Position numbers and translations under genes: made by a program
The notes under the pieces: generated by a model
What the model was told of the DNA's origin: nothing
Seen by the model: the letters and a program-made list of their open reading frames with translations, nothing else
Databases searched by the model: none
DNA from: Woeseiaceae bacterium
Lineage (GTDB): Bacteria; Pseudomonadota; Gammaproteobacteria; Steroidobacterales; Woeseiaceae
Reading direction: 5' to 3'
DNA: 64,000 nt
NCBI GenBank assembly: GCA_021773135.1
Contig: JAJFKP010000049.1
Span: 1 to 64,000, forward strand
Shown here: positions 1-64,000 of the stretch, in pieces
Position numbering within the stretch: position 1 is the stretch's first letter
Layout: each line of letters opens with the position of its first letter

Positions 1-136
1 ATGCATGCTGCCCACGACATCAAGGCGTTCGGGTCAGAGCCTGAAGCCCGGTCCCGCAGGTGCGGAGTTATTACCCGAAATCCCTTGCATAAACTGCACC
101 GTAGTGTCGAACGCCGGTTCAACCTGGATGCAAGGA

Positions 137-988
137 TTATAAGTCGCAGCTTTCGGGGTCGGGCTCAACGTAATACGACTTGAAGTTACTGGCCGCCGGT
201 TGCATGCACCCGCTGAGATTCAGCAGGGCAACACGCCGGAATTGGATTGGATGGCTCTCGCTTTGTAGTGCGATGTATCCGGAACTAATGGGTTCGCCAT
301 CCGGCTTCATTTCTGCACGATGCCCCGACACCACACCACCACCATAAGTCGTGTTCGCATATTCGATAACGGCTTCACCGTTGACGTAGTGCACGACACG
401 CTCGCTGCCGAGCACCAGTGCTTCTACTGTCACCCACTGATCGCCATCGAAGGTTGGCGAGGAAGATTCGATGCAATGCGTGGTATCCAACTTTCCCTGA
501 TACTCGACATTGGTGCCGGGCGAACATAGGTTAGCGGTTGGCCGTGCTTTGCCATCGCCGAGTCCGCCGAGAAACTGTACTTCGAGTGAGATAGGGAAGT
601 CCTGATCGTCCGGCATCGTGGCGGGATCCTGCGCATGAATCATCACGCCGCTATTGCGTGTTGCCCATCCGGGCGCGTTGGCCGCCTGATCACCCGTGAA
701 GCGGTATTCCACCAGCAGTCTGTAATGCGAAAATGGGTGCTTGTAGAAGACATGCCCGAAGCGCTCGTCGTAGTCGCCGTAACCTTCGTAACCAACACTC
801 ATCAGGCCGTTTTCAACGTAAAACGTATTCGAAAAATTTTCGCCAGCAGGATAGCCGCGAATCTTGACGACCCAGTCATCGAGGTCCTGGCCGTTGTATA
901 ACTCGATCCAGTCCTCCACATCTGGCTGTGCCTGGCAGACAGACGACAGCAGCAGTATGACACCGGCCGCTGAATACCCGGATATCAC
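137..988 (-). CDS. Secreted DUF1080 (3-keto-disaccharide hydrolase family) protein
   Basis: 283 residues starting at a GTG that overlaps the stop of the upstream gene by 4 bases (GTGA). A hydrophobic N-terminus ending near VCQA is a Sec-type signal peptide, so the protein should work in the periplasm. The body is a DUF1080 jelly-roll: an opening WIELYNGQDLDDWVVK, a central NSGVMIHAQD, and a C-terminal IALQSESHPIQFRRVAL are typical of the family. The tail GCMQPAASNFKSYYVEPDP resembles the cysteine-bounded tail of many DUF1080 proteins. Characterised members cleave 3-keto-glycosides. It is the last gene of an operon with a GMC oxidoreductase and its small subunit, which fits oxidation of a sugar at C3 followed by cleavage. 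The substrate is not visible from sequence. Confidence 0.88.
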   Translation of the reverse strand: MISGYSAAGVILLLSSVCQAQPDVEDWIELYNGQDLDDWVVKIRGYPAGENFSNTFYVENGLMSVGYEGYGDYDERFGHVFYKHPFSHYRLLVEYRFTGDQAANAPGWATRNSGVMIHAQDPATMPDDQDFPISLEVQFLGGLGDGKARPTANLCSPGTNVEYQGKLDTTHCIESSSPTFDGDQWVTVEALVLGSERVVHYVNGEAVIEYANTTYGGGVVSGHRAEMKPDGEPISSGYIALQSESHPIQFRRVALLNLSGCMQPAASNFKSYYVEPDPESCDL

Positions 989-1608
989 GCGTGCGGCGCC
1001 CAGGATTTTTCTCCGTTCGTATACGGCACACAGGGATCGTAGCGCCCGGGTGTTTCAACATAGCGCATGGCCTGCGTGTAGCCGATTTCCGATGTGAAAT
1101 AACCGAGCAACGTGAGTTCCTTCAGCATGCGGAAGTAGTGGGCGGGCGCATCATCGTCGCGCGACTCCATGTACTGATGTTGCTCAGCATCGAGCCGCTC
1201 CAATAAATCCAGCTGTTGTGCAGCAGTCACAATCTGAAAATGCGCGCCGTAGCGACGCAGGCAGCGAGACTGCAAATCCTTGATGCCCGCAATGAAAATC
1301 TGCTGGTCATTTTCGTTGTACACATCATCAACCATCATCGCGATAAACGGCCCCACGCCAGCTGCCTTTGCGCCGGGCGTACTGGTTTCCGGCAGAATGG
1401 TATCGGCGACTTCGTCGAGCAGTTCAATATCGCTTTGCCGGAACAGTGCACCGCCGTTTGCCTTGCCGGTCTCGCTTGCGGGCTGTGCCGCACAGCCCGC
1501 CAGCATTACGCTTTGACCCACGATTGCCGCGCCGCCAAACACGGCACTCACGCGGAGAATCGCCTCACGCCGTGTGATCAGCCCGGATTGTTGCCTGTCT
1601 GCAGCCAT
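985..1608 (-). CDS. Tat-exported gluconate 2-dehydrogenase subunit 3 family protein
   Basis: 207 residues. The N-terminus has a twin-arginine motif (TRREAIL, R13-R14) and then a hydrophobic stretch ending in a lipobox-like LAGC (C39), so it is probably a Tat-exported lipoprotein. The rest fits the small subunit family of membrane flavin dehydrogenases (gluconate 2-dehydrogenase subunit 3), with the landmark ADTILPETSTPGAKAAGVG and a following conserved acidic helix. It lies 13 bases downstream of the GMC gene, which has no export signal of its own. The inference is that the folded pair crosses the membrane together, this subunit supplying the signal. Such pairs form glucoside 3-dehydrogenases and related sugar dehydrogenases. 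Confidence 0.87.
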   Translation of the reverse strand: MAADRQQSGLITRREAILRVSAVFGGAAIVGQSVMLAGCAAQPASETGKANGGALFRQSDIELLDEVADTILPETSTPGAKAAGVGPFIAMMVDDVYNENDQQIFIAGIKDLQSRCLRRYGAHFQIVTAAQQLDLLERLDAEQHQYMESRDDDAPAHYFRMLKELTLLGYFTSEIGYTQAMRYVETPGRYDPCVPYTNGEKSWAPHA

Positions 1609-1621
1609 TACCGAAATCTCC

Positions 1622-3307
1622 CTACAGGTTGCCGCGCTTCAGTTCCTGGACGGCATAATCTGCCGCTCGAGCGGTTAGCGCCATATAAGTCAGCGATGGA
1701 TTCTGGCAAGCCGCGGAGGTCATGCAGGCGCCATCGGTAACGAACACATTCGGCGCATCCCAGACCTGGTTCCAGCGATTGAGTACTGACGTTCGCCGAT
1801 CTCTGCCCATGCGGGCGGTGCCCATTTCGTGAATGCCCATGCCGGGAAAGTACTCGTCGTCATAAGTAGATACTTCCGCCACGCCGGCTGCGTCCAGCAT
1901 CTCCGCCATGTCGTTCGCCATATCGATGCGCATGAGTGCCTCGTTGTCGCCCGTTTTGCAATCGACTTTGAGGACAGGTTGTCCCCATTTGTCCGTCCGC
2001 GTCGCGTCAATACCAATCTTGTTGTCGTGACTGGGCAGCATCTCGCCGAATGCCGTTGCACCGATACTCCATTCGCCGGGTTGTGCCAGCTTATCCTTGA
2101 AGTTCGCTCCAATGCCGAGTTCGCGCACTGCTCTTTGCCAGTCCTGACGGTTTGCGCTGCCCTGGTAGCCGAAACCACGCAGGTAGTCGCGCTTGTCGCC
2201 ACGCATATTACGGTAGCGCGGAATATAAAAGCCAACGGGCTTGGCGCCGAAGTAATATTTATCATCCAGCGACTCTTCCCTGAGCATTCCTCGTGCACCC
2301 ACGCGAAAGTGGTGATCCATCAGATTGTGACCAAGCTCACCGCTGCTGCTGCCGAGACCGTCCGGCCAAACGTCGGTGGCCGAGCGCATCAATAGCCAGG
2401 CCGAGTTCAGGGCGGATGCACAGAGGAAGACAACAGGTGCCGAAAACTCGGTGGTTTTTTCCGTGGCGGCGTCCATGACCCGCACGCTGCTGACGCGCTT
2501 TTTGTCGCGGTCATAACCAAGCTCCGTCACAATGGAAAACGGCATCAGGGTTAATCGCCCTGTTGCCATCGCAGCAGGCAATGTCGAAGACTGGGTGCTG
2601 AAATAGCCGCCGTAAGGGCATCCGAGCCAGCACGCATTCCGGTATTGGCAGGGGCTGCGGCCAGGCAGTGGTCGGGTTGCATTCGCCACTCTGCCAGGAA
2701 TCAACCGGCGCCGGCCGTCAAAATGACTGGCGACGCGCCCCGCCACCAGCTCTTCACCACAATTCAGCGGCATGGCAGGCTGAAACTGTCCATCTGGCAG
2801 CTGCGGCATGTTTTCCAGAGATCCGGATATGCCGGCGTGCCGCTCGACGTAGTCGTACCAGGGCGCAACGTCTGCATACCGTATCGGCCAGTCGACGGCG
2901 ATTCCGTCGCGCGCATTCGCTTCGAAATCGAGATCGCTTAAACGGTAACTGTGCCTGCCCCAAAGCAGGGATCGCCCGCCCACCTGGTAACCCCGGTACC
3001 AGTCGAAACGTTTGATTTCGGTATACGGCGAATCCTGATCGGAGGCCCACCAGTCGAGATTCTTCTCGTTTAGCGGGTAGTCACGCTTGAGCACCGGGTA
3101 GGTTTCTTCCATGGCACGGGTTCTGCCGCCACGATGCTTGTATTCCCAAGGTGCTTTACGCGCGTTTACGTAGTCCTTGATGTGTTCTACGTTCTTGCCG
3201 CGTTCCAGCAGGAGGACGTTTAGCCCTTTCTCAGTGAGTTCCTTGGCGGCCCACCCGCCCGAGATTCCTGATCCGACGACGATGGCATCGTACGTGTCAG
3301 TGGCCAT
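1622..3307 (-). CDS. GMC family FAD oxidoreductase, probable sugar or glycoside dehydrogenase
   Basis: 561 residues from ATG 3307, preceded by a CGGGAG ribosome site; the open frame continues upstream to 3622 but that part does not look like protein. The FAD Rossmann motif is VVGSGISGG (G12, G14, G17), followed by the acidic end of strand 2 in LLLERG. The C-terminus holds HEMGTARMG and the NPSLTYMALTAR segment, where GMC enzymes place the active-site His/Asn pair. There is no signal peptide. It is first in an operon with a Tat-signal small subunit and a DUF1080 protein. This pairing is typical of periplasmic dehydrogenases that oxidise sugars, often at C3, and pass electrons to the respiratory chain. 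The exact substrate is not decided by sequence. Confidence 0.9.
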   Translation of the reverse strand: MATDTYDAIVVGSGISGGWAAKELTEKGLNVLLLERGKNVEHIKDYVNARKAPWEYKHRGGRTRAMEETYPVLKRDYPLNEKNLDWWASDQDSPYTEIKRFDWYRGYQVGGRSLLWGRHSYRLSDLDFEANARDGIAVDWPIRYADVAPWYDYVERHAGISGSLENMPQLPDGQFQPAMPLNCGEELVAGRVASHFDGRRRLIPGRVANATRPLPGRSPCQYRNACWLGCPYGGYFSTQSSTLPAAMATGRLTLMPFSIVTELGYDRDKKRVSSVRVMDAATEKTTEFSAPVVFLCASALNSAWLLMRSATDVWPDGLGSSSGELGHNLMDHHFRVGARGMLREESLDDKYYFGAKPVGFYIPRYRNMRGDKRDYLRGFGYQGSANRQDWQRAVRELGIGANFKDKLAQPGEWSIGATAFGEMLPSHDNKIGIDATRTDKWGQPVLKVDCKTGDNEALMRIDMANDMAEMLDAAGVAEVSTYDDEYFPGMGIHEMGTARMGRDRRTSVLNRWNQVWDAPNVFVTDGACMTSAACQNPSLTYMALTARAADYAVQELKRGNL

Positions 3308-3445
3308 GGTTACTCCCGCGGTTGTTGTTAATTGCGGTCGCAAGCCGCACATTGGCATTGTAACATCGGAGCATGACCGGGAAGCACGCCACGTTCCCCG
3401 GCGCGCTCCTGTGGCACACGTTTTATCCGTGGCCGCAGTGCCCAG

Positions 3446-3483
3446 CCGGACTGGTCGAGGAAGGCTGTGCCGAACCAGTCCGG
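3446..3483. repeat. Hairpin, 10-bp perfect arms
   Basis: CCGGACTGGT at 3446-3455 is the exact reverse complement of ACCAGTCCGG at 3474-3483, with an 18-base loop; one further G-C pair extends the stem. It lies between the GMC start and the decayed isomerase. No T-run follows on either strand, so a terminator is not indicated. Confidence 0.5.
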
Positions 3484-3518
3484 CGCTGCCGACCACTCCG
3501 GGATGCATTTGACGGAGC

Positions 3519-4035
3519 GGGGTAGATGTCAGTTTCGAACGCCATCCCGGCGAGGACCTGCACGGTGATGTGACATTTGAAGGTTTTCTCGACGTCGTCG
3601 ATAACCATCCGCGTGCAAACATGCGCTATGACCCCAGCCATTTTATTTTGCAACAACGCGACTACCTGCAGTTCATCGACATTTATCACGAACGCATCAA
3701 AGCGTTGCACGAGCAGGACGCGTAATTCAATCCGACGGGACGCGTCGGCGTTTATGGCGGTTACCTCGACTGGGTCGAATGCCCGGACAGGTTCCGCTCA
3801 CTGGGCGACCTGCAAATTGACTTTCGCGCTGTCTTCTTGAAGCTTGCACAATACGACTACAAAGGCTGGGCCGTGCTCGAATGGAAATGCTGCCTGAAAC
3901 ACCCGCAACAAGGTCCCGGAGAGGGCGCAGCTTTTATCGCTGACCACACGATTCGCGTGACAGGCAAAGCCTTTGACGATTTCGCCGAAAGCGACGCAGT
4001 TGGGGCCAAGAAACGCCGCATACCCTGTTTGCGAC
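3519..4035 (+). pseudogene. Decayed sugar phosphate isomerase/epimerase (TIM barrel)
   Basis: On the plus strand, in frame with base 3528, the translation reads as the C-terminal half of a xylose-isomerase-like TIM barrel: VDNHPRANMRYDPSHFIL, then FIDIYHERIKALHEQDA, a TAA stop at 3723-3725, then FNPTGRVGVYGGYLDWV, FRSLGDLQIDFRAVFLKLA and GWAVLEWKCCLKHPQQ. The frame is unchanged across the stop; relatives have glutamate there, so GAA to TAA is the simplest reading. No start codon or N-terminal half is visible. The similarity runs almost to the normal C-terminus near 4030. The gene is therefore truncated at its 5' end and carries a nonsense codon. Intact relatives usually sit beside Gfo/Idh oxidoreductases in sugar loci. 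It faces the intact isomerase at 4042-4878, which is from a different subfamily. Confidence 0.82.
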
Positions 4036-4041
4036 CGATAC

Positions 4042-4878
4042 TTATTCCAGAATCGAATTCAGCGTGTAGTAGCTGTATGCCACCGACCAGAACGGGTCTT
4101 TTGGATGGTCGTGTTCGACGAAACAGTGTTTGATCGAAGCCGCGACAGAATCAGCGAGGATGCCGGCAAAGTCGATGGTGCCGTCACCGACTCTGACCAT
4201 GTTACCTGACGCATCCATATCTTTGATATGGCACATCGTCATGCGCTCCGGCGCGAGAGCAAGCACATCGCGAATTGCCCGACCTGCTTCTCGCACCCAG
4301 TAAAAATCGACTTCAAAATCAACCAGGTCGGCATCAGTTTCATCCATTAAAAGGTCGAACGGAACAACGCCGTCAAGCGCCTGAAATTCGAACTCATGAT
4401 TGTGGTATGCCGCCCGCATATCGTTCTTGCGACACGCTTCTCCCAGGCGATTAAATACTTCAGCCCAGCGCTTGTAGTCGTCAATCGATGTGCGATTTTG
4501 CTCCTGTATCCACGCGACGGTGACGTAGTCGTGGCCGGTCTCGGCCGCAAGGTCAACGAACGGCGTTGGATCGTCGCGCACCACCTCGGCGTTGACGTGC
4601 GTGCTGGGTGATACCAGTCCGTAACGGCCAAGCATGTCGCGTATCTCCCTGGCGCTGCGTTCAAAATAGCCCGCGAACTCGACCTCCCGGTAGCCGATGC
4701 CAGCAATTGCCTGCAACGTCGCCTCGACATCCGTCGCCATCGAGTTGCGCACCGTATAGAGTTGCACGCCGGGACGGCGTTTTGACTGCGCGGTGGCAGT
4801 GCCTGCAAAACCCGCGGTGGCAACGATGCCGGCCGTGGCTGCAAGCAGATTGCGCCGATTGATCGTTGGCTGTCGCAT
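4042..4878 (-). CDS. Tat-exported sugar phosphate isomerase/epimerase-like TIM barrel protein
   Basis: 278 residues from ATG 4878, preceded by a strong GGAAGGAG site; the longer open frame upstream is not protein-like. The N-terminus is a Tat signal (R8-R9 in INRRNLLAATAG) with a cleavage site near ATAQS. The body is an AP endonuclease 2/xylose-isomerase-like barrel: GVQLYTVRNSM at the first strand, IGYREVEFAGYF, STHVNAEVV, AYHNHEFEFQ, VDFEVDFYWV, MCHIKDMDA and FVEHDHP, which supply the metal-binding Glu, His and Asp positions. Export indicates a periplasmic role in sugar conversion. It lies upstream of the dehydrogenase operon on the same strand, separated by the decayed isomerase. Substrate unknown; it may act on 3-keto sugars. 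Confidence 0.85.
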   Translation of the reverse strand: MRQPTINRRNLLAATAGIVATAGFAGTATAQSKRRPGVQLYTVRNSMATDVEATLQAIAGIGYREVEFAGYFERSAREIRDMLGRYGLVSPSTHVNAEVVRDDPTPFVDLAAETGHDYVTVAWIQEQNRTSIDDYKRWAEVFNRLGEACRKNDMRAAYHNHEFEFQALDGVVPFDLLMDETDADLVDFEVDFYWVREAGRAIRDVLALAPERMTMCHIKDMDASGNMVRVGDGTIDFAGILADSVAASIKHCFVEHDHPKDPFWSVAYSYYTLNSILE

Positions 4879-5704
4879 GACACTCCTTCCATAGCAAAGA
4901 CAAGGATTGTGTCCCCAGTCTAGCCAAGCGCGCGGAAATTGACTATGCATATCGAGAGCGCCGCATAGACGCCCACGGCCAGGCTCTTGACGATCATGCT
5001 GCGGCAGATTTGCATCCGCGGTGCGTGGCTGCCGTTGATCTTCGGCTATCTGTCGACGTTGGGCTTCAAACAGGTTGAGCAACTAGGGCTTCTGGATGCG
5101 TTCCCGGTCGCCGCCATTGTTGGCTTCACTGGCGGGCGCAGCGTGTAGATCATGGCGTCGCGGAAAGAATTATCGACCGCACCGGCGGGCCAGCGGCTCG
5201 CTTCGCCGGAACTCGTCTCTCGTAACGCCCGACGCAATCCGCACTGCATGCTAAGCATGAGCAGTAATCCGATTCGTAACCTATTCATTTCAACGAGTAA
5301 TTACTTGTTGCCTGCGTACAACTATTGGTTGCCTTCGGTATATTCACTAGAATAATTTGCAGACTGTATCCAAGTTACGATACAGTAATGAAATCGTTTT
5401 CAAGTCGAGCGAATATTAGCAACTTTAGGTTGGATTGACAGAGCTTGGGTCGTAGCGCTAGTTTGGCTGAAACACTAGAAAATCCAGTCGAACGACGTAC
5501 TCAGAACCTGGCTATTTACTAACTTAGTTGTGTAGCAGCCCGGGGGCCGTGCGGAGGAAACTATTTCGGGAGCCCCAAAGGTAAATTCGAACGACACATT
5601 TTAGCAACAGTTTCGAAGTTGCGCGTATCAGGTTATTAGCATCGCGCGAAAACGTAGACGAAGACAATGAGCCAATTAACTCAAGAAGATCGGGGGATCA
5701 TCCT
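4879..5704. other. Intergenic region upstream of the TonB receptor
   Basis: No intact gene is seen. 4935-5150 is GC-rich and may be relic coding sequence, but I could not assign it to a family. 5280-5460 is AT-rich and is the likely promoter zone of the downstream TonB receptor; a LacI-type palindrome lies at 5389-5402. Confidence 0.5.
5389..5402. promoter_or_regulatory. Candidate LacI-family operator upstream of the TonB receptor
   Basis: TGAAATCGTTTTCA is a near-perfect 14-bp palindrome with a central CG, the usual shape of a LacI/GalR operator. It matches sites at 17900, 19013 and 21667. It lies about 300 bases before the TonB receptor start, in an AT-rich stretch. The link to the LacI regulator at 19069 is inferred. 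Confidence 0.55.
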
Positions 5705-8700
5705 ATGGCTAGTACCACAGTAAAGGCGACTGCAGTATCGACCGCTATTGCCATCGCGTTGGGCACCGCGCCGCCAGTTTTGGCGCAGGAGATTGAGGAG
5801 GTCGTGGTCACCGGTATTCGCGGCAGTTTGACGGCTGCCCTGGACCTCAAGCGCGAGACTTCAGGCGTGATGGACGCCATTTCCGCGGAGGATATCGGTA
5901 AATTTCCCGATACCAACCTGGCGGAATCGCTGCAGCGCATTACCGGCGTGTCCATCAACCGCGTCGAGGGCGAGGGCTCCGAGGTTACGATTCGCGGCTT
6001 CAGTGGCCAGTTTAACCTGGTGACCCTGAACGGCCGCCAGATGCCCGCCGCCGATAACGCTGTCAATTTCTTTGGCATCAATGCCGACCAGGCTGGCGGC
6101 AATTCGCGCTCCTTCGACTTTTCGAACATCGCGTCAGAGGGCGTATCGGGCTTGCAGGTGTACAAATCGGGCAGGGCCGGAGTCGCGTCCGGCGGCATTG
6201 GCGGCACGATCAATGTGCAAACCATTCGACCTCTGGACACGGGCACTCAGTTCTCCATCGGCGCCAAAGCCGTTGACGACGCCGGCGGCGATAGCACTAC
6301 GCCGGAGCTTAGCGGTCTGGGCAGCTGGACGAATGACGACGGCAGGTTCGGCGTGAGCGCCTTCGCTTCCTACCAGAAGCGCGACTACACGAATCGCACG
6401 GCGCTTGGCGGTGGCTTTTTCGTTTGGCAGACGCCATTTGATGCGACTATCCCGGCCTTCGCGAACGCCACCATCGTCAATCCACCGGGCCCCGACACAC
6501 TGGCCGGTTTCATACCAAATGCCTCTATGACGTTCACCGAGGGTGAGCGAGAACGCACGAACGCTGCGATAACCTTGCAGTTTGCACCCAATGACCGCTC
6601 GACCTTCACTCTGGACGCGACGTGGGCGCAGAATGATCAGTCCAAAAAGGGTGTCGGTGATCTACCCTTCTATGTTCGCCAATTCGATTTCGCCGCTTTC
6701 GATGGCAATCCTGTTTTCAGTGTTCCTACCTTGCTGGGCGAGCCGCTCGTGGCCGGTGGTGGCAGCGATTTCACCCAGGCGGGCAAGGAGCTCCCATTCC
6801 GGAATTCGCTCTTCGAACTTCGAGACGAATTGACTTCGGTCGGCCTCAATTGGGACTTTGCGGTCAATGACGCGTGGACCATGAACGTCGATGCGTATTC
6901 TGCTAAAGCGACAGCCGGCGGCAACTTCCCTGATGGCTCTGTTTCTAATGCCGTATCCATTGGCGGTCAGGCTGTGGCGATGCAGTGGATGGACTTCCGA
7001 ACTGACATCACGCAGTCCGTCCAGGCCATCGCGGACGGCTCCGGCCCGACCAGCAACCTGGTTGGCGGTGTGGTGACTAACTACGCCGGCGGCAACGCGA
7101 ACGGTGTTTTCGAAAAGTCGGATCTTGGTTCCCAGTGGATCCTGCAAGATTTCAGAGACCAGGAAAGCACCATCGACCAACTCCAATTAAAGGCTAGTTG
7201 GGACGACGGTGGTGCGATGCGCGCTAATTTCGGCCTGGGCTATTATGACAATGAGATTGTGCAGAATAATCTCTCCACCCGGGAAGAACTCGGCGGCTGG
7301 AACACGGGTTTCATTGGCGACATCGTGACGCTGATGGGCGAAGATGCTATCCAGGAGGTCTGCATCTCCTGCCAGTTTAATGACAATGACAATCTCATCC
7401 TGACGGAGCAGCAGCTGATCTCGGATTACACAGCCGCCGGCGGAATTCTGGCCCCGGGCGCCAGCTTTCGAGTCGTGGGAGAGAATGCGTTCTTCGTCGA
7501 CCCGTTAGCATTCGCGCAGGCCTTTGACGGCTTCACCAGCGGCGGCGGGGCGGTATACGACATCAACAATCGCAAGGTAAATAGCACAAACGACCGTACT
7601 ATCAACGAAGATGTCCTGTCGCTTTACGGCGAGATTGTCCTGGAAGGCGACGTCGGCGGCCTGCCGCTGCAGGCAGTGGTCGGGCTGCGCTATGAGGAGA
7701 CGAACGTCGAATCCTCATCGGTGCAGTCGATCCCAATAGCCAAGGACTGGGCATCGGACAACGACTTCAACACGAGATTTGGCCCGACAGCGGCGGTGAC
7801 GCAGTCTTTCAGTTATGACAACATTCTGCCTAACCTCGACCTCTCGCTGGATGTCACCGACAACATAAAAGCGCGCGCGTCGATGAGCACAACCATCGCG
7901 CGTCCGGAGTTAAGCGCTATGTTCGTCGATACCGATGCCGGTAATCCGGGCACGGCGACGGCACTGGGTGGCCAGTGGAGTGGTAGCAGGGGTAACGCGC
8001 GACTGGAGCCGCTGGAGTCCGATAACCTCGACCTGTCGTTCGAGTACTACTACGGAGAAGGCAGTGCCTTTACGGTCGCCTACTTTGACAAGTCGATATC
8101 GAACTTTATCGGCAACGAGCAGGTAACGACCAACCTGTTCGGTCTAACCGATGTCGCCAGTGGGCTTCCGGGTACGGTCTCAGGCGACGCCCTCGCGGCA
8201 TTGGAAGCGCAAGGTTGGGTCGCTACCGAGACGAACCTCTTCACGATGACGGCGATTCTCGCTAATCCGGGCGATTTCCCGGGTGGTGCCGCTGAGTTTA
8301 TCGACCCCAGTCAGCCGGGAGGTGCGCAGCAGTCATCCGATATAGCCACCGCGTACGACATACCTCCTCAGCCTGGCGATCCATTGGCCAGTTACCTCGT
8401 GCAACAACCCACGAACGCGGAGAATGCCAATATCGATGGCTGGGAGGTGGCCCTGGTGCACTTCTTCACCGGTCGCCTCGAAGGCTTCGGCATTAATACC
8501 AACGCGACCATTGTAAACGGTGACGTCTCATACGACATTTCCCGTCCTGAGTCTGAGGATCAGTTCGCCTTGACGGGCTTGTCGGACTCGTACAATTTCA
8601 TCGCCTTCTACGAGAACGAAAGGTTTAGCGCACGTATTCTCTTCAACCACCGCGATGAGTTTTTGGCCAACACCAACGTCGGTAACCGCATACCGCGGTT

Positions 8701-8890
8701 TGTTGACGAGTACGAACAGCTTGACTTCAATCTCGGCTATCGTGCCACCGATAATCTGACGATTACCCTTGAGGGCATCAACATGCTGGAAGAACCGATC
8801 GTCTTCCGTGGCCGCTCAGAAAGACAAGTACAGGCCTACATTGAAGGCGACCGACGCCTGATGTTGGGTGTGCGGTACGTCTTCCAATAG
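5705..8890 (+). CDS. TonB-dependent outer membrane receptor, probably for a sugar
   Basis: 1061 residues. An N-terminal signal peptide ends near PPVLAQ and is followed directly by a TonB box-like EIEEVVVTGIRGSL. The plug domain follows (about residues 45-180) with DAISAEDIGKFPDTNLAESL, RITGVSINRVEGEGSEVTIR and the GTINVQT end. The rest is a long beta-barrel ending in LGVRYVFQ. The KFPDTNLAESLQR pattern is typical of the large carbohydrate-type TonB receptors of Proteobacteria. A GGGGGA site lies upstream. A terminator-like hairpin follows at 8924. The position among sugar enzymes and the upstream LacI-type operator suggest oligosaccharide or glycoside import. The ligand cannot be named from sequence. 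Confidence 0.93.
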   Translation: MASTTVKATAVSTAIAIALGTAPPVLAQEIEEVVVTGIRGSLTAALDLKRETSGVMDAISAEDIGKFPDTNLAESLQRITGVSINRVEGEGSEVTIRGFSGQFNLVTLNGRQMPAADNAVNFFGINADQAGGNSRSFDFSNIASEGVSGLQVYKSGRAGVASGGIGGTINVQTIRPLDTGTQFSIGAKAVDDAGGDSTTPELSGLGSWTNDDGRFGVSAFASYQKRDYTNRTALGGGFFVWQTPFDATIPAFANATIVNPPGPDTLAGFIPNASMTFTEGERERTNAAITLQFAPNDRSTFTLDATWAQNDQSKKGVGDLPFYVRQFDFAAFDGNPVFSVPTLLGEPLVAGGGSDFTQAGKELPFRNSLFELRDELTSVGLNWDFAVNDAWTMNVDAYSAKATAGGNFPDGSVSNAVSIGGQAVAMQWMDFRTDITQSVQAIADGSGPTSNLVGGVVTNYAGGNANGVFEKSDLGSQWILQDFRDQESTIDQLQLKASWDDGGAMRANFGLGYYDNEIVQNNLSTREELGGWNTGFIGDIVTLMGEDAIQEVCISCQFNDNDNLILTEQQLISDYTAAGGILAPGASFRVVGENAFFVDPLAFAQAFDGFTSGGGAVYDINNRKVNSTNDRTINEDVLSLYGEIVLEGDVGGLPLQAVVGLRYEETNVESSSVQSIPIAKDWASDNDFNTRFGPTAAVTQSFSYDNILPNLDLSLDVTDNIKARASMSTTIARPELSAMFVDTDAGNPGTATALGGQWSGSRGNARLEPLESDNLDLSFEYYYGEGSAFTVAYFDKSISNFIGNEQVTTNLFGLTDVASGLPGTVSGDALAALEAQGWVATETNLFTMTAILANPGDFPGGAAEFIDPSQPGGAQQSSDIATAYDIPPQPGDPLASYLVQQPTNAENANIDGWEVALVHFFTGRLEGFGINTNATIVNGDVSYDISRPESEDQFALTGLSDSYNFIAFYENERFSARILFNHRDEFLANTNVGNRIPRFVDEYEQLDFNLGYRATDNLTITLEGINMLEEPIVFRGRSERQVQAYIEGDRRLMLGVRYVFQ

Positions 8891-8923
8891 AGGTAGAAGT
8901 CGCAAGATCGAAGCAGCAACCTG

Positions 8924-8967
8924 GGTACCCACCGACACGTCGGTGGGTACCACTTGCTTTCGTTTTT
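8924..8967 (+). terminator. Rho-independent terminator after the TonB receptor
   Basis: A perfect 12-bp stem (GGTACCCACCGA at 8924-8935 with TCGGTGGGTACC at 8940-8951) closes a CACG loop 33 bases after the stop codon. It is followed by a T-rich run, CTTGCTTTCGTTTTT. Confidence 0.8.
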
Positions 8968-8968
8968 A

Positions 8969-9371
8969 GTGCAGCCTGACCTTAAAGATCTTTCTCAGGA
9001 CCTGCGGGCCATTTATGCGGTTGCAACGCTTTAAGAAGCGGCATTGGCGCTGGACTGCTACGCGGCCAGCTGGGGTGACAAATATCCGGCGATCGGGCCA
9101 AGCTGGCCCGCCGCCCGGGACCGCGCTGTTCGACTTTCCGCCGGCGATCCGCGAAGTTATTGGTACCACCAACGCGTGTACCACCAATACCATTGAATCG
9201 CTGAGCTACTCGCTCTGCAAGGTGCTAAAGAATCGCGATGCGTTTCCGAACAACGAATCGATCAGGAATAATTTGTACCTCGCCCTGCAGAACGCCGCAA
9301 AGAAACGGAACCGGCCGATTCGCGATTGGATGGCAGCGCGCAATCAATTCGTCATATTATTCGAAGAGTGA
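8969..9371 (+). pseudogene. IS256-family transposase, C-terminal remnant
   Basis: Joined plus-strand frames give the C-terminal part of an IS256/Mutator transposase: DLKDLSQDLRAIYAVATL, a stop, EAALALDCYAASWGDKYP, a frameshift near 9120, then FDFPPAIREVIGTTNA, IESLSYSLCKVLKNRDAFPN and NRPIRDWMAARNQFVILFEE. These match the family's SW-R, PP-IR-VIYTTNAIESLN and W---LNQF landmarks. A 15-base insertion that repeats ACCACCAA interrupts the TTNAIESL motif. The last frame is open to 9371. The following bases up to about 9415 resemble the tail of the second IS256 remnant near 22200. The element cannot be active. Confidence 0.85.
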
Positions 9372-9480
9372 GTGCTGGTCTCCAATGCAGGCACACAGTT
9401 AACTTGGCACGCCCCTGAAATGGCTACTGGGAATCTGACAGACAATGGGTGTACGGATATCCCTACCAGTAACAAGAATG

Positions 9481-9494
9481 AAACACTTGTGTTT
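9481..9494. promoter_or_regulatory. Palindrome upstream of the Gfo/Idh gene
   Basis: AAACACTTGTGTTT has 6-bp perfect arms around TT, 49 bases before the start codon. It differs from the LacI-type sites elsewhere in the window, so it may bind another regulator. Confidence 0.3.
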
Positions 9495-9542
9495 TGGAAT
9501 CAATAACGCGGTTGGAATTTTAAGACTAGGTATCGTTGGATT

Positions 9543-10682
9543 ATGAAGAATCGTAAAGTGAATATTGCAATTGTAGGTTTAGGATTTGGAGCTGAGTTCA
9601 TTCCGATCTATCAAAAACACCCGCACGCGAATATGTATGCAATCTGCCAGCGTTCGGAAGCGGAGCTTAATAAAGTAGGAGATGCCTTCAACTTCGATCC
9701 AGGTTGTCGTTATCGCTCGTACGAAAAGCTTCTGGAAGATCCGAAGGTTGACGCTGTGCATATTAATACACCCATTCAGCTCCATGCGGAGCACTCGCTA
9801 ATGGCACTGCGTGCGGGCAAGCATGTTGCATGTACTGTGCCGATGGCAACCAGTGTGGAGGATTGCAAGGAAGTCGTAGAAACGGTCGCGGAGACGGGAT
9901 TAAAATATACGATGGCGGAGACGGTTGTATACAGCCGCGAATATCTGTTTGTAAAAGAGCTCTACGAAAAAGGCGAATTGGGAAAAATTCAGTATCTGCA
10001 AGCCAGTCATCCGCAGGATATGGAGGGGTGGCCCGACTATTGGCAGCATATGAAACCCATGCACTACGCAACTCATGTCGTCAGCCCCGTTCTTGGACTG
10101 ACTGACAAAGAAGCAGAATATGTGTCGTGTTTCGGTTCGGGAACAATCAGCGACGACCTTAGCAAAAAGTCAGGTTCTCCCTTTGCGGTTGAAACATGCC
10201 ATATAAAGTTGAAGGATTCTGATTTGTCCGCTCACATTTATCGTTCATTGTTTGATACGTCACGTCAATATCGAGAAAGCTTTGATGTTTACGGATCAAA
10301 AAAGTCTTTCGAATGGCCGCTTATTGAAGGGGAGGATCCGGTTTTGCATACGGCAAAGAAACCTGAACCGGAAATACCCGAACGTGTCAAAGTACCCGAT
10401 TACGGACATCTTTTACCGGAAGAGATTCGCGAGTTTACATTGGAAGGAGTGTATGACGCAGATGAACATGCTCACTTATCCTTTGTCCAGGGCGGTGGCC
10501 ACGGAGGCTCTCACCCACACTTAGCACACGAATTTGTCGACTCTATTGTTAACGATCGTGATCCTTACCCCAATGCGGTCCAGTCTGCAAACTGGACATG
10601 TGTTGGCTTGCTGGCCCATGAGTCAGCTATGGAAGGCGGGGTGATTAAACGACTACCCGACTTCACATTATCGGCAACATAG
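9543..10682 (+). CDS. Gfo/Idh/MocA family oxidoreductase lacking the EKP lysine motif
   Basis: 379 residues. The N-terminal Rossmann fold has VNIAIVGLGFGAEF (residues 6-19), then DAVHINTPIQLHAEHS. The family's catalytic EKP motif is replaced by CTVPMA (residues 97-102), so the usual lysine is absent. The C-terminal domain ends with the conserved GGGHGGSHPHLAHEFVDSI. Family members reduce or oxidise sugars with NAD(P); those lacking the lysine may use another acid/base or do different chemistry on keto sugars. No signal peptide, so cytoplasmic. The gene opens a block of visibly lower GC that continues with a PQQ dehydrogenase and a ThuA-DUF1080 protein. No strong ribosome site is seen before the ATG. 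Confidence 0.9.
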   Translation: MKNRKVNIAIVGLGFGAEFIPIYQKHPHANMYAICQRSEAELNKVGDAFNFDPGCRYRSYEKLLEDPKVDAVHINTPIQLHAEHSLMALRAGKHVACTVPMATSVEDCKEVVETVAETGLKYTMAETVVYSREYLFVKELYEKGELGKIQYLQASHPQDMEGWPDYWQHMKPMHYATHVVSPVLGLTDKEAEYVSCFGSGTISDDLSKKSGSPFAVETCHIKLKDSDLSAHIYRSLFDTSRQYRESFDVYGSKKSFEWPLIEGEDPVLHTAKKPEPEIPERVKVPDYGHLLPEEIREFTLEGVYDADEHAHLSFVQGGGHGGSHPHLAHEFVDSIVNDRDPYPNAVQSANWTCVGLLAHESAMEGGVIKRLPDFTLSAT

Positions 10683-10734
10683 CAAAATAGAATTATCTGT
10701 TATTCGAATATAGACAGAACGAGGCCACGAACTG

Positions 10735-13068
10735 ATGAAAAATCAACGCTATTTATTCTCTTCCCTGATCTTCCTATTTGTCCTGATAGCATCCGGCTGC
10801 GAAAGTAATGATTCGTCGGACCAAACAAGCACCGCTGTTCAGGAAAGCACAGGTACCACTGGCCAGGAAAGCACAAGTACCACTGTTCAGGAAAGCACAC
10901 GTCCCCGTGGCCAGAAAAGCAGACTGAATAATTTTGTCGATTGGGCGACTTATCGTGGCGATAATGAAGGATCTGCCTACTCTTCTCTAAACCAGATTAC
11001 GCCCGAAAATGTGCAGTTGCTGGAAGAGGTCTGGACCTACGATGTAAGGAAACTTGTTGGGCCGGGTATGGAGTCGAATCCGATTATCATTAAAGGGGTG
11101 CTGTACTTTGCTGACCCTGAATTAAACCTGGTGGCCCTGGATGCAGCGACCGGCGAGGAGCTTTGGCTGTTTGAGCCCGCTAAGCATGATCCTCGGGGAG
11201 ACGACTTCCCTGCAGGGATTCAGCGGGCTGAGGTGTATTGGGAAGATGAAAATGGTGAAAATGCCAGGATTTTTCATCTGGCAAAGGATGTCATTTTTGC
11301 TGTCAATCCCGATGATGGAACACTTATCGAGTCGTTCGGCAAAGGCGGGCATATTGATTTATGGGAAGACCATGTTTGGCCTGCTCATCTTGTGCAAAAC
11401 AAGTTGTCCAACAACTCGCCTCCGGCTACGTACAAGAATTTCTTAATTGTAGATTCAAACGTGTTCGAGAATAGAGAGGAACCACCCGGTAATGTCCGCG
11501 CGTTCGACACATTGACCGGCGAATTCAAATGGAGATTTCACACCGTCCCGTTGGAAGGCCAGCCTGGGTATGAGACCACGGAATGGGAAGAGAATATGAA
11601 CTACGGTGGCGCCAACTCTTGGGGTGGATTTGTCGTCGATGAGGAAAGAGGCTGGGTATTTGGTGCTACGGGTGCAATGGCCGGAGGGATCCATGGCAAT
11701 GGGGGAGCCAGACCTGGTAAAAATCTGTATTCAAATTCCGTGATAGCCCTCGATGCAACGACGGGCGAGTTGCAATGGTATTTTCAAACGATGCACCACG
11801 ATATTTGGGACTACGATATCGCTCCTGCACCGATGTTAGCGACGATTACCAGGGATGATGGCACAGAACAGGATGTGGTCGTGCAAACGGGCAAGCAGGG
11901 CAAATTCTTTGTATTTGACCGGGATACGGGCGAATCGCTATTCCCAATCGTTGAGAAACCTGTTCCGACCGACGCCGTACCGGGCGAAGTTCCCTATCCA
12001 ACGCAACCGTGGCCGTTAAAACCAGACCCTCTGGTACGTACGTCATTCTACGAGTCTGATTTGACGAACATCACACCCGAGTCGCATGCATCCGCTCTGG
12101 AAAAGTTTAAAAAGCTAAAAGCAGGACCGATGTATACGCCTCCAAGTATAGAAGGAACCATCGTCCAGCCGGGTATTCATGGAGGAAGTGAATGGGGTGG
12201 GCCGGCCTTTGATCCGGAGACAAATATTTCCTATGTAAATGTGAATGACTTTCCGTTTATTTTGACGACGGTCCCGATGCAACCTGATCAATTCACAGAT
12301 ATGTCGGAGCTGCAGCGGGGTAAGACAATATACAGTGCGCAATGTGCAGCTTGTCACGGCGGCGAAAGACAAGGCGCGACCGGCCTGCCTCTGCTTGACA
12401 TGGCGTTTAGTGCCGACGAATTGAAAGAGATCATTATTAAAGGCAGAAACGCGATGCCGGCATTCCAGTATTTCGAAGACGATGAATTGGATTACCTCGT
12501 CGCGTTTCTTCAGAGTGCGCCTGGTGACGGATCTACTGCAGACATTGATTTAAGTGATGAGAGTCTGACGTGGAGCGGAGGCGAAGGTGAGCTTGCCTGG
12601 TCCACATCCACACCACAGTACATTGCTGCACTGGATTATTTTACAGACCATATGGGGTATCACGCGATTAAACCGCCTTGGGGCAAACTCATTGCTATAG
12701 ATGTCGCAAAAGGTGACATTCTATGGTCGGTCCCACTGGGGGAATATCCTGGCTTGGTCGAAATGGGTATTCGAAATACCGGTGCTGAAAACTTTGGCGG
12801 CATGGCTGTTACCAAAGGCGGTGTAATTTTCATAGGAGCAACAGAAGACAGCCGATTCAGGGCATTTGATAAAACCAACGGCGAGCTTTTGTGGGAATTT
12901 GAAATGGATGCACCTGGCTTTGCGAGTCCCGCCACTTACGAAATTGATGGCAGACAATATGTTGCTATCGTCGCGGGCGGCGGTGGCGGTCGTTATCGTT
13001 CGCCTGTAACAGGGCCGCTTGGAACGAAGCTCCATGTATTTGCTCTGCCAGAATCAGTAATTCAGTAG
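10735..13068 (+). CDS. PQQ-dependent dehydrogenase lipoprotein with an inserted cytochrome c domain
   Basis: 777 residues. The N-terminus is a lipoprotein signal with lipobox IASGC (C22). A short low-complexity linker follows (8-residue repeats, about residues 33-62). The quinoprotein beta-propeller starts at about residue 70 (WATYRGDNEGSAYSSLNQI) and carries WDYDIAPAPML. A cytochrome c domain is inserted at about 528-600, with haem motif CAACH (C537-H541) and a following NAMPAF methionine. The propeller then resumes and closes with GFASPATYEIDGRQYVAIV. Such enzymes oxidise alcohols, glucose or other sugars in the periplasm and pass electrons through haem c. It starts 52 bases after the Gfo/Idh gene on the same strand, so co-transcription is likely. 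Confidence 0.92.
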   Translation: MKNQRYLFSSLIFLFVLIASGCESNDSSDQTSTAVQESTGTTGQESTSTTVQESTRPRGQKSRLNNFVDWATYRGDNEGSAYSSLNQITPENVQLLEEVWTYDVRKLVGPGMESNPIIIKGVLYFADPELNLVALDAATGEELWLFEPAKHDPRGDDFPAGIQRAEVYWEDENGENARIFHLAKDVIFAVNPDDGTLIESFGKGGHIDLWEDHVWPAHLVQNKLSNNSPPATYKNFLIVDSNVFENREEPPGNVRAFDTLTGEFKWRFHTVPLEGQPGYETTEWEENMNYGGANSWGGFVVDEERGWVFGATGAMAGGIHGNGGARPGKNLYSNSVIALDATTGELQWYFQTMHHDIWDYDIAPAPMLATITRDDGTEQDVVVQTGKQGKFFVFDRDTGESLFPIVEKPVPTDAVPGEVPYPTQPWPLKPDPLVRTSFYESDLTNITPESHASALEKFKKLKAGPMYTPPSIEGTIVQPGIHGGSEWGGPAFDPETNISYVNVNDFPFILTTVPMQPDQFTDMSELQRGKTIYSAQCAACHGGERQGATGLPLLDMAFSADELKEIIIKGRNAMPAFQYFEDDELDYLVAFLQSAPGDGSTADIDLSDESLTWSGGEGELAWSTSTPQYIAALDYFTDHMGYHAIKPPWGKLIAIDVAKGDILWSVPLGEYPGLVEMGIRNTGAENFGGMAVTKGGVIFIGATEDSRFRAFDKTNGELLWEFEMDAPGFASPATYEIDGRQYVAIVAGGGGGRYRSPVTGPLGTKLHVFALPESVIQ
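10831..10920 (+). repeat. 24-bp tandem repeats in the lipoprotein linker
   Basis: Units of 24 bases at 10831, 10855 and 10879 plus a partial at 10903. Each encodes an 8-residue unit close to TTVQESTG. They lie inside the PQQ dehydrogenase gene just after the lipobox and form a Thr/Ser/Gln-rich spacer. Such repeats can change in copy number by slippage; whole-unit changes keep the frame. Confidence 0.75.
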
Positions 13069-13219
13069 AGTAAGCGGGATGCTTGAATATTGATTATTCA
13101 GTCGCACCAAAACGAAGTACGCTGGCCGGTTCATTGGGTTCGGTGCAGCGTGCTTTGTAATATTTGAACTCAAAAAAGATGTGACTCAATCTACGAGATA
13201 AAAATTGAGGGCCAAACAA

Positions 13220-14695
13220 GTGAATACGATTTTGAATAAGAAAATACTCCTTTCTATTTTGACGTTAATTTTGTCTGGCAGCCTTGTCCAATTCGCCGCA
13301 GCGCAGGACACAGATCCATTGAGAATCCTGATGACTACCGGTGGGGGCCCCTGGCACGATTATGAAACGCAAAAGGACCAGATTAGAGAGGGGCTGATGG
13401 AGCGTCTTTCGAACATCGAGATTACAACTGATTATGAAGGCGGCGATACGGTTACCATGGAATCAACCGATTTCTTTTTCTCGCGTCATTTGCAGGATGA
13501 CTGGGCGGAAGAGTTCGACGTTGTCATCTACAACCACTGTAATCTTCAAGTAAAAGATGAAGACTACGTCAAAGGAATCATCGCCGAGCACGTCAAGCAT
13601 CAAGTTCCCGCCGTTATGCTTCACTGCCCCATTCATCTCTATCAATATGCAAGGGGCGATGCAGCGGATGCCTGGTGGGACTTCACCGGTGCTGTTTCAT
13701 ACGCACACGAGAAGGAAAATCATCCCAATACCTCGCCGTACACGATCGAGGTTCTGGAGCCGCAGCATCCGATCATGAAGAACTATCCTGGTTCCTGGCG
13801 GACGCCTGCAGGCGAGCTATATCTGATCATTGATTTACATGACAATGCCACGCCGTTATCACAGGCCTACTCAGTGGAGACAAATTCCTACACTGAAACG
13901 GCCTGGACCCACGAACACGAAGGCATCCGGGTTTTCACCAGTTCACTGGGGCATCATAATGTTTCGATGGGCTCGGATGTGAACTTGAATCTTGTCGCGT
14001 CGGGCGTGCTTTGGGCGGCAGGGAAACTTGAAGAAGATGGTACGCCTGCGCCGGGATATGCAGGAGAGCGTGGACTTGGGTGGATTTCTCTCCTGGATGA
14101 TACGCTCAACGGTTGGATTGAAAGCGGCGGTGTCGTGGACTGGAGTGCTGGTGCATGGTACGGAAGAGAAATGGACTGGCCGACCATCGCTGATACCTCG
14201 ACCGGAGAATCGTTCCGAATTGACGGCGACACCCTGATTGTCGAGGGGGATCGAAGAAATCTGTTCTATGATGGCACGATCGCTGGCGGGTATTTCAAGA
14301 ATTTTGAATTCAAGGTTGATGTCTATACCCATCCTGGGTCGGCTTCTGGGATCTATTTTCATACTCATTACGAAGAGGACGGACCTCCTGCCTTTGGATA
14401 TGAGGCACAGATTAACGCCAGCCGGGTCGGTGAGAGCAAGACCGGCAGCCTGGTTGGGGCAAGCGAAGTGACGACCGCTCCACATCGCGATAACGAATGG
14501 TTCAGCTACCACATCAAGGTTGATGGCAAGAGGGTAACGGTAAAAGTGAATGGTGAGACGGTCAACGAATTCACCGAACCTGCAGATGCAGACGGGCCGG
14601 CCAGTCTTCACCGGGGCACGATCGGCCTGGAGTCCGTCGGCTCCGGCAGCCGTGTTCACTTTCGGAATCCGATGATTCGTTTGTTGCCGGACTAA
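13220..14695 (+). CDS. Secreted ThuA domain plus DUF1080 fusion protein
   Basis: 491 residues if started at GTG 13220, which has GAGGG 9 bases upstream; an in-frame TTG at 13205 is the alternative, and no early in-frame ATG exists. A signal peptide ends near FAAAQ. The first half is a ThuA-like class I glutamine amidotransferase fold (RILMTTGGGPWHDYETQ, FDVVIYNHCNL, VMLHCPIHLYQY, RVFTSSLGHHN). The second half is DUF1080 (WISLLDDTLNGWIESGG, FEFKVDVYTHPGSASGIYFH, FRNPMIRLLPD). ThuA proteins occur in trehalose and 3-keto-sugar pathways and DUF1080 proteins cleave 3-keto-glycosides. The fusion puts both in one periplasmic protein. It follows the PQQ dehydrogenase on the same strand. Confidence 0.9.
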   Translation: MNTILNKKILLSILTLILSGSLVQFAAAQDTDPLRILMTTGGGPWHDYETQKDQIREGLMERLSNIEITTDYEGGDTVTMESTDFFFSRHLQDDWAEEFDVVIYNHCNLQVKDEDYVKGIIAEHVKHQVPAVMLHCPIHLYQYARGDAADAWWDFTGAVSYAHEKENHPNTSPYTIEVLEPQHPIMKNYPGSWRTPAGELYLIIDLHDNATPLSQAYSVETNSYTETAWTHEHEGIRVFTSSLGHHNVSMGSDVNLNLVASGVLWAAGKLEEDGTPAPGYAGERGLGWISLLDDTLNGWIESGGVVDWSAGAWYGREMDWPTIADTSTGESFRIDGDTLIVEGDRRNLFYDGTIAGGYFKNFEFKVDVYTHPGSASGIYFHTHYEEDGPPAFGYEAQINASRVGESKTGSLVGASEVTTAPHRDNEWFSYHIKVDGKRVTVKVNGETVNEFTEPADADGPASLHRGTIGLESVGSGSRVHFRNPMIRLLPD

Positions 14696-15009
14696 TCATT
14701 AGCGAAGATTACATGCGGCTGTTGTTATTCTTATGCAACGGCCAACATTAATCATTGCTGTGTTCCCGCATGCGGATCGCCTTGTCGTCGGCATGCTGCA
14801 CCCGGGTAACGAATCCGGCGACCCCAACCGGGCGACAACAGGCCAACTGCCTGCCGGAACTGATTGCACCCGGGCAAGGCATCGGGCATACCGCGGCTCT
14901 GTTCTCACAGGGGTTCGGTATGCCGGGCAGTACCCCGGTGGCAGCCGCCATCACGCGACGATTGTCGCGCTCGTAGCGTTGGTAACCATCCGCAATTGAC
15001 TCGCCGCGA
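14696..15009. other. Intergenic region between the ThuA-DUF1080 gene and xylA
   Basis: GC-rich and without a recognisable gene on either strand. It lies where the AT-rich block ends. It may be relic sequence, but no family is recognised. Confidence 0.4.
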
Positions 15010-16359
15010 TTAGCAGTCGCCCATGACAATGTAGTCGTTGATGATATTTTCAACCAACTCCTGTTTGGCGCTGATCTGTTGCGGCTCCCCATTCGCGGCA
15101 GCAAGGTCACGCAATGCCAGGAAGTCCAGGTTACCCTCTTCGAAACGCTTGCCGTCACCGGAGTCAAAACTTAAGTAGCGGCCGAACCGCAATTTTGCGG
15201 ATCGCGAATCACTGAGAACACGGTCTGCGATAACAAGCCCGCGTGCGAACGAGTCCATGCCACCGATATGGGCAATGAACAGGTCATTTGGATCTGTCGA
15301 TTCTCTCCTTACTTTGGCATCGAAATTGAAACCACCTTTGCCAATACCACCGGCCTCAAGCACAACCATCATGCCATGTACGCAATCATACAAATCGCTG
15401 GGAAACTGGTCGGTGTCCCAACCGTTCTGTGGGTCCCCACGATTCGCGTCAACAGACCCGAGCAGCCCGGCATCCGCACACATGCGCAGGTCGTGTGCGA
15501 ACGTGTGGCCCGCCAACGTTGCGTGATTCGCCTCGATGTTCAACTTGAAGTCTCCAGCCAACCCATGGTGACGAAGAAATCCGATGACCGTCTGTGCATC
15601 AAAATCGTATTGGTGCTTCATCGGCTCCATCGGTTTCGGTTCAATCAGAAATGTGCCTTCAAAACCATTTGCACGACCGTAGTCCCTTGCTTTCTCGAGG
15701 AACATCGCGAAGTGCTCTAGCTCGCGTTTGGTGTCGGTATTTTGCAGGCACGCATATCCTTCGCGGCCGCCCCAGAATACGTAGTTTTCGCCGCCGAGCT
15801 CTATCGTCGCGTCCATCGCCGCCTTGACCTGGGATGCAGCATAGGCCAGAACTTCAAAGTTCGGATTGGTAGCCGCGCCGTTCATATAGCGAGGATTGGA
15901 AAAAACGTTTGCTGTTCCCCAAAGCAACTTCATGCCGGTCGCTTTCTGCCGTTCCTTTGCGAGGTCGACAACCGCCTGCAGGTTTTTTTCCGATGCAGCA
16001 ACGCTATCGCCTTCCCAGGCCATATCGAAATCATGAAAACACCAGTACGGCACATTGAGTTTTGTAAAAAACTCGAATGCGGCGTTCATTTTCTCGGTGG
16101 CATTCGCCAGTGGATCACCGGTGACTGTCCACGGGTGTACGCGGGTGCCCGGGCCGAACGGATCACCCCCGGTTGCGCAGAATGAGTGCCAATAGCAAAC
16201 GGCAAAGCGCAAATGCTCCTCCATTGTCTTGCCGGCAACCACGCGTTCCGGATCATAGGTCTTGAATGCCAACGGGTTGTCGGAACCTGGCCCTTCGTGT
16301 TTGATCTGATCGACATCTGGAAAGTAGGGCTTGTCACCCGTAAGCACTGTACGACTCAT
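15010..16359 (-). CDS. xylA: Xylose isomerase
   Basis: 449 residues, normal for the long (class II) xylose isomerases. Both family signatures are present: FWGGREGY (residues 195-202) and [15 protein letters not shown] (residues 240-254), which carry the metal-binding E240 and the catalytic K242. The catalytic histidine lies in CFHDFDMA (H109). It converts D-xylose to D-xylulose in the cytoplasm. It is downstream of xylB on the same strand with a 26-base gap, so the transcript is probably xylB-xylA. A LacI-type palindrome sits upstream of xylB. Confidence 0.97.
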
Positions 16360-16385
16360 GTTATTGCCTCATCTTGGATATATGT

Positions 16386-17870
16386 TCAGCTATAGAGCTC
16401 GGCGACTTTTTCGGCTGCTCGCTGATATTCTTTGTAAGTTTCAATGTAAAAATCGACCGCTGACGGACGCGGATCCAGACTCCGTTCTGGGTCCCGTTGC
16501 AGATGCTTACCGACCAGGTTACCCAAATCGTCGGGCCGGTCTTCGAGCATCGCCAGCGCCTGCAATGCGGCACCAAAACCCGCACCTTCGCCATGCTTGA
16601 GAACCGTAACCGGTGTGTCACAAATGTCGGCGACGACTTGTCGCCAGGTTGCGCTGTTCACGCCACCTCCGGTAAGTACGATCTGTTCTGCGGAAATTCC
16701 GAGTTCGGTCAATTCATCGAGGCCAAACCGAAGCGCAAAAGTCGCGCCTTCAACCGCCGACCTGAGAATGTTTTCGGTGCGCGTATTGCGACTGTCCAGA
16801 CCCATAACGCAACCTTTTGCGTCGGGCAGGTTAGGCGTTCGCTCACCATTGAAGTACGGCACTGTAATGACGCCGTTGGCGCCTCTGTTCGAGGCCTCCA
16901 GTTGCGCCTCGAAACTCGCGATGTCAGCTTGCATCAGATTGCGCATCAGCTCTGTACTAACCGTGCAATTCATTGTGCACAATAATGGCAACCAGCCGCC
17001 TGTTGACGAACAGAACGCGGCAATATTGCCTTTCTTGTCGATGACGGGCTTGTCTGAAAACGCGTATACGGTGCCGGAGGTACCAAGGCTCATGGTGACG
17101 ACGCCCGCGGCAACGTTGCCAGTACCCAATGCACCCATCATGTTGTCGCCGCCGCCAATCGATACCGGAATACCAGGGGGTAAGGTCAGGTCCTTTGCAA
17201 TCGCCGGCAGCAATTCACCGATTGGACCGTTGTTTAGTGTTACGTCTGGCAGACACTCTCGCAGATCCCGATCGGGATCTATTGCGGCCAACATCTTCTC
17301 TGACCAAGTGCGAGTCCTGATATCCAGGAACCCGGTTCCTGATGCATCGCCAGCCTCCATTGTGCGCTCGCCCGTCAGATAGAAATTCATGTAGTCGTGC
17401 GGCAGCAGAACGGAGTCCATCTGAGCGTACAGGCCCGGGTGATGATCCTTAAACCAGCGAACTTTGGATGCCGTATAACCGGGTAAAACAGGATTGCCGG
17501 TTTCTTCGATACAAGCATCGTAGCCACCGAATGCGTCCATGATTGCCTCACATTCAGCGCCTGTTGACGTGTCACACCAGAGCTTGACCGGCGCCTGAAC
17601 CTCGCCGGATTTATCCAGCGGCACGAAACCATGTTGCTGACCTGAAACACCTATTGCTGCGACACTCTGGCGAACATCTTTTCCGACTTGCTGCAAAGCT
17701 TGTCGCAGGGCATTTATCCACCAGTGCGCCTGTTGTTCTGCAACCCCGCCTTCTGTCTGGTAGATGTCGAGCGGCGCACTTTCCACAGCAACGGTCTCGC
17801 GAGCCAGGAAGTCATAAAAGACGACTTTGACGCTTTGTGTACCCAGGTCGATGCCGAGGACCGTTGACAT
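16386..17870 (-). CDS. xylB: Xylulokinase
   Basis: 494 residues of the FGGY carbohydrate kinase family. Landmarks are the phosphate-1 motif GIDLGTQSVKVVFYD (residue 6 on), AIGVSGQQHGFVPLD with the substrate-binding region, the GGGDNMMGALGTGN segment with the catalytic aspartate, SLGTSGTVYAF, and the C-terminal VLTGGGVNSATWRQ ATP-binding loop. It phosphorylates D-xylulose to xylulose 5-phosphate. First gene of the xylBA unit. A LacI-type operator (17900-17913) lies about 30 bases before the start codon. Confidence 0.96.
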   Translation of the reverse strand: MSTVLGIDLGTQSVKVVFYDFLARETVAVESAPLDIYQTEGGVAEQQAHWWINALRQALQQVGKDVRQSVAAIGVSGQQHGFVPLDKSGEVQAPVKLWCDTSTGAECEAIMDAFGGYDACIEETGNPVLPGYTASKVRWFKDHHPGLYAQMDSVLLPHDYMNFYLTGERTMEAGDASGTGFLDIRTRTWSEKMLAAIDPDRDLRECLPDVTLNNGPIGELLPAIAKDLTLPPGIPVSIGGGDNMMGALGTGNVAAGVVTMSLGTSGTVYAFSDKPVIDKKGNIAAFCSSTGGWLPLLCTMNCTVSTELMRNLMQADIASFEAQLEASNRGANGVITVPYFNGERTPNLPDAKGCVMGLDSRNTRTENILRSAVEGATFALRFGLDELTELGISAEQIVLTGGGVNSATWRQVVADICDTPVTVLKHGEGAGFGAALQALAMLEDRPDDLGNLVGKHLQRDPERSLDPRPSAVDFYIETYKEYQRAAEKVAELYS

Positions 17871-17899
17871 AGGTTTGGACCATCCCTAGGTCAGTAGAA

Positions 17900-17913
17900 A
17901 GAAAACGTTTACA
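17900..17913. promoter_or_regulatory. Candidate LacI-family operator before xylB
   Basis: AGAAAACGTTTACA; its reverse complement TGTAAACGTTTTCT fits the same palindrome with central CG as the sites at 5389, 19013 and 21667. It lies 30 bases upstream of the xylB start, where repressor binding would block transcription. Confidence 0.65.
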
Positions 17914-17934
17914 TTTTAGACTGGGATGCGGTGC

Positions 17935-17950
17935 ATTTACAAATGTAAAT
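17935..17950. promoter_or_regulatory. Second palindrome in the xylB-galM gap
   Basis: ATTTACAAATGTAAAT has perfect 7-bp arms around AA. It is 21 bases from the LacI-type site and lacks the central CG, so it may bind a different protein. Confidence 0.4.
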
Positions 17951-17972
17951 AGTCTGCTGCGCCTGAAAACAT

Positions 17973-18986
17973 CTAAGAATAGGGCTTGCCAGGCACAAAT
18001 TCGTAGATTGTGCGCTGTTGATAGACGTCTCCGGGTGCCAATCGCGCGGATGGGAAAGCCGGCTGATTCGGTGCATCAGGGAAGCCCTGGGCTTCCAGGC
18101 ACAGTCCGGCGCGCGGTCGAAAAGGATCGCCGAGATAGTCGCCCGTGTAGAGTTGTAGTCCAACTTGAGTTGTGTGCAGGTGCATGGACAGACCGCTCTG
18201 CGGAGACGATAACGTGGCAACCTTGTGCAGCATTCCGTCGCCGTTTCTCAGAACGAAATTGTGGTCGTACTGTCGGTCTTGACCATCCTCTGAACGCGTT
18301 GTCCGCAACGCTGTGCGGCGACGCAGGTCAAATCTTGTGGCCTCTACCTCACGAATTTCTCCGCTCGGAATCTTGTCACCATCAACGGGCGTGAACTGGT
18401 CTGCTTCGATCTGGATGTCATGTGAATCGATCAACTCTTGCTGCTTGTCGAGATTAAAATAGGCGTGGTTGGCGAGATTCACGACCGTGTCTGAATCTGT
18501 TGTCGCTTTGTAATCAATGACCAGTGAGTAATCACTAACTATTTGATATTTAACAGTGACTTTCAGTTTTCCCGGGAAACCGCTTTCGCCGTCAGGGGAC
18601 ACATAAGAGCATTGGACCGCGGCTTCGTTTTCCAGCGAGCGCATCTGCCAAAAGCGTTGATGAAAACCGTCCCTGCCACCGTGCAGACAGTTTCCGGTCT
18701 CATTCGGATCTACTGCAAAGGCATTGTCGTCAATCGAGAAGCGCGCAGCACCTATGCGATTCGCGAAACGCCCTACCGTCGCACCCATGTAGAAATCGTC
18801 GTGCAAATAATCGTCGAGGTTCGCGTAGCCGAGCACGGCATCAACAACACCAGATTCTGTTGGCACGCGTATGGCCTGAATGGCCGCGCCAAAATTCAAT
18901 AACGTCACCTCCATACCTGCGAGCGACCTCAGGGTTATTGCTTCGATCGATTTCGTTGCATCACCTGACTCCACTAAACTTTCCAC
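17973..18986 (-). CDS. galM: Aldose 1-epimerase (mutarotase)
   Basis: 337 residues. Family motifs are all present: VGRFANRIGAARF, NCLHGG, the catalytic histidine in NLANHAYFNL (H174) and the catalytic glutamate in CLEAQGFPDAPN (E298). It interconverts alpha and beta anomers of aldoses such as xylose, glucose or galactose. No signal peptide is evident. It lies upstream of xylB on the same strand and diverges from the lacI-type gene. The shared upstream region holds a LacI-type operator 27 bases before its start, so it is likely in the xylose regulon. Confidence 0.94.
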   Translation of the reverse strand: MESLVESGDATKSIEAITLRSLAGMEVTLLNFGAAIQAIRVPTESGVVDAVLGYANLDDYLHDDFYMGATVGRFANRIGAARFSIDDNAFAVDPNETGNCLHGGRDGFHQRFWQMRSLENEAAVQCSYVSPDGESGFPGKLKVTVKYQIVSDYSLVIDYKATTDSDTVVNLANHAYFNLDKQQELIDSHDIQIEADQFTPVDGDKIPSGEIREVEATRFDLRRRTALRTTRSEDGQDRQYDHNFVLRNGDGMLHKVATLSSPQSGLSMHLHTTQVGLQLYTGDYLGDPFRPRAGLCLEAQGFPDAPNQPAFPSARLAPGDVYQQRTIYEFVPGKPYS

Positions 18987-18998
18987 TGGCTAAGGTCG

Positions 18999-19026
18999 AT
19001 TGATCGATCAATTGTAAACGTATACC
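18999..19026. promoter_or_regulatory. Adjacent palindromes between galM and the LacI regulator
   Basis: ATTGATCGATCAAT (18999-19012) is a perfect 14-bp palindrome. It abuts TGTAAACGTATACC (19013-19026), which fits the LacI-type pattern shared with 5389, 17900 and 21667. Both lie in the short gap between the divergent galM and lacI-type genes, the expected place for autoregulation. Confidence 0.62.
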
Positions 19027-19068
19027 CTGCTAGCGGCAAAACCCACTAACTTCTTCCGGAGACTACCT

Positions 19069-20151
19069 GTGAAGCAGGCGTCAAACGATGCTGTTCCGCG
19101 ACAAGAAGCTGCTGAAGCAGAGGACATGCCAGACGTATCCATCAAAGAAGTTGCGCGGCTTGCCGGCGTGTCGATTGCCACCGTCTCGAGATGCATCAAC
19201 AATCCTGAAAAAGTCACCGCGAAAACGCGGCGTAAGGTTCAGGACGCAATTAGTCAGACAGGCTACTCGCCGAATAAATTGGCGCAGAGCTTTCGACGGG
19301 GTCGCACGAATATCGTTATGGTGGTGTTGCCGTCTGTAGGCGATCCGTTTTTTACTGCCGTGATGAACGGCATTCGGGGCGCGGCACGCGCCAAAGGCTA
19401 CTCGGTCCTGATTGAGGAAACACAGCTCAACACAATGACCGCCGATGAGATTGGCGCGATGCTCGTTTCGAATCAGACAGACGGCATCATTCTGCTGGCC
19501 AGCATGTCACCCTTTGGTAACGAAGTTCTGTCAGCGAAGAGCAAACGCAGGCTGCCTATTGTTGTAGGCTGTGAAAATGTGTCGCCTGAATTGGCCAACT
19601 TTCCGAGCGTGCACATTGACAATATTTCCGCCGCGAAAGAAGCAACCAATTATCTGATTTCACAAGGGCATCAGCGTATCGCTATGGTATGCGGACAGGC
19701 GTCATCACTGCTGACAAAGGACAGGGAATTTGGCTACCGCGCCGCAATGAAGCAAGCCGAATTGGCGATAGAAGATGGCTGGGTTGTTGAAGGTGACCTC
19801 ACAATTGCGGGGGCGCGAAAGGCCACTCGCATTCTGATGAATCATGGCAATAGGCCGACCGCGATTTTTTGTGCAAACGATGAAATGGCCATTGGTTGCC
19901 TTCACGAGGTCAAGTCTGCCGGACTGCAAGTCCCGCGTGACATTTCGATCATTGGGTTCGACGACATTCGCTACGCCGAAGTCACGGATCCGCCGCTCAC
20001 GACGATCAGTCAGCCTGCCGAAGAAATCGGTGAGCGGGTCATGTACCGACTGTGTCGCCGCATCGAGGCGGGCAACGGCGCAAGTAGCTCACCTGAAATC
20101 GTGCCGCACAAACTGGTCATCAGGCAATCCGTTGCCAAACCAGCCAGCTAG
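19069..20151 (+). CDS. LacI/GalR family transcriptional regulator
   Basis: 360 residues from a GTG start with GGAG 7 bases upstream; an internal ATG at 19126 lies just before the DNA-binding domain and is a less likely start. The LacI helix-turn-helix is VSIKEVARLAGVSIATVSR, followed by the hinge segment NKLAQSFRRGRTN. A periplasmic-binding-protein-like sugar domain follows (NIVMVVLPSVGDPFFTAV, DGIILLASMSP, GHQRIAMVCG, CANDEMAIGCL, DISIIGFDDI). It is divergent from galM and adjacent to xylBA. Four matching palindromes in the window mark its probable targets. The inducer is likely a pentose or related sugar, by context only. Confidence 0.95.
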   Translation: MKQASNDAVPRQEAAEAEDMPDVSIKEVARLAGVSIATVSRCINNPEKVTAKTRRKVQDAISQTGYSPNKLAQSFRRGRTNIVMVVLPSVGDPFFTAVMNGIRGAARAKGYSVLIEETQLNTMTADEIGAMLVSNQTDGIILLASMSPFGNEVLSAKSKRRLPIVVGCENVSPELANFPSVHIDNISAAKEATNYLISQGHQRIAMVCGQASSLLTKDREFGYRAAMKQAELAIEDGWVVEGDLTIAGARKATRILMNHGNRPTAIFCANDEMAIGCLHEVKSAGLQVPRDISIIGFDDIRYAEVTDPPLTTISQPAEEIGERVMYRLCRRIEAGNGASSSPEIVPHKLVIRQSVAKPAS

Positions 20152-20171
20152 TTGTTGACCTTTACCAGCAG

Positions 20172-21521
20172 TTACCGGCCTCCGAAGTCCTCGCTGCGGA
20201 CAGGCTGAGCTTTTTCCCATTCGTCCCGATCGACGGTGCGAACCTTCTGGGTAAAGACAAAGACCCCAAGCTTGTTGCCAACCACCAAATCGAGCAGCCC
20301 ATCCCCGTTGATGTCTCCACTTACCAGTTGCCGTCCGATACCGGCCTGGTCGTCGATTTGATGAGGCACAAAGTCGACCTGGCCATCCTTGCGCGTGAGC
20401 CGGAAATAGTAGACCACCGGGTCTTGTCGAGCGCCGGGGTCCTTGAAGTCGTGAGCCCGATAGGTCTTTCCGGTCACAATGTCTTTCAGGCCGTCGCCAT
20501 CCATATCGGCAAGTTCTACGGCGTGGAGCTGGGAGAACTGAACCCCATAGGGGTTGTCGGTATTGGTCGCCTCCTTGCTCATAATGACGCGCTCCTGGAA
20601 GGTGATCTTGTCACCAGTTCGGATCTGTTCAAACCAGCTCAGTCCCCAACCGTGAGCGTCCAGGCTGGTAATGATGTCGTTGAGCCCGTCGCCATTCACG
20701 TCATAGGCATAAATATTGGCTCCCCCCTTCAACAAAATATCCCACGGGTCGTTTCCCTTCCGATCAATGAACGGGAAGGGGTGAAATGCCCAATCCGGAT
20801 CGCCTTCCAGGGAGGCGGGTTGTTGCAACCATCCATTCCCGTGCATGAAGTCCATGCGTCCGTCGCCGTCGACATCCCCAATTCCCATTCCGTGGGTGTA
20901 GTGATGAATTTCATCTTCGTGGGTCGATATCGGGTGAAAGATCCAGGGAAGCGTTGGAGCGACAGGGTTCGGCGACACATAACCGTAATGTTTGCCGTAG
21001 GCCATTAACAGTTCAGGCATCCCATCGCCGGTCAGGTCTTTGAAGTCAGGCGCTTCGTTTTTAACACGGTCAATGACGAAGTGGCGCTCCCAGTGCTCCG
21101 GCCGCTCCGGCGGTTGACCACTGAAAGATTCGCCCGGGTTCTGGTACCAGTAAGCAGGGGTATTGGGAAGTCCCGCTGTCAGGACATCCGGCCAGCCGTC
21201 CGCATTGATATCGAAGACGTACGAAAAGAAATTGTCGTTAGAGTAAATCCCAAAATCGTATGGCAACCGCTTGGTCGGTGCGACCGCCGGATAGAATTCG
21301 TAACGGTGGGTGAAGTCGGGACCCAGCCACATGTGCGGTCCACTGACGATATCCTGGTGGCCATCCTGATTAAAGTCGCCGAAACTGGCGCCTTCCGACC
21401 AATAGACGGGGGTCAGTTCCTGTTTTTCAAATTCACGAATAACAAGGTCGTTGGCCTGAACGCAAACCGTTAAAGATAAGTATGCGAATATCAATGTTGC
21501 GATGCGCTGAATTCTGTTCAT
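20172..21521 (-). CDS. Secreted FG-GAP/VCBS repeat protein, probable seven-bladed propeller
   Basis: 449 residues with a signal peptide ending near VCVQA. Seven calcium-loop motifs are visible: DFNQDGHQD, DINADGWPD, DLTGDGMPE, DVDGDGRMD, DVNGDGLND, DMDGDGLKD and DINGDGLLD. That count fits a seven-bladed integrin-like beta-propeller. No catalytic domain is recognised. Proteins of this sort are periplasmic or surface proteins that bind partners or carbohydrate; the role here is unknown. It is convergent with the LacI regulator. A LacI-type palindrome at 21667 lies 146 bases upstream of its start, placing it in the sugar regulon by inference. Confidence 0.88.
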   Translation of the reverse strand: MNRIQRIATLIFAYLSLTVCVQANDLVIREFEKQELTPVYWSEGASFGDFNQDGHQDIVSGPHMWLGPDFTHRYEFYPAVAPTKRLPYDFGIYSNDNFFSYVFDINADGWPDVLTAGLPNTPAYWYQNPGESFSGQPPERPEHWERHFVIDRVKNEAPDFKDLTGDGMPELLMAYGKHYGYVSPNPVAPTLPWIFHPISTHEDEIHHYTHGMGIGDVDGDGRMDFMHGNGWLQQPASLEGDPDWAFHPFPFIDRKGNDPWDILLKGGANIYAYDVNGDGLNDIITSLDAHGWGLSWFEQIRTGDKITFQERVIMSKEATNTDNPYGVQFSQLHAVELADMDGDGLKDIVTGKTYRAHDFKDPGARQDPVVYYFRLTRKDGQVDFVPHQIDDQAGIGRQLVSGDINGDGLLDLVVGNKLGVFVFTQKVRTVDRDEWEKAQPVRSEDFGGR

Positions 21522-22024
21522 CTCAGTACCTCATCCGGGTCATCCCGGCTTTGCACCCTGGTGTCATCAAGCGTGACCGTAATGGCCCCGCTTGCCATCG
21601 GATAGCCAAAAAAATTCGTGCCTTTCAGCATCACCGCGAAAGACTGTTAATAATATTTCTTCGTCTTGAAAACGATTACATTACTCTATCGTACCTTGGA
21701 TCCAGTCTGCAAATTATTCTACTGAATAATTCGTAGGCAACAAATGGTCATACGCAAGTAACAAGTAATTCCTTCTGTAAATAAACAGGTCAAGAACCGG
21801 ATTAATGTTCATGCAGCGTTTCCCTTGCGGATTGCGTCGGACGCTATAAGAGACGGGTTCAGGCGACACCCGGTTCACCCGGACGCCCCCCGATCCCCTT
21901 TAGCATCAAATTGACTTTGCCGATCTGCAGGAAGCCCGTGATCTATTGCTTTTGATCGCCTCGTCTTCGTGCATCATTGATCCAGAAGGCGTCCCGCCCG
22001 CGCGGTGAAAACGTAGCTGGAGAA
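21522..22024. other. Intergenic region upstream of the FG-GAP gene
   Basis: No intact gene. It contains the operator at 21667, an AT-rich promoter-like stretch at 21640-21810, and then degenerate sequence leading into the IS256 remnant. Confidence 0.45.
21667..21680. promoter_or_regulatory. Candidate LacI-family operator before the FG-GAP gene
   Basis: TGAAAACGATTACA (reverse complement TGTAATCGTTTTCA) fits the 14-bp pattern of the sites at 5389, 17900 and 19013. It is 146 bases upstream of the minus-strand gene starting at 21521. Confidence 0.6.
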
Positions 22025-22250
22025 GAACTGGAACGCCAACTTCAGCAGAAAGATGCCAAAGAATCGCGGTGCGTTTCCGAACGAATTGTCGATCCGGAAG
22101 ATTTTATATCTCGCGTGCAGAACGCCGCGCAGAGTTGGAACCGGCCGATTTGCGATTGGCAGGCAGCGCTCAATCAATTCGTCATATTTTTCGAAGATCG
22201 GGTGCTAGACTAAAATGCAGTTACAAAGCTTACATTGACACGCTCGCCGG
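22025..22250 (+). pseudogene. Second IS256-family transposase remnant, 3' end only
   Basis: The frames carry PKNRGAFPNELSIRKILYLA and, after a frameshift, NRPICDWQAALNQFVIFFED, the extreme C-terminus of an IS256 transposase. The DNA is closely similar to 9237-9371 (for example GCGTTTCCGAAC, GGAACCGGCCGATT and CAATCAATTCGTCATATT). The tail after the stop, with AATGCAG and TTGACACG, also matches 9380-9415 and probably contains the right inverted terminus. It ends about 15 bases before the SSS symporter start. Confidence 0.8.
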
Positions 22251-22264
22251 GGAACCTCGACAAC

Positions 22265-23935
22265 ATGACTACTTTGAACCTGGTCGACTGGACAGTCGTT
22301 GGACTATATTTTCTTGTACTGCTGATCGTTGTAATCGCAGTAACGCGCAAGCAGCAAAACACAACGGATTATTTTCTCGCTGGCCGGAATGTCGGGTTCT
22401 TTGCGATCGGCGCGTCGATTTTTGCCTCGAACATCGGTTCGGAGCATGTCGTTGGCCTGGCGGGGCAGGGCGCGTCGACCGGGCTTGCCATGGCGCATTA
22501 CGAACTGCATGCGTGGATCGTCGTGCTGCTCGCCTGGATCTTCGTGCCGTTCTACTACGAGTCGAAAGTTTTTACGATACCCGAGTTCCTCGAGCGGCGC
22601 TTCGGCCCGAAGCCGCGCTGGATGCTGTCGCTGGTATCGCTTGCGGCCTATGTGCTGACCAAGGTGTCGGTGACCGTTTACGCCGGCGCGGTGGTATTCA
22701 GTACGCTGCTGCCGGACACGTTCGGCTCGCCGCAGAATGCGTTCTGGGTTGGCGCGATCGCAACCGTCTTGCTGACGGGTCTGTACACCGTCGCGGGCGG
22801 CCTGCGCGCCGTGCTCTACACGGACTCGGTACAGGCCGTAATCCTTATCATCGGCTCGGTGGCGGTGACCTGGTTCGGACTCGACCGGCTCGGCGGCTGG
22901 GGAGAGTTGCGGGAGTTCACCAGCCAGAATGTCGCGCAGTACGCGCTGTGGCGGCCATTGTCCGACCCGGATTTTCCCTGGCTGGGGATCCTGATTGCAT
23001 CGCCTATCGTTGGCATATGGTACTGGTGCACGGACCAGTACATCGTGCAGCGTACGTTGGCCGCCAGGGACTTGAAGACGGCGCGGCGCGGCGCCCTGTT
23101 CGGCGCGTTTCTCAAGGTCTCGCCGGTGATGATCTTCCTGATCCCGGGCCTGATCGGTGCCGCGCTAAACGCGCGCGGCCTGCTAGCGATTCCGCTGACA
23201 TCGGGCGGCGGTCTTGCCGGCGACCAGGTGTTTCCGACCATGGTAACGACGCTGCTGCCGGAGGGCCTGCGCGGTCTTGTCGTTGCGGCGTTGATGGCGG
23301 CGCTGATGAGTTCACTGTCGTCACTGTTCAACTCGACGGCAACACTGTTCACCGTGGATATCTACGAAAAATTACGCCCCGCAGCAAGCCAGCTGCATCT
23401 CGTCACCGTCGGCCGCCTGGTCACCGTGGTCGTCGTGTTGCTCGGTCTCGCATGGATTCCGATAATGCCACTGATATCGGAGGGAGGTCTTTACCAGTAC
23501 CTGCAGAACGTGCAGGGGTATCTCGCGCCGCCGATCACTGCAGTGTTCCTGTTGGGCCTGTTCTCGAGCCGCATCAACACTCGCGGCGCGGTGTGGGGAC
23601 TCGGTCTCGGCTTCGTGCTCGGCATGAGCAAGCTCGTCATACAGGCCCTGTTTGGCGCAGGCAAGATCGAGTCGCCCGCATTGCTTGCGGCGATCGGTGA
23701 CTTCAATTTCCTGTATTTCTCCGGTGTCCTGTTCGTGATCTGTGTTGTCACCATCGTCGTGGCCTCGCGGACCGACACTGCGCCGGATCGTGAGCGTATT
23801 CGCGGCCTGACTTATGACTCGATTGATCGTGCCGCGATGCGCGCGAGTTGGGATCGCAGGGATGTCGCCGCCACCGCGGTCGTGCTGGGGCTGGTCGCTG
23901 CAATATACCTTTACTTCTCGTTCTGGGTCGGCTGA
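22265..23935 (+). CDS. SSS family sodium:solute symporter, SGLT type
   Basis: 556 residues from ATG 22265; an upstream TTG at 22235 lies in the IS tail and is less likely. About 14 membrane segments are visible. Landmarks are DYFLAGRNVGFFAIGAS, ASNIGSEHVVGLAGQGAS (a sodium/substrate region of SGLT-like carriers), VYTVAGGLRAVLYTD-type TVAGGLRAVLYTDSVQ, and PALMAALMSSLSSLFNSTAT-like LMAALMSSLSSLFNST. It drives uptake of a sugar or similar solute with sodium. The nearby sugar genes suggest a monosaccharide, but no LacI-type palindrome is seen upstream. An IS256 remnant abuts its 5' end. Confidence 0.92.
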   Translation: MTTLNLVDWTVVGLYFLVLLIVVIAVTRKQQNTTDYFLAGRNVGFFAIGASIFASNIGSEHVVGLAGQGASTGLAMAHYELHAWIVVLLAWIFVPFYYESKVFTIPEFLERRFGPKPRWMLSLVSLAAYVLTKVSVTVYAGAVVFSTLLPDTFGSPQNAFWVGAIATVLLTGLYTVAGGLRAVLYTDSVQAVILIIGSVAVTWFGLDRLGGWGELREFTSQNVAQYALWRPLSDPDFPWLGILIASPIVGIWYWCTDQYIVQRTLAARDLKTARRGALFGAFLKVSPVMIFLIPGLIGAALNARGLLAIPLTSGGGLAGDQVFPTMVTTLLPEGLRGLVVAALMAALMSSLSSLFNSTATLFTVDIYEKLRPAASQLHLVTVGRLVTVVVVLLGLAWIPIMPLISEGGLYQYLQNVQGYLAPPITAVFLLGLFSSRINTRGAVWGLGLGFVLGMSKLVIQALFGAGKIESPALLAAIGDFNFLYFSGVLFVICVVTIVVASRTDTAPDRERIRGLTYDSIDRAAMRASWDRRDVAATAVVLGLVAAIYLYFSFWVG

Positions 23936-24520
23936 CGACGCGGCCGTGACCTGACATTGAAAGCCATTATGAATTGTGCTGGCGGCACAGGCGCCGGCGT
24001 TCACCGCAGTGGTAAGTCGCATCAAAAACTATTGGTTCGACTTCGGCGGCAATCGGAAGCTGATACAAACCGCGTCACCATGCTGTGCAGCAGGATTCGT
24101 CGAGGTGGACGGTTTTCCGCACCGCAGTGTCCAGACACTCGCGGCGACAACGTAGCGTTGAGACGGCGATGCACGGTTCTCGGCAGCGCTTATCAGCGCA
24201 CAGCATGTAAACGGGCCATCAAACTTACTGATTTAAACGGCTACGATTCTTGGTCTATACGACTACGAACCAGTCGGTCGAGAGTTCGATCCGAGCAACG
24301 CATGGCGGTATCGACATACGCCGAAGACGCGCCGCAAGGGTGAATTCACGAAGTGAGCGAATCACACTCTCTGTGCGCGACCTACTGAATAGGGTACCCG
24401 ACGCGGGCCATTTTTCGTTTGCAGATGAGCGGAACGAAATCTCCGAAGGTGGTTCATCCAAGGCCGGCACTGCCGCCCGACAGTCGCGAGAACAATGTGA
24501 GCAGCTTCCTGGATTCTCTT
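23936..24520. other. Intergenic region between the symporter and the ArsR unit
   Basis: 585 bases without a recognisable gene on either strand; no strong terminator is seen after the symporter. Confidence 0.4.
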
Positions 24521-24550
24521 GAAATAGTTTCATATTTGTGAAACTATTTC
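24521..24550. promoter_or_regulatory. Operator-like inverted repeat just before the ArsR gene
   Basis: GAAATAGTTTCA (24521-24532) and TGAAACTATTTC (24539-24550) are perfect 12-bp inverted arms around a 6-base centre. The repeat ends 4 bases before the ATG and takes up the ribosome-site position. This is the shape of an ArsR-type autoregulatory operator. Confidence 0.72.
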
Positions 24551-24554
24551 TTTT

Positions 24555-24896
24555 ATGGAAAATGATTTAACCGGGATTGACGGCACGTTCGACGCTTTAG
24601 CTGATCCGACGCGGCGAGCGATCGTCGAGCTACTTGTGCAGAAACCGCATCGCGCGAGTGAGCTCGCTGTTGCGACCGGGATCTCCCGGTCGCGCATGAG
24701 CAAACATCTCCGGGTTCTTCTCGACGCCGGCCTCGCCAGGGACGAGCGTCCACCGGATGACGCCCGGGCGCGGGTTTTCTACATGCGTCCGGAAGGGATT
24801 GGTGACGTGCAAGAGTGGCTCGCGAGGCTGCAGAAAGAGTGGGACGCCCAGTTGCGGTCATTTAAAAGACACATGGAAAAGAAGGGGAACGCATGA
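24555..24896 (+). CDS. ArsR family transcriptional regulator
   Basis: 113 residues. A winged helix-turn-helix covers most of the protein: FDALADPTRRAIVELLVQK, ASELAVATGISRSRMSKHL and ARVFYMRPEGI. No metal-binding cysteine motif is present, so it belongs to the group paired with SRPBCC/AHSA1 proteins. The gene overlaps the next by 4 bases (ATGA), so the two are translationally coupled. A perfect inverted repeat sits immediately upstream, with no clear Shine-Dalgarno sequence between it and the start. Confidence 0.92.
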   Translation: MENDLTGIDGTFDALADPTRRAIVELLVQKPHRASELAVATGISRSRMSKHLRVLLDAGLARDERPPDDARARVFYMRPEGIGDVQEWLARLQKEWDAQLRSFKRHMEKKGNA

Positions 24897-25702
24897 GCGA
24901 TTCGATATCGTCATCTGTGGACGTTGCGGTGGACACAACCACTGCATTCAAGGTCTTTACCGAGGAGATCAACTGTTGGTGGTTGCAAGGACCCATCAAT
25001 TTTCACGATGGCACGCAGGCCTACGAAAAACGCATTGAACCCGGCGTTGGCGGCAGGATTCTTGAAGTCTACGACTTCGCCTCCGGCGATGGACTGGAAC
25101 TCGGTCGCGTCACCGCATGGGACCCTGGAACGCGGTTGGCATGGTCGAGCTCAATCGACGATGTCGTCACCGAGGTCCGGTTCGAACCGATTGACGGCGG
25201 CACGCGCGTTACGGTTATCGCAACGATCGCGGGTGAAGACAAAGGAGGCACGGCATGGGTCCGCATGACGCCGGTCTGGTTGGGCGGTTGGATGCAGAAA
25301 CGCGACACCGAGCCACGCGAAGCAAAGCGCATGTCGCGATTGGGCCTCGCGGTGCACTACGAAGATCCTGTGGCTGCGGCGGCCTGGCTGTGCGATGTGT
25401 TCGCGTTAGAACCCGCCGGAAATATACCGACGAAGCAAGGCGACGAGTTCATGTGGATCGAGTTTCACGTCGGGAATGCCTCCCTCATGGTCTTCGACCG
25501 TGATGGCAACAAGGCGGCGGTGACGCATACCCCTTGGGTGTTTGTGGATGACCTGGACGAACGGTTCGAGCATGTTCAACAACGTGGCGCGGAGATCGTC
25601 AACGGCATCGAGCACCACGGCGCGCGTTGGTTTACAGCGGCGGATCTGGAGGGCAACCACTGGACCTTCGCTCAGGCTACACCCTGGATGCAGTCAACTT
25701 AG
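24893..25702 (+). CDS. AHSA1/SRPBCC plus VOC (glyoxalase-like) fusion protein
   Basis: 269 residues with two domains. Residues 1-140 form an AHSA1-type SRPBCC domain (VDTTTAFKVFTEEINCWW, EPGVGGRILEVYDF, LGRVTAWDPGTRLAWS, VRFEPIDGGTRVTV). Residues 145-266 are a VOC domain (GLAVHYEDPVAAAAWLCDVF, FMWIEFHVGNASLMVF, WVFVDDLDERFEHVQQRGA, GARWFTAADLEGNHWTFAQ). SRPBCC domains bind hydrophobic ligands and VOC domains often bind metals or drugs. Coupling to an ArsR regulator suggests a small ligand-sensing or detoxifying unit. The substrate is unknown. Confidence 0.88.
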   Translation: MSDSISSSVDVAVDTTTAFKVFTEEINCWWLQGPINFHDGTQAYEKRIEPGVGGRILEVYDFASGDGLELGRVTAWDPGTRLAWSSSIDDVVTEVRFEPIDGGTRVTVIATIAGEDKGGTAWVRMTPVWLGGWMQKRDTEPREAKRMSRLGLAVHYEDPVAAAAWLCDVFALEPAGNIPTKQGDEFMWIEFHVGNASLMVFDRDGNKAAVTHTPWVFVDDLDERFEHVQQRGAEIVNGIEHHGARWFTAADLEGNHWTFAQATPWMQST

Positions 25703-25814
25703 CGGAACCCTTGTAGTTTCTGACTCCGGAGTGCACGACTACGTTGTAGATCAGACACAGTCTCGGAGGAAGAGGTAACTGTGAACATGAGAGTGGGGGT
25801 ATCGTGTTTCTATA

Positions 25815-25836
25815 TCCGCTTCTGGCCAGAAGCGGA
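25815..25836. repeat. Short-form palindromic repeat (perfect 22 bp)
   Basis: A perfect palindrome: TCCGCTTCTGG followed by its reverse complement CCAGAAGCGGA. It is the cleanest copy of the short repeat form found between genes from here to 35.4 kb. A weaker copy follows at 25869-25892. Confidence 0.75.
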
Positions 25837-25868
25837 CATCGAATCAGATGAAAACGCCGAAAACCTAG

Positions 25869-25892
25869 GTCCGCTTTCGGCCAGGAACGGTC
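25869..25892. repeat. Short-form palindromic repeat, degenerate
   Basis: GTCCGCTTTCGGCCAGGAAC and the next bases match the short repeat with a few changes. Confidence 0.5.
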
Positions 25893-25936
25893 TGTCAGCA
25901 TCTTGTCATCGGAACCTTTGCCATCGGCTTTGATTT

Positions 25937-26323
25937 TCAGTTTCCGCCTGCCGCTTTTCTCGCAGCACCCAAGTCATACGTAACGTAAAACTCCGTTTGA
26001 TACGCACCCCAAGCACCATTCTCGATCGCCAGATTTACCCGCCGCAAATGGTCGGGTGGAAATCGCAGGACAATGACCTGACCGATACCCATCATTACGT
26101 AGTGATCGACGATTTCGACACCCTCCGGCGGAAATAGATCACCAAACCCTGACGCGTCAAGCAGGACGCGACGTTCTACATTATTCATCGACTGGTCGTG
26201 CTTGAGAAATACGGTCAATAACATCGTATCTTTGTCCGCTAATAAGGGCCCCTGGTTCTGTGCAACGCTGACGTTGCTGATCAAGACAATCATTAGACCT
26301 ACTGTAAGTAATGTTCGATTCAT
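25937..26323 (-). CDS. Small secreted protein of unknown function
   Basis: 128 residues from ATG 26323, which has GGAG about 8 bases upstream; the frame is open further but lacks a better start. A signal peptide ends near VSVAQ. The mature part (MLLTVFLKHDQSMNNVERR, HYVMMGIGQVIVLRFPPDH, GAWGAYQTEFYVTYDL) looks like a small alpha/beta ferredoxin-like fold, as in muconolactone-isomerase-like proteins. That is a guess from pattern only. It stands alone between short repeats. Confidence 0.65.
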   Translation of the reverse strand: MNRTLLTVGLMIVLISNVSVAQNQGPLLADKDTMLLTVFLKHDQSMNNVERRVLLDASGFGDLFPPEGVEIVDHYVMMGIGQVIVLRFPPDHLRRVNLAIENGAWGAYQTEFYVTYDLGAARKAAGGN

Positions 26324-26506
26324 GACCTGCTCCACGCTAATTACCATTTGCCAAATCTACTGTCCGGCGGTGATTCCATTGTAGTGCCTTGGTGACGTGA
26401 CCGGTTGCAGTTGAATATCATCATTGGGAACACCGGGAGCCGCTCAGCACGTAAGAAATTCTACCACCAGAGTGTCTGATTCCGGGGTATACCGGATACT
26501 CGGCAC

Positions 26507-27061
26507 TCAATGCCGCGAGCGGCTAGTATCGGCGATAAGCAACCGGCCGCTAATTCTGTTTCCTATTTCAGCAACCCCAGGGTCTGCATGCAATTGCCGT
26601 TGGTACTCGGCATCGTCCATGTTTCCACGGGACTCAAGAATCAGCCCATCCTCGCTCAGAGTCCATTGCTCGAAGCCTTTGAGGTCAACTGGATTCCCGG
26701 TACCGCCCGGACCCGTATTCGTGCCGGTCCAGTGCCAGTGGAACTCTACGAACTCATCAGACTGACAAACCTCGACCAATCGGATGAGCATGTCGGGGAA
26801 GGCTGACACGATGCTCCCAGCGGTTTCCGCTATCGTCTCGCGACCAACTGATCGTTCACCATCGTTAATTCGGAACGTGCGGTCTTCGGCAAAAAAAGAC
26901 GCGAATGCAACTGGGTCGCCATTGCTCCATGTGCCTGCGCAGCGGGTGGCAAATTCAGTCAAGCCGGTCCCATTAGTTGACTCGTCGGGCGACTCGCACG
27001 CCGACAACAGCATGGATGCAGCGATCATCAGTGCCAGAACATTCGCTGAGACCTTCCACAT
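26507..27061 (-). CDS. Lipoprotein with SnoaL/NTF2-like domain
   Basis: 184 residues from ATG 27061, with GGGGA upstream; an ATG 21 bases earlier is possible. The lipobox is LLSAC, so it is an outer-membrane or periplasmic lipoprotein. The mature part has the NTF2-like pattern FATRCAGTWSNGDPVAFASF, then FAEDRTFRINDG, VSAFPDMLIRLVEV, FVEFHWHWTGTN and FEQWTLSEDGLILESRG. Members of this superfamily bind or isomerise small hydrophobic ligands; no catalytic claim can be made. Its start lies 40 bases from a long-form intergenic repeat. Confidence 0.8.
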   Translation of the reverse strand: MWKVSANVLALMIAASMLLSACESPDESTNGTGLTEFATRCAGTWSNGDPVAFASFFAEDRTFRINDGERSVGRETIAETAGSIVSAFPDMLIRLVEVCQSDEFVEFHWHWTGTNTGPGGTGNPVDLKGFEQWTLSEDGLILESRGNMDDAEYQRQLHADPGVAEIGNRISGRLLIADTSRSRH

Positions 27062-27100
27062 GTGATTCCCCAAAGTTCGCATAGCTTGCTATTGTGAACG

Positions 27101-27170
27101 AACGCTTCGGGTCAGCAGCGGCCTCTAAACAGTTTGGCAGGCCAGCGGCTGGTTTCGGCGAAACGCAGCC
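27101..27170 (-). repeat. Long-form dispersed intergenic repeat, copy 1
   Basis: Read on the minus strand it has GCCGAAACCAGCCGCTGG, CCAAACTGTTTAGAGGCCGC and GACCCGAAGC. It aligns along its length with copies at 27608, 28697, 33618 and 34801. Confidence 0.7.
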
Positions 27171-27183
27171 ACGCCTGATGTCA

Positions 27184-27558
27184 CTAATTTCTCGTTGAGC
27201 GGAAATACCAAACTGCCCCACCAGCCAGAAGGAGTTGGACGAAAAATCCGATTATTAGAAGCATAGGAGCGATGAACTGCGGTTCGTAGACGGTATTGTG
27301 CCAGTCCATGCCTGCCGCCTGCATTTGTCCTCTGACGTTTAGGGCCCCTTCCGAAGTCTTGGCGTACATAATCAGGAAAAACGCTGCTGCGACACAGTAA
27401 AGCGCTGTCACTAATCTGAACAGCGTTGGACTCAATTCGTCGCCCTTGAGGTGTGCAACAACTAATAGCGCCGACGTTGCAGATAAGAATGCCACAAACA
27501 CCGTCACCGCAAAGTTCAGTAGCGTTATCCAAAGATCTAAAAGCTCGTATTCGCTCAT
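27184..27558 (-). CDS. Small membrane protein, four predicted segments
   Basis: 124 residues from ATG 27558 (MSEYELLDLW), with AGAAGA before it. Hydrophobic segments lie near residues 10-35, 45-65 and 95-120 (TLLNFAVTVFVAFLSATSAL, LVTALYCVAAAFFLIMY, FIAPMLLIIGFFVQLLLAGG). No family is recognised. It lies between two long-form repeats in the accessory region. Confidence 0.65.
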   Translation of the reverse strand: MSEYELLDLWITLLNFAVTVFVAFLSATSALLVVAHLKGDELSPTLFRLVTALYCVAAAFFLIMYAKTSEGALNVRGQMQAAGMDWHNTVYEPQFIAPMLLIIGFFVQLLLAGGAVWYFRSTRN

Positions 27559-27607
27559 TCTTCTTTTTCTGATATTTCGCTGTGACCGCAGTCTGACCAG
27601 CGAGCGC

Positions 27608-27683
27608 ATGTCCGCTTTAAATCAAGAGCGGCCTGTCGGTAGTTTAGCAAACCAGTGGCTGGTTTCGGCCAGGAGCAGCCGGT
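27608..27683 (-). repeat. Long-form dispersed intergenic repeat, copy 2
   Basis: Minus-strand reading: TGGCCGAAACCAGCCACTGG, TTTGCTAAACTACC, CAGGCCGCTCTTGA and AAAGCGGAC. Same order of blocks as the other long copies. Confidence 0.72.
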
Positions 27684-27803
27684 GATCCTCCACATGGAGC
27701 TGGTTCTTCGCGAAACTTAAAGTGAATTCTAGAAGATGTTTCCGCGGTAACGTGGGACGTCTGCTTTTACCAATACCAGCCGCTCAGCGATTCTTACTCG
27801 ATC

Positions 27804-27888
27804 TGCCGCTTTCGGCCAGAACCGGACATTAGGGCCAAACTGCATGGTCCGAATTAGCGCGGCCACAATATTCGGCCACAAGCGGTCA
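27804..27888. repeat. Two short-form palindromic repeats
   Basis: 27804-27828 contains TGCCGCTTTCGGCCAGAACC; 27871-27888 contains TTCGGCCACAAGCGGTCA, a half copy. Both follow the short form seen at 25815. Confidence 0.5.
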
Positions 27889-28263
27889 TTCACTGGCTTC
27901 TGGTCGCTCCGCAAAATGCAGCAAGACGCCTGTCGGGTCCCACACATAGGTGACAATTAAACCCCACGGCTTGAGTTCAGGTTTAGCCACTTTAGTCCCT
28001 GCAAATTTTTCGGCCAATTTAATAGAAAGAAAATGTTCGTACCACTCTTCCGCTGAATTGACCCAAAAATGAAGCATCACGCCTTGCGCGTAGTTATTGT
28101 AATTTCTGGGTGATAACAGGAAACGGTAGCCAAACTGCGTATCCACTTCGCAGACTTCATCGGTATCCCAGTTAATCTTGAAGCCCATATGTTCGTAAAA
28201 CGACTTTGACACCTCATAGTCGTTTGAGGGAACAAACGGTTTGAAGTCCAGAATTTCTCTCAT
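27886..28263 (-). CDS. VOC family protein (glyoxalase/bleomycin-resistance-like)
   Basis: 125 residues, the normal size of one VOC module pair. The strands LDFKPFVPSNDYEVSKSFYE, HMGFKINWDTDEVCEVD, GVMLHFWVNSAEEWYEHF and WGLIVTYVWDPTGVLLHFAE are typical. The protein could bind a metal or a small ligand; the substrate is unknown. No partner gene is evident. Its stop codon overlaps a short-form repeat. Confidence 0.82.
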   Translation of the reverse strand: MREILDFKPFVPSNDYEVSKSFYEHMGFKINWDTDEVCEVDTQFGYRFLLSPRNYNNYAQGVMLHFWVNSAEEWYEHFLSIKLAEKFAGTKVAKPELKPWGLIVTYVWDPTGVLLHFAERPEASE

Positions 28264-28308
28264 AACTTAGCTGCGCCTTTTCGCTGTTTGCCACTAACGA
28301 TCTTAAAC

Positions 28309-28668
28309 CTAATGCAGGTTTAGCAAGATGTAAGCAATTGCGACCAGGATGAAATAGAAAATCGTTAGCGCTATTCCGAAGGTTGATGCAAGTCGTCGTG
28401 ACCTATCCGGTCTTGGGACAGACCGCGTGATTGCCATAGAAATCATACTCAATTGTGAAACAAACATTACTGCCCGAACAATCTGTCCCTCGGCATTCCC
28501 AATTCGACTCATGTCAAACAGATAGGGAATGAAGATGTGCTGTGCAATTTCAGCAATAGGCGCCCCAATTCGCATACCGAAACTTAAGAATAGCAGGATG
28601 AAAATCCCGAAACACACTGTAATCGGATTTAGCCAAGCTGATTTTGAGAGATTGCTAAAATCGTACAT
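28309..28668 (-). CDS. Small membrane protein of unknown function
   Basis: 119 residues from ATG 28668; the frame opens at a TTG 24 bases earlier. Three hydrophobic segments are seen: PITVCFGIFILLFLSFGM, IVRAVMFVSQLSMISMAI and TFGIALTIFYFILVAIAYIL. No family is recognised. It lies just downstream of a long-form repeat, in the run of small accessory genes. Confidence 0.55.
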   Translation of the reverse strand: MYDFSNLSKSAWLNPITVCFGIFILLFLSFGMRIGAPIAEIAQHIFIPYLFDMSRIGNAEGQIVRAVMFVSQLSMISMAITRSVPRPDRSRRLASTFGIALTIFYFILVAIAYILLNLH

Positions 28669-28696
28669 TCGAGTATTCGATATGGTATCCAAAAGA

Positions 28697-28771
28697 GCGT
28701 CTGCTTTAGGTCATTAGCGGCCCCTCAGCATTTTATCACTCCAGCGGTTGGTTTCTGCCATAAGCAGACAG
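28697..28771 (-). repeat. Long-form dispersed intergenic repeat, copy 3
   Basis: Minus-strand reading: GTCTGCTTATGGCAGAAACC, AACCGCTGG, TGATAAAATGCTGAGG, GGCCGCTAATGACCTAAAGC, AGAC. Its ends GTCTGCTTA and TAAAGCAGAC are nearly perfect inverted repeats. Confidence 0.72.
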
Positions 28772-28839
28772 TTTGGCTTAATACTCCCCAGTGGCAGCTA
28801 GCGGCCGGAAGCCGCCAGTATTTGCATTGCGTAACGCGA

Positions 28840-29348
28840 TTAAGCCCAGTCTTTGTTTTCGATGAAAGCAAATAGTGCTGGCTTTTGTGCCTCGTGTTTC
28901 TCTACCTTCTCCGCCAGCCGCTGAAACCACTCCCATGGCGTTTCACGACCGAGATCCTCTCTCAATTCGCGGACATAATTATCGGCAATATTCCATGGGT
29001 GCAATATCGGATGACTAAAAAAGTCACAGTCCAGATCCATGTCTATCTGCCGACGATGCACCATAATTCCCAGACTCTCCCAGGTTGCGAAGTAAGCAAA
29101 TAGTAACGGCAAGTTATCGCCAAAACGGTCATCCAGTTGCTATCTGGACAGACCAGTGGGCACGTCAAAAGTTGACAACATCATCTTTGTAAATTCGACT
29201 GTCTGAAACGCCCTTATTAGCTCGAACGCAGCTTCTCTCTCGTCTCTTTTCTTCGAGTGTCGAAACTGGATGTTCAGCGAAACTAGTGAGGCAAGGATGC
29301 AAGGGACACCGATATTTCGGCAACAGAAGCCTGATCCGATAACATCAT
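28840..29348 (-). pseudogene. Broken DUF4760-like protein gene
   Basis: Reading the minus strand from ATG 29348 gives MMLSDQASVAEISVSLASL. The frame then shifts near 29288 and continues as VSLNIQFRHSKKRDEREAAF, ELIRAFQTVEFTKMMLSTFD and VPTGLSR. A TAG stop follows at 29142-29140, and the frame goes on as QLDDRFGDNLPLLFAYFATW through to HEAQKPALFAFIENKDWA. The reconstructed product, about 165 residues with an N-terminal membrane segment and a helical domain, resembles DUF4760 proteins. At least one frameshift and one nonsense codon break it. The last 90 codons alone would be an open frame but only with a TTG start and no ribosome site. Confidence 0.72.
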
Positions 29349-29437
29349 GTCAAATTTTCAACATTGGCTGTTTACCGCCAGATACTTACGAAGCAGACCA
29401 CTCCGGACCACCAGTGGGTATTTTCGAGTGAGTTTCA

Positions 29438-29905
29438 TTAAGCCGTTGACCCATGCATATGCGCAATTTTCCACTCACCGTCCTCCTTAATCAAAGTCAT
29501 GGAAATATATGTCTGGTAAATTGGACGCGGCGCCGCATTGCCAGGTATGACTTCGTACATTCGTTTAAAACTTACGACAGCGGCATCATTTCCATATACA
29601 CGCACAATTGGCGCTTCAATAGTGACGATGACATCCCATTTCGGATCCAATTTTTGTACTGCAGCTCGCTTCGCCAATTGAACTCGCAGGTTCTGTGCCT
29701 GATCAGCGCGGCGCCACATCTCAAATACTTGAATCCGGTCACTCGTTACCAATGCAGCCTGTGCCGTTAGGTCACTTTCTAACTCCGCCCACTTGTGCAC
29801 AACAGCGAGCACGTCGTCAGAGTCGTCCGCGACAGCGCCGAGAGGCGCAAGCAACGCAAAGAAAAAGATCGTTAGTACTCGATAGTTCTGGCTCAGATTC
29901 TGCAT
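29438..29905 (-). CDS. Secreted NTF2-like (DUF4440/SnoaL-type) protein
   Basis: 155 residues from ATG 29905 with AGGAAA upstream. A signal peptide ends near GAVADD. The mature domain has VLAVVHKWAELESDLTAQAA at its first helix, then WDVIVTIEAPIVRVYGNDAAVVSF and YISMTLIKEDGEWKIAHMHG, the typical end of DUF4440/SnoaL-like folds. Function unknown; such domains bind small molecules or act as stress-linked helper proteins. Confidence 0.82.
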   Translation of the reverse strand: MQNLSQNYRVLTIFFFALLAPLGAVADDSDDVLAVVHKWAELESDLTAQAALVTSDRIQVFEMWRRADQAQNLRVQLAKRAAVQKLDPKWDVIVTIEAPIVRVYGNDAAVVSFKRMYEVIPGNAAPRPIYQTYISMTLIKEDGEWKIAHMHGSTA

Positions 29906-29957
29906 GATAGTTTCCTATAAATAGTATTTTTGTTGATTGTTTGGAATTGGGCGTGCT

Positions 29958-29989
29958 GGCCGCTTTGCGTCATTGGCGGACAGTTTAGC
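29958..29989 (-). repeat. Partial long-form repeat (right half)
   Basis: Minus-strand reading GCTAAACTGTCCGCCAATGA, CGCAAAGCGGCC matches the right half of the long repeats. Confidence 0.5.
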
Positions 29990-30078
29990 TCAAAATCGCG
30001 TAGTGACTGCTTGCGGTCAGGTGCGGACGTTGCGCGGCTTAGAAATTGACTCTGACCCTGCATTATCTGCTTTTTCAG

Positions 30079-31119
30079 TCAGTGATGGTCATGGGTTTCG
30101 GGAGCCTCGAGTGATGGGCCTCTGCGTGGACCACCCCGCGGAGGGCCACCACCTGGCGGCCTGCCCCGTTGGTCGACAATCGCACCTGCAAAGCAAGTCA
30201 AGACGCCGTTGAGTTCCGGGGGCCGCGCGTGGTAATGGTAGCCGTAAGCGTCTGTCGAATGACCGTTGCAGGTATCCAGGTCTGCACCGGACATCGGGCT
30301 GTGGATGGTGTAACCGTCCAGGGCTAAGGCAAAAGGCGCCGTCTCGCCGTGGGGCGCGACTCCGACCTCACCGCATCCGGTTGCTGCGTGCATATGGTAG
30401 CCCTCAAACGGGTTCACGTGGCCGCCGCAGTCATCGAACGCTGCAATCGTGTAGGCACCGAGGATGGCGTCGACCGGGGCGGCAGCGTCGATCCGGACGC
30501 CGTTGAACGTTACGCCAAGCGGTGGGGCCGCGCGGGTCCCTGTGTTTCGTCGAACGGGCACCACGGGGATCCGCACGGTGGTTGTGATCGGTTCACCACC
30601 TTCGAGCCATTCCATACGTCCCTCGACGCAGTAGTTTTCGTATTCCTCCGCCACGTCGGGGCGTGCGGCCGCTTCGAAGGCTTCTTTGGTGCCAGTTACG
30701 CGCACACGGCCTTTTTCATCGTGGAGCATCCAATGATCGTCGTTGTAGATTTGGGATAAATTGAGAATGAACTGGCCTGTAATGTCGTAGAGGTTCTCAC
30801 CGTCCAGCCAGATGCCAACTTCGGCCTCCGTCGCCGCCGTGCTCCCTGGACAGAATGGGCCCACGTCGTAGTTGGCAGGCGAACCTGCCACGGTGATTTC
30901 GTAGCATGATGTGGCCGTCCCGTCGGACAGTGTGCATTCGACCGTCGTAATGTCCTGAGTCAGTGCCCCGGGCACAAATAAGTGAATCGGTATTTCTTTG
31001 CCCATGGGCTCGGGGTCAGTTTCGTCTGGAGAACTCGTGCAGCCGGCGAGAGCGACGAGACAGAGCATGGAAGCGGCTTCCAGCTTATAACTTGTTAGGA
31101 TCAGTCTTGACCATGGCAT
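30079..31119 (-). CDS. YHYH domain lipoprotein
   Basis: 346 residues from ATG 31119; an ATG at 31068 is an alternative. The lipobox is VALAGC. The C-terminal domain carries the hallmark YGYHYHAR and the histidine-rich FEGYHMHAATGCG, IHSPMSGADLDTCNGH. The last 30 residues are rich in Gly, Pro and Arg, ending in His. YHYH domains are found in secreted proteins of marine bacteria, and the histidine clusters suggest metal binding; activity is not established. No partner genes are evident. Confidence 0.82.
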   Translation of the reverse strand: MPWSRLILTSYKLEAASMLCLVALAGCTSSPDETDPEPMGKEIPIHLFVPGALTQDITTVECTLSDGTATSCYEITVAGSPANYDVGPFCPGSTAATEAEVGIWLDGENLYDITGQFILNLSQIYNDDHWMLHDEKGRVRVTGTKEAFEAAARPDVAEEYENYCVEGRMEWLEGGEPITTTVRIPVVPVRRNTGTRAAPPLGVTFNGVRIDAAAPVDAILGAYTIAAFDDCGGHVNPFEGYHMHAATGCGEVGVAPHGETAPFALALDGYTIHSPMSGADLDTCNGHSTDAYGYHYHARPPELNGVLTCFAGAIVDQRGRPPGGGPPRGGPRRGPSLEAPETHDHH

Positions 31120-31632
31120 TGAACGTTTCCAAGAACAGTGAGGTGGACTAAGGATACTGGGCAGAGGGCGCAACTACACTGCCTCCTCAATATAATTATG
31201 TGGCGGCACTGTAATCACGCAATGCGACGCATGATTGTTGTGGGATGCAAACGACCACAATGGGTCAGTAGCCGTCATTCTATCTCAAATTGCCCGGGCG
31301 ACTGCTTCCGGCCAGAAGCCGCAACTCGATCGATGCTAGTTTTCGGAAGAATGGCTTCTAAGCGCTGCAGCTTCAATTGGCGAGCGCAACACCTAATGTC
31401 TAACTATAGAGAGGCCGCTGTTGACCCTTTCTTTGCATTCATTCTGAGCGGCAGCCTGGCCCGATGTGTACCGCTCAAACGCCTGCTACAAGCAGCCGTT
31501 TACCAATCTCGATTCTTGCCGAGTTTCCGATAAACAGTTAATAAACCAATGAAAACGTGCATGTAAATAGATCGGTAACGTCGTCACAACCGCACGAATT
31601 CTTAAGGCGAAACGGCGAACTGTCACCAGAAT
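31120..31632. other. Intergenic region with repeat fragments
   Basis: No convincing gene. It holds a short-form repeat at 31300-31323 (GACTGCTTCCGGCCAGAAGC and next bases) and the right end of a long form at 31409-31430 (GAGAGGCCGCTGTTGACCC). Confidence 0.45.
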
Positions 31633-32121
31633 TTACGGCGCGTTGACCGTAGGGGCTTGCTGTGATTGTTCAATCGATTTGTACCAAACGAATGCTATCA
31701 CTACTGTCATGGTCGGATGCGCAATCAAAGATGCCCAGGTGTAGGGCACCCAGTCCATCATGAAGGCCCGGCCCATCATAGGTGCGAGAATACCTTGGGC
31801 AATGAACCAAAGAATGACCCCCCAAATTAGGCCGGCGGCAACCCACGGGAGGCGCGCCAACATTGTTCTTCGCAACAGCACGTACCCAGTTGGAAACACG
31901 ATAGCGCCGACGCACAAGTGAAGCACATAGGCGGTTGTGTAACTCACTTGGACACCCGTGAAGGTCTTGATGAGGCCGATGACCAGATTAGCGGGTTCCA
32001 TTTGAAAGCCAAACAATACAGGTGCAAGCAAAAGGCCGAAAGACTCAAATACAATTTCCGCTGTTACCCCTGCTATCAGAAGAACGGCTATTAGTGGCAG
32101 TGGCTCAGAGAAGGTGTTCAT
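31633..32121 (-). CDS. Membrane protein, four predicted segments
   Basis: 162 residues from ATG 32121 with AAAGGA upstream. Hydrophobic segments: PLPLIAVLLIAGVTAEIVFE, YVLHLCVGAIVFPTGYVLL, LPWVAAGLIWGVILWFIAQG and SLIAHPTMTVVIAFVWY. No family is recognised. It follows the AhpD-like gene by 56 bases on the same strand and probably shares its promoter, opposite the TetR gene. Confidence 0.72.
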   Translation of the reverse strand: MNTFSEPLPLIAVLLIAGVTAEIVFESFGLLLAPVLFGFQMEPANLVIGLIKTFTGVQVSYTTAYVLHLCVGAIVFPTGYVLLRRTMLARLPWVAAGLIWGVILWFIAQGILAPMMGRAFMMDWVPYTWASLIAHPTMTVVIAFVWYKSIEQSQQAPTVNAP

Positions 32122-32177
32122 TTTTTTGTCCTTTCGTTGGATCCTGGTCACGTCGTTCTCGCCGAAGAAGACGTGCT

Positions 32178-32732
32178 CTACGCCGCCTTTTGCCAATCGA
32201 ACTTCCGGGCAGGAGCATCGATCGGCGTGTTGGCCAGGTGGTTCGTGTAATTCGACATCACTTTCTGAGAGACGCCAAGGATGACTTCCAGAATCTGACG
32301 TTTTGTGAATCCCGCATTCAGGAATGCCTGCACCGCGCTGTCGTCAACGTTGCCGCGATCACGAACGACCCTCAGCGTAAACGTGCGCAGGGCTTCTAAC
32401 CGGCTGTTGGGCAGCGGCGTTTCATTGCGCAACGCATCCGAGATGTCGTCGCCAACGCCCATGCTCTTCGCAATGAGAGTATGACCGGGAACGCAGTAAT
32501 GGCAGTTGTGTTCCACATTAGCCGTCTGCCAGACGACGGTGAGTTCGTCCTTGTCAAAGCTGGAGTTCGCAAATAGCTCATGGGCTGTCTTGTACGCTTC
32601 AAGAAGAGCGGGTGCCTCAGCCATGACCGCATGGAGGCCTGGAGTCCTTCCGAACGATTTCTTCGAGTCGGCGAGCAGCGGTTTGCTGGCGTCTGGGGCG
32701 GTGTTTTCGGTGTGCAAGGTGAATTCAGTCAT
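32178..32732 (-). CDS. AhpD-like/carboxymuconolactone decarboxylase family protein
   Basis: 184 residues. The core has the redox motif EHNCHYCVPGH (C77, C80, H84), typical of alkylhydroperoxidase D-like proteins, and the later helix AFLNAGFTKRQILEVILGVSQ. Members reduce peroxides or act in related thiol chemistry as cytoplasmic oligomers. A good GGAAACG site precedes the ATG. It is divergent from a TetR regulator, and both promoters contain a similar 20-bp element, so it is probably repressed by that regulator. Confidence 0.88.
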   Translation of the reverse strand: MTEFTLHTENTAPDASKPLLADSKKSFGRTPGLHAVMAEAPALLEAYKTAHELFANSSFDKDELTVVWQTANVEHNCHYCVPGHTLIAKSMGVGDDISDALRNETPLPNSRLEALRTFTLRVVRDRGNVDDSAVQAFLNAGFTKRQILEVILGVSQKVMSNYTNHLANTPIDAPARKFDWQKAA

Positions 32733-32760
32733 GATCGTTTCCTTTTAGAGTCAATAGGGT

Positions 32761-32803
32761 TTGTACCGATTGGTTTAGACTAATCGGTTTAAACTGATCA
32801 GTC
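32761..32803. promoter_or_regulatory. Operator-like elements before the AhpD-like gene
   Basis: TTGTACCGATTGGTTTAGAC (32761-32780) differs at only three positions from the element at 32932 before the TetR gene. Overlapping it, 32778-32803 is a 26-bp palindrome centred on GTTTAAAC with outer arms GACTAATC and GATCAGTC (two mismatched pairs). Confidence 0.6.
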
Positions 32804-32931
32804 AAAACCTTTCTCAAGAATCGGGCGAATTGAGCCTTGGGAGACTGCCAGAAACGGCCAGAATAGCAGGTTTTCTGCAGGTTTGTTGGTTTGGCGGGCT
32901 TCTATCGATCACGCGAATGGTCTACATCAGT

Positions 32932-32951
32932 TTGTATCGAATGGTATAGAC
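32932..32951. promoter_or_regulatory. Operator and promoter of the TetR gene
   Basis: TTGTATCGAATGGTATAGAC matches 32761-32780 closely. TTGTAT (32932) and TATAAA (32956) have an 18-base spacing and could be the -35 and -10 boxes, so the element lies inside the promoter. Confidence 0.58.
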
Positions 32952-32993
32952 ATGCTATAAAGAGACCACACTGGAACTAGAGAAAGGATGGCA

Positions 32994-33572
32994 ATGCCCT
33001 GGGAAAAGTCATTTGATGAAGAAGCCGCGCTTGAGAAGGCCATGCTGGTGTTTTGGGAAAAGGGCTTCGAGCCTGCGTCTATCGCAGACCTGATCGAGGG
33101 AACGGGGATCAACCGTGGCAGTCTTTACAACGCCTTTGGCGGTAAACAGAAATTGTTCGTCAAAGCTCTGAAGAAGTACGATCGGTATCGTCAGGATACG
33201 TTGGCCCGATTGGAAGCATTGGACGATCCGAAAAAGGCAATCACTGCGCTTTTCGATGACGTGGTCACCAAGGCCGTGACTGATCAGGATCGCAAGGGCT
33301 GCTTCTTGTTCAATACCGCGTTGGAGATCGGCAGCCACGATAAAGAAGTAAAAGAGATCGTTAGCAATGGCGTTAGAGAGAATGAAGCCTTTTTCCGACG
33401 TAGTATCGAGGTGGGGCAAGCCCGAGGTGTTTTTCGTAAGGATCTTGATCCTGGGGCCACGGCTAAAACTCTATTGGCCTTGATCGTCGGTATTCGTGTT
33501 CTCGGCCGCGGCGTGTTTACAGAGGCGGCCCTGCGGACGATTGCCAACGAGGCGAAGCGACTAATTGCATGA
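32994..33572 (+). CDS. TetR/AcrR family transcriptional regulator
   Basis: 192 residues if started at ATG 32994, which has AAAGGA 6 bases upstream; an ATG two codons earlier overlaps that site. The N-terminal helix-turn-helix reads ALEKAMLVFWEKGFEPASIA, DLIEGTGINRGSLYNAFGGK. The rest is a helical ligand domain with the RKGCFLFNTALEIG segment common in the subgroup that controls redox or oxidoreductase genes. It is divergent from the AhpD-like operon and shares an operator-like 20-mer with it. Confidence 0.92.
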   Translation: MPWEKSFDEEAALEKAMLVFWEKGFEPASIADLIEGTGINRGSLYNAFGGKQKLFVKALKKYDRYRQDTLARLEALDDPKKAITALFDDVVTKAVTDQDRKGCFLFNTALEIGSHDKEVKEIVSNGVRENEAFFRRSIEVGQARGVFRKDLDPGATAKTLLALIVGIRVLGRGVFTEAALRTIANEAKRLIA

Positions 33573-33617
33573 CATTCGAGTAGCAAGAAATGATTGTGCG
33601 ACAGAAGTTGCCAGTGG

Positions 33618-33682
33618 CAAGTTTTGGCCGAAACCAGCCCTTGGGCTGATAAACTGGTGAGAGGCCGCTTTTGACCGGATGG
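33618..33682 (+). repeat. Long-form dispersed intergenic repeat, copy 4
   Basis: Plus strand: TTTTGGCCGAAACCAGCCC, TTGGGCTGATAAACTGGTGA, GAGGCCGCTTTTGACCGGAT. Same block order as the copies at 27101, 27608, 28697 and 34801. Confidence 0.73.
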
Positions 33683-33967
33683 TCTTGCCTGGTTTTATTG
33701 GGCACCTGAGTTAAGTCCAAAGGTCCGGTTTTCGAAGCGGACAGGACTGATATTTCCGTCGTAAACATGCCGGCGTTCTCGGTTTTAGAAGCGTTAGATG
33801 TAATCGAACACATCGCTGCACCGCTTTCTTCGGGTCATCGTGCACCTCCGTAGGCCAAGTTAGACCTAAATGCAGGTGTTCACTAAACCTGAGCAAGACC
33901 ACAAAGCAGCCATTCGAGCTAGTCGTGCAATTGAACCGTTATCGCGTATTGAAAGGGAGACCACTCG

Positions 33968-34768
33968 ATGTCGACAACAGATGAAATGGGACTCACCGCC
34001 GAGGCGGCGAACGGCTATGAAGAGTTCTTCGTTCCAGCGATTTTCGACCAATGGCCTCCGACCATGGTTGCTGCTGCGGCGGTCAGCAAAGGCGACGACG
34101 TCTTGGACGTAGGGTGCGGAACCGGTGTATTGACACGTGCGTTAGTGCAGCACGTAGGAGACGGCGGTAGCGCAACCGGTTTCGATCTTAGTGAGAGCAT
34201 GTTAGGCGTAGCGCGAAACCGCTGCCCTGACGCGACCTTCAAGCAAGGAAACGTCATTCAACTTCCGTTTGACGATCAGAGTTTTGATGCGGTGATTAGC
34301 TCTTTCATGCTGATGTTCGTGTCTGATCCAGAAAGAGCTCTCAGCGAAATGCAGCGCGTTCTCAGGCCCGGCGGTCGCTTGGTTATTAGTGTTTGGCAAG
34401 GACTGGAAAACAACGTCGTTTATCGCGACTTGGTCGAGGCGACTCGCGAGGTTGCCGGTGATGATTCAGCAGACTCGATGGCATGGCCGTTTACGATGGG
34501 CCAAGCGGGCAGATTGGAAGGCATCTTCAAGTCTGTCGGCATGAGAGGCGTCGCCATAAGTGAACATGACGGAACTGCAACTTTTCCCTCGGTCGAGGAC
34601 TTCGTGGCGACAGAGATTCAAGCATGGCTGTTGGCGGATAGCGTTGACGTAGATCAGATCAATGCGATGGTGAAATTGTTGCGAACCAAGTATCCGCCGT
34701 TCGAGAAAGTCACCGGCGAGGTTAGCTTCCCTCTCAATGCGCTTGTAGGCAAAGCGATTACAGTTTAG
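33968..34768 (+). CDS. Class I SAM-dependent methyltransferase
   Basis: 266 residues. Motif I is VLDVGCGTG (residues 45-53), followed by ATGFDLSESMLGVAR (motif II region), IQLPFDDQSFDAVISSFMLM and MQRVLRPGGRLVISVW. This is the UbiE/Methyltransf_11 pattern. A GGGAGA site lies upstream. The acceptor substrate is unknown. It stands between two long-form repeats in the accessory region and has no clear operon partner. Confidence 0.88.
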   Translation: MSTTDEMGLTAEAANGYEEFFVPAIFDQWPPTMVAAAAVSKGDDVLDVGCGTGVLTRALVQHVGDGGSATGFDLSESMLGVARNRCPDATFKQGNVIQLPFDDQSFDAVISSFMLMFVSDPERALSEMQRVLRPGGRLVISVWQGLENNVVYRDLVEATREVAGDDSADSMAWPFTMGQAGRLEGIFKSVGMRGVAISEHDGTATFPSVEDFVATEIQAWLLADSVDVDQINAMVKLLRTKYPPFEKVTGEVSFPLNALVGKAITV

Positions 34769-34800
34769 TAATCGCAGCTCTTCAGGTGCTCTCTTGGCGA

Positions 34801-34869
34801 CCGCTTGTGGCCGATGCCAGCCGCTGGGCTGCTAAACTACTGAGAGGCCGCTATTGACTTGAAGCGGCC
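34801..34869 (+). repeat. Long-form dispersed intergenic repeat, copy 5
   Basis: Plus strand: CCGCTTGTGGCCGATGCCAG, CCGCTGGGCTGCTAAACTAC, TGAGAGGCCGCTATTGACTT, GAAGCGGCC. The ends CCGCTT and AAGCGG are inverted. Confidence 0.73.
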
Positions 34870-34918
34870 AATTGGCTTATCAGCACTACAGGACGAAGGT
34901 AAGGTAGGCTTCTTGGTC

Positions 34919-35308
34919 ATGCTCAGCAAACATATCGTCGCAACAGCGCTCGTGATCGTCGGGGTTATCCATTTGTTGCCGCTGTCCGGTGTTACGGGAA
35001 GCGCGCGACTTGCCACCTTGTATGGGATCCCATTCGATGAACCGAACTTGGCAATTCTCATGCGTCATCGCGCCATTCTTTTCGGTCTACTTGGGCTCTT
35101 CCTGATTTATGCGGCGTTTAGACCATCGCTGCAAGTCCTGGCTTTTTTCGCTGGGTTTGCCAGTGTCACCTCTTTCCTTTGGCTGGCGTACAGCACGGGA
35201 CAATACAACAAGCAGGTCGCCACGGTTTTTGTGGCCGACGTAATTGCGCTCGCTTGCCTGATCATCGGTGCTATTGCCTGCTTTATACGACGCACTACGA
35301 CAGAATAG
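34919..35308 (+). CDS. Small membrane protein, four predicted segments
   Basis: 129 residues from ATG 34919; the open frame begins at 34859 inside a repeat. Hydrophobic segments cover most of it: HIVATALVIVGVIHLLPL, HRAILFGLLGLFLIYAAF, LQVLAFFAGFASVTSFLWLA and VFVADVIALACLIIGAIACF. The RHRAILFGLLG pattern is shared by conserved proteobacterial membrane proteins of unknown function. No Shine-Dalgarno is clear. Confidence 0.72.
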   Translation: MLSKHIVATALVIVGVIHLLPLSGVTGSARLATLYGIPFDEPNLAILMRHRAILFGLLGLFLIYAAFRPSLQVLAFFAGFASVTSFLWLAYSTGQYNKQVATVFVADVIALACLIIGAIACFIRRTTTE

Positions 35309-35619
35309 TTCGCTATTGGCCGAAAGCAGACCACAACTTTTCCCGGTTTCTCTAAACCTGAATGGCCGCTTTCGGGAAGAGCGGTCCTGCAGATCTTCCG
35401 ACGAACTATTTGTAATCAGTACGTCCGCGGTTCGGTGGAACCGTGCCGTCTCCGGCGCTCGCCCTCGTGCTGCTCGGATCGCTACGCGTTCGCCTTATCA
35501 TGCGCAGCTAGTCCTACTTGATTTCAATTATCGATAGTACATGGTTGGCTGACTCCCAAATTCTGGAAAAAGCGGCGCAGCAGGGCTCCGCCGTGCAGCC
35601 GGTTGTTCGGACGCGGTCC
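35309..35619. other. Intergenic region with two short-form repeats
   Basis: No gene. 35309-35332 (TTCGCTATTGGCCGAAAGC and next bases) and 35364-35387 (GGCCGCTTTCGGGAAGAGC and next bases) are short-form repeats. Confidence 0.5.
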
Positions 35620-37434
35620 CTAAAACATCGCTGAAAAATTGTTCGATATGAATTTCGAGATTGCCGTGGCACAAGCTCTATCGCAGTTGGCGGGATTCCC
35701 GGGCGGCATATCCGTCTCAATGTAGTCGATCAACTCGAGCTCGTTGAAACAGTCGACAACGCCGCACATGTTGTTATCCACTGGAGCAATGACGAACGGG
35801 TACTGCGGTGCACCCTGACCGACGTTGCCATGGCAACCGTTACAGTTGTTACCGGCTCTCTGGTATTCCGCCATGCCAAAAGCAAGAATATCGTCGTCGC
35901 GATTGATTACCGAGACGTCCGCTACATCGGCGGCGTTCAGCGCATCGTATGCCGGATCAGCACTGCTGGGATCACCGGAGACGATCGTATAGCCGACATC
36001 GCCGTCGATATCCGCATCGTCGACTCCTGCCAAAACGACTGTCTGCGGCGTATCATAGTTGATATTGGTGAACGTCACCGAAGCCGCTAAAGGAAATCCC
36101 TCGGCTGGATTGTCACTGCTGAAGGGTATGACGACATCGGCCGCCGGCTGGGTGTTCAGTTTTACCGTGAAACTCGACACTCCTGGGTTGGTACCGGCTT
36201 CGACAGTTTGCAGTCCTTGTGTCGGCGAAACGATTACCGCCGGCACCACGCCGAGATCATTGTCGTTGTTCGTGACGATGACATCGTAAGGGTCGGCGTT
36301 GTTGTAGTTGCCATCGGCGCTTATGGCCGGGGATAGGATGATCGTATAACGTACTGGACCATCGAGATCGTTGTCGGTAAGGCCGAGCACGGTCACCAAT
36401 TGAGGCACCTGAAAATTTGCGGCGTTGAACACGAGTTGAGCTTTGTCGGCACTGCCTTCCGTGGGGTCCGAACTGGTCACACCGATAGTGACATCAGCAG
36501 TTGGTTGCGACAGCAGCGACACCATGAATGTCGCCGTCAAACCGTTTTCGTCGGTCGTGAGACCGGATGTAGGCGAAACTATGAATCCCGCGTTGCTAAT
36601 AGAATCGTTGTCCACGTTGGTCAATTGTACGGGAGGAGCCGTTACGCCTGAATAATCCGCATCACCGCTGATCGCCGGGGTAAAAACGATGCTGTAGGCG
36701 ATGTCCCCGTCGACGAATCCATCGTCGACGCCCGTTACGATGATCGTTTTCGGCTGATTCCAGTCGAGACGGCTGAACGAGACCGAGAAATCATCGAGTA
36801 TTCCTTCATTAGGATTGCTACTGCGTAGCCCAATAATTACGCCGCCATTCGGCTCAACCGTTAGCCGCAGCGAGAAGCTCGCGCTGCCACCATCTTCGCT
36901 TGTTGAAATTTCGTTCGCTGCGGTGACTGTTATGCCGGCGAGCTCTCCAGAGCCGCCACCTGTATTTCCCCCGCCATTACCACTGCCGCTGCCGCCATCG
37001 ATCCATTGGTCCATCATGAACTTGGCGATGTCGTTGGCACACATTCCGTCCGTAGTACCGATACAGGTTCCTGCATCCGTTTGTGGCATCGCATCGGCAA
37101 TTTTCGCCGTTAGAATCCCGATATCGGCACACGTTGAACAACTGGCGCTTGAGTTGATCGGCGTGGGTGCGCTCGCCGAGCCTTCTCCATTCAGGCCATG
37201 ACAGCCGACGCAACCGTATTGGTCATCGTGATCTGGGCCGCCCTGAAAAAATTCGGCGCCACTGAGTACGACCGGGTCCGAAGAGTTGACCACGGTCGTG
37301 GGAGTAGCTGGTGGTGGCGGGGTGGTGGGATTACCCGTTGGTGGAGTGGTGTTTTCATCACCACTTTGGGAAGTGCATGCGGTTAACACTACTAACAGCG
37401 TCGCCAACAGCGCAATAACGGGTTTTGGATTCAT
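35620..37434 (-). CDS. Lipoprotein with two cytochrome c domains bracketing Calx-beta repeats
   Basis: 604 residues from ATG 37434 with GGGAAGAA upstream. The lipobox is VVLTAC (C20), followed by a Pro/Thr linker. A haem c domain has CVGCH (C75-H79), a possible Met ligand in DAMPQTD, and further paired cysteines. A Gly/Ser linker leads to at least three Calx-beta-like repeats of about 110 residues (each with a VSPTxGLxTxE start and a DNDxDGxVxYTI turn). A second haem c domain closes the protein with CNGCH (C531-H535), DMPPG and again paired cysteines. It is therefore a long surface or periplasmic rod with haem at both ends. Electron transfer is inferred; the partner is unknown. Confidence 0.85.
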   Translation of the reverse strand: MNPKPVIALLATLLVVLTACTSQSGDENTTPPTGNPTTPPPPATPTTVVNSSDPVVLSGAEFFQGGPDHDDQYGCVGCHGLNGEGSASAPTPINSSASCSTCADIGILTAKIADAMPQTDAGTCIGTTDGMCANDIAKFMMDQWIDGGSGSGNGGGNTGGGSGELAGITVTAANEISTSEDGGSASFSLRLTVEPNGGVIIGLRSSNPNEGILDDFSVSFSRLDWNQPKTIIVTGVDDGFVDGDIAYSIVFTPAISGDADYSGVTAPPVQLTNVDNDSISNAGFIVSPTSGLTTDENGLTATFMVSLLSQPTADVTIGVTSSDPTEGSADKAQLVFNAANFQVPQLVTVLGLTDNDLDGPVRYTIILSPAISADGNYNNADPYDVIVTNNDNDLGVVPAVIVSPTQGLQTVEAGTNPGVSSFTVKLNTQPAADVVIPFSSDNPAEGFPLAASVTFTNINYDTPQTVVLAGVDDADIDGDVGYTIVSGDPSSADPAYDALNAADVADVSVINRDDDILAFGMAEYQRAGNNCNGCHGNVGQGAPQYPFVIAPVDNNMCGVVDCFNELELIDYIETDMPPGNPANCDRACATAISKFISNNFSAMF

Positions 37435-37866
37435 TTGTTCTTCCCTGAACACGCTTGATTTCCAGCGATGAGTAAAAAGACATCTTGGTGATGACGAGAC
37501 CGAAGCATCGATCGCCACTATGATCTCAACATTCGGTGCAACAATTTTGCACGGGATGCGAATAACTTGAGCCAGTTCTCACTTTTTGGCGAATACCCTT
37601 TACATATTTTCACAAGACAGGCGGGGTGGTTGGGTGTTTTGTAAAGTCAATCGAATCGAGAATTCGTTCGAGATTTGTTTTCTGACTGTGATGACCATCA
37701 CTCACGAAGCCGAGCGTGGATCACAAGACGGGTTAGATTCGGATAGTCGGGAGCACGAGCAAGAACGACGAAACGTCATCTGAATCGGTGACGTTTTCCT
37801 TTTATCTTGCGTGGGACGATGCCGAATACGTAATCTGAATGACTACTATGGATAAACAGTAGCGGT
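37435..37866. other. Intergenic region between two large secreted protein genes
   Basis: 432 bases with no convincing gene; it should hold the promoter of the lipoprotein gene at 37434. Confidence 0.4.
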
Positions 37867-39504
37867 CTAATCGAGCACCGCTTCAAAGACGATCGCAAAA
37901 GCAGTTCCAGGGGCCAAACTGGTGGCAATTCCCGTTACTGTCATGCCAGCAATACTGATTCCAAACGGGTCGGATTCATCGGCGCCGGCATCGTTTTCAT
38001 CCTCAGGCGTCACTGCTCCTGTGCAACTTGTACCGGAGAGCATAGAGCCAGCAACGTATGTGACATCTGAGGGTAACGGGTCAGTGGCTATCAGTGACTC
38101 TGCCGTTGTTTGCCCAATATTAGTAGTCAAAATACAATAGCGGATTGTCGCTCCGGGAATGGCCTTCGGGTTCGTCAGGTTGACTCCATCATCAACAACT
38201 TCCAGGGTTTTGGCGACGACCAGACCAGACCTTGTATTGGTATAGGTGCAGCCTATAGCTGTTTCTCCCGCAGCAATGGTCAAACCATCCGCAAGATTTG
38301 TATCTGCCGCGCCGGCGCATGCCAATGAGGACAAATAGTTTGCCGCGTTGGTACCTGCGAGCGTTTCTGCGAACTCGAGCGTATCCCCGAATATTGCCGG
38401 TGTAGGTGTTGCATCCGCATCAATCTCGTAAGCGCTACCTGCATCGGAACTCAGCGTATCGACAACTAAACCACCATTCGAAATGGTGATCGTGGCGTCA
38501 TCGCCAATGGCGGCGCCTATCCACTGTTTGTTCAAGGTCACAAGCGAATCATTATCAATGATGCTGTAGGTTGCACTTGCCTGCCCACTGCCACCGCAGG
38601 TGCTGCTGCTTGATATTGTGTATTCCGCAGGGACGGGCGTGATCGACATTTGGACGGTTTCAGTGCTTTCGACATCAGTGTCATCGACGATAGCGATTCC
38701 CAGCGGTATCAGCTCCTGAACATAGTTGCCGACAGGAACGCTGACGTTAAAGGTCGCTGTACCACTTGGGGTAGTGTAGTCATCGCCCAGCGTCGCAGTG
38801 CCACCCGTAATATTGACGACAACATCAAATGCCGTCACCACATCGCCAGAAATTACAACATTGAGTAAGTCCATGCCGGGAACAGTTTCGGATCCCGAGG
38901 CGGCAGCACCATCAAATTCCAGAAAGGGAGTCAGAACGATTGTAATTCCATCCAGAAAGTTACCGTAACTGCCTGGGTCTGTCGTTCGGAACTGAACCCG
39001 CTGAATTCCGGACGGCCCCGTATAGGAAACACCCGAAGCGCTATTTAGATTCCAGCCCTGGGGCACTGTAGATGCCTGGCTTCCCAAGACCTGAATTGTG
39101 GTGCCAGTACTATTCGCAATCTCAAAAGTCGTGTTCTGTACAGGTGGTCCACCTGAGCGGGCCCGGTGTGCAAAAGTCCAATTAAAAACATCGCCGTTAA
39201 CCAGGCAAATCTCCTGATAGAGCGCACCTGGCGAGTGAGCGTTTAGTTCAGCGTGGACAGCCCCCTGATAAGAAGTCACACCCTGAAAGGAGCTATCCCA
39301 TAATTCAATAACCCCGGTCGTGCTCAACCATCCGGGTACGACAGTATCTGGGAATGGTTGCCAGTTTGGCGTGCCCGGTCCCCGCGGATCATTGTTTTCA
39401 AACCCAGTATTGATAACTGAACGCTGGTATTGTGCGCAGGCGGTCTGGGGGCTGCACAAAAGTGCACCGCAAACTGCGATAGCTAACAGCGAAAAGGCTT
39501 TCAT
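37867..39504 (-). CDS. Secreted multidomain protein: DUF642-like, Calx-beta and DUF11 domains
   Basis: 545 residues with a signal peptide ending near TACAQ. Residues 25-195 look like a carbohydrate-binding-like jelly-roll (VINTGFENNDPRGPGTPNWQ, VHAELNAHSPGALYQEICLV). Residues 200-315 are a Calx-beta domain (GTATLGDDYTTPSGTATF, DDTDVESTETVQMSITP). The C-terminal third has a prealbumin-like segment and a DUF11 domain (LVVAKTLEVVDDGVNLTNPK, YCILTTNIGQTTAESLIATD). These are extracellular or surface scaffold modules; no enzyme domain is seen. No sorting signal is visible at the C-terminus. Confidence 0.82.
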   Translation of the reverse strand: MKAFSLLAIAVCGALLCSPQTACAQYQRSVINTGFENNDPRGPGTPNWQPFPDTVVPGWLSTTGVIELWDSSFQGVTSYQGAVHAELNAHSPGALYQEICLVNGDVFNWTFAHRARSGGPPVQNTTFEIANSTGTTIQVLGSQASTVPQGWNLNSASGVSYTGPSGIQRVQFRTTDPGSYGNFLDGITIVLTPFLEFDGAAASGSETVPGMDLLNVVISGDVVTAFDVVVNITGGTATLGDDYTTPSGTATFNVSVPVGNYVQELIPLGIAIVDDTDVESTETVQMSITPVPAEYTISSSSTCGGSGQASATYSIIDNDSLVTLNKQWIGAAIGDDATITISNGGLVVDTLSSDAGSAYEIDADATPTPAIFGDTLEFAETLAGTNAANYLSSLACAGAADTNLADGLTIAAGETAIGCTYTNTRSGLVVAKTLEVVDDGVNLTNPKAIPGATIRYCILTTNIGQTTAESLIATDPLPSDVTYVAGSMLSGTSCTGAVTPEDENDAGADESDPFGISIAGMTVTGIATSLAPGTAFAIVFEAVLD

Positions 39505-40142
39505 GTGGCTACTGTTGAATTACTTGTGGTGAATTAATGGAGGACACAAAGGATTAAACCAAGCATGCAAGATTCCAGGAAATCGAACACAAAGAGCACC
39601 TATCGCGGCCACAGTGTTAATCTGCTGTTCAAAGCTAATTTGGTCGACTTATTAGCCAGTCTAGCCCGCTCAACCACCCAAAAAGGTGATGAAAATCAAG
39701 TTTCAATCAAAAACCATCGCATGCAAAGAGCAACTTGTATCGACGAGCAAATAGAGGTCGGATTGCAGTTCCTGCTGGAAACACGGTTCGACCCCTATTT
39801 CCCGGCGGGCCGCTTTGGTCAGGAAGAAAAGTTGGGAAAGTCACTCCAACTAATGGCCGTATATGGCCGAAACCAGCCGCCTATAAATGCTCGATTCGAC
39901 CAATCTTTGCGTTTGCTCTTGGGAATAGGGGACACTCGATCGCCTCAGCCGTGGGCAGGGCTCGGCAACCGTGGTGCAGCAAGATTTCAGGAAAGCATTG
40001 CAGGTTGCTGATTGGGGCCTCGACCCGCAGAGTTGACCTCCAATGTCCTGATACAGTCGGAATTGGCGGTGACAGGATGATTTCGAAGCACCGTAGGTAG
40101 CTCATCCGAGCCCGACTTCGTCGGCCCACGGGCGCACGCTTG
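39505..40142. other. Intergenic region between the secreted protein and the aminotransferase
   Basis: 638 bases. Open frames here show no family features. A fragment at 39854-39890 (ATGGCCGTATATGGCCGAAA, CCAGCCGCC) matches the left half of the long repeat. Confidence 0.4.
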
Positions 40143-41351
40143 TCAGCGATGTGCAAGAGCGGCGCAGGCCGCCTTGATACACATACAACCCTCTTCGAGC
40201 TCTGGCGTGCTGACGCCGTACGAAACCCGAAAGTAGGGCGAAAGGCCATAAGCGCTTCCAGGCATTACAGCAACTTCAGCTTCTTCCAGGAAATAGCGCG
40301 CAAGATCACGATCAGTCTCCATAACAGTCCCGGCAGGCGTTTTCTTTCCAAGAAGCTCCTCGCAATTTACATAGAGGTAATACGCGCCCTTGGGTCGGTT
40401 ACACCTGAGTCCGGTGGTTTCGTTGAAAATCGAGACGGCCAGGTCCCGGCGAGTCCGGAGGATATCGATCTGCTCGTCGTTGAACGCGAGGTTATCGTTT
40501 AACGCTTTCACTGCGGCCCATTGACTGATTGTAGATGGTGCCAGCGTTATTTGAGACTGGATAGTAATCATGCGCCGGATCAATTCCGCATTTGCGGCAC
40601 CGAACCCGATGCGCCAGCCTGTCATTGCATAGCTCTTTGAACATCCATTCACGGTCAGGATGCGGTTCTTCAGATCGGGCGCAACGCTGGCAAGCGTAGT
40701 GAATTCCACGTCATCAAAGACAACATGTTCATAAATGTCGTCTGTCATGATCCAGATGTCCGGATAGTCCCGCAATACGTCGGCCAAAGATTCTAGTTCG
40801 GGGCGCTCGTAAACTGCACCCGTAGGATTTGATGGGCTGTTAATGATCACCCACTTGCTTCGGTCAGTGATCGCATCGGCAAGAGCGCGGGGACGCAAGA
40901 TATAGTCGTCTGCCTCGTCGGTCTCCACAAATGCCGGCTCTCCGCCACACACCCGGACAACATCAGGATAACCAGCCCAGTATGGCGCCGGCAAAATGAC
41001 TTCGTCACCCTGGTTGAGCGTCGCCATCAGCGCATTGAAAATTACCTGCTTTCCGCCGGTGCTGGCGATGACATTTTCGACCGCGTAATTCAGCTTGTTA
41101 TCACGTTTGAATTTTTCGCAAATCGCCAGCCGCAGTTCGTGAATGCCTGCCAGGGGCGCGTACTTGGTTTCACCCGCGTCAATCGCATTCTTGGCGGCCA
41201 GTTTCGCCTCGATATGCGTATCGAAATCGGGTTCGCCTACGCAGAGTGTGATCACGTCCTTACCCTGACGCTGCATTTCTTTCGCCAGGCTCAGAAGCTG
41301 GGAGGCCTCTGCTGGAATCAGCGATTCAAGGCGGGTCGCATATTCAGGCAT
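40143..41351 (-). CDS. Class I/II aminotransferase, aspartate aminotransferase-like
   Basis: 402 residues from ATG 41351 with AGGAGAA upstream. Fold type I PLP residues are present: N175 in NSPSNPTG, D205 and Y207 in TDDIYEHV, the Schiff-base lysine K239 in NGCSKSYAMTGWRIGFG, and the substrate arginine in YFRVSYG. The Ib-subgroup pattern (ITLCVGEPDFDTHIEAKLAA, KYAPLAGIHELRLAI) fits aspartate or aromatic aminotransferases. Cytoplasmic. It lies downstream of an amino acid permease on the same strand (73-base gap), suggesting joint amino acid use. Confidence 0.9.
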   Translation of the reverse strand: MPEYATRLESLIPAEASQLLSLAKEMQRQGKDVITLCVGEPDFDTHIEAKLAAKNAIDAGETKYAPLAGIHELRLAICEKFKRDNKLNYAVENVIASTGGKQVIFNALMATLNQGDEVILPAPYWAGYPDVVRVCGGEPAFVETDEADDYILRPRALADAITDRSKWVIINSPSNPTGAVYERPELESLADVLRDYPDIWIMTDDIYEHVVFDDVEFTTLASVAPDLKNRILTVNGCSKSYAMTGWRIGFGAANAELIRRMITIQSQITLAPSTISQWAAVKALNDNLAFNDEQIDILRTRRDLAVSIFNETTGLRCNRPKGAYYLYVNCEELLGKKTPAGTVMETDRDLARYFLEEAEVAVMPGSAYGLSPYFRVSYGVSTPELEEGCMCIKAACAALAHR

Positions 41352-41424
41352 GAACGTTTCTCCTGCAATTCCATTATCCAGTTCGTATAACCGATCGAAG
41401 TGTGACACTGATCACTCAGAAGCG

Positions 41425-42738
41425 TCAGGTCATGCCTGTGCTCTTCATGCGTCGCTGTGTCAGAAAATACGGTATGAGACCGACGATCAACAGACCACCG
41501 GTGATTAGCCATGAGTCTAGCGGCGAATGTGATATCACCCAGAGGCACAGGAGGAACGCCAGAACGGGAATCGTGTATCCGCCGGGCAGGCGAAACTCAC
41601 CCGCCTCTGCTTCGACAGCCGCCTTTTGTTTGACCACAGGCAGCGCCGCAATGCAGACGGAATAAGCAATCAATCGTGTGAGCGACGTTGCGACCGCCAA
41701 TAGGACGAAGGAACCGGACAACGCCAGGATCAATGCCAGTCCACCGAGAAAAACGACAGAATTTGCGGGCGAAGAATACCTGGGATTTACTTCGCTGAAC
41801 CAGTCTGGAAGCAAGCGCTGTTCTGCGAGGGCAAACGTTAGCCGAGGTCCGGCCAGCATCGTGCCGGAGAGATTGCCGCCAATCGAGAAGACAGCGGCCA
41901 GCGTGATAACAACGGCGCCGACCGGACCGGCCAGTACCCTGCCAACATCGACGAGTGTCGCATCTGGATCTGTCGCGCCTGGCAAGACCGCGTTATAGAC
42001 AAGCATGATCAGGAAATAAAAAACGCCCGTTGCGATAACGGTCAGTATCAATGTCTTTGGAATCGTCTCTCTGGGTCTCTTCGTTTCTCCAGCGGTTACC
42101 AATGCGGACTCGAAGCCAATGAATGGATACATCAGGAGTAGCACTGTGCCGCCCAGGTCATCAATTGTGGGCAGACTCGCGGGAAAGAAGGTGTTCGGGC
42201 TGAGATGAGCGAACCCGAGCAGGATCAGTGCCAACAACGGCAAAACCTTGAGCAGCGTGAACAGGGTCAGCGCGCGAATCGAATCCCTGACGCCAACTGC
42301 GTTTACTGCCGTTAAGCCGCCGAGAACTGCAACAATGACTACCGCCCTGCCAATGTTGGTTCCGAACCACGGAACGAGCGCTGCGAGGTAGGTCGCCATG
42401 ATGTGCGAATTCGCGGCAAGCGCGCCGGCACGGCTAATGTAGTAGATCCAGCCGGTACTAAACCCGATCAGTGGACCAAAGGCGACTGTTGCATACAGCA
42501 CCGGGCCGCCCGACTTGCGAAAAAAACCGGACAACTCCGCGAAGGTCAACACGACCGCAATGAAGAGAAATCCTGCCCCAAGGAACAGCCAGGGGCCCAG
42601 TGCGCCTGCGCGAGCGGCGACAATTGGCGGCAACGCGAAGATTCCTGCCCCGACCAGTCCATTCAATACAAGCAACGCGCTGCCAAACACGCCGATGCCG
42701 CGGACCAGGTCTCGCTCGGGGGAATCTGCCGAATGCAT
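41425..42738 (-). CDS. APC family amino acid permease
   Basis: 437 residues from ATG 42738, with a GTG directly before it. About 12 membrane segments. The first helix has LLVLNGLVGAGIFALPPIVA with the GAGIF motif that binds the substrate backbone in APC carriers. Later motifs are FAELSGFFRKSGGPVLYATV and FIGFESALVTAGETKRPRET. It probably exchanges or imports an amino acid. It is upstream of the aspartate-aminotransferase-like gene on the same strand. Confidence 0.9.
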   Translation of the reverse strand: MHSADSPERDLVRGIGVFGSALLVLNGLVGAGIFALPPIVAARAGALGPWLFLGAGFLFIAVVLTFAELSGFFRKSGGPVLYATVAFGPLIGFSTGWIYYISRAGALAANSHIMATYLAALVPWFGTNIGRAVVIVAVLGGLTAVNAVGVRDSIRALTLFTLLKVLPLLALILLGFAHLSPNTFFPASLPTIDDLGGTVLLLMYPFIGFESALVTAGETKRPRETIPKTLILTVIATGVFYFLIMLVYNAVLPGATDPDATLVDVGRVLAGPVGAVVITLAAVFSIGGNLSGTMLAGPRLTFALAEQRLLPDWFSEVNPRYSSPANSVVFLGGLALILALSGSFVLLAVATSLTRLIAYSVCIAALPVVKQKAAVEAEAGEFRLPGGYTIPVLAFLLCLWVISHSPLDSWLITGGLLIVGLIPYFLTQRRMKSTGMT

Positions 42739-43176
42739 CACGCGTACCGATCCTGTTCGGCGCTTGTCAGGTCACCGATGCAGTCTGGAGTCTCTAAGAC
42801 CTGAGAAAGTATCAACGTGCAAGCCGCGGACGCTAGCCAGGCAATCTTTGGATGTCTGTTCAAGGGCAATCGAGCATCTGTTCCGGCGCAGCAGTCAGTC
42901 TAGCAACTCGTTGCCGGGGTTACTTCCGACATGTTCAGGTCATCTGCGAGTGCCGGAGACTACAACAAGTGCTGCGAGCGTAAGATTTCATTATCATATG
43001 CGTGGATGCTGCTGATGGCCGCGCTGGATCAGTGCAATCGTCGTGATTCAGTTGCCCCGCAACGGGTCATAACTACAATTTTGAGAATAGGCCTATGACG
43101 TTTCGAGCACTCGCACTATGTGCGAGCCGATATTGCCAGGTCGGCGGCGCGCACAGACAGCCCCATGGAGTGATCG
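42739..43176. other. Divergent promoter region of the permease and nhaD
   Basis: 438 bases without a gene. It contains a small hairpin at 43110-43126. Confidence 0.4.
43110..43126. promoter_or_regulatory. Perfect hairpin upstream of nhaD
   Basis: CTCGCACTATGTGCGAG: 7-bp perfect arms, 3-base loop, 51 bases before the nhaD start. It could be an operator or a leader hairpin. Confidence 0.35.
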
Positions 43177-44514
43177 ATGTCAGCGACTAATCAATGGTTC
43201 GGAATTGCGTCGCTTGCTCTTTTTGTCATTGCATATGCGCTGGTAATCGCCGAAGAGTTCACTCATCTTCGAAAGTCCAAGCCGGTGATGCTCGCAGCTG
43301 GCTTGATCTGGATTCTGGTCGCCAGTCACTACAGCGGCAACGTAGGCCACACACCCGAAGAAGCTGTTCTTGAGTTTCTCTCCGAGTTCTCGCAACTGTT
43401 TCTGTTCCTCCTCGCGGCAATGACATACGTGAATGCGATGAGCGAAAGGAACGTATTCATGGCACTGCGCGGCTGGCTATTGCGTCGGTCGCTGACGTAC
43501 CGGGCGATGTTCTGGATTACGGGAGTGATGAGTTTTTTCCTGTCTCCATTCATCGACAATCTGACCACAGCGCTCGTAATGTGCGCCGTAGTGATGGCAA
43601 TCGGTCAGGGCAGCCCACGATTTATCGGCACAGCGTGCGTCAACATCGTAGTTGCGGCCAACGCTGGTGGCGCGTTTTCGCCGTTTGGTGATATTACGAC
43701 GCTGATGGTTTGGCAACGCGGTCTCGTCGATTTCCAGACTTTCTTTGTGTTGTTCCTTCCTTCGGTTGTTAACTATCTGATACCGGCCGCGATAATGTCC
43801 TTCGCTATCCCCAAAGAGCGGTCACCGGCCGAAACTGACACTGTCGTTTTAAAAAGAGGCGGAAAGCGAATCATTTTTCTGTTTCTTTGCACCATTGCGA
43901 CGGCTGTCTCGTTCCACAACTTTCTGCATTTGCCGCCGTTTCTCGGCATGATGACCGGGTTGGCCTACCTCAATATCTTTGGCTATTACCTGCGAAAGAC
44001 ACACACGGTGACGCAGTTTGATCGCAAGGACTATGGTGAGATTGGCGATGTCGCCGCTTTCGACAGCTTCCGCGAGATTGCACGCATTGAGTGGGATACG
44101 ATGCTTTTCTTCCTCGGCGTCATAATGTGCGTTGGCGGCCTAAGCTACATCGGCTATCTGGAACTCTTGTCGTCGTATTTTTACGGAGACCTTGGTCCAA
44201 CCACGGCGAATGTCCTGGTTGGGCTACTCTCGGCATTAGTTGACAACATCCCGGTGATGGTCGCGGTTTTGGAGATGAATCCGCAGATGGATAGGTTGCA
44301 ATGGCTTCTGGTTACCCTGACTGCCGGTGTTGGTGGCAGCTTGTTTTCTATCGGATCGGCCGCGGGGATCGCGTTGATGGGGCAGGCGCGCGGACAATAC
44401 ACTTTTTTTGTTCATCTACGTTGGACGCCCGCGATTGCAGCAGGTTACGCAGCCAGCATCTGGTTGCATCTTGCAATCAATAGTCACTACGCTGGCGTTG
44501 GCCCAGGCGTCTAG
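43177..44514 (+). CDS. nhaD: NhaD-type sodium/proton antiporter
   Basis: 445 residues with about 12 membrane segments and a GGAGTG site upstream. Recognisable NhaD features are FFLSPFIDNLTTALVMCAVV, NIVVAANAGGAFSPFGDITT, and in the second half LVGLLSALVDNIPVMVAVLE and AGVGGSLFSIGSAAGIALMG. It exports sodium in exchange for protons, common in marine and halophilic bacteria. The terC-like gene follows after 19 bases, so the two probably form an operon. Confidence 0.93.
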   Translation: MSATNQWFGIASLALFVIAYALVIAEEFTHLRKSKPVMLAAGLIWILVASHYSGNVGHTPEEAVLEFLSEFSQLFLFLLAAMTYVNAMSERNVFMALRGWLLRRSLTYRAMFWITGVMSFFLSPFIDNLTTALVMCAVVMAIGQGSPRFIGTACVNIVVAANAGGAFSPFGDITTLMVWQRGLVDFQTFFVLFLPSVVNYLIPAAIMSFAIPKERSPAETDTVVLKRGGKRIIFLFLCTIATAVSFHNFLHLPPFLGMMTGLAYLNIFGYYLRKTHTVTQFDRKDYGEIGDVAAFDSFREIARIEWDTMLFFLGVIMCVGGLSYIGYLELLSSYFYGDLGPTTANVLVGLLSALVDNIPVMVAVLEMNPQMDRLQWLLVTLTAGVGGSLFSIGSAAGIALMGQARGQYTFFVHLRWTPAIAAGYAASIWLHLAINSHYAGVGPGV

Positions 44515-44533
44515 CCTCCGACTACGCTGAAGC

Positions 44534-45769
44534 ATGTTGACATTCACGACGCTGGTTTGGATTGGCTTCATCGCCCTGATCGGTGTTCTCGTTGCGCTTG
44601 ATCTGGGAATTTTTCACCGCAAAGCCCATGTCGTCAGCCTGCCAGAAGCTTTGGGTTGGAGCGCCGTTTGGGTTTCTCTCGCTCTTGCCTTCAACGTGGG
44701 CGTATTTTACCTATACGAACTGAATCCCGGCGACTGGGACATGGATACGGAGCAGCTGTCGGGTCGCGAAGCTGCACTGCAGTTCTTCACCGGCTATGTG
44801 GTTGAGAAGTCACTGTCGGTCGACAATATTTTTGTCATCGCGATGATATTCGCGTATTTACGCACACCATTGGCTGAGCAGCATCGCGTGCTTTTCTGGG
44901 GGATCCTCGGCGCCATGATCATGCGAGGCGTCATGATCTTCGGTGGTCTTGCCACCATGGAGCGATTCGACTGGGTCAGCTATCTTCTCGGTGGTGTGTT
45001 GATTTATTCGGCGGCCAAAATTTTAATAATCCGGCACGACAACGTCGACGTTGCCAACAGCACTACACTACGCATCGTTCGTCGCCTGTTCGATGTGACG
45101 GCAGACTATCACGGCAACAGATTCTTCGTGCGACAAAACGGTGCGTTAATGGCAACGCCGCTGTTTGTCGCACTCGTACTCGTAGAGACGGCCGATGTAA
45201 TGTTCGCGGTTGACTCGATCCCGGCGATCTTCGCTATCACTCGTGATCCATTCATTGTTTTTACGTCAAATATTTTCGCGTTGCTGGGATTGCGGTCATT
45301 GTATTTCGTTCTCTCGGGTTTCATGGAGAAGTTTCGCTACCTGAAGATGAGCCTGGTGTTCCTGCTCGCCTATGTCGGCGTCAAGATGCTCTTGATTCAT
45401 GTCTATCCGATACCGAATCACGTCTCCTTGATTATTATCGGCGGCATACTCGCCGTCGGCATGATTGCATCGACGAAGGCGGGACGCGACACGATTGCGC
45501 TCCTGTCGCCGCTTGCTGGCGAAATGGAGCATCTAATGGTTGCAACGTACCGACAGGCTCGGCGTGCGGTCATTCTACTCATCGGTTCTTCCGTCCTGGT
45601 CATCGGAATTGCAATGGTCGTGCTTCCCGGACCGGCCGTACTGGTCGTACCATTAGGACTGTCAATTCTCGGCTTAGAGTTCGCATGGGCGCGTCGATGG
45701 TTGATCGAAATCCGGACAAGACTGGATACTGTGAAAAAGGATGTAGCTGCGCGAATGCGGAATGATTGA
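44534..45769 (+). CDS. TerC family membrane protein with C-terminal PGPGW-type segment
   Basis: 411 residues. The TerC core covers about residues 1-310: ALDLGIFHRKAHVVSLPEAL, FFTGYVVEKSLSVDNIFVIA, LFWGILGAMIMRGVMIFGG and VETADVMFAVDSIPAIFAIT, with the acidic membrane residues of the family. An added C-terminal region (about 335-395) has VLPGPAVLVVPLGLSILGLEF, a PGPGW-type transmembrane unit. TerC/Alx proteins export manganese or take part in metal and membrane stress. The fusion joins two usually separate domains. Likely co-transcribed with nhaD. Confidence 0.9.
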   Translation: MLTFTTLVWIGFIALIGVLVALDLGIFHRKAHVVSLPEALGWSAVWVSLALAFNVGVFYLYELNPGDWDMDTEQLSGREAALQFFTGYVVEKSLSVDNIFVIAMIFAYLRTPLAEQHRVLFWGILGAMIMRGVMIFGGLATMERFDWVSYLLGGVLIYSAAKILIIRHDNVDVANSTTLRIVRRLFDVTADYHGNRFFVRQNGALMATPLFVALVLVETADVMFAVDSIPAIFAITRDPFIVFTSNIFALLGLRSLYFVLSGFMEKFRYLKMSLVFLLAYVGVKMLLIHVYPIPNHVSLIIIGGILAVGMIASTKAGRDTIALLSPLAGEMEHLMVATYRQARRAVILLIGSSVLVIGIAMVVLPGPAVLVVPLGLSILGLEFAWARRWLIEIRTRLDTVKKDVAARMRND

Positions 45770-45888
45770 CAAGAACAGGTCCGAAGCAGAAATGCAGCAA
45801 AGCAAAAGGCGATGAGTGTGCGAAATTGTCGGCCGCAGTGAGCCCTCCCGTCGGACTCAATCATGAAACTCTAATTCTCGTTCAATTG

Positions 45889-46104
45889 TTAGTTTTCGCT
45901 CGATTCGAACGTGATCTGAATCTTCGCATTACCCTCCTGCGTACCAAATGTCGCATAATGTTCCGGGCAACGCGACCAATTTGCAGGGGCAAATATTATC
46001 TTGCCGATGGGGGTTTCGTTATCCAATTCAATGCCGACACCGGGCAGTGCATTTTCCAGGCAGCCAGTATCGGGACGTCTATTGCACACATCAGACAAAC
46101 GCAT
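45889..46104 (-). CDS. Possible small protein downstream of the NmrA-like gene
   Basis: 71 codons from ATG 46104, overlapping the end of the upstream gene by 14 bases. The translation (CLENALPGVGIELDNETPIG, KIIFAPANWSRCPEHYATFG) has even, protein-like composition, but there is no recognised family. It could instead be the relic of a larger gene. Confidence 0.28.
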   Translation of the reverse strand: MRLSDVCNRRPDTGCLENALPGVGIELDNETPIGKIIFAPANWSRCPEHYATFGTQEGNAKIQITFESSEN

Positions 46105-46960
46105 TCTTGTTCAGCGAAACCCACTCCTGGATTGTCGACATTCGAACCGGCAGATCTGCCAGCACCGCCGCCATGCTGTGATACTTTGCAGGCGGGTTCG
46201 GGTCTTCCTGTTCGCGGCGGTACATTTCAGCAACATTAGTCCCGGTACCGGGACCAAATGCCGCATCGATAACAGCGCCCATCTCGTCAGGCGTCATGGC
46301 GCGGTAGCTAATTCTCCGTCCCAAAGCGCTTGAGAACAACACCGCCAGCTCGGGTCCGGTCGGCGATTCGACGCCGCTGATTGCGTAGCGGGAGCCGGAA
46401 AGTTCAGGTCGTTCAAGTGCTGCGGCGACCAACTTGCAGGCATCTGCTGACGCGATCCAGCCTATCTTGCGATCCGCGAGAACGGGGTAGGTGAGCTCGT
46501 CATGGTCCCTGACGGCCGGCGCAGTCCACGGTCCCAGCCAGTTTTCCATGTACGTCGTCGGCTCGAACACCACGTATGGCAGTCCGGCACGCTGCAGGTG
46601 CTCGAGTATGGCCTGTTTTGACTCTGACTCGCTAACGGCTCCGCTCGCATTCCATACGAACATACCAACGTCCGCCTGAGCGGCGGCATCTATAGCGTGC
46701 CGAGCGTATTCTGCCGCATCGTCGGCATTGTCCAGGAAAGCCGGCATCAGAAAGGCCACGGCGTCGACTTCGCGTGTGATTTCGTCGAGTCGCTGTGCAT
46801 CTGCGAGATCCGCGACCAGGGGAACAGCACCGCGGGCCTCGAGGTCGGCTGCGTTGTCTATGTTCCGCGTGACGGCGTGTGGCGTATGACCCAGAGCCTG
46901 CAAATGTTCAATCAGGGACCCGGCCTGTGTGCCAGTGGCACCGTAAACAAGTACCTTCAT
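46091..46960 (-). CDS. NmrA-like NAD(P)-binding protein
   Basis: 289 residues from ATG 46960 with GGGGAGAA upstream. The N-terminal nucleotide motif is VLVYGATGTQAGSLIEHL, of the atypical SDR type (GATGxxG). Further features are HAVTRNIDNAADLEARGA, VPLVADLADAQRLDE, VWNASGAVSE and the C-terminal MTPDEMGAVIDAAFGPG. Proteins of this family are redox sensors or quinone/NAD(P)H oxidoreductase-like enzymes. It is downstream of the RraA-like gene on the same strand (35-base gap). Confidence 0.87.
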   Translation of the reverse strand: MKVLVYGATGTQAGSLIEHLQALGHTPHAVTRNIDNAADLEARGAVPLVADLADAQRLDEITREVDAVAFLMPAFLDNADDAAEYARHAIDAAAQADVGMFVWNASGAVSESESKQAILEHLQRAGLPYVVFEPTTYMENWLGPWTAPAVRDHDELTYPVLADRKIGWIASADACKLVAAALERPELSGSRYAISGVESPTGPELAVLFSSALGRRISYRAMTPDEMGAVIDAAFGPGTGTNVAEMYRREQEDPNPPAKYHSMAAVLADLPVRMSTIQEWVSLNKNAFV

Positions 46961-46995
46961 GTCATTCTCCCCGGATCCGATCGAAGACTGCATGA

Positions 46996-47727
46996 CTACA
47001 GCGTGTAAGCCTCGGCCAGGCTAACGCCCGCGGCAATCTTATCGAGAAGTTGTTTCTCCCTGGCGAGAATTTCCGGAACCGCGTCGAGGACATCGGCATA
47101 TGCGCTGCCGGGGATGACGATGGCACCATCGGCATCGGCGGCCACGTAATCACCCGGATTGACCTCGACGCCACCGCAAACCACCGGAACATTTGCTGCA
47201 ACCGGCCTGGCAAAACTGCCGGGGCCAAACGGGACGGCAGTCTTGCCAAACACTGGAAATTCAGCCTCGTCGAAAGTCGCTATGTCCCTGCATGCGTTAT
47301 CCGTGACGGCGCCCGCGATGCCATTTCGTTTACAGGCGATCCCGATAACGCCACCGAACAGACTCAACATGCGATCCGCCCCTCCGGCGACCACCCAAAC
47401 TGACCCGGCAGGGGCGTCGTCCAGTGGCTCGAACATATTCTTGCGGACGTCATCCGCAGTCATCCTTTCCTTGCCAGCCCGCCACTTGGTAATAACTGCC
47501 GGCCCGATGATCGTGCCGCCGCCCGATGTTAACGGCTTAATGTCCGGCGTCATGGCCAGGGTCATCGGGTCGAGACCGACCTGACTCAGTGCATCAGCCA
47601 GCACGCTGACACCCGGCATCGTCATTTGGGCATTGGCGGTAGATAATTTCACGCCTGTTGTGGCGGCGAGCGCGGCGCTGGCGCCAAGAAAAGACCGGCG
47701 CGAACGGCTCAGGATGGCTTTTTTCAT
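46996..47727 (-). CDS. Tat-exported RraA-like family protein
   Basis: 243 residues from ATG 47727 with GGGAG upstream. The N-terminus is a Tat signal (SRSRRSFLGASAALAA, R10-R11) with cleavage near TANAQ. The body is the RraA/HMG aldolase fold: GTIIGPAVITKWRAG, VWVVAGGADRMLSLFGGVIG, CKRNGIAGAVTDNACRDI (with the conserved Asp and Arg), VNPGDYVAADADGAIVIP. Cytoplasmic relatives are aldolases for 4-hydroxy-4-methyl-2-oxoglutarate or inhibitors of RNase E. Export rules out the RNase role, so an aldolase or lyase in the periplasm is more likely. Confidence 0.87.
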   Translation of the reverse strand: MKKAILSRSRRSFLGASAALAATTGVKLSTANAQMTMPGVSVLADALSQVGLDPMTLAMTPDIKPLTSGGGTIIGPAVITKWRAGKERMTADDVRKNMFEPLDDAPAGSVWVVAGGADRMLSLFGGVIGIACKRNGIAGAVTDNACRDIATFDEAEFPVFGKTAVPFGPGSFARPVAANVPVVCGGVEVNPGDYVAADADGAIVIPGSAYADVLDAVPEILAREKQLLDKIAAGVSLAEAYTL

Positions 47728-48019
47728 TACTGACTCCCGGGAAATTTGGTCAATGGCGCGTTCGGCGGAAATCATACACTCTCAAACACCGGCCGCGTCG
47801 TCGTCGACTATGATTGTTGCTCAAGACTCATCGAGTACGTTAAACGGGAACGTTAATATTGCCAAGTTGGTTTGCGCAGAATCCGAATAGTACTAGATGG
47901 TTGGATAAGAATCCGAATGGTAAAGGTGTAAGGCGGTCGGGGAATCATGGATCGAACATCTGCCGTCCGTGAATCCCATTTGATCGCTCCTTGTGGTGTA
48001 GTCTTCAAGCGGGGATATC

Positions 48020-49156
48020 ATGAACACTTCTCGACGGAAATTTATTCGCGGCAGTGCGGCGGGTGTAGTCGGCGCACCGTTTCTATTTAGTGGCACTGCA
48101 GATGCACTGCTACCAGTAGACGATATCGATTGGGGTATGGGCTTCCCGGAGGGATCTACGCTACTCAATCGTAACGAGAATCCGATTGGACCGTCGGCGA
48201 AGGCAGTTCGTGCAGCGAAGCTCGGCGTGGAGAGGTCGTTTCGGTATGCCGACAGTATATTGATCAAAAGCCTGCTCAGTGACCACCACAAGATACCTGA
48301 AGACCGCATAATCGTAGGTACCGGATCCGGTGAGATTCTCAATCTGGCACCGCTCGTTTACCTGCCCGAACAGAATCACAATATGGTGGCAACCCTCGAA
48401 AGCTATCGACCGATTCCCGGGCGAGCCGAACGCCTGGGAAGACAGGTTAAATGGGTCCAATTAAGCGCAGAAGATAATTTTGCGTACGATGTAGACCGAT
48501 TGTTAGCGGCGGTGGATGCCGATACCAGGCTCCTGTTCATGGTCACACCCAACAATCCCACGGGAACCGTGTTGAGTTTCGATGACGCCAGGCGGCTCGC
48601 CGACGGTTTGCCAGGCCAAGTCATATTGATTCTCGACGGAGCCTACCGGGATTTTCAGGAAGATGGGCGCGACGAAATTGACCTGATCAAGGAGGGCTAC
48701 GAAAACATCGTGATCACCAGGACGTTCTCCAAGATCTATGCGATGGCAGGTCTTCGCGCGGGCTACGGAATCGCGCATCCCGACATCATAAGCAGACTTT
48801 CCAGGTTTGGTGGCAGCCCAACCAGTACCAATATGGCCGGATTCGGCGCCATGGCGGCTTCATTGGGTGACGACGAGTTTGTCGCAGAATCGCGAGAGTT
48901 TGTCAGGAGCTCGCGCAAATATTACGAGCGGGAACTCGGTGCACTGGGCATCAAAACCATTGCCGGGCCACCCAATTTCATACTCGCGGGAACCGGCGAG
49001 AATACGCAGTCGATTAGTGACGAGCTCAGGGCTCGGAAAATATTTGTCCGACCAGCTGTGGAATGGGGTCTGCCAGCCTACACGCGTATTTCGTACGGCC
49101 TTCCCCGTGAAAACGCAACCTTTATCGCCGCATTAAAGGAAATTATCCGTGCGTAG
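48020..49156 (+). CDS. Tat-exported histidinol-phosphate aminotransferase-like PLP enzyme
   Basis: 378 residues. A Tat signal opens the protein (TSRRKFIRGSAAGVVGAP), followed by a short stretch and then a full fold type I PLP domain: NENPIGPS, N178 in TPNNPTGTV, D206 and Y209 in LDGAYRDF, the Schiff-base lysine K238 in TRTFSKIYAMAGLRAGYG, and a C-terminal arginine in YTRISYGLP. It resembles HisC. Export of a PLP enzyme is unusual; Tat transport of the folded holoenzyme is plausible. Substrate unknown. A 120-bp inverted-repeat element lies directly downstream. Confidence 0.88.
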   Translation: MNTSRRKFIRGSAAGVVGAPFLFSGTADALLPVDDIDWGMGFPEGSTLLNRNENPIGPSAKAVRAAKLGVERSFRYADSILIKSLLSDHHKIPEDRIIVGTGSGEILNLAPLVYLPEQNHNMVATLESYRPIPGRAERLGRQVKWVQLSAEDNFAYDVDRLLAAVDADTRLLFMVTPNNPTGTVLSFDDARRLADGLPGQVILILDGAYRDFQEDGRDEIDLIKEGYENIVITRTFSKIYAMAGLRAGYGIAHPDIISRLSRFGGSPTSTNMAGFGAMAASLGDDEFVAESREFVRSSRKYYERELGALGIKTIAGPPNFILAGTGENTQSISDELRARKIFVRPAVEWGLPAYTRISYGLPRENATFIAALKEIIRA

Positions 49157-49170
49157 ATAGCGCGACGGCC

Positions 49171-49290
49171 GGGGACATGCTGCTTTTTGTGATCAGCTCG
49201 AGTTTGATGGAATTTTTCGGCGATGAGCGTTACTTAAAGCAGAGTATGCTTGCGTTAGATTGCGCTGATCACAAAAAGCAGCATGTCCCC
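49171..49290. mobile_element. 120-bp MITE-like element with perfect 27-bp inverted ends
   Basis: The left arm 49171-49197 (begins GGGGACATGCTGCTTTTTG) and the right arm 49264-49290 (ends AAGCAGCATGTCCCC) are perfect reverse complements over 27 bases. The 66-base centre holds no gene. It sits between convergent genes. The GGGGACA ends resemble those next to REP-associated tyrosine transposases (RAYT), though that is from memory of the family; no transposase is in the window. As a transcript it could also act as a two-way terminator. Confidence 0.75.
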
Positions 49291-49304
49291 ATCAATGCTG
49301 CCGG

Positions 49305-50561
49305 TTATTTGGTCACGACCGGCTTGCACCCCCAGCGTAACCACGCGTAGCCCAAGATGCCCGCGCAGAGGGAAGTCACGATAATTGCCTGTTTTGCAAT
49401 ATCCAACAACATCGATCCTTCGCCGAAACTTAAAGTAGCGATAAACAGTGACATCGTGAATCCAATGCCGCCGAGCAAACCAATGCCTGTCAGGTGACCC
49501 CAGGTAAGCGGTGTCGGCAAGGAGGCAATTCCGGCGATTTTCCCTAATCCTATTCCCACCAGAATTCCCACTGGTTTGCCCACAACCAGGCCGAGGAAAA
49601 TAAGCGTGCTCAGGTCACTGGCCCATGCCGCCTGAATCGTGCTACCTGAAAGAACGACCCCCGCGTTCATTAGCGCAAACAGTGGCATGACGACAAAGCT
49701 GATGGGCTTCTCCAGCCGGGATTCCCAGCGATTCAGGGGAACCGTCGCCTTTTCGGCAACCCGCAGAACATCGTTGGCAATTTCCTGTTGTTCTGGTTGC
49801 TCAAGAATACTCGTGGTCTCGTCATCATGTGCCTTTTCGAATCGACGGACCTTTTGACGGAGCAACCCGACAAACGTCGGCCGAGCCAGCGCCGGTCGCA
49901 CTGGCGCCAATAACGCCACAACAACTCCCGCCAGGGTGCCGTGCAGACCCAATTGCAAAAACAGAAACCACAACACTGCGCCAGCAATCAGATACGGCAC
50001 CCCAGACCTGACGCCAGTCATGTTCATGCCCACCATCATGCCTCCGGCCAAAATAGCCGGAAGCAGAACGCCGGTATTGAATTCGGTGGTATACGCGAAT
50101 GCAATTATCAGGATTGCGCCAACGTCGTCGACGATCGCCAGCCCTACAAGGAATGCGCGGGCGGTCGCCGGCACCCGGTCGCCAAGCAGGACGAGAACCA
50201 TGAGCGCAAACGCTGTATCGGTTGCCACTGGCACTGCCCATCCGTTCCGTATTTCCGCCGTATCTCCGAGCAGGAGGAAAAACATTGCGGGAACGACGAT
50301 GCCTCCAAGCGCGGCGCACAGCACTGATGTTGCGCGCTTGAAGTCACTCAGGCGCCCGACCAGAAGCTCTCTCTTAAGCTCGAGTCCAAGCAGGAAGAAG
50401 AATAGCGCCATCAGGCCGTCGTTTACCCAATGCTGCAGAGACATGGCAAAATTTCTGCCAGCCAGAGTAAGCCCGAACTCGAAATGCAAAAACTCAAAGT
50501 AGATTGGCGCCAGTGATGAATTTGCCAAGCCTAATGCAACGAGAAGCGCGCCGATCAGCAC
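49305..50561 (-). CDS. nhaA: NhaA sodium/proton antiporter
   Basis: 418 residues when counted from the GTG at 50561. Landmarks: HWVNDGLMALFFFLLGLELK, ATDTAFALMVLVLLGDRVP, VGLAIVDDVGAILIIAFAYT (the paired Asp residues that bind sodium) and LLGGIGFTMSLFIATLSFG. The frame continues open upstream to about 50710 (FIDFINAQTTSAWVLIGALL), and this part looks like the NhaA N-terminus. No ATG, GTG or TTG occurs there, but an ATA at 50699 follows GGGAG by 6 bases. The real start is therefore probably upstream of 50561, at a rare codon. It directly follows a MarR gene on the same strand. Confidence 0.9.
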   Translation of the reverse strand: MLIGALLVALGLANSSLAPIYFEFLHFEFGLTLAGRNFAMSLQHWVNDGLMALFFFLLGLELKRELLVGRLSDFKRATSVLCAALGGIVVPAMFFLLLGDTAEIRNGWAVPVATDTAFALMVLVLLGDRVPATARAFLVGLAIVDDVGAILIIAFAYTTEFNTGVLLPAILAGGMMVGMNMTGVRSGVPYLIAGAVLWFLFLQLGLHGTLAGVVVALLAPVRPALARPTFVGLLRQKVRRFEKAHDDETTSILEQPEQQEIANDVLRVAEKATVPLNRWESRLEKPISFVVMPLFALMNAGVVLSGSTIQAAWASDLSTLIFLGLVVGKPVGILVGIGLGKIAGIASLPTPLTWGHLTGIGLLGGIGFTMSLFIATLSFGEGSMLLDIAKQAIIVTSLCAGILGYAWLRWGCKPVVTK

Positions 50562-50701
50562 CCAGGCAGAGGTGGTTTGTGCGTTGATAAAATCAATGAA
50601 CGGCTCGGTAAGCGTTCGTGTTGTTTTCTCAAGCGGCGCCCGGATCGGCTCGACGCCCGGGTCGGCTGAGTTTGTTACATTGCCTTGGTCGTTGTTTATC
50701 T

Positions 50702-51208
50702 CTAACTCCCGGAACCGGGCCCCTGGTCCTCCACGATGCGGTCCAGGTCGCCAACGTCAAGCACAGGTGCAGCATCGATCTCTTCAGCGTCGAGCAGTGC
50801 CGCGACACGTTCGAGCGTCGCAACCATCATTGCTTGCTCCCACTCTTCGAGGCGATCGAATCCCTGCTCAAAACGATTCTGCAGCAAGTCCGGGGATCTG
50901 CTGCGAGCTGCGTGACCCGCGTCAGTAAGCTCCACCCAGACTCGCCGACGATCCTCGGTATCACGACGTCGCGTTACCAACCCGGCCTCCTCAAGTTTAT
51001 TGACCAATACGGTTATCGTCGCTTGCTTGAGGTCGATCGATTTGGCGATTGCGCTTGGCAAAGCAGCGCCATGCTCAAAGAGGTACCGCAACACAAGCAA
51101 TTGTGATGCCGTCAGTTCCGACTTCCGCGCCAGGTCGCGAGAGTTCAGTTCCGTTACGCGCAGGATCCTCCGCAGCGCAACAAGTGCCTGGTTCGAACGA
51201 GTGTCCAT
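50702..51208 (-). CDS. MarR family transcriptional regulator
   Basis: 168 residues. The winged helix-turn-helix is ELTASQLLVLRYLFEHGAAL, SAIAKSIDLKQATITVLVNK, LEEAGLVTRRRDTEDRRRVW, which is typical of MarR. The C-terminal helix with EEWEQAMMVATLERVAALL forms the dimer interface. It is upstream of nhaA and its stop lies at the nhaA ribosome site, so the two are probably coupled. The 371-base upstream gap is very AT-rich and has a perfect palindrome at 51444. Confidence 0.9.
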   Translation of the reverse strand: MDTRSNQALVALRRILRVTELNSRDLARKSELTASQLLVLRYLFEHGAALPSAIAKSIDLKQATITVLVNKLEEAGLVTRRRDTEDRRRVWVELTDAGHAARSRSPDLLQNRFEQGFDRLEEWEQAMMVATLERVAALLDAEEIDAAPVLDVGDLDRIVEDQGPGSGS

Positions 51209-51579
51209 GAAAAGACTACCGTATGTAGTGAACGACGCCTTTTGCCAGATTTCATTATGAATTTCCAGAATAACGAGCCTCTGTTTTTATTTTAATTAGA
51301 TTATTGAAATAAAATAGCCAAGACTAACTATATTGATTTACAGGCGATTCGTCAAAAATAATAAATTAAAACAATATATTATGGAAAAAATGTATCATGT
51401 ACGCGCTAGAATAGTATTGAAGTGGAATAAAGTTGAGAAAAAGTAATTAGTTTGATAAACTAATTATTGTCAGGTTGCGATTCAATAATCCAGCCACGCA
51501 CAGTCATGCAGCGCGGCGGATTGGATATTGATCCCTCTCTGACCAGATGGCATTCACAGAACAACGGAGGAACATATCG
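51209..51579. other. AT-rich divergent promoter region
   Basis: 371 bases, strikingly AT-rich at 51260-51480, between divergent marR and the small protein gene at 51580. It holds several A/T tracts and one strong palindrome. Confidence 0.5.
51444..51466. promoter_or_regulatory. Perfect palindrome, possible MarR operator
   Basis: TAATTAGTTT (51444-51453) and AAACTAATTA (51457-51466) are perfect arms around GAT. Size and AT-rich sequence suit a MarR-type site. It is 114 bases upstream of the small gene at 51580. Confidence 0.5.
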
Positions 51580-51849
51580 ATGCTTCAACTTAGCAAGGAA
51601 GCCCGGAAGATTTGCACTGTCACGGTGCGCCAATTGTCCATGCCGAACAGCACCAAGTGTCTTCGACTAATCGAGCGGGACGACGGAGTGGCCATGTCGT
51701 TCGAGCTTCCTCGAACTGATGATGAACAATTGCACCACCAGGGTTGCACCGTGCTTGCCGTTCCTTCCGATGTCGCGGACAAATTGTCTGATATGACGCT
51801 CGACGTCTGTGACGACGGCAATTTTGTCCTGACAGATCGGGCGGCGTAA
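51580..51849 (+). CDS. Small acidic protein, weakly HesB/IscA-like
   Basis: 89 residues from ATG 51580 with GGAGG 9 bases upstream; the frame opens 33 bases earlier. The pattern GVAMSFELPRTDDEQLHHQG, CTVLAVPSDVADKLSDMTLD, VCDDGNFVLTDR recalls the strand order of HesB/IscA proteins, but only one of the usual cysteines could match. I regard the family as uncertain. It lies 99 bases before a tandem universal stress protein gene and may be co-transcribed. Confidence 0.6.
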   Translation: MLQLSKEARKICTVTVRQLSMPNSTKCLRLIERDDGVAMSFELPRTDDEQLHHQGCTVLAVPSDVADKLSDMTLDVCDDGNFVLTDRAA

Positions 51850-51948
51850 CCAATCTGTCTGCAAGTTCTTTCCTTCGATAAAAACCTCACCGCAATCCGC
51901 CAAATTCACTGTCAGCCGTGGCTGGCATCACTGCAGGAGAAACCCGAC

Positions 51949-53241
51949 ATGAACTACAAACCAAAAATACAGAAAGCACTGGTCGTACTCAGCCCCGACC
52001 TGATCAGGCCTGATGCGCCGAAAGAGTCTCCGTTATTGCAAAGAGCAATAACGCTCGCGAAGGTTACCGGCTGCGAGCTCGAGCTGTTTCATATTTGCTA
52101 CGACGGCGAAATTGCGCATCCGCTGTTTGCCGCCGACGACGAACTGGATCGCAAGCGCAGGGAATTGACGGACAAGGATGCGACACTGATGGAAGAAATC
52201 GTTGCGCGCCTGAAGGGCGAGGGCATCAATGTCCGACACGAGGTACGTTGGGACTCACCGCGAACCGATGCGATTCTGAGAAAAACCGCCCAGGCGAGGC
52301 CGGACATCGTAATGAAACAGGCGCGGGAACACAGCTATGTGCTGGGTATCACGACCAATACCGATTGGGAGCTCGCTCGACGCTCTCCCGCCAGCGTGTG
52401 GTTTGTCAACGACGAAGTTGAAAACATTGATCGGGTCATGGCAGCTGTTGGCAACAGCTTTCGCGATCAGGGCGATATCACGACAGCCGCAGACTATGAC
52501 CTTCTGCGCGTCGCGGGCCTCATCAGAGATACTTTCGACGCAGAGGTCTACCCCGTAAATGCGTTTCAGGCCCCTGAGCCTGTAAATCTCGCTGCCGGCG
52601 TCTCAGGAACAGTTTTGCAGGTCGCATCCCTGCACGATCAGAACAATAAACCGCGGGATCAGCGAATCAAGCAACACACCGGCTCGGTGAAGGCGCTCGC
52701 GCAATACTTCGATATACCTAAAGACAATGTGCACATTCGCGAGGGACACCCCAATGCTGTCATTCCAGACGTCGCCGAGTCTCTTGGTGCCGATATGATT
52801 GTGATGGGCGCAAGCGATATCAGTCGCTTCGAGAGAGTGATCAGCCCGGTCACCGTCGAACCCGTAATGGCAGAGACGAATACAGACATGCTTATCGTTA
52901 GAGAACGTGATCTCAGTCGCGTGCCTGATGCTACCAAGAGCCCTGTCTACGGTATTCCCAAATACGATCTCGAGAATGCGATCATCAGCCCCGCGTCGAC
53001 GTTTGTCTCGCCGCTAGCAGTCGCAAACCTGTCCGAAATCAGCGTTGAACTGCGCAAACGAATTCTGCAGGCGTGGGAAAGCGACATTCGTGCTGAGATG
53101 ACGGATGAAAACGAGGGCGGGGCGGCGCGAGAAATCGAGATCGACGTCCTCGACGAGATTTTTTCGGCAAGGGCGCTGCTGGAGATGAAGCAGCAACTGC
53201 ACGGCGATGGCCGTATGGAATTGCGTGGAATGCAGGGGTAG
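51949..53241 (+). CDS. Tandem universal stress protein (UspE-like) with C-terminal extension
   Basis: 430 residues with GGAGAA upstream. Two Usp-like domains are seen at about 5-155 (KALVVLSPDLIRPDAPKESP, LQRAITLAKVTGCELELFHI) and 160-325 (DRVMAAVGNSFRD, NVHIREGHPNAVIPDVAESL, ADMIVMGASDISRFERVISP). The second keeps the strand ending VMGAS, but the usual ATP-binding glycine loop is altered, so nucleotide binding is doubtful. About 100 extra residues form an acidic helical C-terminus. UspE-type proteins act in stress survival in the cytoplasm. Confidence 0.85.
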   Translation: MNYKPKIQKALVVLSPDLIRPDAPKESPLLQRAITLAKVTGCELELFHICYDGEIAHPLFAADDELDRKRRELTDKDATLMEEIVARLKGEGINVRHEVRWDSPRTDAILRKTAQARPDIVMKQAREHSYVLGITTNTDWELARRSPASVWFVNDEVENIDRVMAAVGNSFRDQGDITTAADYDLLRVAGLIRDTFDAEVYPVNAFQAPEPVNLAAGVSGTVLQVASLHDQNNKPRDQRIKQHTGSVKALAQYFDIPKDNVHIREGHPNAVIPDVAESLGADMIVMGASDISRFERVISPVTVEPVMAETNTDMLIVRERDLSRVPDATKSPVYGIPKYDLENAIISPASTFVSPLAVANLSEISVELRKRILQAWESDIRAEMTDENEGGAAREIEIDVLDEIFSARALLEMKQQLHGDGRMELRGMQG

Positions 53242-53374
53242 TCAGCTTGCAGGCGCAGGCGTCAACAACAAACCGCCGGCTAGAACACCTGCCGCGATTA
53301 ATGCGGTTTACTTAAACGTTTGTATTGCAGTTTTGCAGGCCATGCGACCATTTCCACCGCGCTGAGGGGTATCA

Positions 53375-53749
53375 ATGAAGATTGAGGTCGCTGGTAGTCA
53401 AATCATTTGCAGCCGCCAGGATAATACGGTTGCTGATGGCGAAGTATACCGGCCAGTTGTGGCATTTGATCTGAATGCGAAAGCGGTGCCCGGCCATGTT
53501 TTAAAAAAGTTGATCTCCAGCGAGATTGAAAAGCTAGAAGATTTCATGGCTGATCGCATGCAAATTCAGGCGGACCCCGGTGTCACAAACATGCTCGAGG
53601 CCTTGCCCGACATCCTCCGAGAGGCAACCGATGTCCTGCAATCCGTCAGCAGAGTCAATGACACTATGTATAACGACTTGACCGGCAAAATAGCGAAAAT
53701 GCAGCACGCACTGAACAATGCGAGGCACATCTTGCCGGATGCCGAATAA
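53375..53749 (+). CDS. Hypothetical protein
   Basis: 124 residues with GAGGGG upstream of the ATG. The N-terminal 50 residues appear beta-rich (MKIEVAGSQIICSRQDN, VYRPVVAFDLNAKAVPGH); the rest is helical with heptad-like spacing (ILREATDVLQSVSRVNDTMY, LTGKIAKMQHALNNAR), perhaps a coiled coil. No family is recognised. It follows the Usp gene by 133 bases on the same strand. Confidence 0.6.
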   Translation: MKIEVAGSQIICSRQDNTVADGEVYRPVVAFDLNAKAVPGHVLKKLISSEIEKLEDFMADRMQIQADPGVTNMLEALPDILREATDVLQSVSRVNDTMYNDLTGKIAKMQHALNNARHILPDAE

Positions 53750-53939
53750 CAATTCACTCTGGTCTGCTGTTACCTCGATTAGCGGAACCAGGCCCACATT
53801 GTGGTCAGACTTGCAAAGCTGATGCAATATCGCCAGGCACCGCAACCAATTTATTAGTCCTGCGGCAACGGCCGCTGCATCCGCTCAATAAACATTTTCA
53901 TTAAACGCGGCCACTAATCCTCTTCTTCCGATGCGTTTC

Positions 53940-54765
53940 GGAGAATTTCTTTAGTGCCCTGACGCTAACAACAGTTCTGAATCAGTTGCCGGCATTGACC
54001 ACTGTCAGAGTCGACATGACGCTGGTGTTGATAGTAGCGAGCATTGATCTGTCGGTCGGATCTGTACTGGATTTGAGCGCCACGGTCGTCGGCCTGGCTG
54101 CCGTGAGCTGGGGGTCGTCCATTCCGGTGGCGTGCCTGATGGGCCTCGCCACGGGCCTGACCCGCGGCTCAGTTATCGGGCTACTGGTCTCCTACCTGTC
54201 TTTGCCGTCATTTATTGTCACGCTCGCCATGCTGGAGGTGGCCCGCAGACTGGCCTAAATCACCACGGATTCGCAAACGGTCTACACTGGCTCCCATCGA
54301 GGGAATTGCGCTGCCATTGCCCGTCGTGGGTGTCTCCGGCGACCTGGTATTTTCCCTGGCCCTCGTGGTGCTCGGGCAATTCGTTTTATCCAGAACGCTG
54401 TTTGGCCCTTACATCGTCGCCATAGGGACCAACGAAAAAGCGGCGCGACTGTCCGGCATCGACACACGTCCATCGGCTGCTGGTGCTGGCACTTTCGGGA
54501 GCACCGGCCGGCCCGGGCGGCATATGCAAAGCAGCCTATCTCGGGTCAGCTGACCCGAACGCGGGCATCGGCCTGGAGTTGTCCGCTATTGCAGCGGCGG
54601 TAATCGGCGGCACGAGTCTCATGGGTGGACTTGGCTCGATCGTCGGTGCATTCGCCGCCATACTGATTATTTCTATCCTGCAGAGCGGGCTCGCTCCAAT
54701 CGGTGTATCGGAACCGAGCAAGCGCCTCATCACCGGTGCTGTCATCACTGTGGCAGTGCCAATCG
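53940..54765 (+). pseudogene. Dead sugar ABC transporter permease (RbsC/XylH type)
   Basis: Three plus-strand frames together give a ribose-type permease. First: ENFFSALTLTTVLNQLPAL, VDMTLVLIVASIDLSVGSVL (the family's IDLSVGS landmark), GSVIGLLVSYLSLPSFIVTL, then a stop at 54258. Second: LPVVGVSGDLVFSLALVVLG, GPYIVAIGTNEKAARLSGID. Third: AIAAAVIGGTSLMGGLGSIV, GAFAAILIISILQSGLAPIG. Two frame changes and a stop break it, and the first membrane segments are missing. No ATPase or binding-protein gene is left nearby. It shows that a pentose-type ABC importer once stood here. Confidence 0.83.
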
Positions 54766-54832
54766 ATCACTGGCGTTCGAAACACAGGCAAAGCCAGCTT
54801 CGCCCAACTTCTATAAAGTTCGCCCGTTCGCC

Positions 54833-55762
54833 TTATTGCGATCCCACATACTCATTCCACCGATCGATAAACCGGACGGCCGCATTGACCGTGCGTCGCG
54901 CCGCGTCTTCGCCCCTTTTCGCCGTGCCTTCTTTCGGATCCCGTGCGCCCCATACGCCGGTGGAGGACATTTCGGCCGACGATGTTTTCTTGCCGGTCTC
55001 TTCCGCCTTTAACCCTTCAGCCAGGAAAAGCATCAATGCGGTAGGATCTCCGTCGACAACCTCGGGCAGCATGTCCTCGAGGTGTTGTGGCAGGGTCAAC
55101 TCGGCTGCGACCGCCTTATCCAGTTGCACGAGACTCGGCATCAGGTACAGGGAATTGGACGTCTCGCTGGTGCCGCCGTGGCGATCCAGCACCGTGGCGG
55201 GCGGCTCCGGGTCGGGATCCATAAATGGTCCAACTGCCTGCCCGAAGCTGACGGCAACGCCCGCCGTGGTCTGATTGATCTGATCGACGAGCAATGTGGT
55301 GATCGCCCGATTGCCGCCGTGCGCATTCATGATAATGAAGCGCTTGAATCCATGATGGATAAGGCTCTCGACCGCCTCAAGATGGACCTGGACGATAGTG
55401 TCGGCACTGAGTGTGATCGTGCCAGCCATGCCCATATGGTAGGGCGATTGTCCGACCATTAATACCGGCGCCACCAGAACGTCTCGTTCCTGTGCAATGA
55501 GTTTGCTGCGTTCGACACCGTTGATGAAATCCGTACCAATGGGGAGATGATCTCCGTGTTGTTCCAGTGAACCCACGGGAATTATCACCAGGTCAGATTT
55601 TTCGAGAAATGCTTCGACCTCCGGATAGGTCATGTGTGGCAAATAATTTTTGACTTTCTGCTGTGTCCAGAGAGGATTCGTTTGCGCTGTCGATTGCATT
55701 GACATCAGGCTTATCAGCAATACAAATACTACGTGCTGCAAATATTCTTTTCGGGATCTCAT
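54833..55762 (-). CDS. Secreted creatininase family protein
   Basis: 309 residues with GGAGAGG upstream. A signal peptide ends near MQSTAQ. The creatininase/MftE-type core shows VIIPVGSLEQHGDHLPIGTD (E67, H69, D71 and H72 region as metal ligands), HMGMAGTITLSADTIVQV, RFIIMNAHGGNRAITTLLV and GGTSETSNSLYLMPSLV. These are metal-dependent amidohydrolases acting on creatinine-like ring amides. Export is less common for the family. It lies just upstream of the exported RidA gene's end in the same direction: RidA (56364-55801) precedes it by 38 bases, so both are probably one operon. Confidence 0.9.
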   Translation of the reverse strand: MRSRKEYLQHVVFVLLISLMSMQSTAQTNPLWTQQKVKNYLPHMTYPEVEAFLEKSDLVIIPVGSLEQHGDHLPIGTDFINGVERSKLIAQERDVLVAPVLMVGQSPYHMGMAGTITLSADTIVQVHLEAVESLIHHGFKRFIIMNAHGGNRAITTLLVDQINQTTAGVAVSFGQAVGPFMDPDPEPPATVLDRHGGTSETSNSLYLMPSLVQLDKAVAAELTLPQHLEDMLPEVVDGDPTALMLFLAEGLKAEETGKKTSSAEMSSTGVWGARDPKEGTAKRGEDAARRTVNAAVRFIDRWNEYVGSQ

Positions 55763-55800
55763 TAACTGCCTCTCCTTTCGCCGGTTTTTCTAACGTGGCG

Positions 55801-56364
55801 CTAGTCTTCGACTTCAACGATCATTTCGATTTCAACAGCCTGACCCCGCGGCAGCGACGCCATGCCGACTGCTGCCCGCGCATGTTTGCCTCTTTCACCA
55901 AATACTTCGACGATCAGATCTGAAAACCCGTTGATAACGCTCGGTTGCTCAACAAAGTCCGGTTCCGAATTGACCATGCCCAGAACTTTTACCACCCGTT
56001 TCACCTTGTCCAGATCGCCAAGCATGTACTTCAGCACGGCAAGCTGGTTAATGGCCGTCAGCCTGGCACCTTCATAGCCCTGTTCAATGCTGACATCTGC
56101 CCCCAATTTGCCTGTGATTTCGCTGCCATCAGCACGCTTGGGTCCCTTGCCGGCCAGGAAAATCAGGTTACCGGTGCGGACGCCGTTGACGTAATTGGCA
56201 ACTGGTTGAGGCGGTTCCGGCAAAACGATGCCTAGTTCCTTGAGCCTTGCTTCGGGATCGAACGTGCCGTCATCGTTCGAGTTCTGCGCGTGCGAGGGAG
56301 TGCCGACCGCGGCCATAAAGAAAAACAGCAGCAGTGATACGGATGAGGCAATGAGTCTGTTCAT
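55801..56364 (-). CDS. Exported RidA (YjgF/YER057c/UK114) family protein
   Basis: 187 residues from ATG 56364. A signal peptide ends near PSHAQ. The RidA fold follows: VANYVNGVRTGNLIFLAGKG, YEGARLTAINQLAVLKYMLG, VKRVVKVLGMVNSEPDFVEQ, ARAAVGMASLPRGQAVEIEM. The conserved arginine in RAAVG, which binds the carboxylate of imines, is present. RidA proteins deaminate reactive enamines and imines; an exported form may act on amidohydrolase or amine-oxidase products. It precedes the creatininase gene in a likely operon. Confidence 0.87.
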   Translation of the reverse strand: MNRLIASSVSLLLFFFMAAVGTPSHAQNSNDDGTFDPEARLKELGIVLPEPPQPVANYVNGVRTGNLIFLAGKGPKRADGSEITGKLGADVSIEQGYEGARLTAINQLAVLKYMLGDLDKVKRVVKVLGMVNSEPDFVEQPSVINGFSDLIVEVFGERGKHARAAVGMASLPRGQAVEIEMIVEVED

Positions 56365-56469
56365 AATCTTGGTTTCTTCTATTAATAAGTTATTGTTCTT
56401 TCCACTAGACGCCATTGTAGCAAGAGTTTGGCGCACCGGATTCAATTACCGAGACAGTGCAATGGTATT

Positions 56470-56512
56470 GCGCAATAAAAAAAGGGCCCATCTGGGCCCT
56501 TTCTTATTGCGC
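56470..56512 (-). terminator. Rho-independent terminator after mscL
   Basis: Outer arms GCGCAATAA and TTATTGCGC enclose a GGGCCC stem with loop ATCT. Read on the minus strand, the GC stem is followed by a run of seven T. It starts 15 bases past the mscL stop and can work in both directions. Confidence 0.82.
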
Positions 56513-56526
56513 TAACAGTTGCAACG

Positions 56527-56928
56527 CTATGACGATTTCAGCGCATCTCTGATTTCCTGCAGCAGCACTACTTCTTCAGAAGGTTTCGGCGGTGCAGCCG
56601 GAGCTTCTTCTTCCTTCTTCTTCATTGAATTCATAGCCCTGACGACCATGAAAATTGCGAATGCAATGATGATGAAATCGACCACTGTTTGAATAAAACT
56701 GCCGTAGTTCAGCATTACTTCGTCCACTCCCTCGGACGCTGCCTGCAGTTGCACACTCAGGTCGCTAAAGTCGACACCGCCCAACAGCAATCCAATCGGC
56801 GGCATCAGAACGTCTGCAACGAATGACGAGACGATCTTGCCAAAGGCGCCACCGATGACGATACCTACCGCCATATCAACTACGTTACCCCGCATAGCGA
56901 AGTCTTTAAATTCGGACATCATTCCCAT
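56527..56928 (-). CDS. mscL: Large-conductance mechanosensitive channel
   Basis: 133 residues from ATG 56928 with GGGGAA upstream. The first transmembrane segment [20 protein letters not shown], the [15 protein letters not shown] segment and the second transmembrane helix [18 protein letters not shown] match MscL throughout. The C-terminal helix with [17 protein letters not shown] is typical. MscL opens under membrane tension to release solutes in osmotic downshock. A terminator follows. Confidence 0.97.
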
Positions 56929-57123
56929 GGTATTCCCCAAAGTTAATTAAATTTATTATCAGCTCGACCACGACGGATCGATGCCACGGTACCAACCGTT
57001 CTTATTCTGTTTCGTTAGATACCGGTTGTTTCGGCTGTGGTTTTAGCAGCTAATTCCGCACTTTACAAATTATGTAAACCATAAAGCATTGGATTATGAG
57101 TGATCTGCAACTGTTTCTTTTTA

Positions 57124-57552
57124 TTAATTTGTTGCGGTGCGCCATAAGGTCAGCATTTTCCAGATGCAGACAGTCGCAGCGATAACCTGTACAGGTGCCC
57201 AATATAACTGCCAGCCGAATATCGGCACACCATCGCAGATAGCTCCGCCCGCGAGATTGACGGTGACGAAGGTTTCCCAGATGACCGGCGCGGCCAGAAA
57301 CAGGATTCCGGCGATGGGCAAACCCAGCCAACGCAGCATGCTGTGGATATCGGCAAAAGGGCGCGCTGAGCCCAGCAACAAGGACGCACCGGCAGCAAGC
57401 GGCGCCATGCCAAGCAGCAGCCGGTAAAGTTCTTCGCCGTCCGCCCCGCAGTCAACGCGTTGTACTACTGCCAGCCAAAGGAAGTATGCATAGATCACCA
57501 TCCAGGCGACGAGCGTACTGCCGATTCGAAGAAAGACTTCTGATAGTCGCAT
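57124..57552 (-). CDS. Membrane protein of unknown function
   Basis: 142 residues from ATG 57552. Four hydrophobic segments are seen: GSTLVAWMVIYAYFLWLAVV, LLGMAPLAAGASLLLGSA, LGLPIAGILFLAAPVIWETF and LYWAPVQVIAATVCIWKML. No family is recognised. It lies between mscL and the Lrp gene, all on the minus strand. Confidence 0.7.
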   Translation of the reverse strand: MRLSEVFLRIGSTLVAWMVIYAYFLWLAVVQRVDCGADGEELYRLLLGMAPLAAGASLLLGSARPFADIHSMLRWLGLPIAGILFLAAPVIWETFVTVNLAGGAICDGVPIFGWQLYWAPVQVIAATVCIWKMLTLWRTATN

Positions 57553-57605
57553 TGGCGGATTCCGCAAGGGGTAAGTGTTCGACTGGCCTGCAACGTCCAG
57601 GGCCG

Positions 57606-58058
57606 TTACGCAATCATGGCCTGGTTCTTTTTGACGACCTTGAGAACTATCGAAGAAGAGGCATCCTTTACAGCCGGTAAACCAAGCAGCTCACCATCAA
57701 TAAACTGGCCGAATGAGTCCAGGTCTTTCGCGACCACCTCGAGCATAAAATCGATGTTACCGGAAATCATGTGACACGCCTGGACCTGCGGATGTTCTTT
57801 TGCCCGGCGCCTGAAGTCTTCGGCAAGGTCGGGGTGCTGGCGGTCGATGTTAACCTCCACAAACGCCTTCACATGGTGCCCCAGCTTCTTCTCATTCAGG
57901 TTAATCGTGAAATTCTCGATGATGCCTTTGTCAATCATCGCTTCAACCCGGCGCTGGCACGCGCTGGCTGAGAGGCTGATTTCCGTTGCGAGCTGCGACC
58001 AGCTGATGCGTCCGGCCTGCTGCAGCACGGACAGGATGCGTGCGTCGTATCGATCCAT
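57606..58058 (-). CDS. Lrp/AsnC family transcriptional regulator
   Basis: 150 residues from ATG 58058 with AGGAAT upstream. The helix-turn-helix is LQQAGRISWSQLATEISLSA, SACQRRVEAMIDKGII. The RAM ligand domain follows (KAFVEVNIDRQHPDLAEDFR, VQACHMISGNIDFMLEVVAK, SSSIVLKVVKKN). Lrp-type proteins sense amino acids. It is divergent from a VOC protein gene beyond which an aminotransferase lies, so amino acid breakdown is a likely theme. Confidence 0.93.
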   Translation of the reverse strand: MDRYDARILSVLQQAGRISWSQLATEISLSASACQRRVEAMIDKGIIENFTINLNEKKLGHHVKAFVEVNIDRQHPDLAEDFRRRAKEHPQVQACHMISGNIDFMLEVVAKDLDSFGQFIDGELLGLPAVKDASSSIVLKVVKKNQAMIA

Positions 58059-58205
58059 AATAATGAATTCCTGCGGGTATCTGATCAATATAGTTAAAAA
58101 CCTGCAAAAAAGCATCAATTTGGTCCATTAAACGCCGGCACCCTGCTCGATTTCTAATCTACACTGGTCCACTAGTTAAAGGATAAGGATCGTCAGGAGA
58201 ATGCA

Positions 58206-58865
58206 ATGTCACACCTAAAGAAAATCGATCACGTTTCATACGCCTGCGAGGCGGGCAGTATCGAGAAATGGGCGTGGTTCCATATCGAAGTTGAAGGCGG
58301 CACGTTGATCAAGCGAATCGACGATGCGCGACCCGACGACCCGAACAGCAGTATGAAGATATGGTGTATCGACTATGGTGATTTCGGTATCGCGCTGATC
58401 GAAGGAATCGATCGCGCGGAAAAATCACAGGTCACGAGTTTCGTCGATAAGCACGGTGATCATTCCTGCCAACATGTCGCTTACGATTGCTACAACCTCG
58501 ATAAATTCATATCCCACATGAAATCTCTGGGCGGTCATCCGCGTGGCAATGTGCTCGTGCAGAACGACGGTTTCGGAATCCTCAAGCAGATGTTCGCAAA
58601 GGGCTATGCAAGTGGTCACGCGGGCGAGGCGACATTTCCAGAGTATTGCCAACGACCTCAAACTGAAGACGAGGCGCGTGAAGTTGAAATCACGTTCTCC
58701 GATCAGGCTGGCGGCGAGTTTTACAAACAGGTCCAGGACGCGATCGACGAAGGCGACACAGAGCCATTTTTCGACTTCAGCCACATGCCGGACGACTGGG
58801 AAGTGCCGCCGGAGAGCACCAAGAAAACAGCAAAGGATGCTGACGCGAAAATGGTCGCCGTATAA
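58206..58865 (+). CDS. VOC family protein, HPPD-like
   Basis: 219 residues with AGGAG 8 bases upstream of the ATG. The first half is VOC-like: LKKIDHVSYACEAGSIEKWA, MKIWCIDYGDFGIALIEGID, then GDHSCQHVAYDCYNLDKFIS and MKSLGGHPRG. The histidine in SCQHVAY matches an iron-binding position of 4-hydroxyphenylpyruvate dioxygenase-like enzymes. The C-terminus is acidic and Lys-rich. Whether a full metal site exists is unclear. It diverges from an Lrp regulator and ends 7 bases from the convergent aminotransferase gene. Confidence 0.8.
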   Translation: MSHLKKIDHVSYACEAGSIEKWAWFHIEVEGGTLIKRIDDARPDDPNSSMKIWCIDYGDFGIALIEGIDRAEKSQVTSFVDKHGDHSCQHVAYDCYNLDKFISHMKSLGGHPRGNVLVQNDGFGILKQMFAKGYASGHAGEATFPEYCQRPQTEDEAREVEITFSDQAGGEFYKQVQDAIDEGDTEPFFDFSHMPDDWEVPPESTKKTAKDADAKMVAV

Positions 58866-58872
58866 TTCGGAC

Positions 58873-60063
58873 TCAGGATTGCAGGCTGCTGACGAAGTCC
58901 CTGATTTTGTCAGCAGCTTTTTTCAGTTCTGCACTATTGGTCAGGTATCCAATACGCACCAGGTTCTTCGCCGAGTCGCCAAATGCGGACCCCGGGACCA
59001 CTGCAACACCGCTGTGATCCAGCAGCCTGTTCGCAAACTCGTCGCCGTCACAACCCACGGCGGATACATCCACCATCACGAACATGCCGCCGGCCGGTTT
59101 GTGCACAAGCAGGCCGTCGATTTGTGCCAGCGCCTCACAGAGCGCGTCGCGTCGGGTCCGCGTCGTTGCTTTGATTTTCTCGAGCTCGTCGGGTGGCTCA
59201 CGAAGCGCTTGTGTCACCGCATCCTGGGTGAACTGGCTGACACCGAAAACCATGCTTTGTGACAGCGTATCCAGATGACGTGCGAGTGTGCCGGGACCAA
59301 TTGCCCAGCCGAGCCGCCATCCGGTCATCGCATGAGACTTGGATACGCTGCTGACTGCGACGACGTTTTGGCGGGCCTCCGGGATGCAAAGTGGAGAAAA
59401 GTGTTCGCCTTCGAATATGAGGTCGCTATAAACCTCATCGGAAATCAGCCAGATATTTTTCTTGCGGCACAACTCTGCAAGTTCGACCCATCTAGCTCGC
59501 GAGAAGACCGTGCCTGTCGGGTTGCCGGGTGAATTCGCCAGGATGACTCGGGTCCTGTCGGACACGACCGCGGCAATCCGGTCGACATCGAGGTCATATC
59601 CGGAATGCGGGGAAAGTGGCACCGTGATGAACTCGGCTCCGCCACCGCAAGCGACGCCCTCATAGGTTGCGTAGAACGGTTCCAGCAGGATGACTTCGTC
59701 GCCCGGACCCGCCAGACATAGCATCGTGGCGAAAAGTGCAGCCTGCGCGCCCGGGAATACAACGACCTGCCCGAAGTCGAAGTGCTGGCCGGTTTGGCGC
59801 GAGTATAATCTTGCAATTTCCTGTCGCAGGTCGGTTTCGCCCGGCACCGGCGCGTAATGCGTGCGCTGGCTACGCATACTTGCAGCAGCCGTTTCAATAA
59901 TGCTATTTGGCGTATCGAAGTCCGGATCGCCGACCCCTAAATGAATGATGTTCCGACCCGCGCGCTCCATTTCCACTGCCCGGTCTGTCACGTCCCAAGC
60001 CCGCGCGCGCGGACCCGACAGGCGCTCGGTTAGTGGGGAATACTTCAGATCGGGTCTGGTCAC
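58873..60063 (-). CDS. Class I/II pyridoxal phosphate aminotransferase
   Basis: 396 residues from a GTG start. Fold type I residues are in place: N181 in NSPGNPTGTVF, D209 and Y212 in ISDEVYSDL, Schiff-base lysine K242 in SSVSKSHAMTGWRLGWAIG, and an arginine near NLVRIGYL. The N-terminus (IIHLGVGDPDFDTPNSI, THYAPVPGETDLRQEIARLY) fits the Ib subgroup that uses aspartate, alanine or aromatic amino acids. Cytoplasmic. Context with Lrp and a VOC protein suggests amino acid catabolism; the exact amino acid is unknown. Confidence 0.9.
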   Translation of the reverse strand: MTRPDLKYSPLTERLSGPRARAWDVTDRAVEMERAGRNIIHLGVGDPDFDTPNSIIETAAASMRSQRTHYAPVPGETDLRQEIARLYSRQTGQHFDFGQVVVFPGAQAALFATMLCLAGPGDEVILLEPFYATYEGVACGGGAEFITVPLSPHSGYDLDVDRIAAVVSDRTRVILANSPGNPTGTVFSRARWVELAELCRKKNIWLISDEVYSDLIFEGEHFSPLCIPEARQNVVAVSSVSKSHAMTGWRLGWAIGPGTLARHLDTLSQSMVFGVSQFTQDAVTQALREPPDELEKIKATTRTRRDALCEALAQIDGLLVHKPAGGMFVMVDVSAVGCDGDEFANRLLDHSGVAVVPGSAFGDSAKNLVRIGYLTNSAELKKAADKIRDFVSSLQS

Positions 60064-60153
60064 TATGCGTAACGGGCCTGTACAGACTGCTGTAGGATTG
60101 CGGCGACAATAACTATAATTTCCGGCAAATGATATGGCAGTTAAGTGAGTGAA

Positions 60154-60846
60154 ATGTTTGAGCGAATGACGCTGTCTCTTGCGGCTTTATTGCTGTCGTT
60201 CCCGGTCCACGCCGAACCGGATCTCTCCGGAATCTGGATGCTTGCAGGTCGGGTCACAGAAAGCGATGTCCAGCTGACCGACGCAGCGTTGAGGATTCAG
60301 GCGGAATACGATCTCTTATCGGACGACCCGTCTCTTTACTGCGAACCCGCCAGCACATCCCGAGTATGGGCCAATCCAAATGTCCGCATCGCGTTTGATC
60401 AGGCACCAGATCGTGTTGAGATCAGCTATGAATTCTATGACCTGCGGCGCGACATTCCGCTTGGCGTGCCCGCTGAAATTTCAGGATCCCCAAGCACCAA
60501 GAATGTGGCTGGCACCTATTTTTCAAAGATGGGTTCGTCAGTCGCGTGGTATGAAGGCGATCATCTGCTCATTGAAACTCGCAATCACTCTCCCGGATAT
60601 ATTCGGACATCTCGTGGAATTCCCCAGTCAGAAAACACTGTAACGACCGAAAAGCTGTGGATAGAAGACGGCGACCTGCGATTGACGCTTACGTATGTCG
60701 ATAAAACCTTGTTTGCAGCACCATTTGTACTGGAACATCGGTTCGAAAAGCTTAAAAGTACCGAGTTACCCCTTTACAACTGCACCGACGCGGACTATGA
60801 CTGGTTTGAAAAGTTGAACGCACCCGCCACCGGAGAATCACCGTGA
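60154..60846 (+). CDS. Secreted protein of unknown function, first gene of the DUF6152 operon
   Basis: 230 residues from ATG 60154; a GTG 9 bases earlier is an alternative start. A signal peptide ends near FPVHAEP, followed directly by DLSGIWML, a motif seen at the start of many small beta-barrel-like secreted proteins of this type. Later segments YCEPASTSRVWANPNVRIAF, YEGDHLLIETRNHSPGYIR and FVLEHRFEKLKSTELPLYNC resemble companion proteins found next to DUF6152 genes. The stop overlaps the next start (GTGA). Function unknown; periplasmic. Confidence 0.78.
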   Translation: MFERMTLSLAALLLSFPVHAEPDLSGIWMLAGRVTESDVQLTDAALRIQAEYDLLSDDPSLYCEPASTSRVWANPNVRIAFDQAPDRVEISYEFYDLRRDIPLGVPAEISGSPSTKNVAGTYFSKMGSSVAWYEGDHLLIETRNHSPGYIRTSRGIPQSENTVTTEKLWIEDGDLRLTLTYVDKTLFAAPFVLEHRFEKLKSTELPLYNCTDADYDWFEKLNAPATGESP

Positions 60847-62042
60847 AAACCATCCTGATGACTTTGCTGGCGTTCGTTACTACAACTTCGATGGCGCACC
60901 ATGCGACTGTCGCCAACTTTACCCGGGACATCATTTCGGCTGAGGGCGTAATTGAGCAAGTACGATTTCAGAATCCGCATGCGTCAGTACTTATCAAGCA
61001 TACCGAAGACGATGGCAACGAAATTTATTGGCTAATCGAAACAGGGGCCAGGACGACGCTGGAGCGCAAAGGCATAACCCTGGATCGTCTTAAAGTCGGT
61101 TCAACGATAAAAGCGACCGGTCTCAAGGGTCGCCGGCAGTTCACGATGTATCTGCAGGAAATCGTTTTTGAAGACGGCACGACCTTCACGCCGGAACAGG
61201 AAGCGGCTGACGCGGAAGATGCCGCTATTCGCGCCGAGCTGGTGGCAATGGCTGATGACTTCATCAATCTGCGCATGATGCAGGGCTTTGATCACGACAT
61301 GCCGCTGGATGAAGCCTATCGCTGGCAGGACGAAATGGTAGAGATCATGCGTCCCGAACTGGGCGAGGTCGTCGGTTATAAAACAGGTGGACACGATCCG
61401 GGGCCCGGGTTTGCAACATTCCCGCCCGATGGCATCCGTGCCTATATTCTGAGCGGCATGCTTCGCAAAGACGGCGACGCCATCAAAGTAGCGGATACGA
61501 AAGTCGGATTTCTCGAAGCGGACTTTGCGTTTCGCGTCGGCAGTGCCAGCATTAACGAGGCGAAAACTGATCTTGAGATTCTGGCGGGTCTCGATGCCAT
61601 CATCCCATTCGCCGAAGTGCCGGATCCCTACTACGATCCCGATACTCGCTCAATCAACGGCACCATCGTTGCGAATATGGGGACGCGTATGTCGTTCACC
61701 GGCACACCAGTGCCGATCCGGGCTACGCCGGAGTGGCTGGAACGGATCAATAATTTCACCTTCGCCGTGATTGACGAGCACGACACCGTCATTCAGTCGG
61801 GCCAGATGAACGGCTGGTACGAGCCAATCACGGTCGTTCGCTGGATACGCGATCAAATAGCAGAATCAGGAAAGGAACTTCTGCCGGGGCAATTACTCTC
61901 ACTGGGTAATGTGGGCATTCTCAGGCAGATTCATGAGGGGTCTCCGAGGGGACCGGCCTATCAAAGTGATCAATTCAGGCTTGAATACTACGGACTGACT
62001 GACGGTGAACCGGCAACTGTGACCATTAACATAGACAGATGA
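60843..62042 (+). CDS. Exported fusion of a DUF6152 domain and a 2-keto-4-pentenoate hydratase-like domain
   Basis: 399 residues from a GTG that overlaps the previous stop. A signal peptide ends at SMAHH. Residues 19-118 are a DUF6152 domain (AEGVIEQVRFQNPHASVLIK, IYWLIETGARTTLERKGI, GSTIKATGLKGRRQFTMYLQ). Residues 130-399 are FAH/hydratase-like: MPLDEAYRWQDEMVEIM, VVGYKTGG, IRAYILSGMLRKDGDAIKV, FLEADFAFRV, the acidic metal site region, LLPGQLLSLGNVG. Hydratases of this family act on 2-keto-dienoates from aromatic ring cleavage and are normally cytoplasmic. Export together with a DUF6152 domain is unusual. The substrate is unknown. Confidence 0.83.
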   Translation: MKTILMTLLAFVTTTSMAHHATVANFTRDIISAEGVIEQVRFQNPHASVLIKHTEDDGNEIYWLIETGARTTLERKGITLDRLKVGSTIKATGLKGRRQFTMYLQEIVFEDGTTFTPEQEAADAEDAAIRAELVAMADDFINLRMMQGFDHDMPLDEAYRWQDEMVEIMRPELGEVVGYKTGGHDPGPGFATFPPDGIRAYILSGMLRKDGDAIKVADTKVGFLEADFAFRVGSASINEAKTDLEILAGLDAIIPFAEVPDPYYDPDTRSINGTIVANMGTRMSFTGTPVPIRATPEWLERINNFTFAVIDEHDTVIQSGQMNGWYEPITVVRWIRDQIAESGKELLPGQLLSLGNVGILRQIHEGSPRGPAYQSDQFRLEYYGLTDGEPATVTINIDR

Positions 62043-62458
62043 ACAAACCAATTCGCATATTATTGGGCAGCGCCTTAAGCAGCATACTGCTTTTGTCGGT
62101 GGCGCAGGCTCATCATGGATGGGGCGGCTACAAGGAGCGCATCCAGACCACGGTCACGATCACCGAGCTCAGGCTTGGTAATCCCCACGATCGATTGATC
62201 GCAACCGACGCAGGCGGCCAGGAATGGAATCTGCTGCTGGCGCCGCCGGCAAGGAACCGGCGTTTCGGCTTTAATGAAGACAGCGTCAGCGTTGGCGATG
62301 AAATTGATATCTACGCGCAAAAACATCCGCAGCGATTTGAGCTGAAAGTTCACTGTATATATAAGAGTGGCGAGCTCCTATATACCTATCGCTACAACAA
62401 TGGCCGCACAAGTCTTGCCCGGCAGCGAAACAACGAGTCCTGCGAAGATTTGTCCTAG
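62039..62458 (+). CDS. Secreted DUF6152 family protein
   Basis: 139 residues; the ATG overlaps the previous stop (ATGA). A signal peptide ends at AQAHHGWGGY, the histidine-rich start typical of mature DUF6152 proteins. The small beta domain follows (TVTITELRLGNPHDRLIATD, WNLLLAPPARNRRFGF, VGDEIDIYAQKHPQRFELKV). The C-terminal 30 residues are basic with a cysteine. The function of the family is unknown; the double histidine at the new N-terminus after cleavage could bind metal. Confidence 0.82.
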   Translation: MNKPIRILLGSALSSILLLSVAQAHHGWGGYKERIQTTVTITELRLGNPHDRLIATDAGGQEWNLLLAPPARNRRFGFNEDSVSVGDEIDIYAQKHPQRFELKVHCIYKSGELLYTYRYNNGRTSLARQRNNESCEDLS

Positions 62459-62470
62459 TCGCGGCAGCAC

Positions 62471-62533
62471 GTGGGAGCGGCTTCAGCCGCGCTGCATTTG
62501 TTGACTTTCAATCGCGGCTGAAGCCGCTCCCAC
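62471..62533. repeat. REP-like inverted repeat (BIME-like pair)
   Basis: 62471-62491 (begins GTGGGAGCGGCTTCAGCCG) and 62513-62533 (ends GGCTGAAGCCGCTCCCAC) are perfect 21-bp inverted arms around a 21-base centre. GTGGGAGCGGCTTCAGCCG-type units are common dispersed repeats in gammaproteobacteria. It lies between convergent genes and could stop transcription from both sides. Confidence 0.78.
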
Positions 62534-62602
62534 AATCTCAATTGTCGGGCTCCTTATCGCGACCAAAGCCGCATCTACAAACTTCATTGAACATGCCTGT
62601 AT

Positions 62603-63634
62603 TTATTGAAGCGTCTTCCGGTACTGCCGTGGCGATATCCCGAACCAGCGGTAAAACGCACGTGTCAAAGCGGCGGTCTCCGAGTAACCCAGTCGACTGG
62701 CGATCGTGGCGACCGGGAGAGATTTTTGCGCTATCAGCAGTTCGGCAAATGACCGCGCCGCCTCGTCGTGAATTTTCTTGAAACTCGATTCTTCCTTCGC
62801 CAGGCGGCGATGCAGTGTCGCTTCCGATACTCCGAGTCGTGCGGCCGTTTCCCGGGCGCGCAGACCTTTACCGAGTGCCTCATGTGACAGCATCGTTCTT
62901 ACCTCACCCGCAAAAGATTCCCCTCGAGTGATGTCGGCGATGGAAGACTGAATGTGCGCCTCGAGGATTGGAAACAGAAACGGATCGCCCGACCGCGAAG
63001 GGGATTGAAGCAGGTCCGACCGAAAATGCAGGCGATTGGCGCGACGCCGAAACAATACAGGTGCACCGAATATACGCCTGAACGGGCCGTCCGCCGATGA
63101 CGGTTTGTCGTGTTCAAATTCAACCATCGTCAGCTGGCAGGCATTGCCGGTAAATTGCTTGATCAGGTTCCAGGTGCTGCCGATCGAATACTCACTATCA
63201 TGACGGCGATGCAAGATACCATCATCCAGGATTCCATAGTCCACGTACGCGTATTCACCCTCGATTTCCAGATAGAAACGGGAGCCTTCCTGAACGGCGA
63301 ACAAGTATTTGCCGAGGTTTCTGAGCGCGGCTTCCAGGTCTCTGGATTCAAGAAACAGGTATCCGACCGCTCCAACGGTTTGTGGCCCGCCGCGCTCCGA
63401 CAACTCGAGTCCGAGGTAAGGCCGATTCATTGTGTGCGCAAGCCATTCAAAAAGGTCGATGAAACTGCGTAAGGGAACCCTTGCCGTCGCGGCATCAAGC
63501 TGGTCAAGATTAAATCGCTTCAGGCCGTCGTCAATGACGTCCGGGTGTCCGCCAATGGCTTCTACCAGCGCGGCGACGATTTGGTAGGAGATCGTTGGTG
63601 TTGCGTTACTGCCGGAAGGTGCGGACTCGGCCAC
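62603..63634 (-). CDS. AraC family transcriptional regulator with Arabinose_bd-like N-terminus
   Basis: 343 residues from a GTG start. The N-terminal 200 residues fit the AraC-type ligand-binding region of the OruR/GbdR-like group (ALVEAIGGHPDVIDDGLKRF, VPLRSFIDLFEWLAHTMNRP, YLGLELSERGGPQTVGAVGY). The C-terminal double helix-turn-helix reads GLRARETAARLGVSEATLHR, RLAKEESSFKKIHDEAARSF and SLPVATIASRLGYSETAALT, with the hallmark RAFYRWFGISPRQYR. It is divergent from a TonB receptor, which it probably controls. Confidence 0.93.
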   Translation of the reverse strand: MAESAPSGSNATPTISYQIVAALVEAIGGHPDVIDDGLKRFNLDQLDAATARVPLRSFIDLFEWLAHTMNRPYLGLELSERGGPQTVGAVGYLFLESRDLEAALRNLGKYLFAVQEGSRFYLEIEGEYAYVDYGILDDGILHRRHDSEYSIGSTWNLIKQFTGNACQLTMVEFEHDKPSSADGPFRRIFGAPVLFRRRANRLHFRSDLLQSPSRSGDPFLFPILEAHIQSSIADITRGESFAGEVRTMLSHEALGKGLRARETAARLGVSEATLHRRLAKEESSFKKIHDEAARSFAELLIAQKSLPVATIASRLGYSETAALTRAFYRWFGISPRQYRKTLQ

Positions 63635-63665
63635 GCTGTAAGTCGCTGTTTTGCAATATATTGAT

Positions 63666-63698
63666 GCAAATTATCAAATAATTGCGCAATATTATCAA
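63666..63698. promoter_or_regulatory. Direct repeats in the AraC-TonB receptor promoter region
   Basis: GCAAATTATCAA (63666-63677) and GCAATATTATCAA (63686-63698) share TTATCAA with a 21-bp offset, two turns of the helix. This is the usual spacing for AraC-family binding sites. Confidence 0.45.
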
Positions 63699-63842
63699 TA
63701 AATTTTCCAGTAACAGGAGGAATCTTCCTGTCAGGCCCGGCGCGTAACAACGGGCGGAGTCTGTCGCATTACATAATTAATAAAATTTAAGTATAAAGTT
63801 TTTACAGTCAAAACTAATGGTTTCACTGTCGGGGGAAAACCA

Positions 63843-64000
63843 ATGAGATCTTTTTCGTCAAGAAAGTTGTTGCCGTTCGCTGCACTGACCGCTGCCTGTA
63901 GTCTGCCGTTGAGCGGTTACGCACAGGTATTGGAAGAGGTTGTAGTCACGGCGCAAAAGCGTGAGCAGAATATCCAGGATGTCGGTATCGCAATAACGGC
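63843..64000 (+). CDS. TonB-dependent receptor, 5' part only (cut by the window end)
   Basis: The first 52 codons are visible. GGGGGAAAA precedes the ATG. The signal peptide ends near LSGYAQ and is followed by the TonB box and plug start VLEEVVVTAQKREQNIQDVG. The AQKREQNIQDV form is typical of receptors of the FecA/IutA-like or broad gammaproteobacterial type. The gene runs off the window. It is divergent from an AraC regulator with direct repeats between them. Confidence 0.9.
   Translation, partial: MRSFSSRKLLPFAALTAACSLPLSGYAQVLEEVVVTAQKREQNIQDVGIAIT

What the first reader, a model, noticed from the sequence alone, without database searches (positions are those of the whole stretch)
25815..35387. 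Dispersed palindromic repeat family in long and short forms
At least five long copies (27101, 27608, 28697, 33618, 34801; both orientations) share the block order TGGCCGAAACCAGCC, GCTGG, TAAACT, GAGGCCGCT, TTGACC and ends CCGCTT/AAGCGG. At least six short copies are simple palindromes such as TCCGCTTCTGG plus its complement. The short form looks like the left end of the long form joined to the inverted right end. All are between genes, and all but one partial copy (39854) fall in 25.8-35.4 kb, the accessory stretch full of small proteins and a broken gene. They could be non-autonomous mobile elements, recombination sites that collect gene cassettes, or RNA-processing hairpins.
Basis: partly seen in the sequence, partly recalled or inferred. 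Interest (0 to 1): 0.66.

Follow-up and report, generated by a model that had tools for sequence, protein, structure and literature searches.

The report
Integron-like gene cassette arrays without IntI
The repeats are 79-bp recombination sites that divide this bacterium's genome into long rows of interchangeable one-gene cassettes, as in the integrons that spread antibiotic resistance, but with different sites and, most likely, a different, very small recombinase.

Summary
The repeat family is real and much larger than the window: at least 89 copies on 11 contigs of this genome, and matches in 90 of 107 genomes of its family. A copy is a 79-bp imperfect dyad: palindromic half H1, a spacer of about 24 nt, and inverted half H2. 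Most 'short copies' are H1 or H2 of divergent elements. In array contigs, same-orientation elements separate single genes: 9 orientation flips in 195 neighbours; longest ORF on the element's strand in 163 of 181 intervals; median spacing 621 bp. One cassette is 95% identical between two genera, with homology confined between two elements. The sharpest junctions fall inside the H1 core, TGGCCGAAA. This marks a site-specific recombination platform. IntI and attC core motifs are absent. The likely enzyme is a 208-aa tyrosine recombinase lying in an array between two divergent elements; relatives of 65-71% identity across beta- and gammaproteobacteria are also flanked by divergent half-sites. A complete genome of another family has similar arrays with single ~30-bp palindromic sites beside the same recombinase. 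No earlier description found in the papers held. Recombination itself is inferred.

The parts
   Evidence: CM R1 E 5.5e-8
25937..26347 (-). cassette gene; the cassette region 25878-26400 is 89% identical to C55:5733-6255, homology ending inside the H1 core
26507..27082 (-). cassette gene, SnoaL-like; homologous cassette in contig C5 (78% identity)
27096..27174 (-). 79-nt element
   Evidence: E 7.5e-21
27184..27609 (-). cassette gene, small membrane protein (weak DUF3995 match, below Pfam cut-off)
27606..27684 (-). 79-nt element
   Evidence: E 3.5e-21
27685..27754 (-). core of a ~147-bp cassette with no obvious gene; three more copies in the genome at 90-91% identity
   Evidence: C55:9013-9223, C55:13253-13426, C47:150534-150708
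27755..27831 (-). variant element
   Evidence: E 4.7e-6
27886..28263 (-). cassette gene, glyoxalase/VOC family
28309..28692 (-). cassette gene, small protein without Pfam match
28695..28773 (-). 79-nt element
   Evidence: E 6.8e-23
28840..29112 (-). C-terminal fragment of a DUF4760 protein (the 'broken gene')
   Evidence: profile positions 78-140 of 141 only
29438..29905 (-). cassette gene, SnoaL_3/CaMKII_AD fold
29954..30032 (-). 79-nt element, subtype with ATTTTGAGCTAAACTGTC spacer
   Evidence: E 1.6e-10
30079..31173 (-). cassette gene, YHYH protein
31249..31327 (-). 79-nt element; last '-' copy before array orientation flips
   Evidence: E 4.6e-15
31402..31426 (+). right half of a decayed '+' element, back to back with the previous one
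   Evidence: family D9
33612..33690 (+). 79-nt element whose H2 is interrupted by an IS3-type remnant; the right arm resumes at about 33897
   Evidence: E 6.9e-19
33968..34768 (+). cassette gene, class I SAM methyltransferase
34795..34873 (+). 79-nt element
   Evidence: E 1e-22
34859..35308 (+). cassette gene, small membrane protein (start codon approximate)
35304..35390 (+). decayed element at the end of the array
   Evidence: E 0.5; by eye
39851..39937 (+). isolated decayed element
   Evidence: E 0.06

Best explanation
The repeats are the recombination sites of an integron-like gene-cassette system. A cassette runs from the H1 core of one element to the H1 core of the next: right half of H1, spacer, H2, one gene, left half of the next H1. 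Site-specific strand exchange inside the H1 core (TGGCCGAAA, columns about 13-22) would excise a cassette as a circle or insert a circle at another site, leaving arrays of same-orientation cassettes. The probable enzyme is a 208-aa tyrosine recombinase, a catalytic domain without the usual N-terminal core-binding domain. Its gene sits between two divergent variant elements, so arrays extend outward on both sides. Shown from sequence: array structure, gene orientation, one single-cassette transfer between genera, junctions at H1 in the informative pairs, and linkage of recombinase and sites. Inferred: that recombination is catalytic, that this enzyme does it, and that a circle is the intermediate. 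The window holds one array of about ten elements; no recombinase was found in it.
For: Arrays: 195 neighbouring element pairs 150-2500 bp apart give 9 orientation flips; 163 of 181 intervals carry the longest ORF on the element's strand; median spacing 621 bp, median ORF 172 aa; median 24 nt from stop codon to element and 32 nt from element to next start. Mobility: C5:5341-6000 is 95% identical to G006:C68:5303-5963 in another genus, the only long match between the two stretches, ending in the flanking elements. Junctions: a pair with 100% identical downstream flank is identical from column 19 onward; a pair with similar upstream flank is identical up to column 22. Enzyme: 20 of 107 family genomes hold it, several as fragments; catalytic R59, K87, H156, R159, H182, Y191 invariant; divergent elements flank it; genomes with a close copy hold a median of 36.5 elements against 5 (p about 1e-4, uncorrected for relatedness). 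In other beta- and gammaproteobacteria half-sites next to it are always divergent: 23 right '+', 24 left '-', none opposed. Complete genome G150 (another family) has recombinases 63-65% identical beside arrays of single-gene cassettes with ~30-bp palindromic sites.
Against: No excised circle, in vivo rearrangement or biochemical activity was observed. Several rather complete genomes (G082, G097, G027, G037) carry 17-47 elements but only XerC/XerD-like tyrosine recombinases, so arrays either outlive the enzyme, as CALINs do for integrons, or another enzyme works. Two near-identical pairs differ inside the left arm of H1, so the crossover is not sharp in every case. Averaged over all pairs, many of them diverged, the junction signal is weak. 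In most other proteobacteria the half-sites beyond the immediate flanks show no outward bias (43 vs 47).
Confidence: 0.75

Rival explanations
1. The arrays are true integrons with divergent attC sites, driven by an undetected IntI.
For: Cassette logic, single genes, orientation and site length (79 nt) resemble attC arrays; the single strand can fold with outer and inner stems (L014:8887-8965).
Against: No IntI over the cut-off in the genome; its best matches are the XerC/D-like genes, as in all 14 control genomes. RYYYAAC and GTTRRRY are absent from the ends of all 52 elements. The dyad arms do not covary above shuffles. In G150 the site is a ~30-bp palindrome without room for R and L boxes plus a terminal loop.
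Confidence: 0.07
2. XerC/XerD, not the 208-aa enzyme, recombine these sites, as proposed for pdif modules; the small recombinase is itself only a passenger cassette.
For: Genomes with elements but only XerC/XerD-like enzymes exist. The recombinase gene is spaced from its flanking elements like a cassette gene.
Against: The sites show no resemblance to the dif consensus as I know it. The 208-aa gene is flanked by divergent half-sites in many genera, and genomes that hold it have more elements.
Confidence: 0.12
3. The elements are REP/BIME-like or MITE-like repeats that landed between genes; array structure is a by-product.
For: Palindromic, intergenic, many copies; in Pseudomonas loci many half-sites lie as lone hairpins.
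Against: Head-to-tail order with genes on the same strand and homology that spans gene plus site and ends in the H1 core are not expected from repeats that insert alone. RAYT genes were not searched for.
Confidence: 0.05
4. Conserved RNA hairpins (terminators or processing sites) at gene 3' ends, with breakpoints from ordinary homologous recombination between repeats.
For: Elements lie a median of 24 nt after stop codons, in gene orientation.
Against: No covariation above shuffles; no Rfam family; near-identical junctions cluster in the H1 core although similarity runs through all 79 bp.
Confidence: 0.03

Closest known systems
Sedentary chromosomal integrons (IntI + attI + attC cassette arrays)
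   Same: Arrays of one-gene cassettes, gene and site in the same orientation, a tyrosine recombinase gene in an array, site clusters without a recombinase (CALIN-like), exchange of single cassettes between lineages.
   Different: Recombinase is a 208-aa catalytic domain, not IntI; sites lack the attC core motifs and are dyads of two palindromic halves or a single ~30-bp palindrome; arrays extend outward on both sides of the recombinase.
FimB/FimE-type small tyrosine recombinases
   Same: About 200 aa, catalytic domain only (one search matches NF007371 and NF007370 weakly).
   Different: Those invert one promoter segment; here many sites and cassettes, and scores far below the family cut-offs.
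pdif modules (XerC/XerD sites around mobile genes)
   Same: Short sites flanking exchangeable genes.
   Different: No dif resemblance seen; here a dedicated recombinase is linked to the sites.
GInts / Pseudomonas 'integron-like elements' (PMC5385486, PMC4542609)
   Same: Tyrosine-recombinase-driven movement of accessory genes in proteobacteria.
   Different: GInts carry the ginABCD operon with three integrases and multi-gene cargo, and integrate as one island; no cassette arrays.
REP/BIME elements with RAYT
   Same: Intergenic palindromes in many copies, paired inverted halves.
   Different: Not tied to cassette boundaries or cassette exchange.

Membership tests
Integron | IntI-type integrase (TIGR02249 over cut-off) | tested here: not met
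   No match over 265 bits in the genome; the array recombinase scores 27.5 bits over positions 233-297 only
Integron | attC sites bounded by RYYYAAC and GTTRRRY | tested here: not met
   0 of 52 elements at either end
Integron | Conserved folded single-strand structure of the site | tested here: inconclusive
   Dyad pairs 75% of cells but covariation equals shuffles; IntegronFinder's attC model is not on hand
Integron | Array of single-gene cassettes with consistent orientation | tested here: met
   9 flips of 195; 163 of 181 ORFs on the same strand
Integron | attI site next to the integrase gene | tested here: inconclusive
   Variant elements with altered H1 flank the recombinase on both sides; function untested
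Integron | Exchange of single cassettes with junctions at the site | tested here: met
   inferred from comparison of genomes, not from an experiment
pdif / Xer modules | dif-like XerC and XerD half-sites | tested here: inconclusive
   Judged by eye only; no model search was run
REP/RAYT | Y1 HUH transposase (RAYT) in the genome and a GTAG/GGAG tetranucleotide 5' of the hairpin | not tested
GInt | ginABCD operon with three integrases | tested here: not met
   The own genome has four tyrosine recombinases in all, each on a different contig, so no three lie in one operon in the assembly held
Tyrosine recombinase | Catalytic residues R, K, H-x-x-R, H, Y | tested here: met
   Invariant in A3; PF00589 E 3e-21

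The most novel reading that the evidence does not exclude
A second, independently evolved class of integron: a compact tyrosine recombinase of about 200 aa, annotated only as 'tyrosine-type recombinase', moves gene cassettes between double-stranded palindromic sites in many beta- and gammaproteobacteria and has built large, two-sided cassette arrays in at least two gammaproteobacterial families, unseen by integron-finding software because neither enzyme nor site matches its models.
Probability: 0.55. Interest if true: 0.93.

Novelty: new variant of a known kind. Interest (0 to 1): 0.85.

Why it matters
Integrons are taken as the one bacterial system that stockpiles and shuffles single-gene cassettes. 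A parallel system with another enzyme and simpler, apparently double-stranded sites would show that this strategy arose more than once, would uncover a large cassette pool that present tools miss (89 sites in this genome; 90 of 107 genomes of the family), and would offer a very small recombinase with short palindromic sites. The recombinase is also on plasmids, including Pseudomonas aeruginosa megaplasmids, so whether it moves cassettes there is worth knowing.

Tried and rejected
Rfam search of the region: nothing. IntI model: only the XerC/D background. Recombinase remnant in the window where orientation flips (31.3 kb): none. Reading the 'short form' as a deletion derivative of the long form: rejected, they are half-sites or divergent elements. 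A 1-kb insertion in G030 and G005 relative to window 33.8 kb first looked like a cassette insertion; it is a full-length IS3-type element of which the window keeps an internally deleted remnant. Outward bias of distal half-sites around the recombinase outside the family: not found (43 vs 47), so arrays are not general there; one Variovorax locus does show an array. Shared cassettes inside G150: only the recombinase unit and the H-spacer-H element recur. Synteny around the window in the genus: one 92% match that stops at 23968, not informative on the array. Literature searches found GInts, SEs and ordinary integrons only.
Full report
WHAT WAS CHECKED. A simple pattern from the H1 half, GGCCGAAACCAGCC with up to one mismatch, occurs 42 times in the 4.55-Mb genome against 3 for the reversed control. 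The window is part of contig C44 of a 64-contig assembly, 99.7% complete.

ANATOMY OF THE ELEMENT. Fifty-two copies align over exactly 79 columns without gaps. The consensus is GAnCGnCTGCTTCTGGCCGAAACCAGCCGCTGGnCTGCTAAACTGnTGAGAGGCTGCTATTGACCCAAAGCGGACnTTC. Columns i and 80-i are complementary along most of the length, so the element is a full-length imperfect dyad; each half (H1, columns about 5-28; H2, columns about 52-75) is itself a rough palindrome. The arms pair in 75% of cells, but covariation equals that of shuffles. That fits a double-stranded dyad, or arms brought together by recombination, better than a conserved RNA.

DISTRIBUTION. In the family, 90 of 107 genomes and 10 of 12 genera match; a genus of 1.1-2.0-Mb genomes has none. 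In 369 genomes drawn from the class, which include this genome and one family member (G099), eight others match at 1e-6, strongly in G333 and G117; G150 gives weaker hits to the 79-nt model but proves informative below. The taxon is unnamed in the tools; I suspect Woeseiaceae from genome sizes and one complete 4.1-Mb member, but did not test it.

ARRAYS. Contigs C5, C55 and C60 read as integron-like arrays: element, small gene, element, small gene. Over the family loci fetched, 195 neighbouring pairs show 9 orientation flips, and 163 of 181 same-orientation intervals have their longest ORF on the element's strand; median spacing 621 bp, median ORF 172 aa. Elements start a median of 24 nt after a stop codon and end 32 nt before the next ORF. 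Window cassettes encode SnoaL-like, glyoxalase, YHYH, methyltransferase and small membrane proteins, the sort of content known from integron cassettes (my knowledge).

MOBILITY AND JUNCTIONS. C5:5341-6000 matches G006:C68:5303-5963, in another genus, at 95% over 661 bp. It is the only long match between the two stretches, and both ends lie in elements. At the 3' end the left arm of H1 differs, so there the break could be up to about 20 bp before the core. Other pairs place the break more sharply: L016:6850 and L015:159 are identical from column 19 on and beyond but differ to the left; window 27684 and L015:9087 are identical up to column 22 and diverge to the right. Window 25878-26400 versus C55:5733-6255 (89%) ends inside CTGGCCG. 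A cassette of about 147 bp without an obvious gene exists four times in the genome at 90-91%. Averaged over all 23 upstream-similar and 29 downstream-similar pairs the contrast is small, because many pairs are old and their similarity does not reach the element.

THE ENZYME. The genome has four tyrosine recombinases on four contigs: two have the length and strength of XerC/XerD, one is a 374-aa protein far from any element, and one is a 208-aa protein in the C60 array (L016:925-1551). The last has an intact set of catalytic residues and aligns to the catalytic domains of XerA, XerD and XerH in the PDB. Full or partial copies occur in 20 of 107 family genomes. In the close clade it lies between two variant elements, '-' upstream and '+' downstream, and the elements beyond continue in the same outward directions. 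Genomes with a close copy hold a median of 36.5 elements (search-capped counts) versus 5 without (p about 1e-4, not corrected for phylogeny). Relatives with 65-71% identity occur in Pseudomonas, Burkholderia-group, Massilia, Halomonas, methylotrophs and others. There, stringent half-sites next to the gene are always divergent: 23 on the right '+', 24 on the left '-', none opposed. A looser motif is present on both sides in 40 of 81 loci and in 16% of control windows per strand.

AN INDEPENDENT ARRAY. G150, a 2.4-Mb single-contig genome of another family, has two such recombinases (63-65% identity). Next to one (L259:10388-10975) lie seven '+' sites of the form AATGACCGCTTTTGCGCCGAAAGCGGAC, spaced 256-600 bp, the last abutting the gene, and further on nine strict (ten by the repeat finder) '-' sites; small ORFs follow the site orientation in nearly all intervals. 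The second locus (L260) shows the same plan with six sites. So a single palindrome, resembling H1, can serve as cassette boundary, and the H1-spacer-H2 form may be an elaboration.

HOW IT PROBABLY WORKS. A tyrosine recombinase bound to the two arms of an H1 palindrome exchanges strands in the central TGGCCG-type core. Two H1 sites in direct orientation release a circle with one gene and one complete element; the reverse reaction inserts it at another site. The variant elements beside the recombinase could be entry sites. The catalytic steps are inferred. The main open problem is that several genomes with many elements keep only XerC/XerD-like recombinases. I read these as arrays that outlived the enzyme, as CALINs do (PMC9024848), but XerC/XerD activity is not excluded.

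KNOWN OR NEW. It works like an integron but fails two defining tests, IntI and attC core motifs, so it is not filed as one. GInts (PMC5385486) and the tyrosine-recombinase classification of PMC8138268 describe other systems. Searches of the held papers gave no description of this one; subscription papers and preprints are not held. I therefore rate it a new variant of the cassette-platform kind, with the stronger reading stated separately.

Noticed in passing
window 33680-33901: Internally deleted IS3-type element (terminal repeats 33680-33715 / 33866-33901) inserted inside H2 of element 33612. Longer copies in L221 (G030) and L039 (G005) sit at the same relative position, between TGACCC and the AAAGCGGAC-type right arm, which suggests an insertion sequence that targets this site.
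   Followed up: partly
window 27684-27831; G000 C55:9013-9223, C55:13253-13426, C47:150534-150708: A cassette of about 147 bp without an obvious gene present four times in the genome at 90-91% identity.
   Followed up: partly
G000 C60 right end (L016:6850-7008) and C55 left end (L015:1-159); C24 left end and C42 right end: Contigs end inside repeated cassette starts, so the assembly breaks in arrays and the true arrays are probably longer.
   Followed up: no
family genus g10 (G012-G020): Genomes of 1.1-2.0 Mb in this family have no element at all, while most relatives do.
   Followed up: no
L133:567-600, L101:7387-7424: Pseudomonas genomes contain lone or paired palindromes of the same type (GACTGCTTTCGGCCAGAAGCGGAC) away from the recombinase and without a clear array.
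   Followed up: no
window 23968; L223 (G029:C118): Synteny with a 92%-identical relative stops at 23968, and that relative carries two tandem homologues of window 20.0-21.8 kb.
   Followed up: no
window 5203-5418 / 21651-21866 (inverted) and 9219-9412 / 22050-22243 (direct): Diverged duplicated segments, 79-80% identical, probably paralogous coding regions.
   Followed up: no
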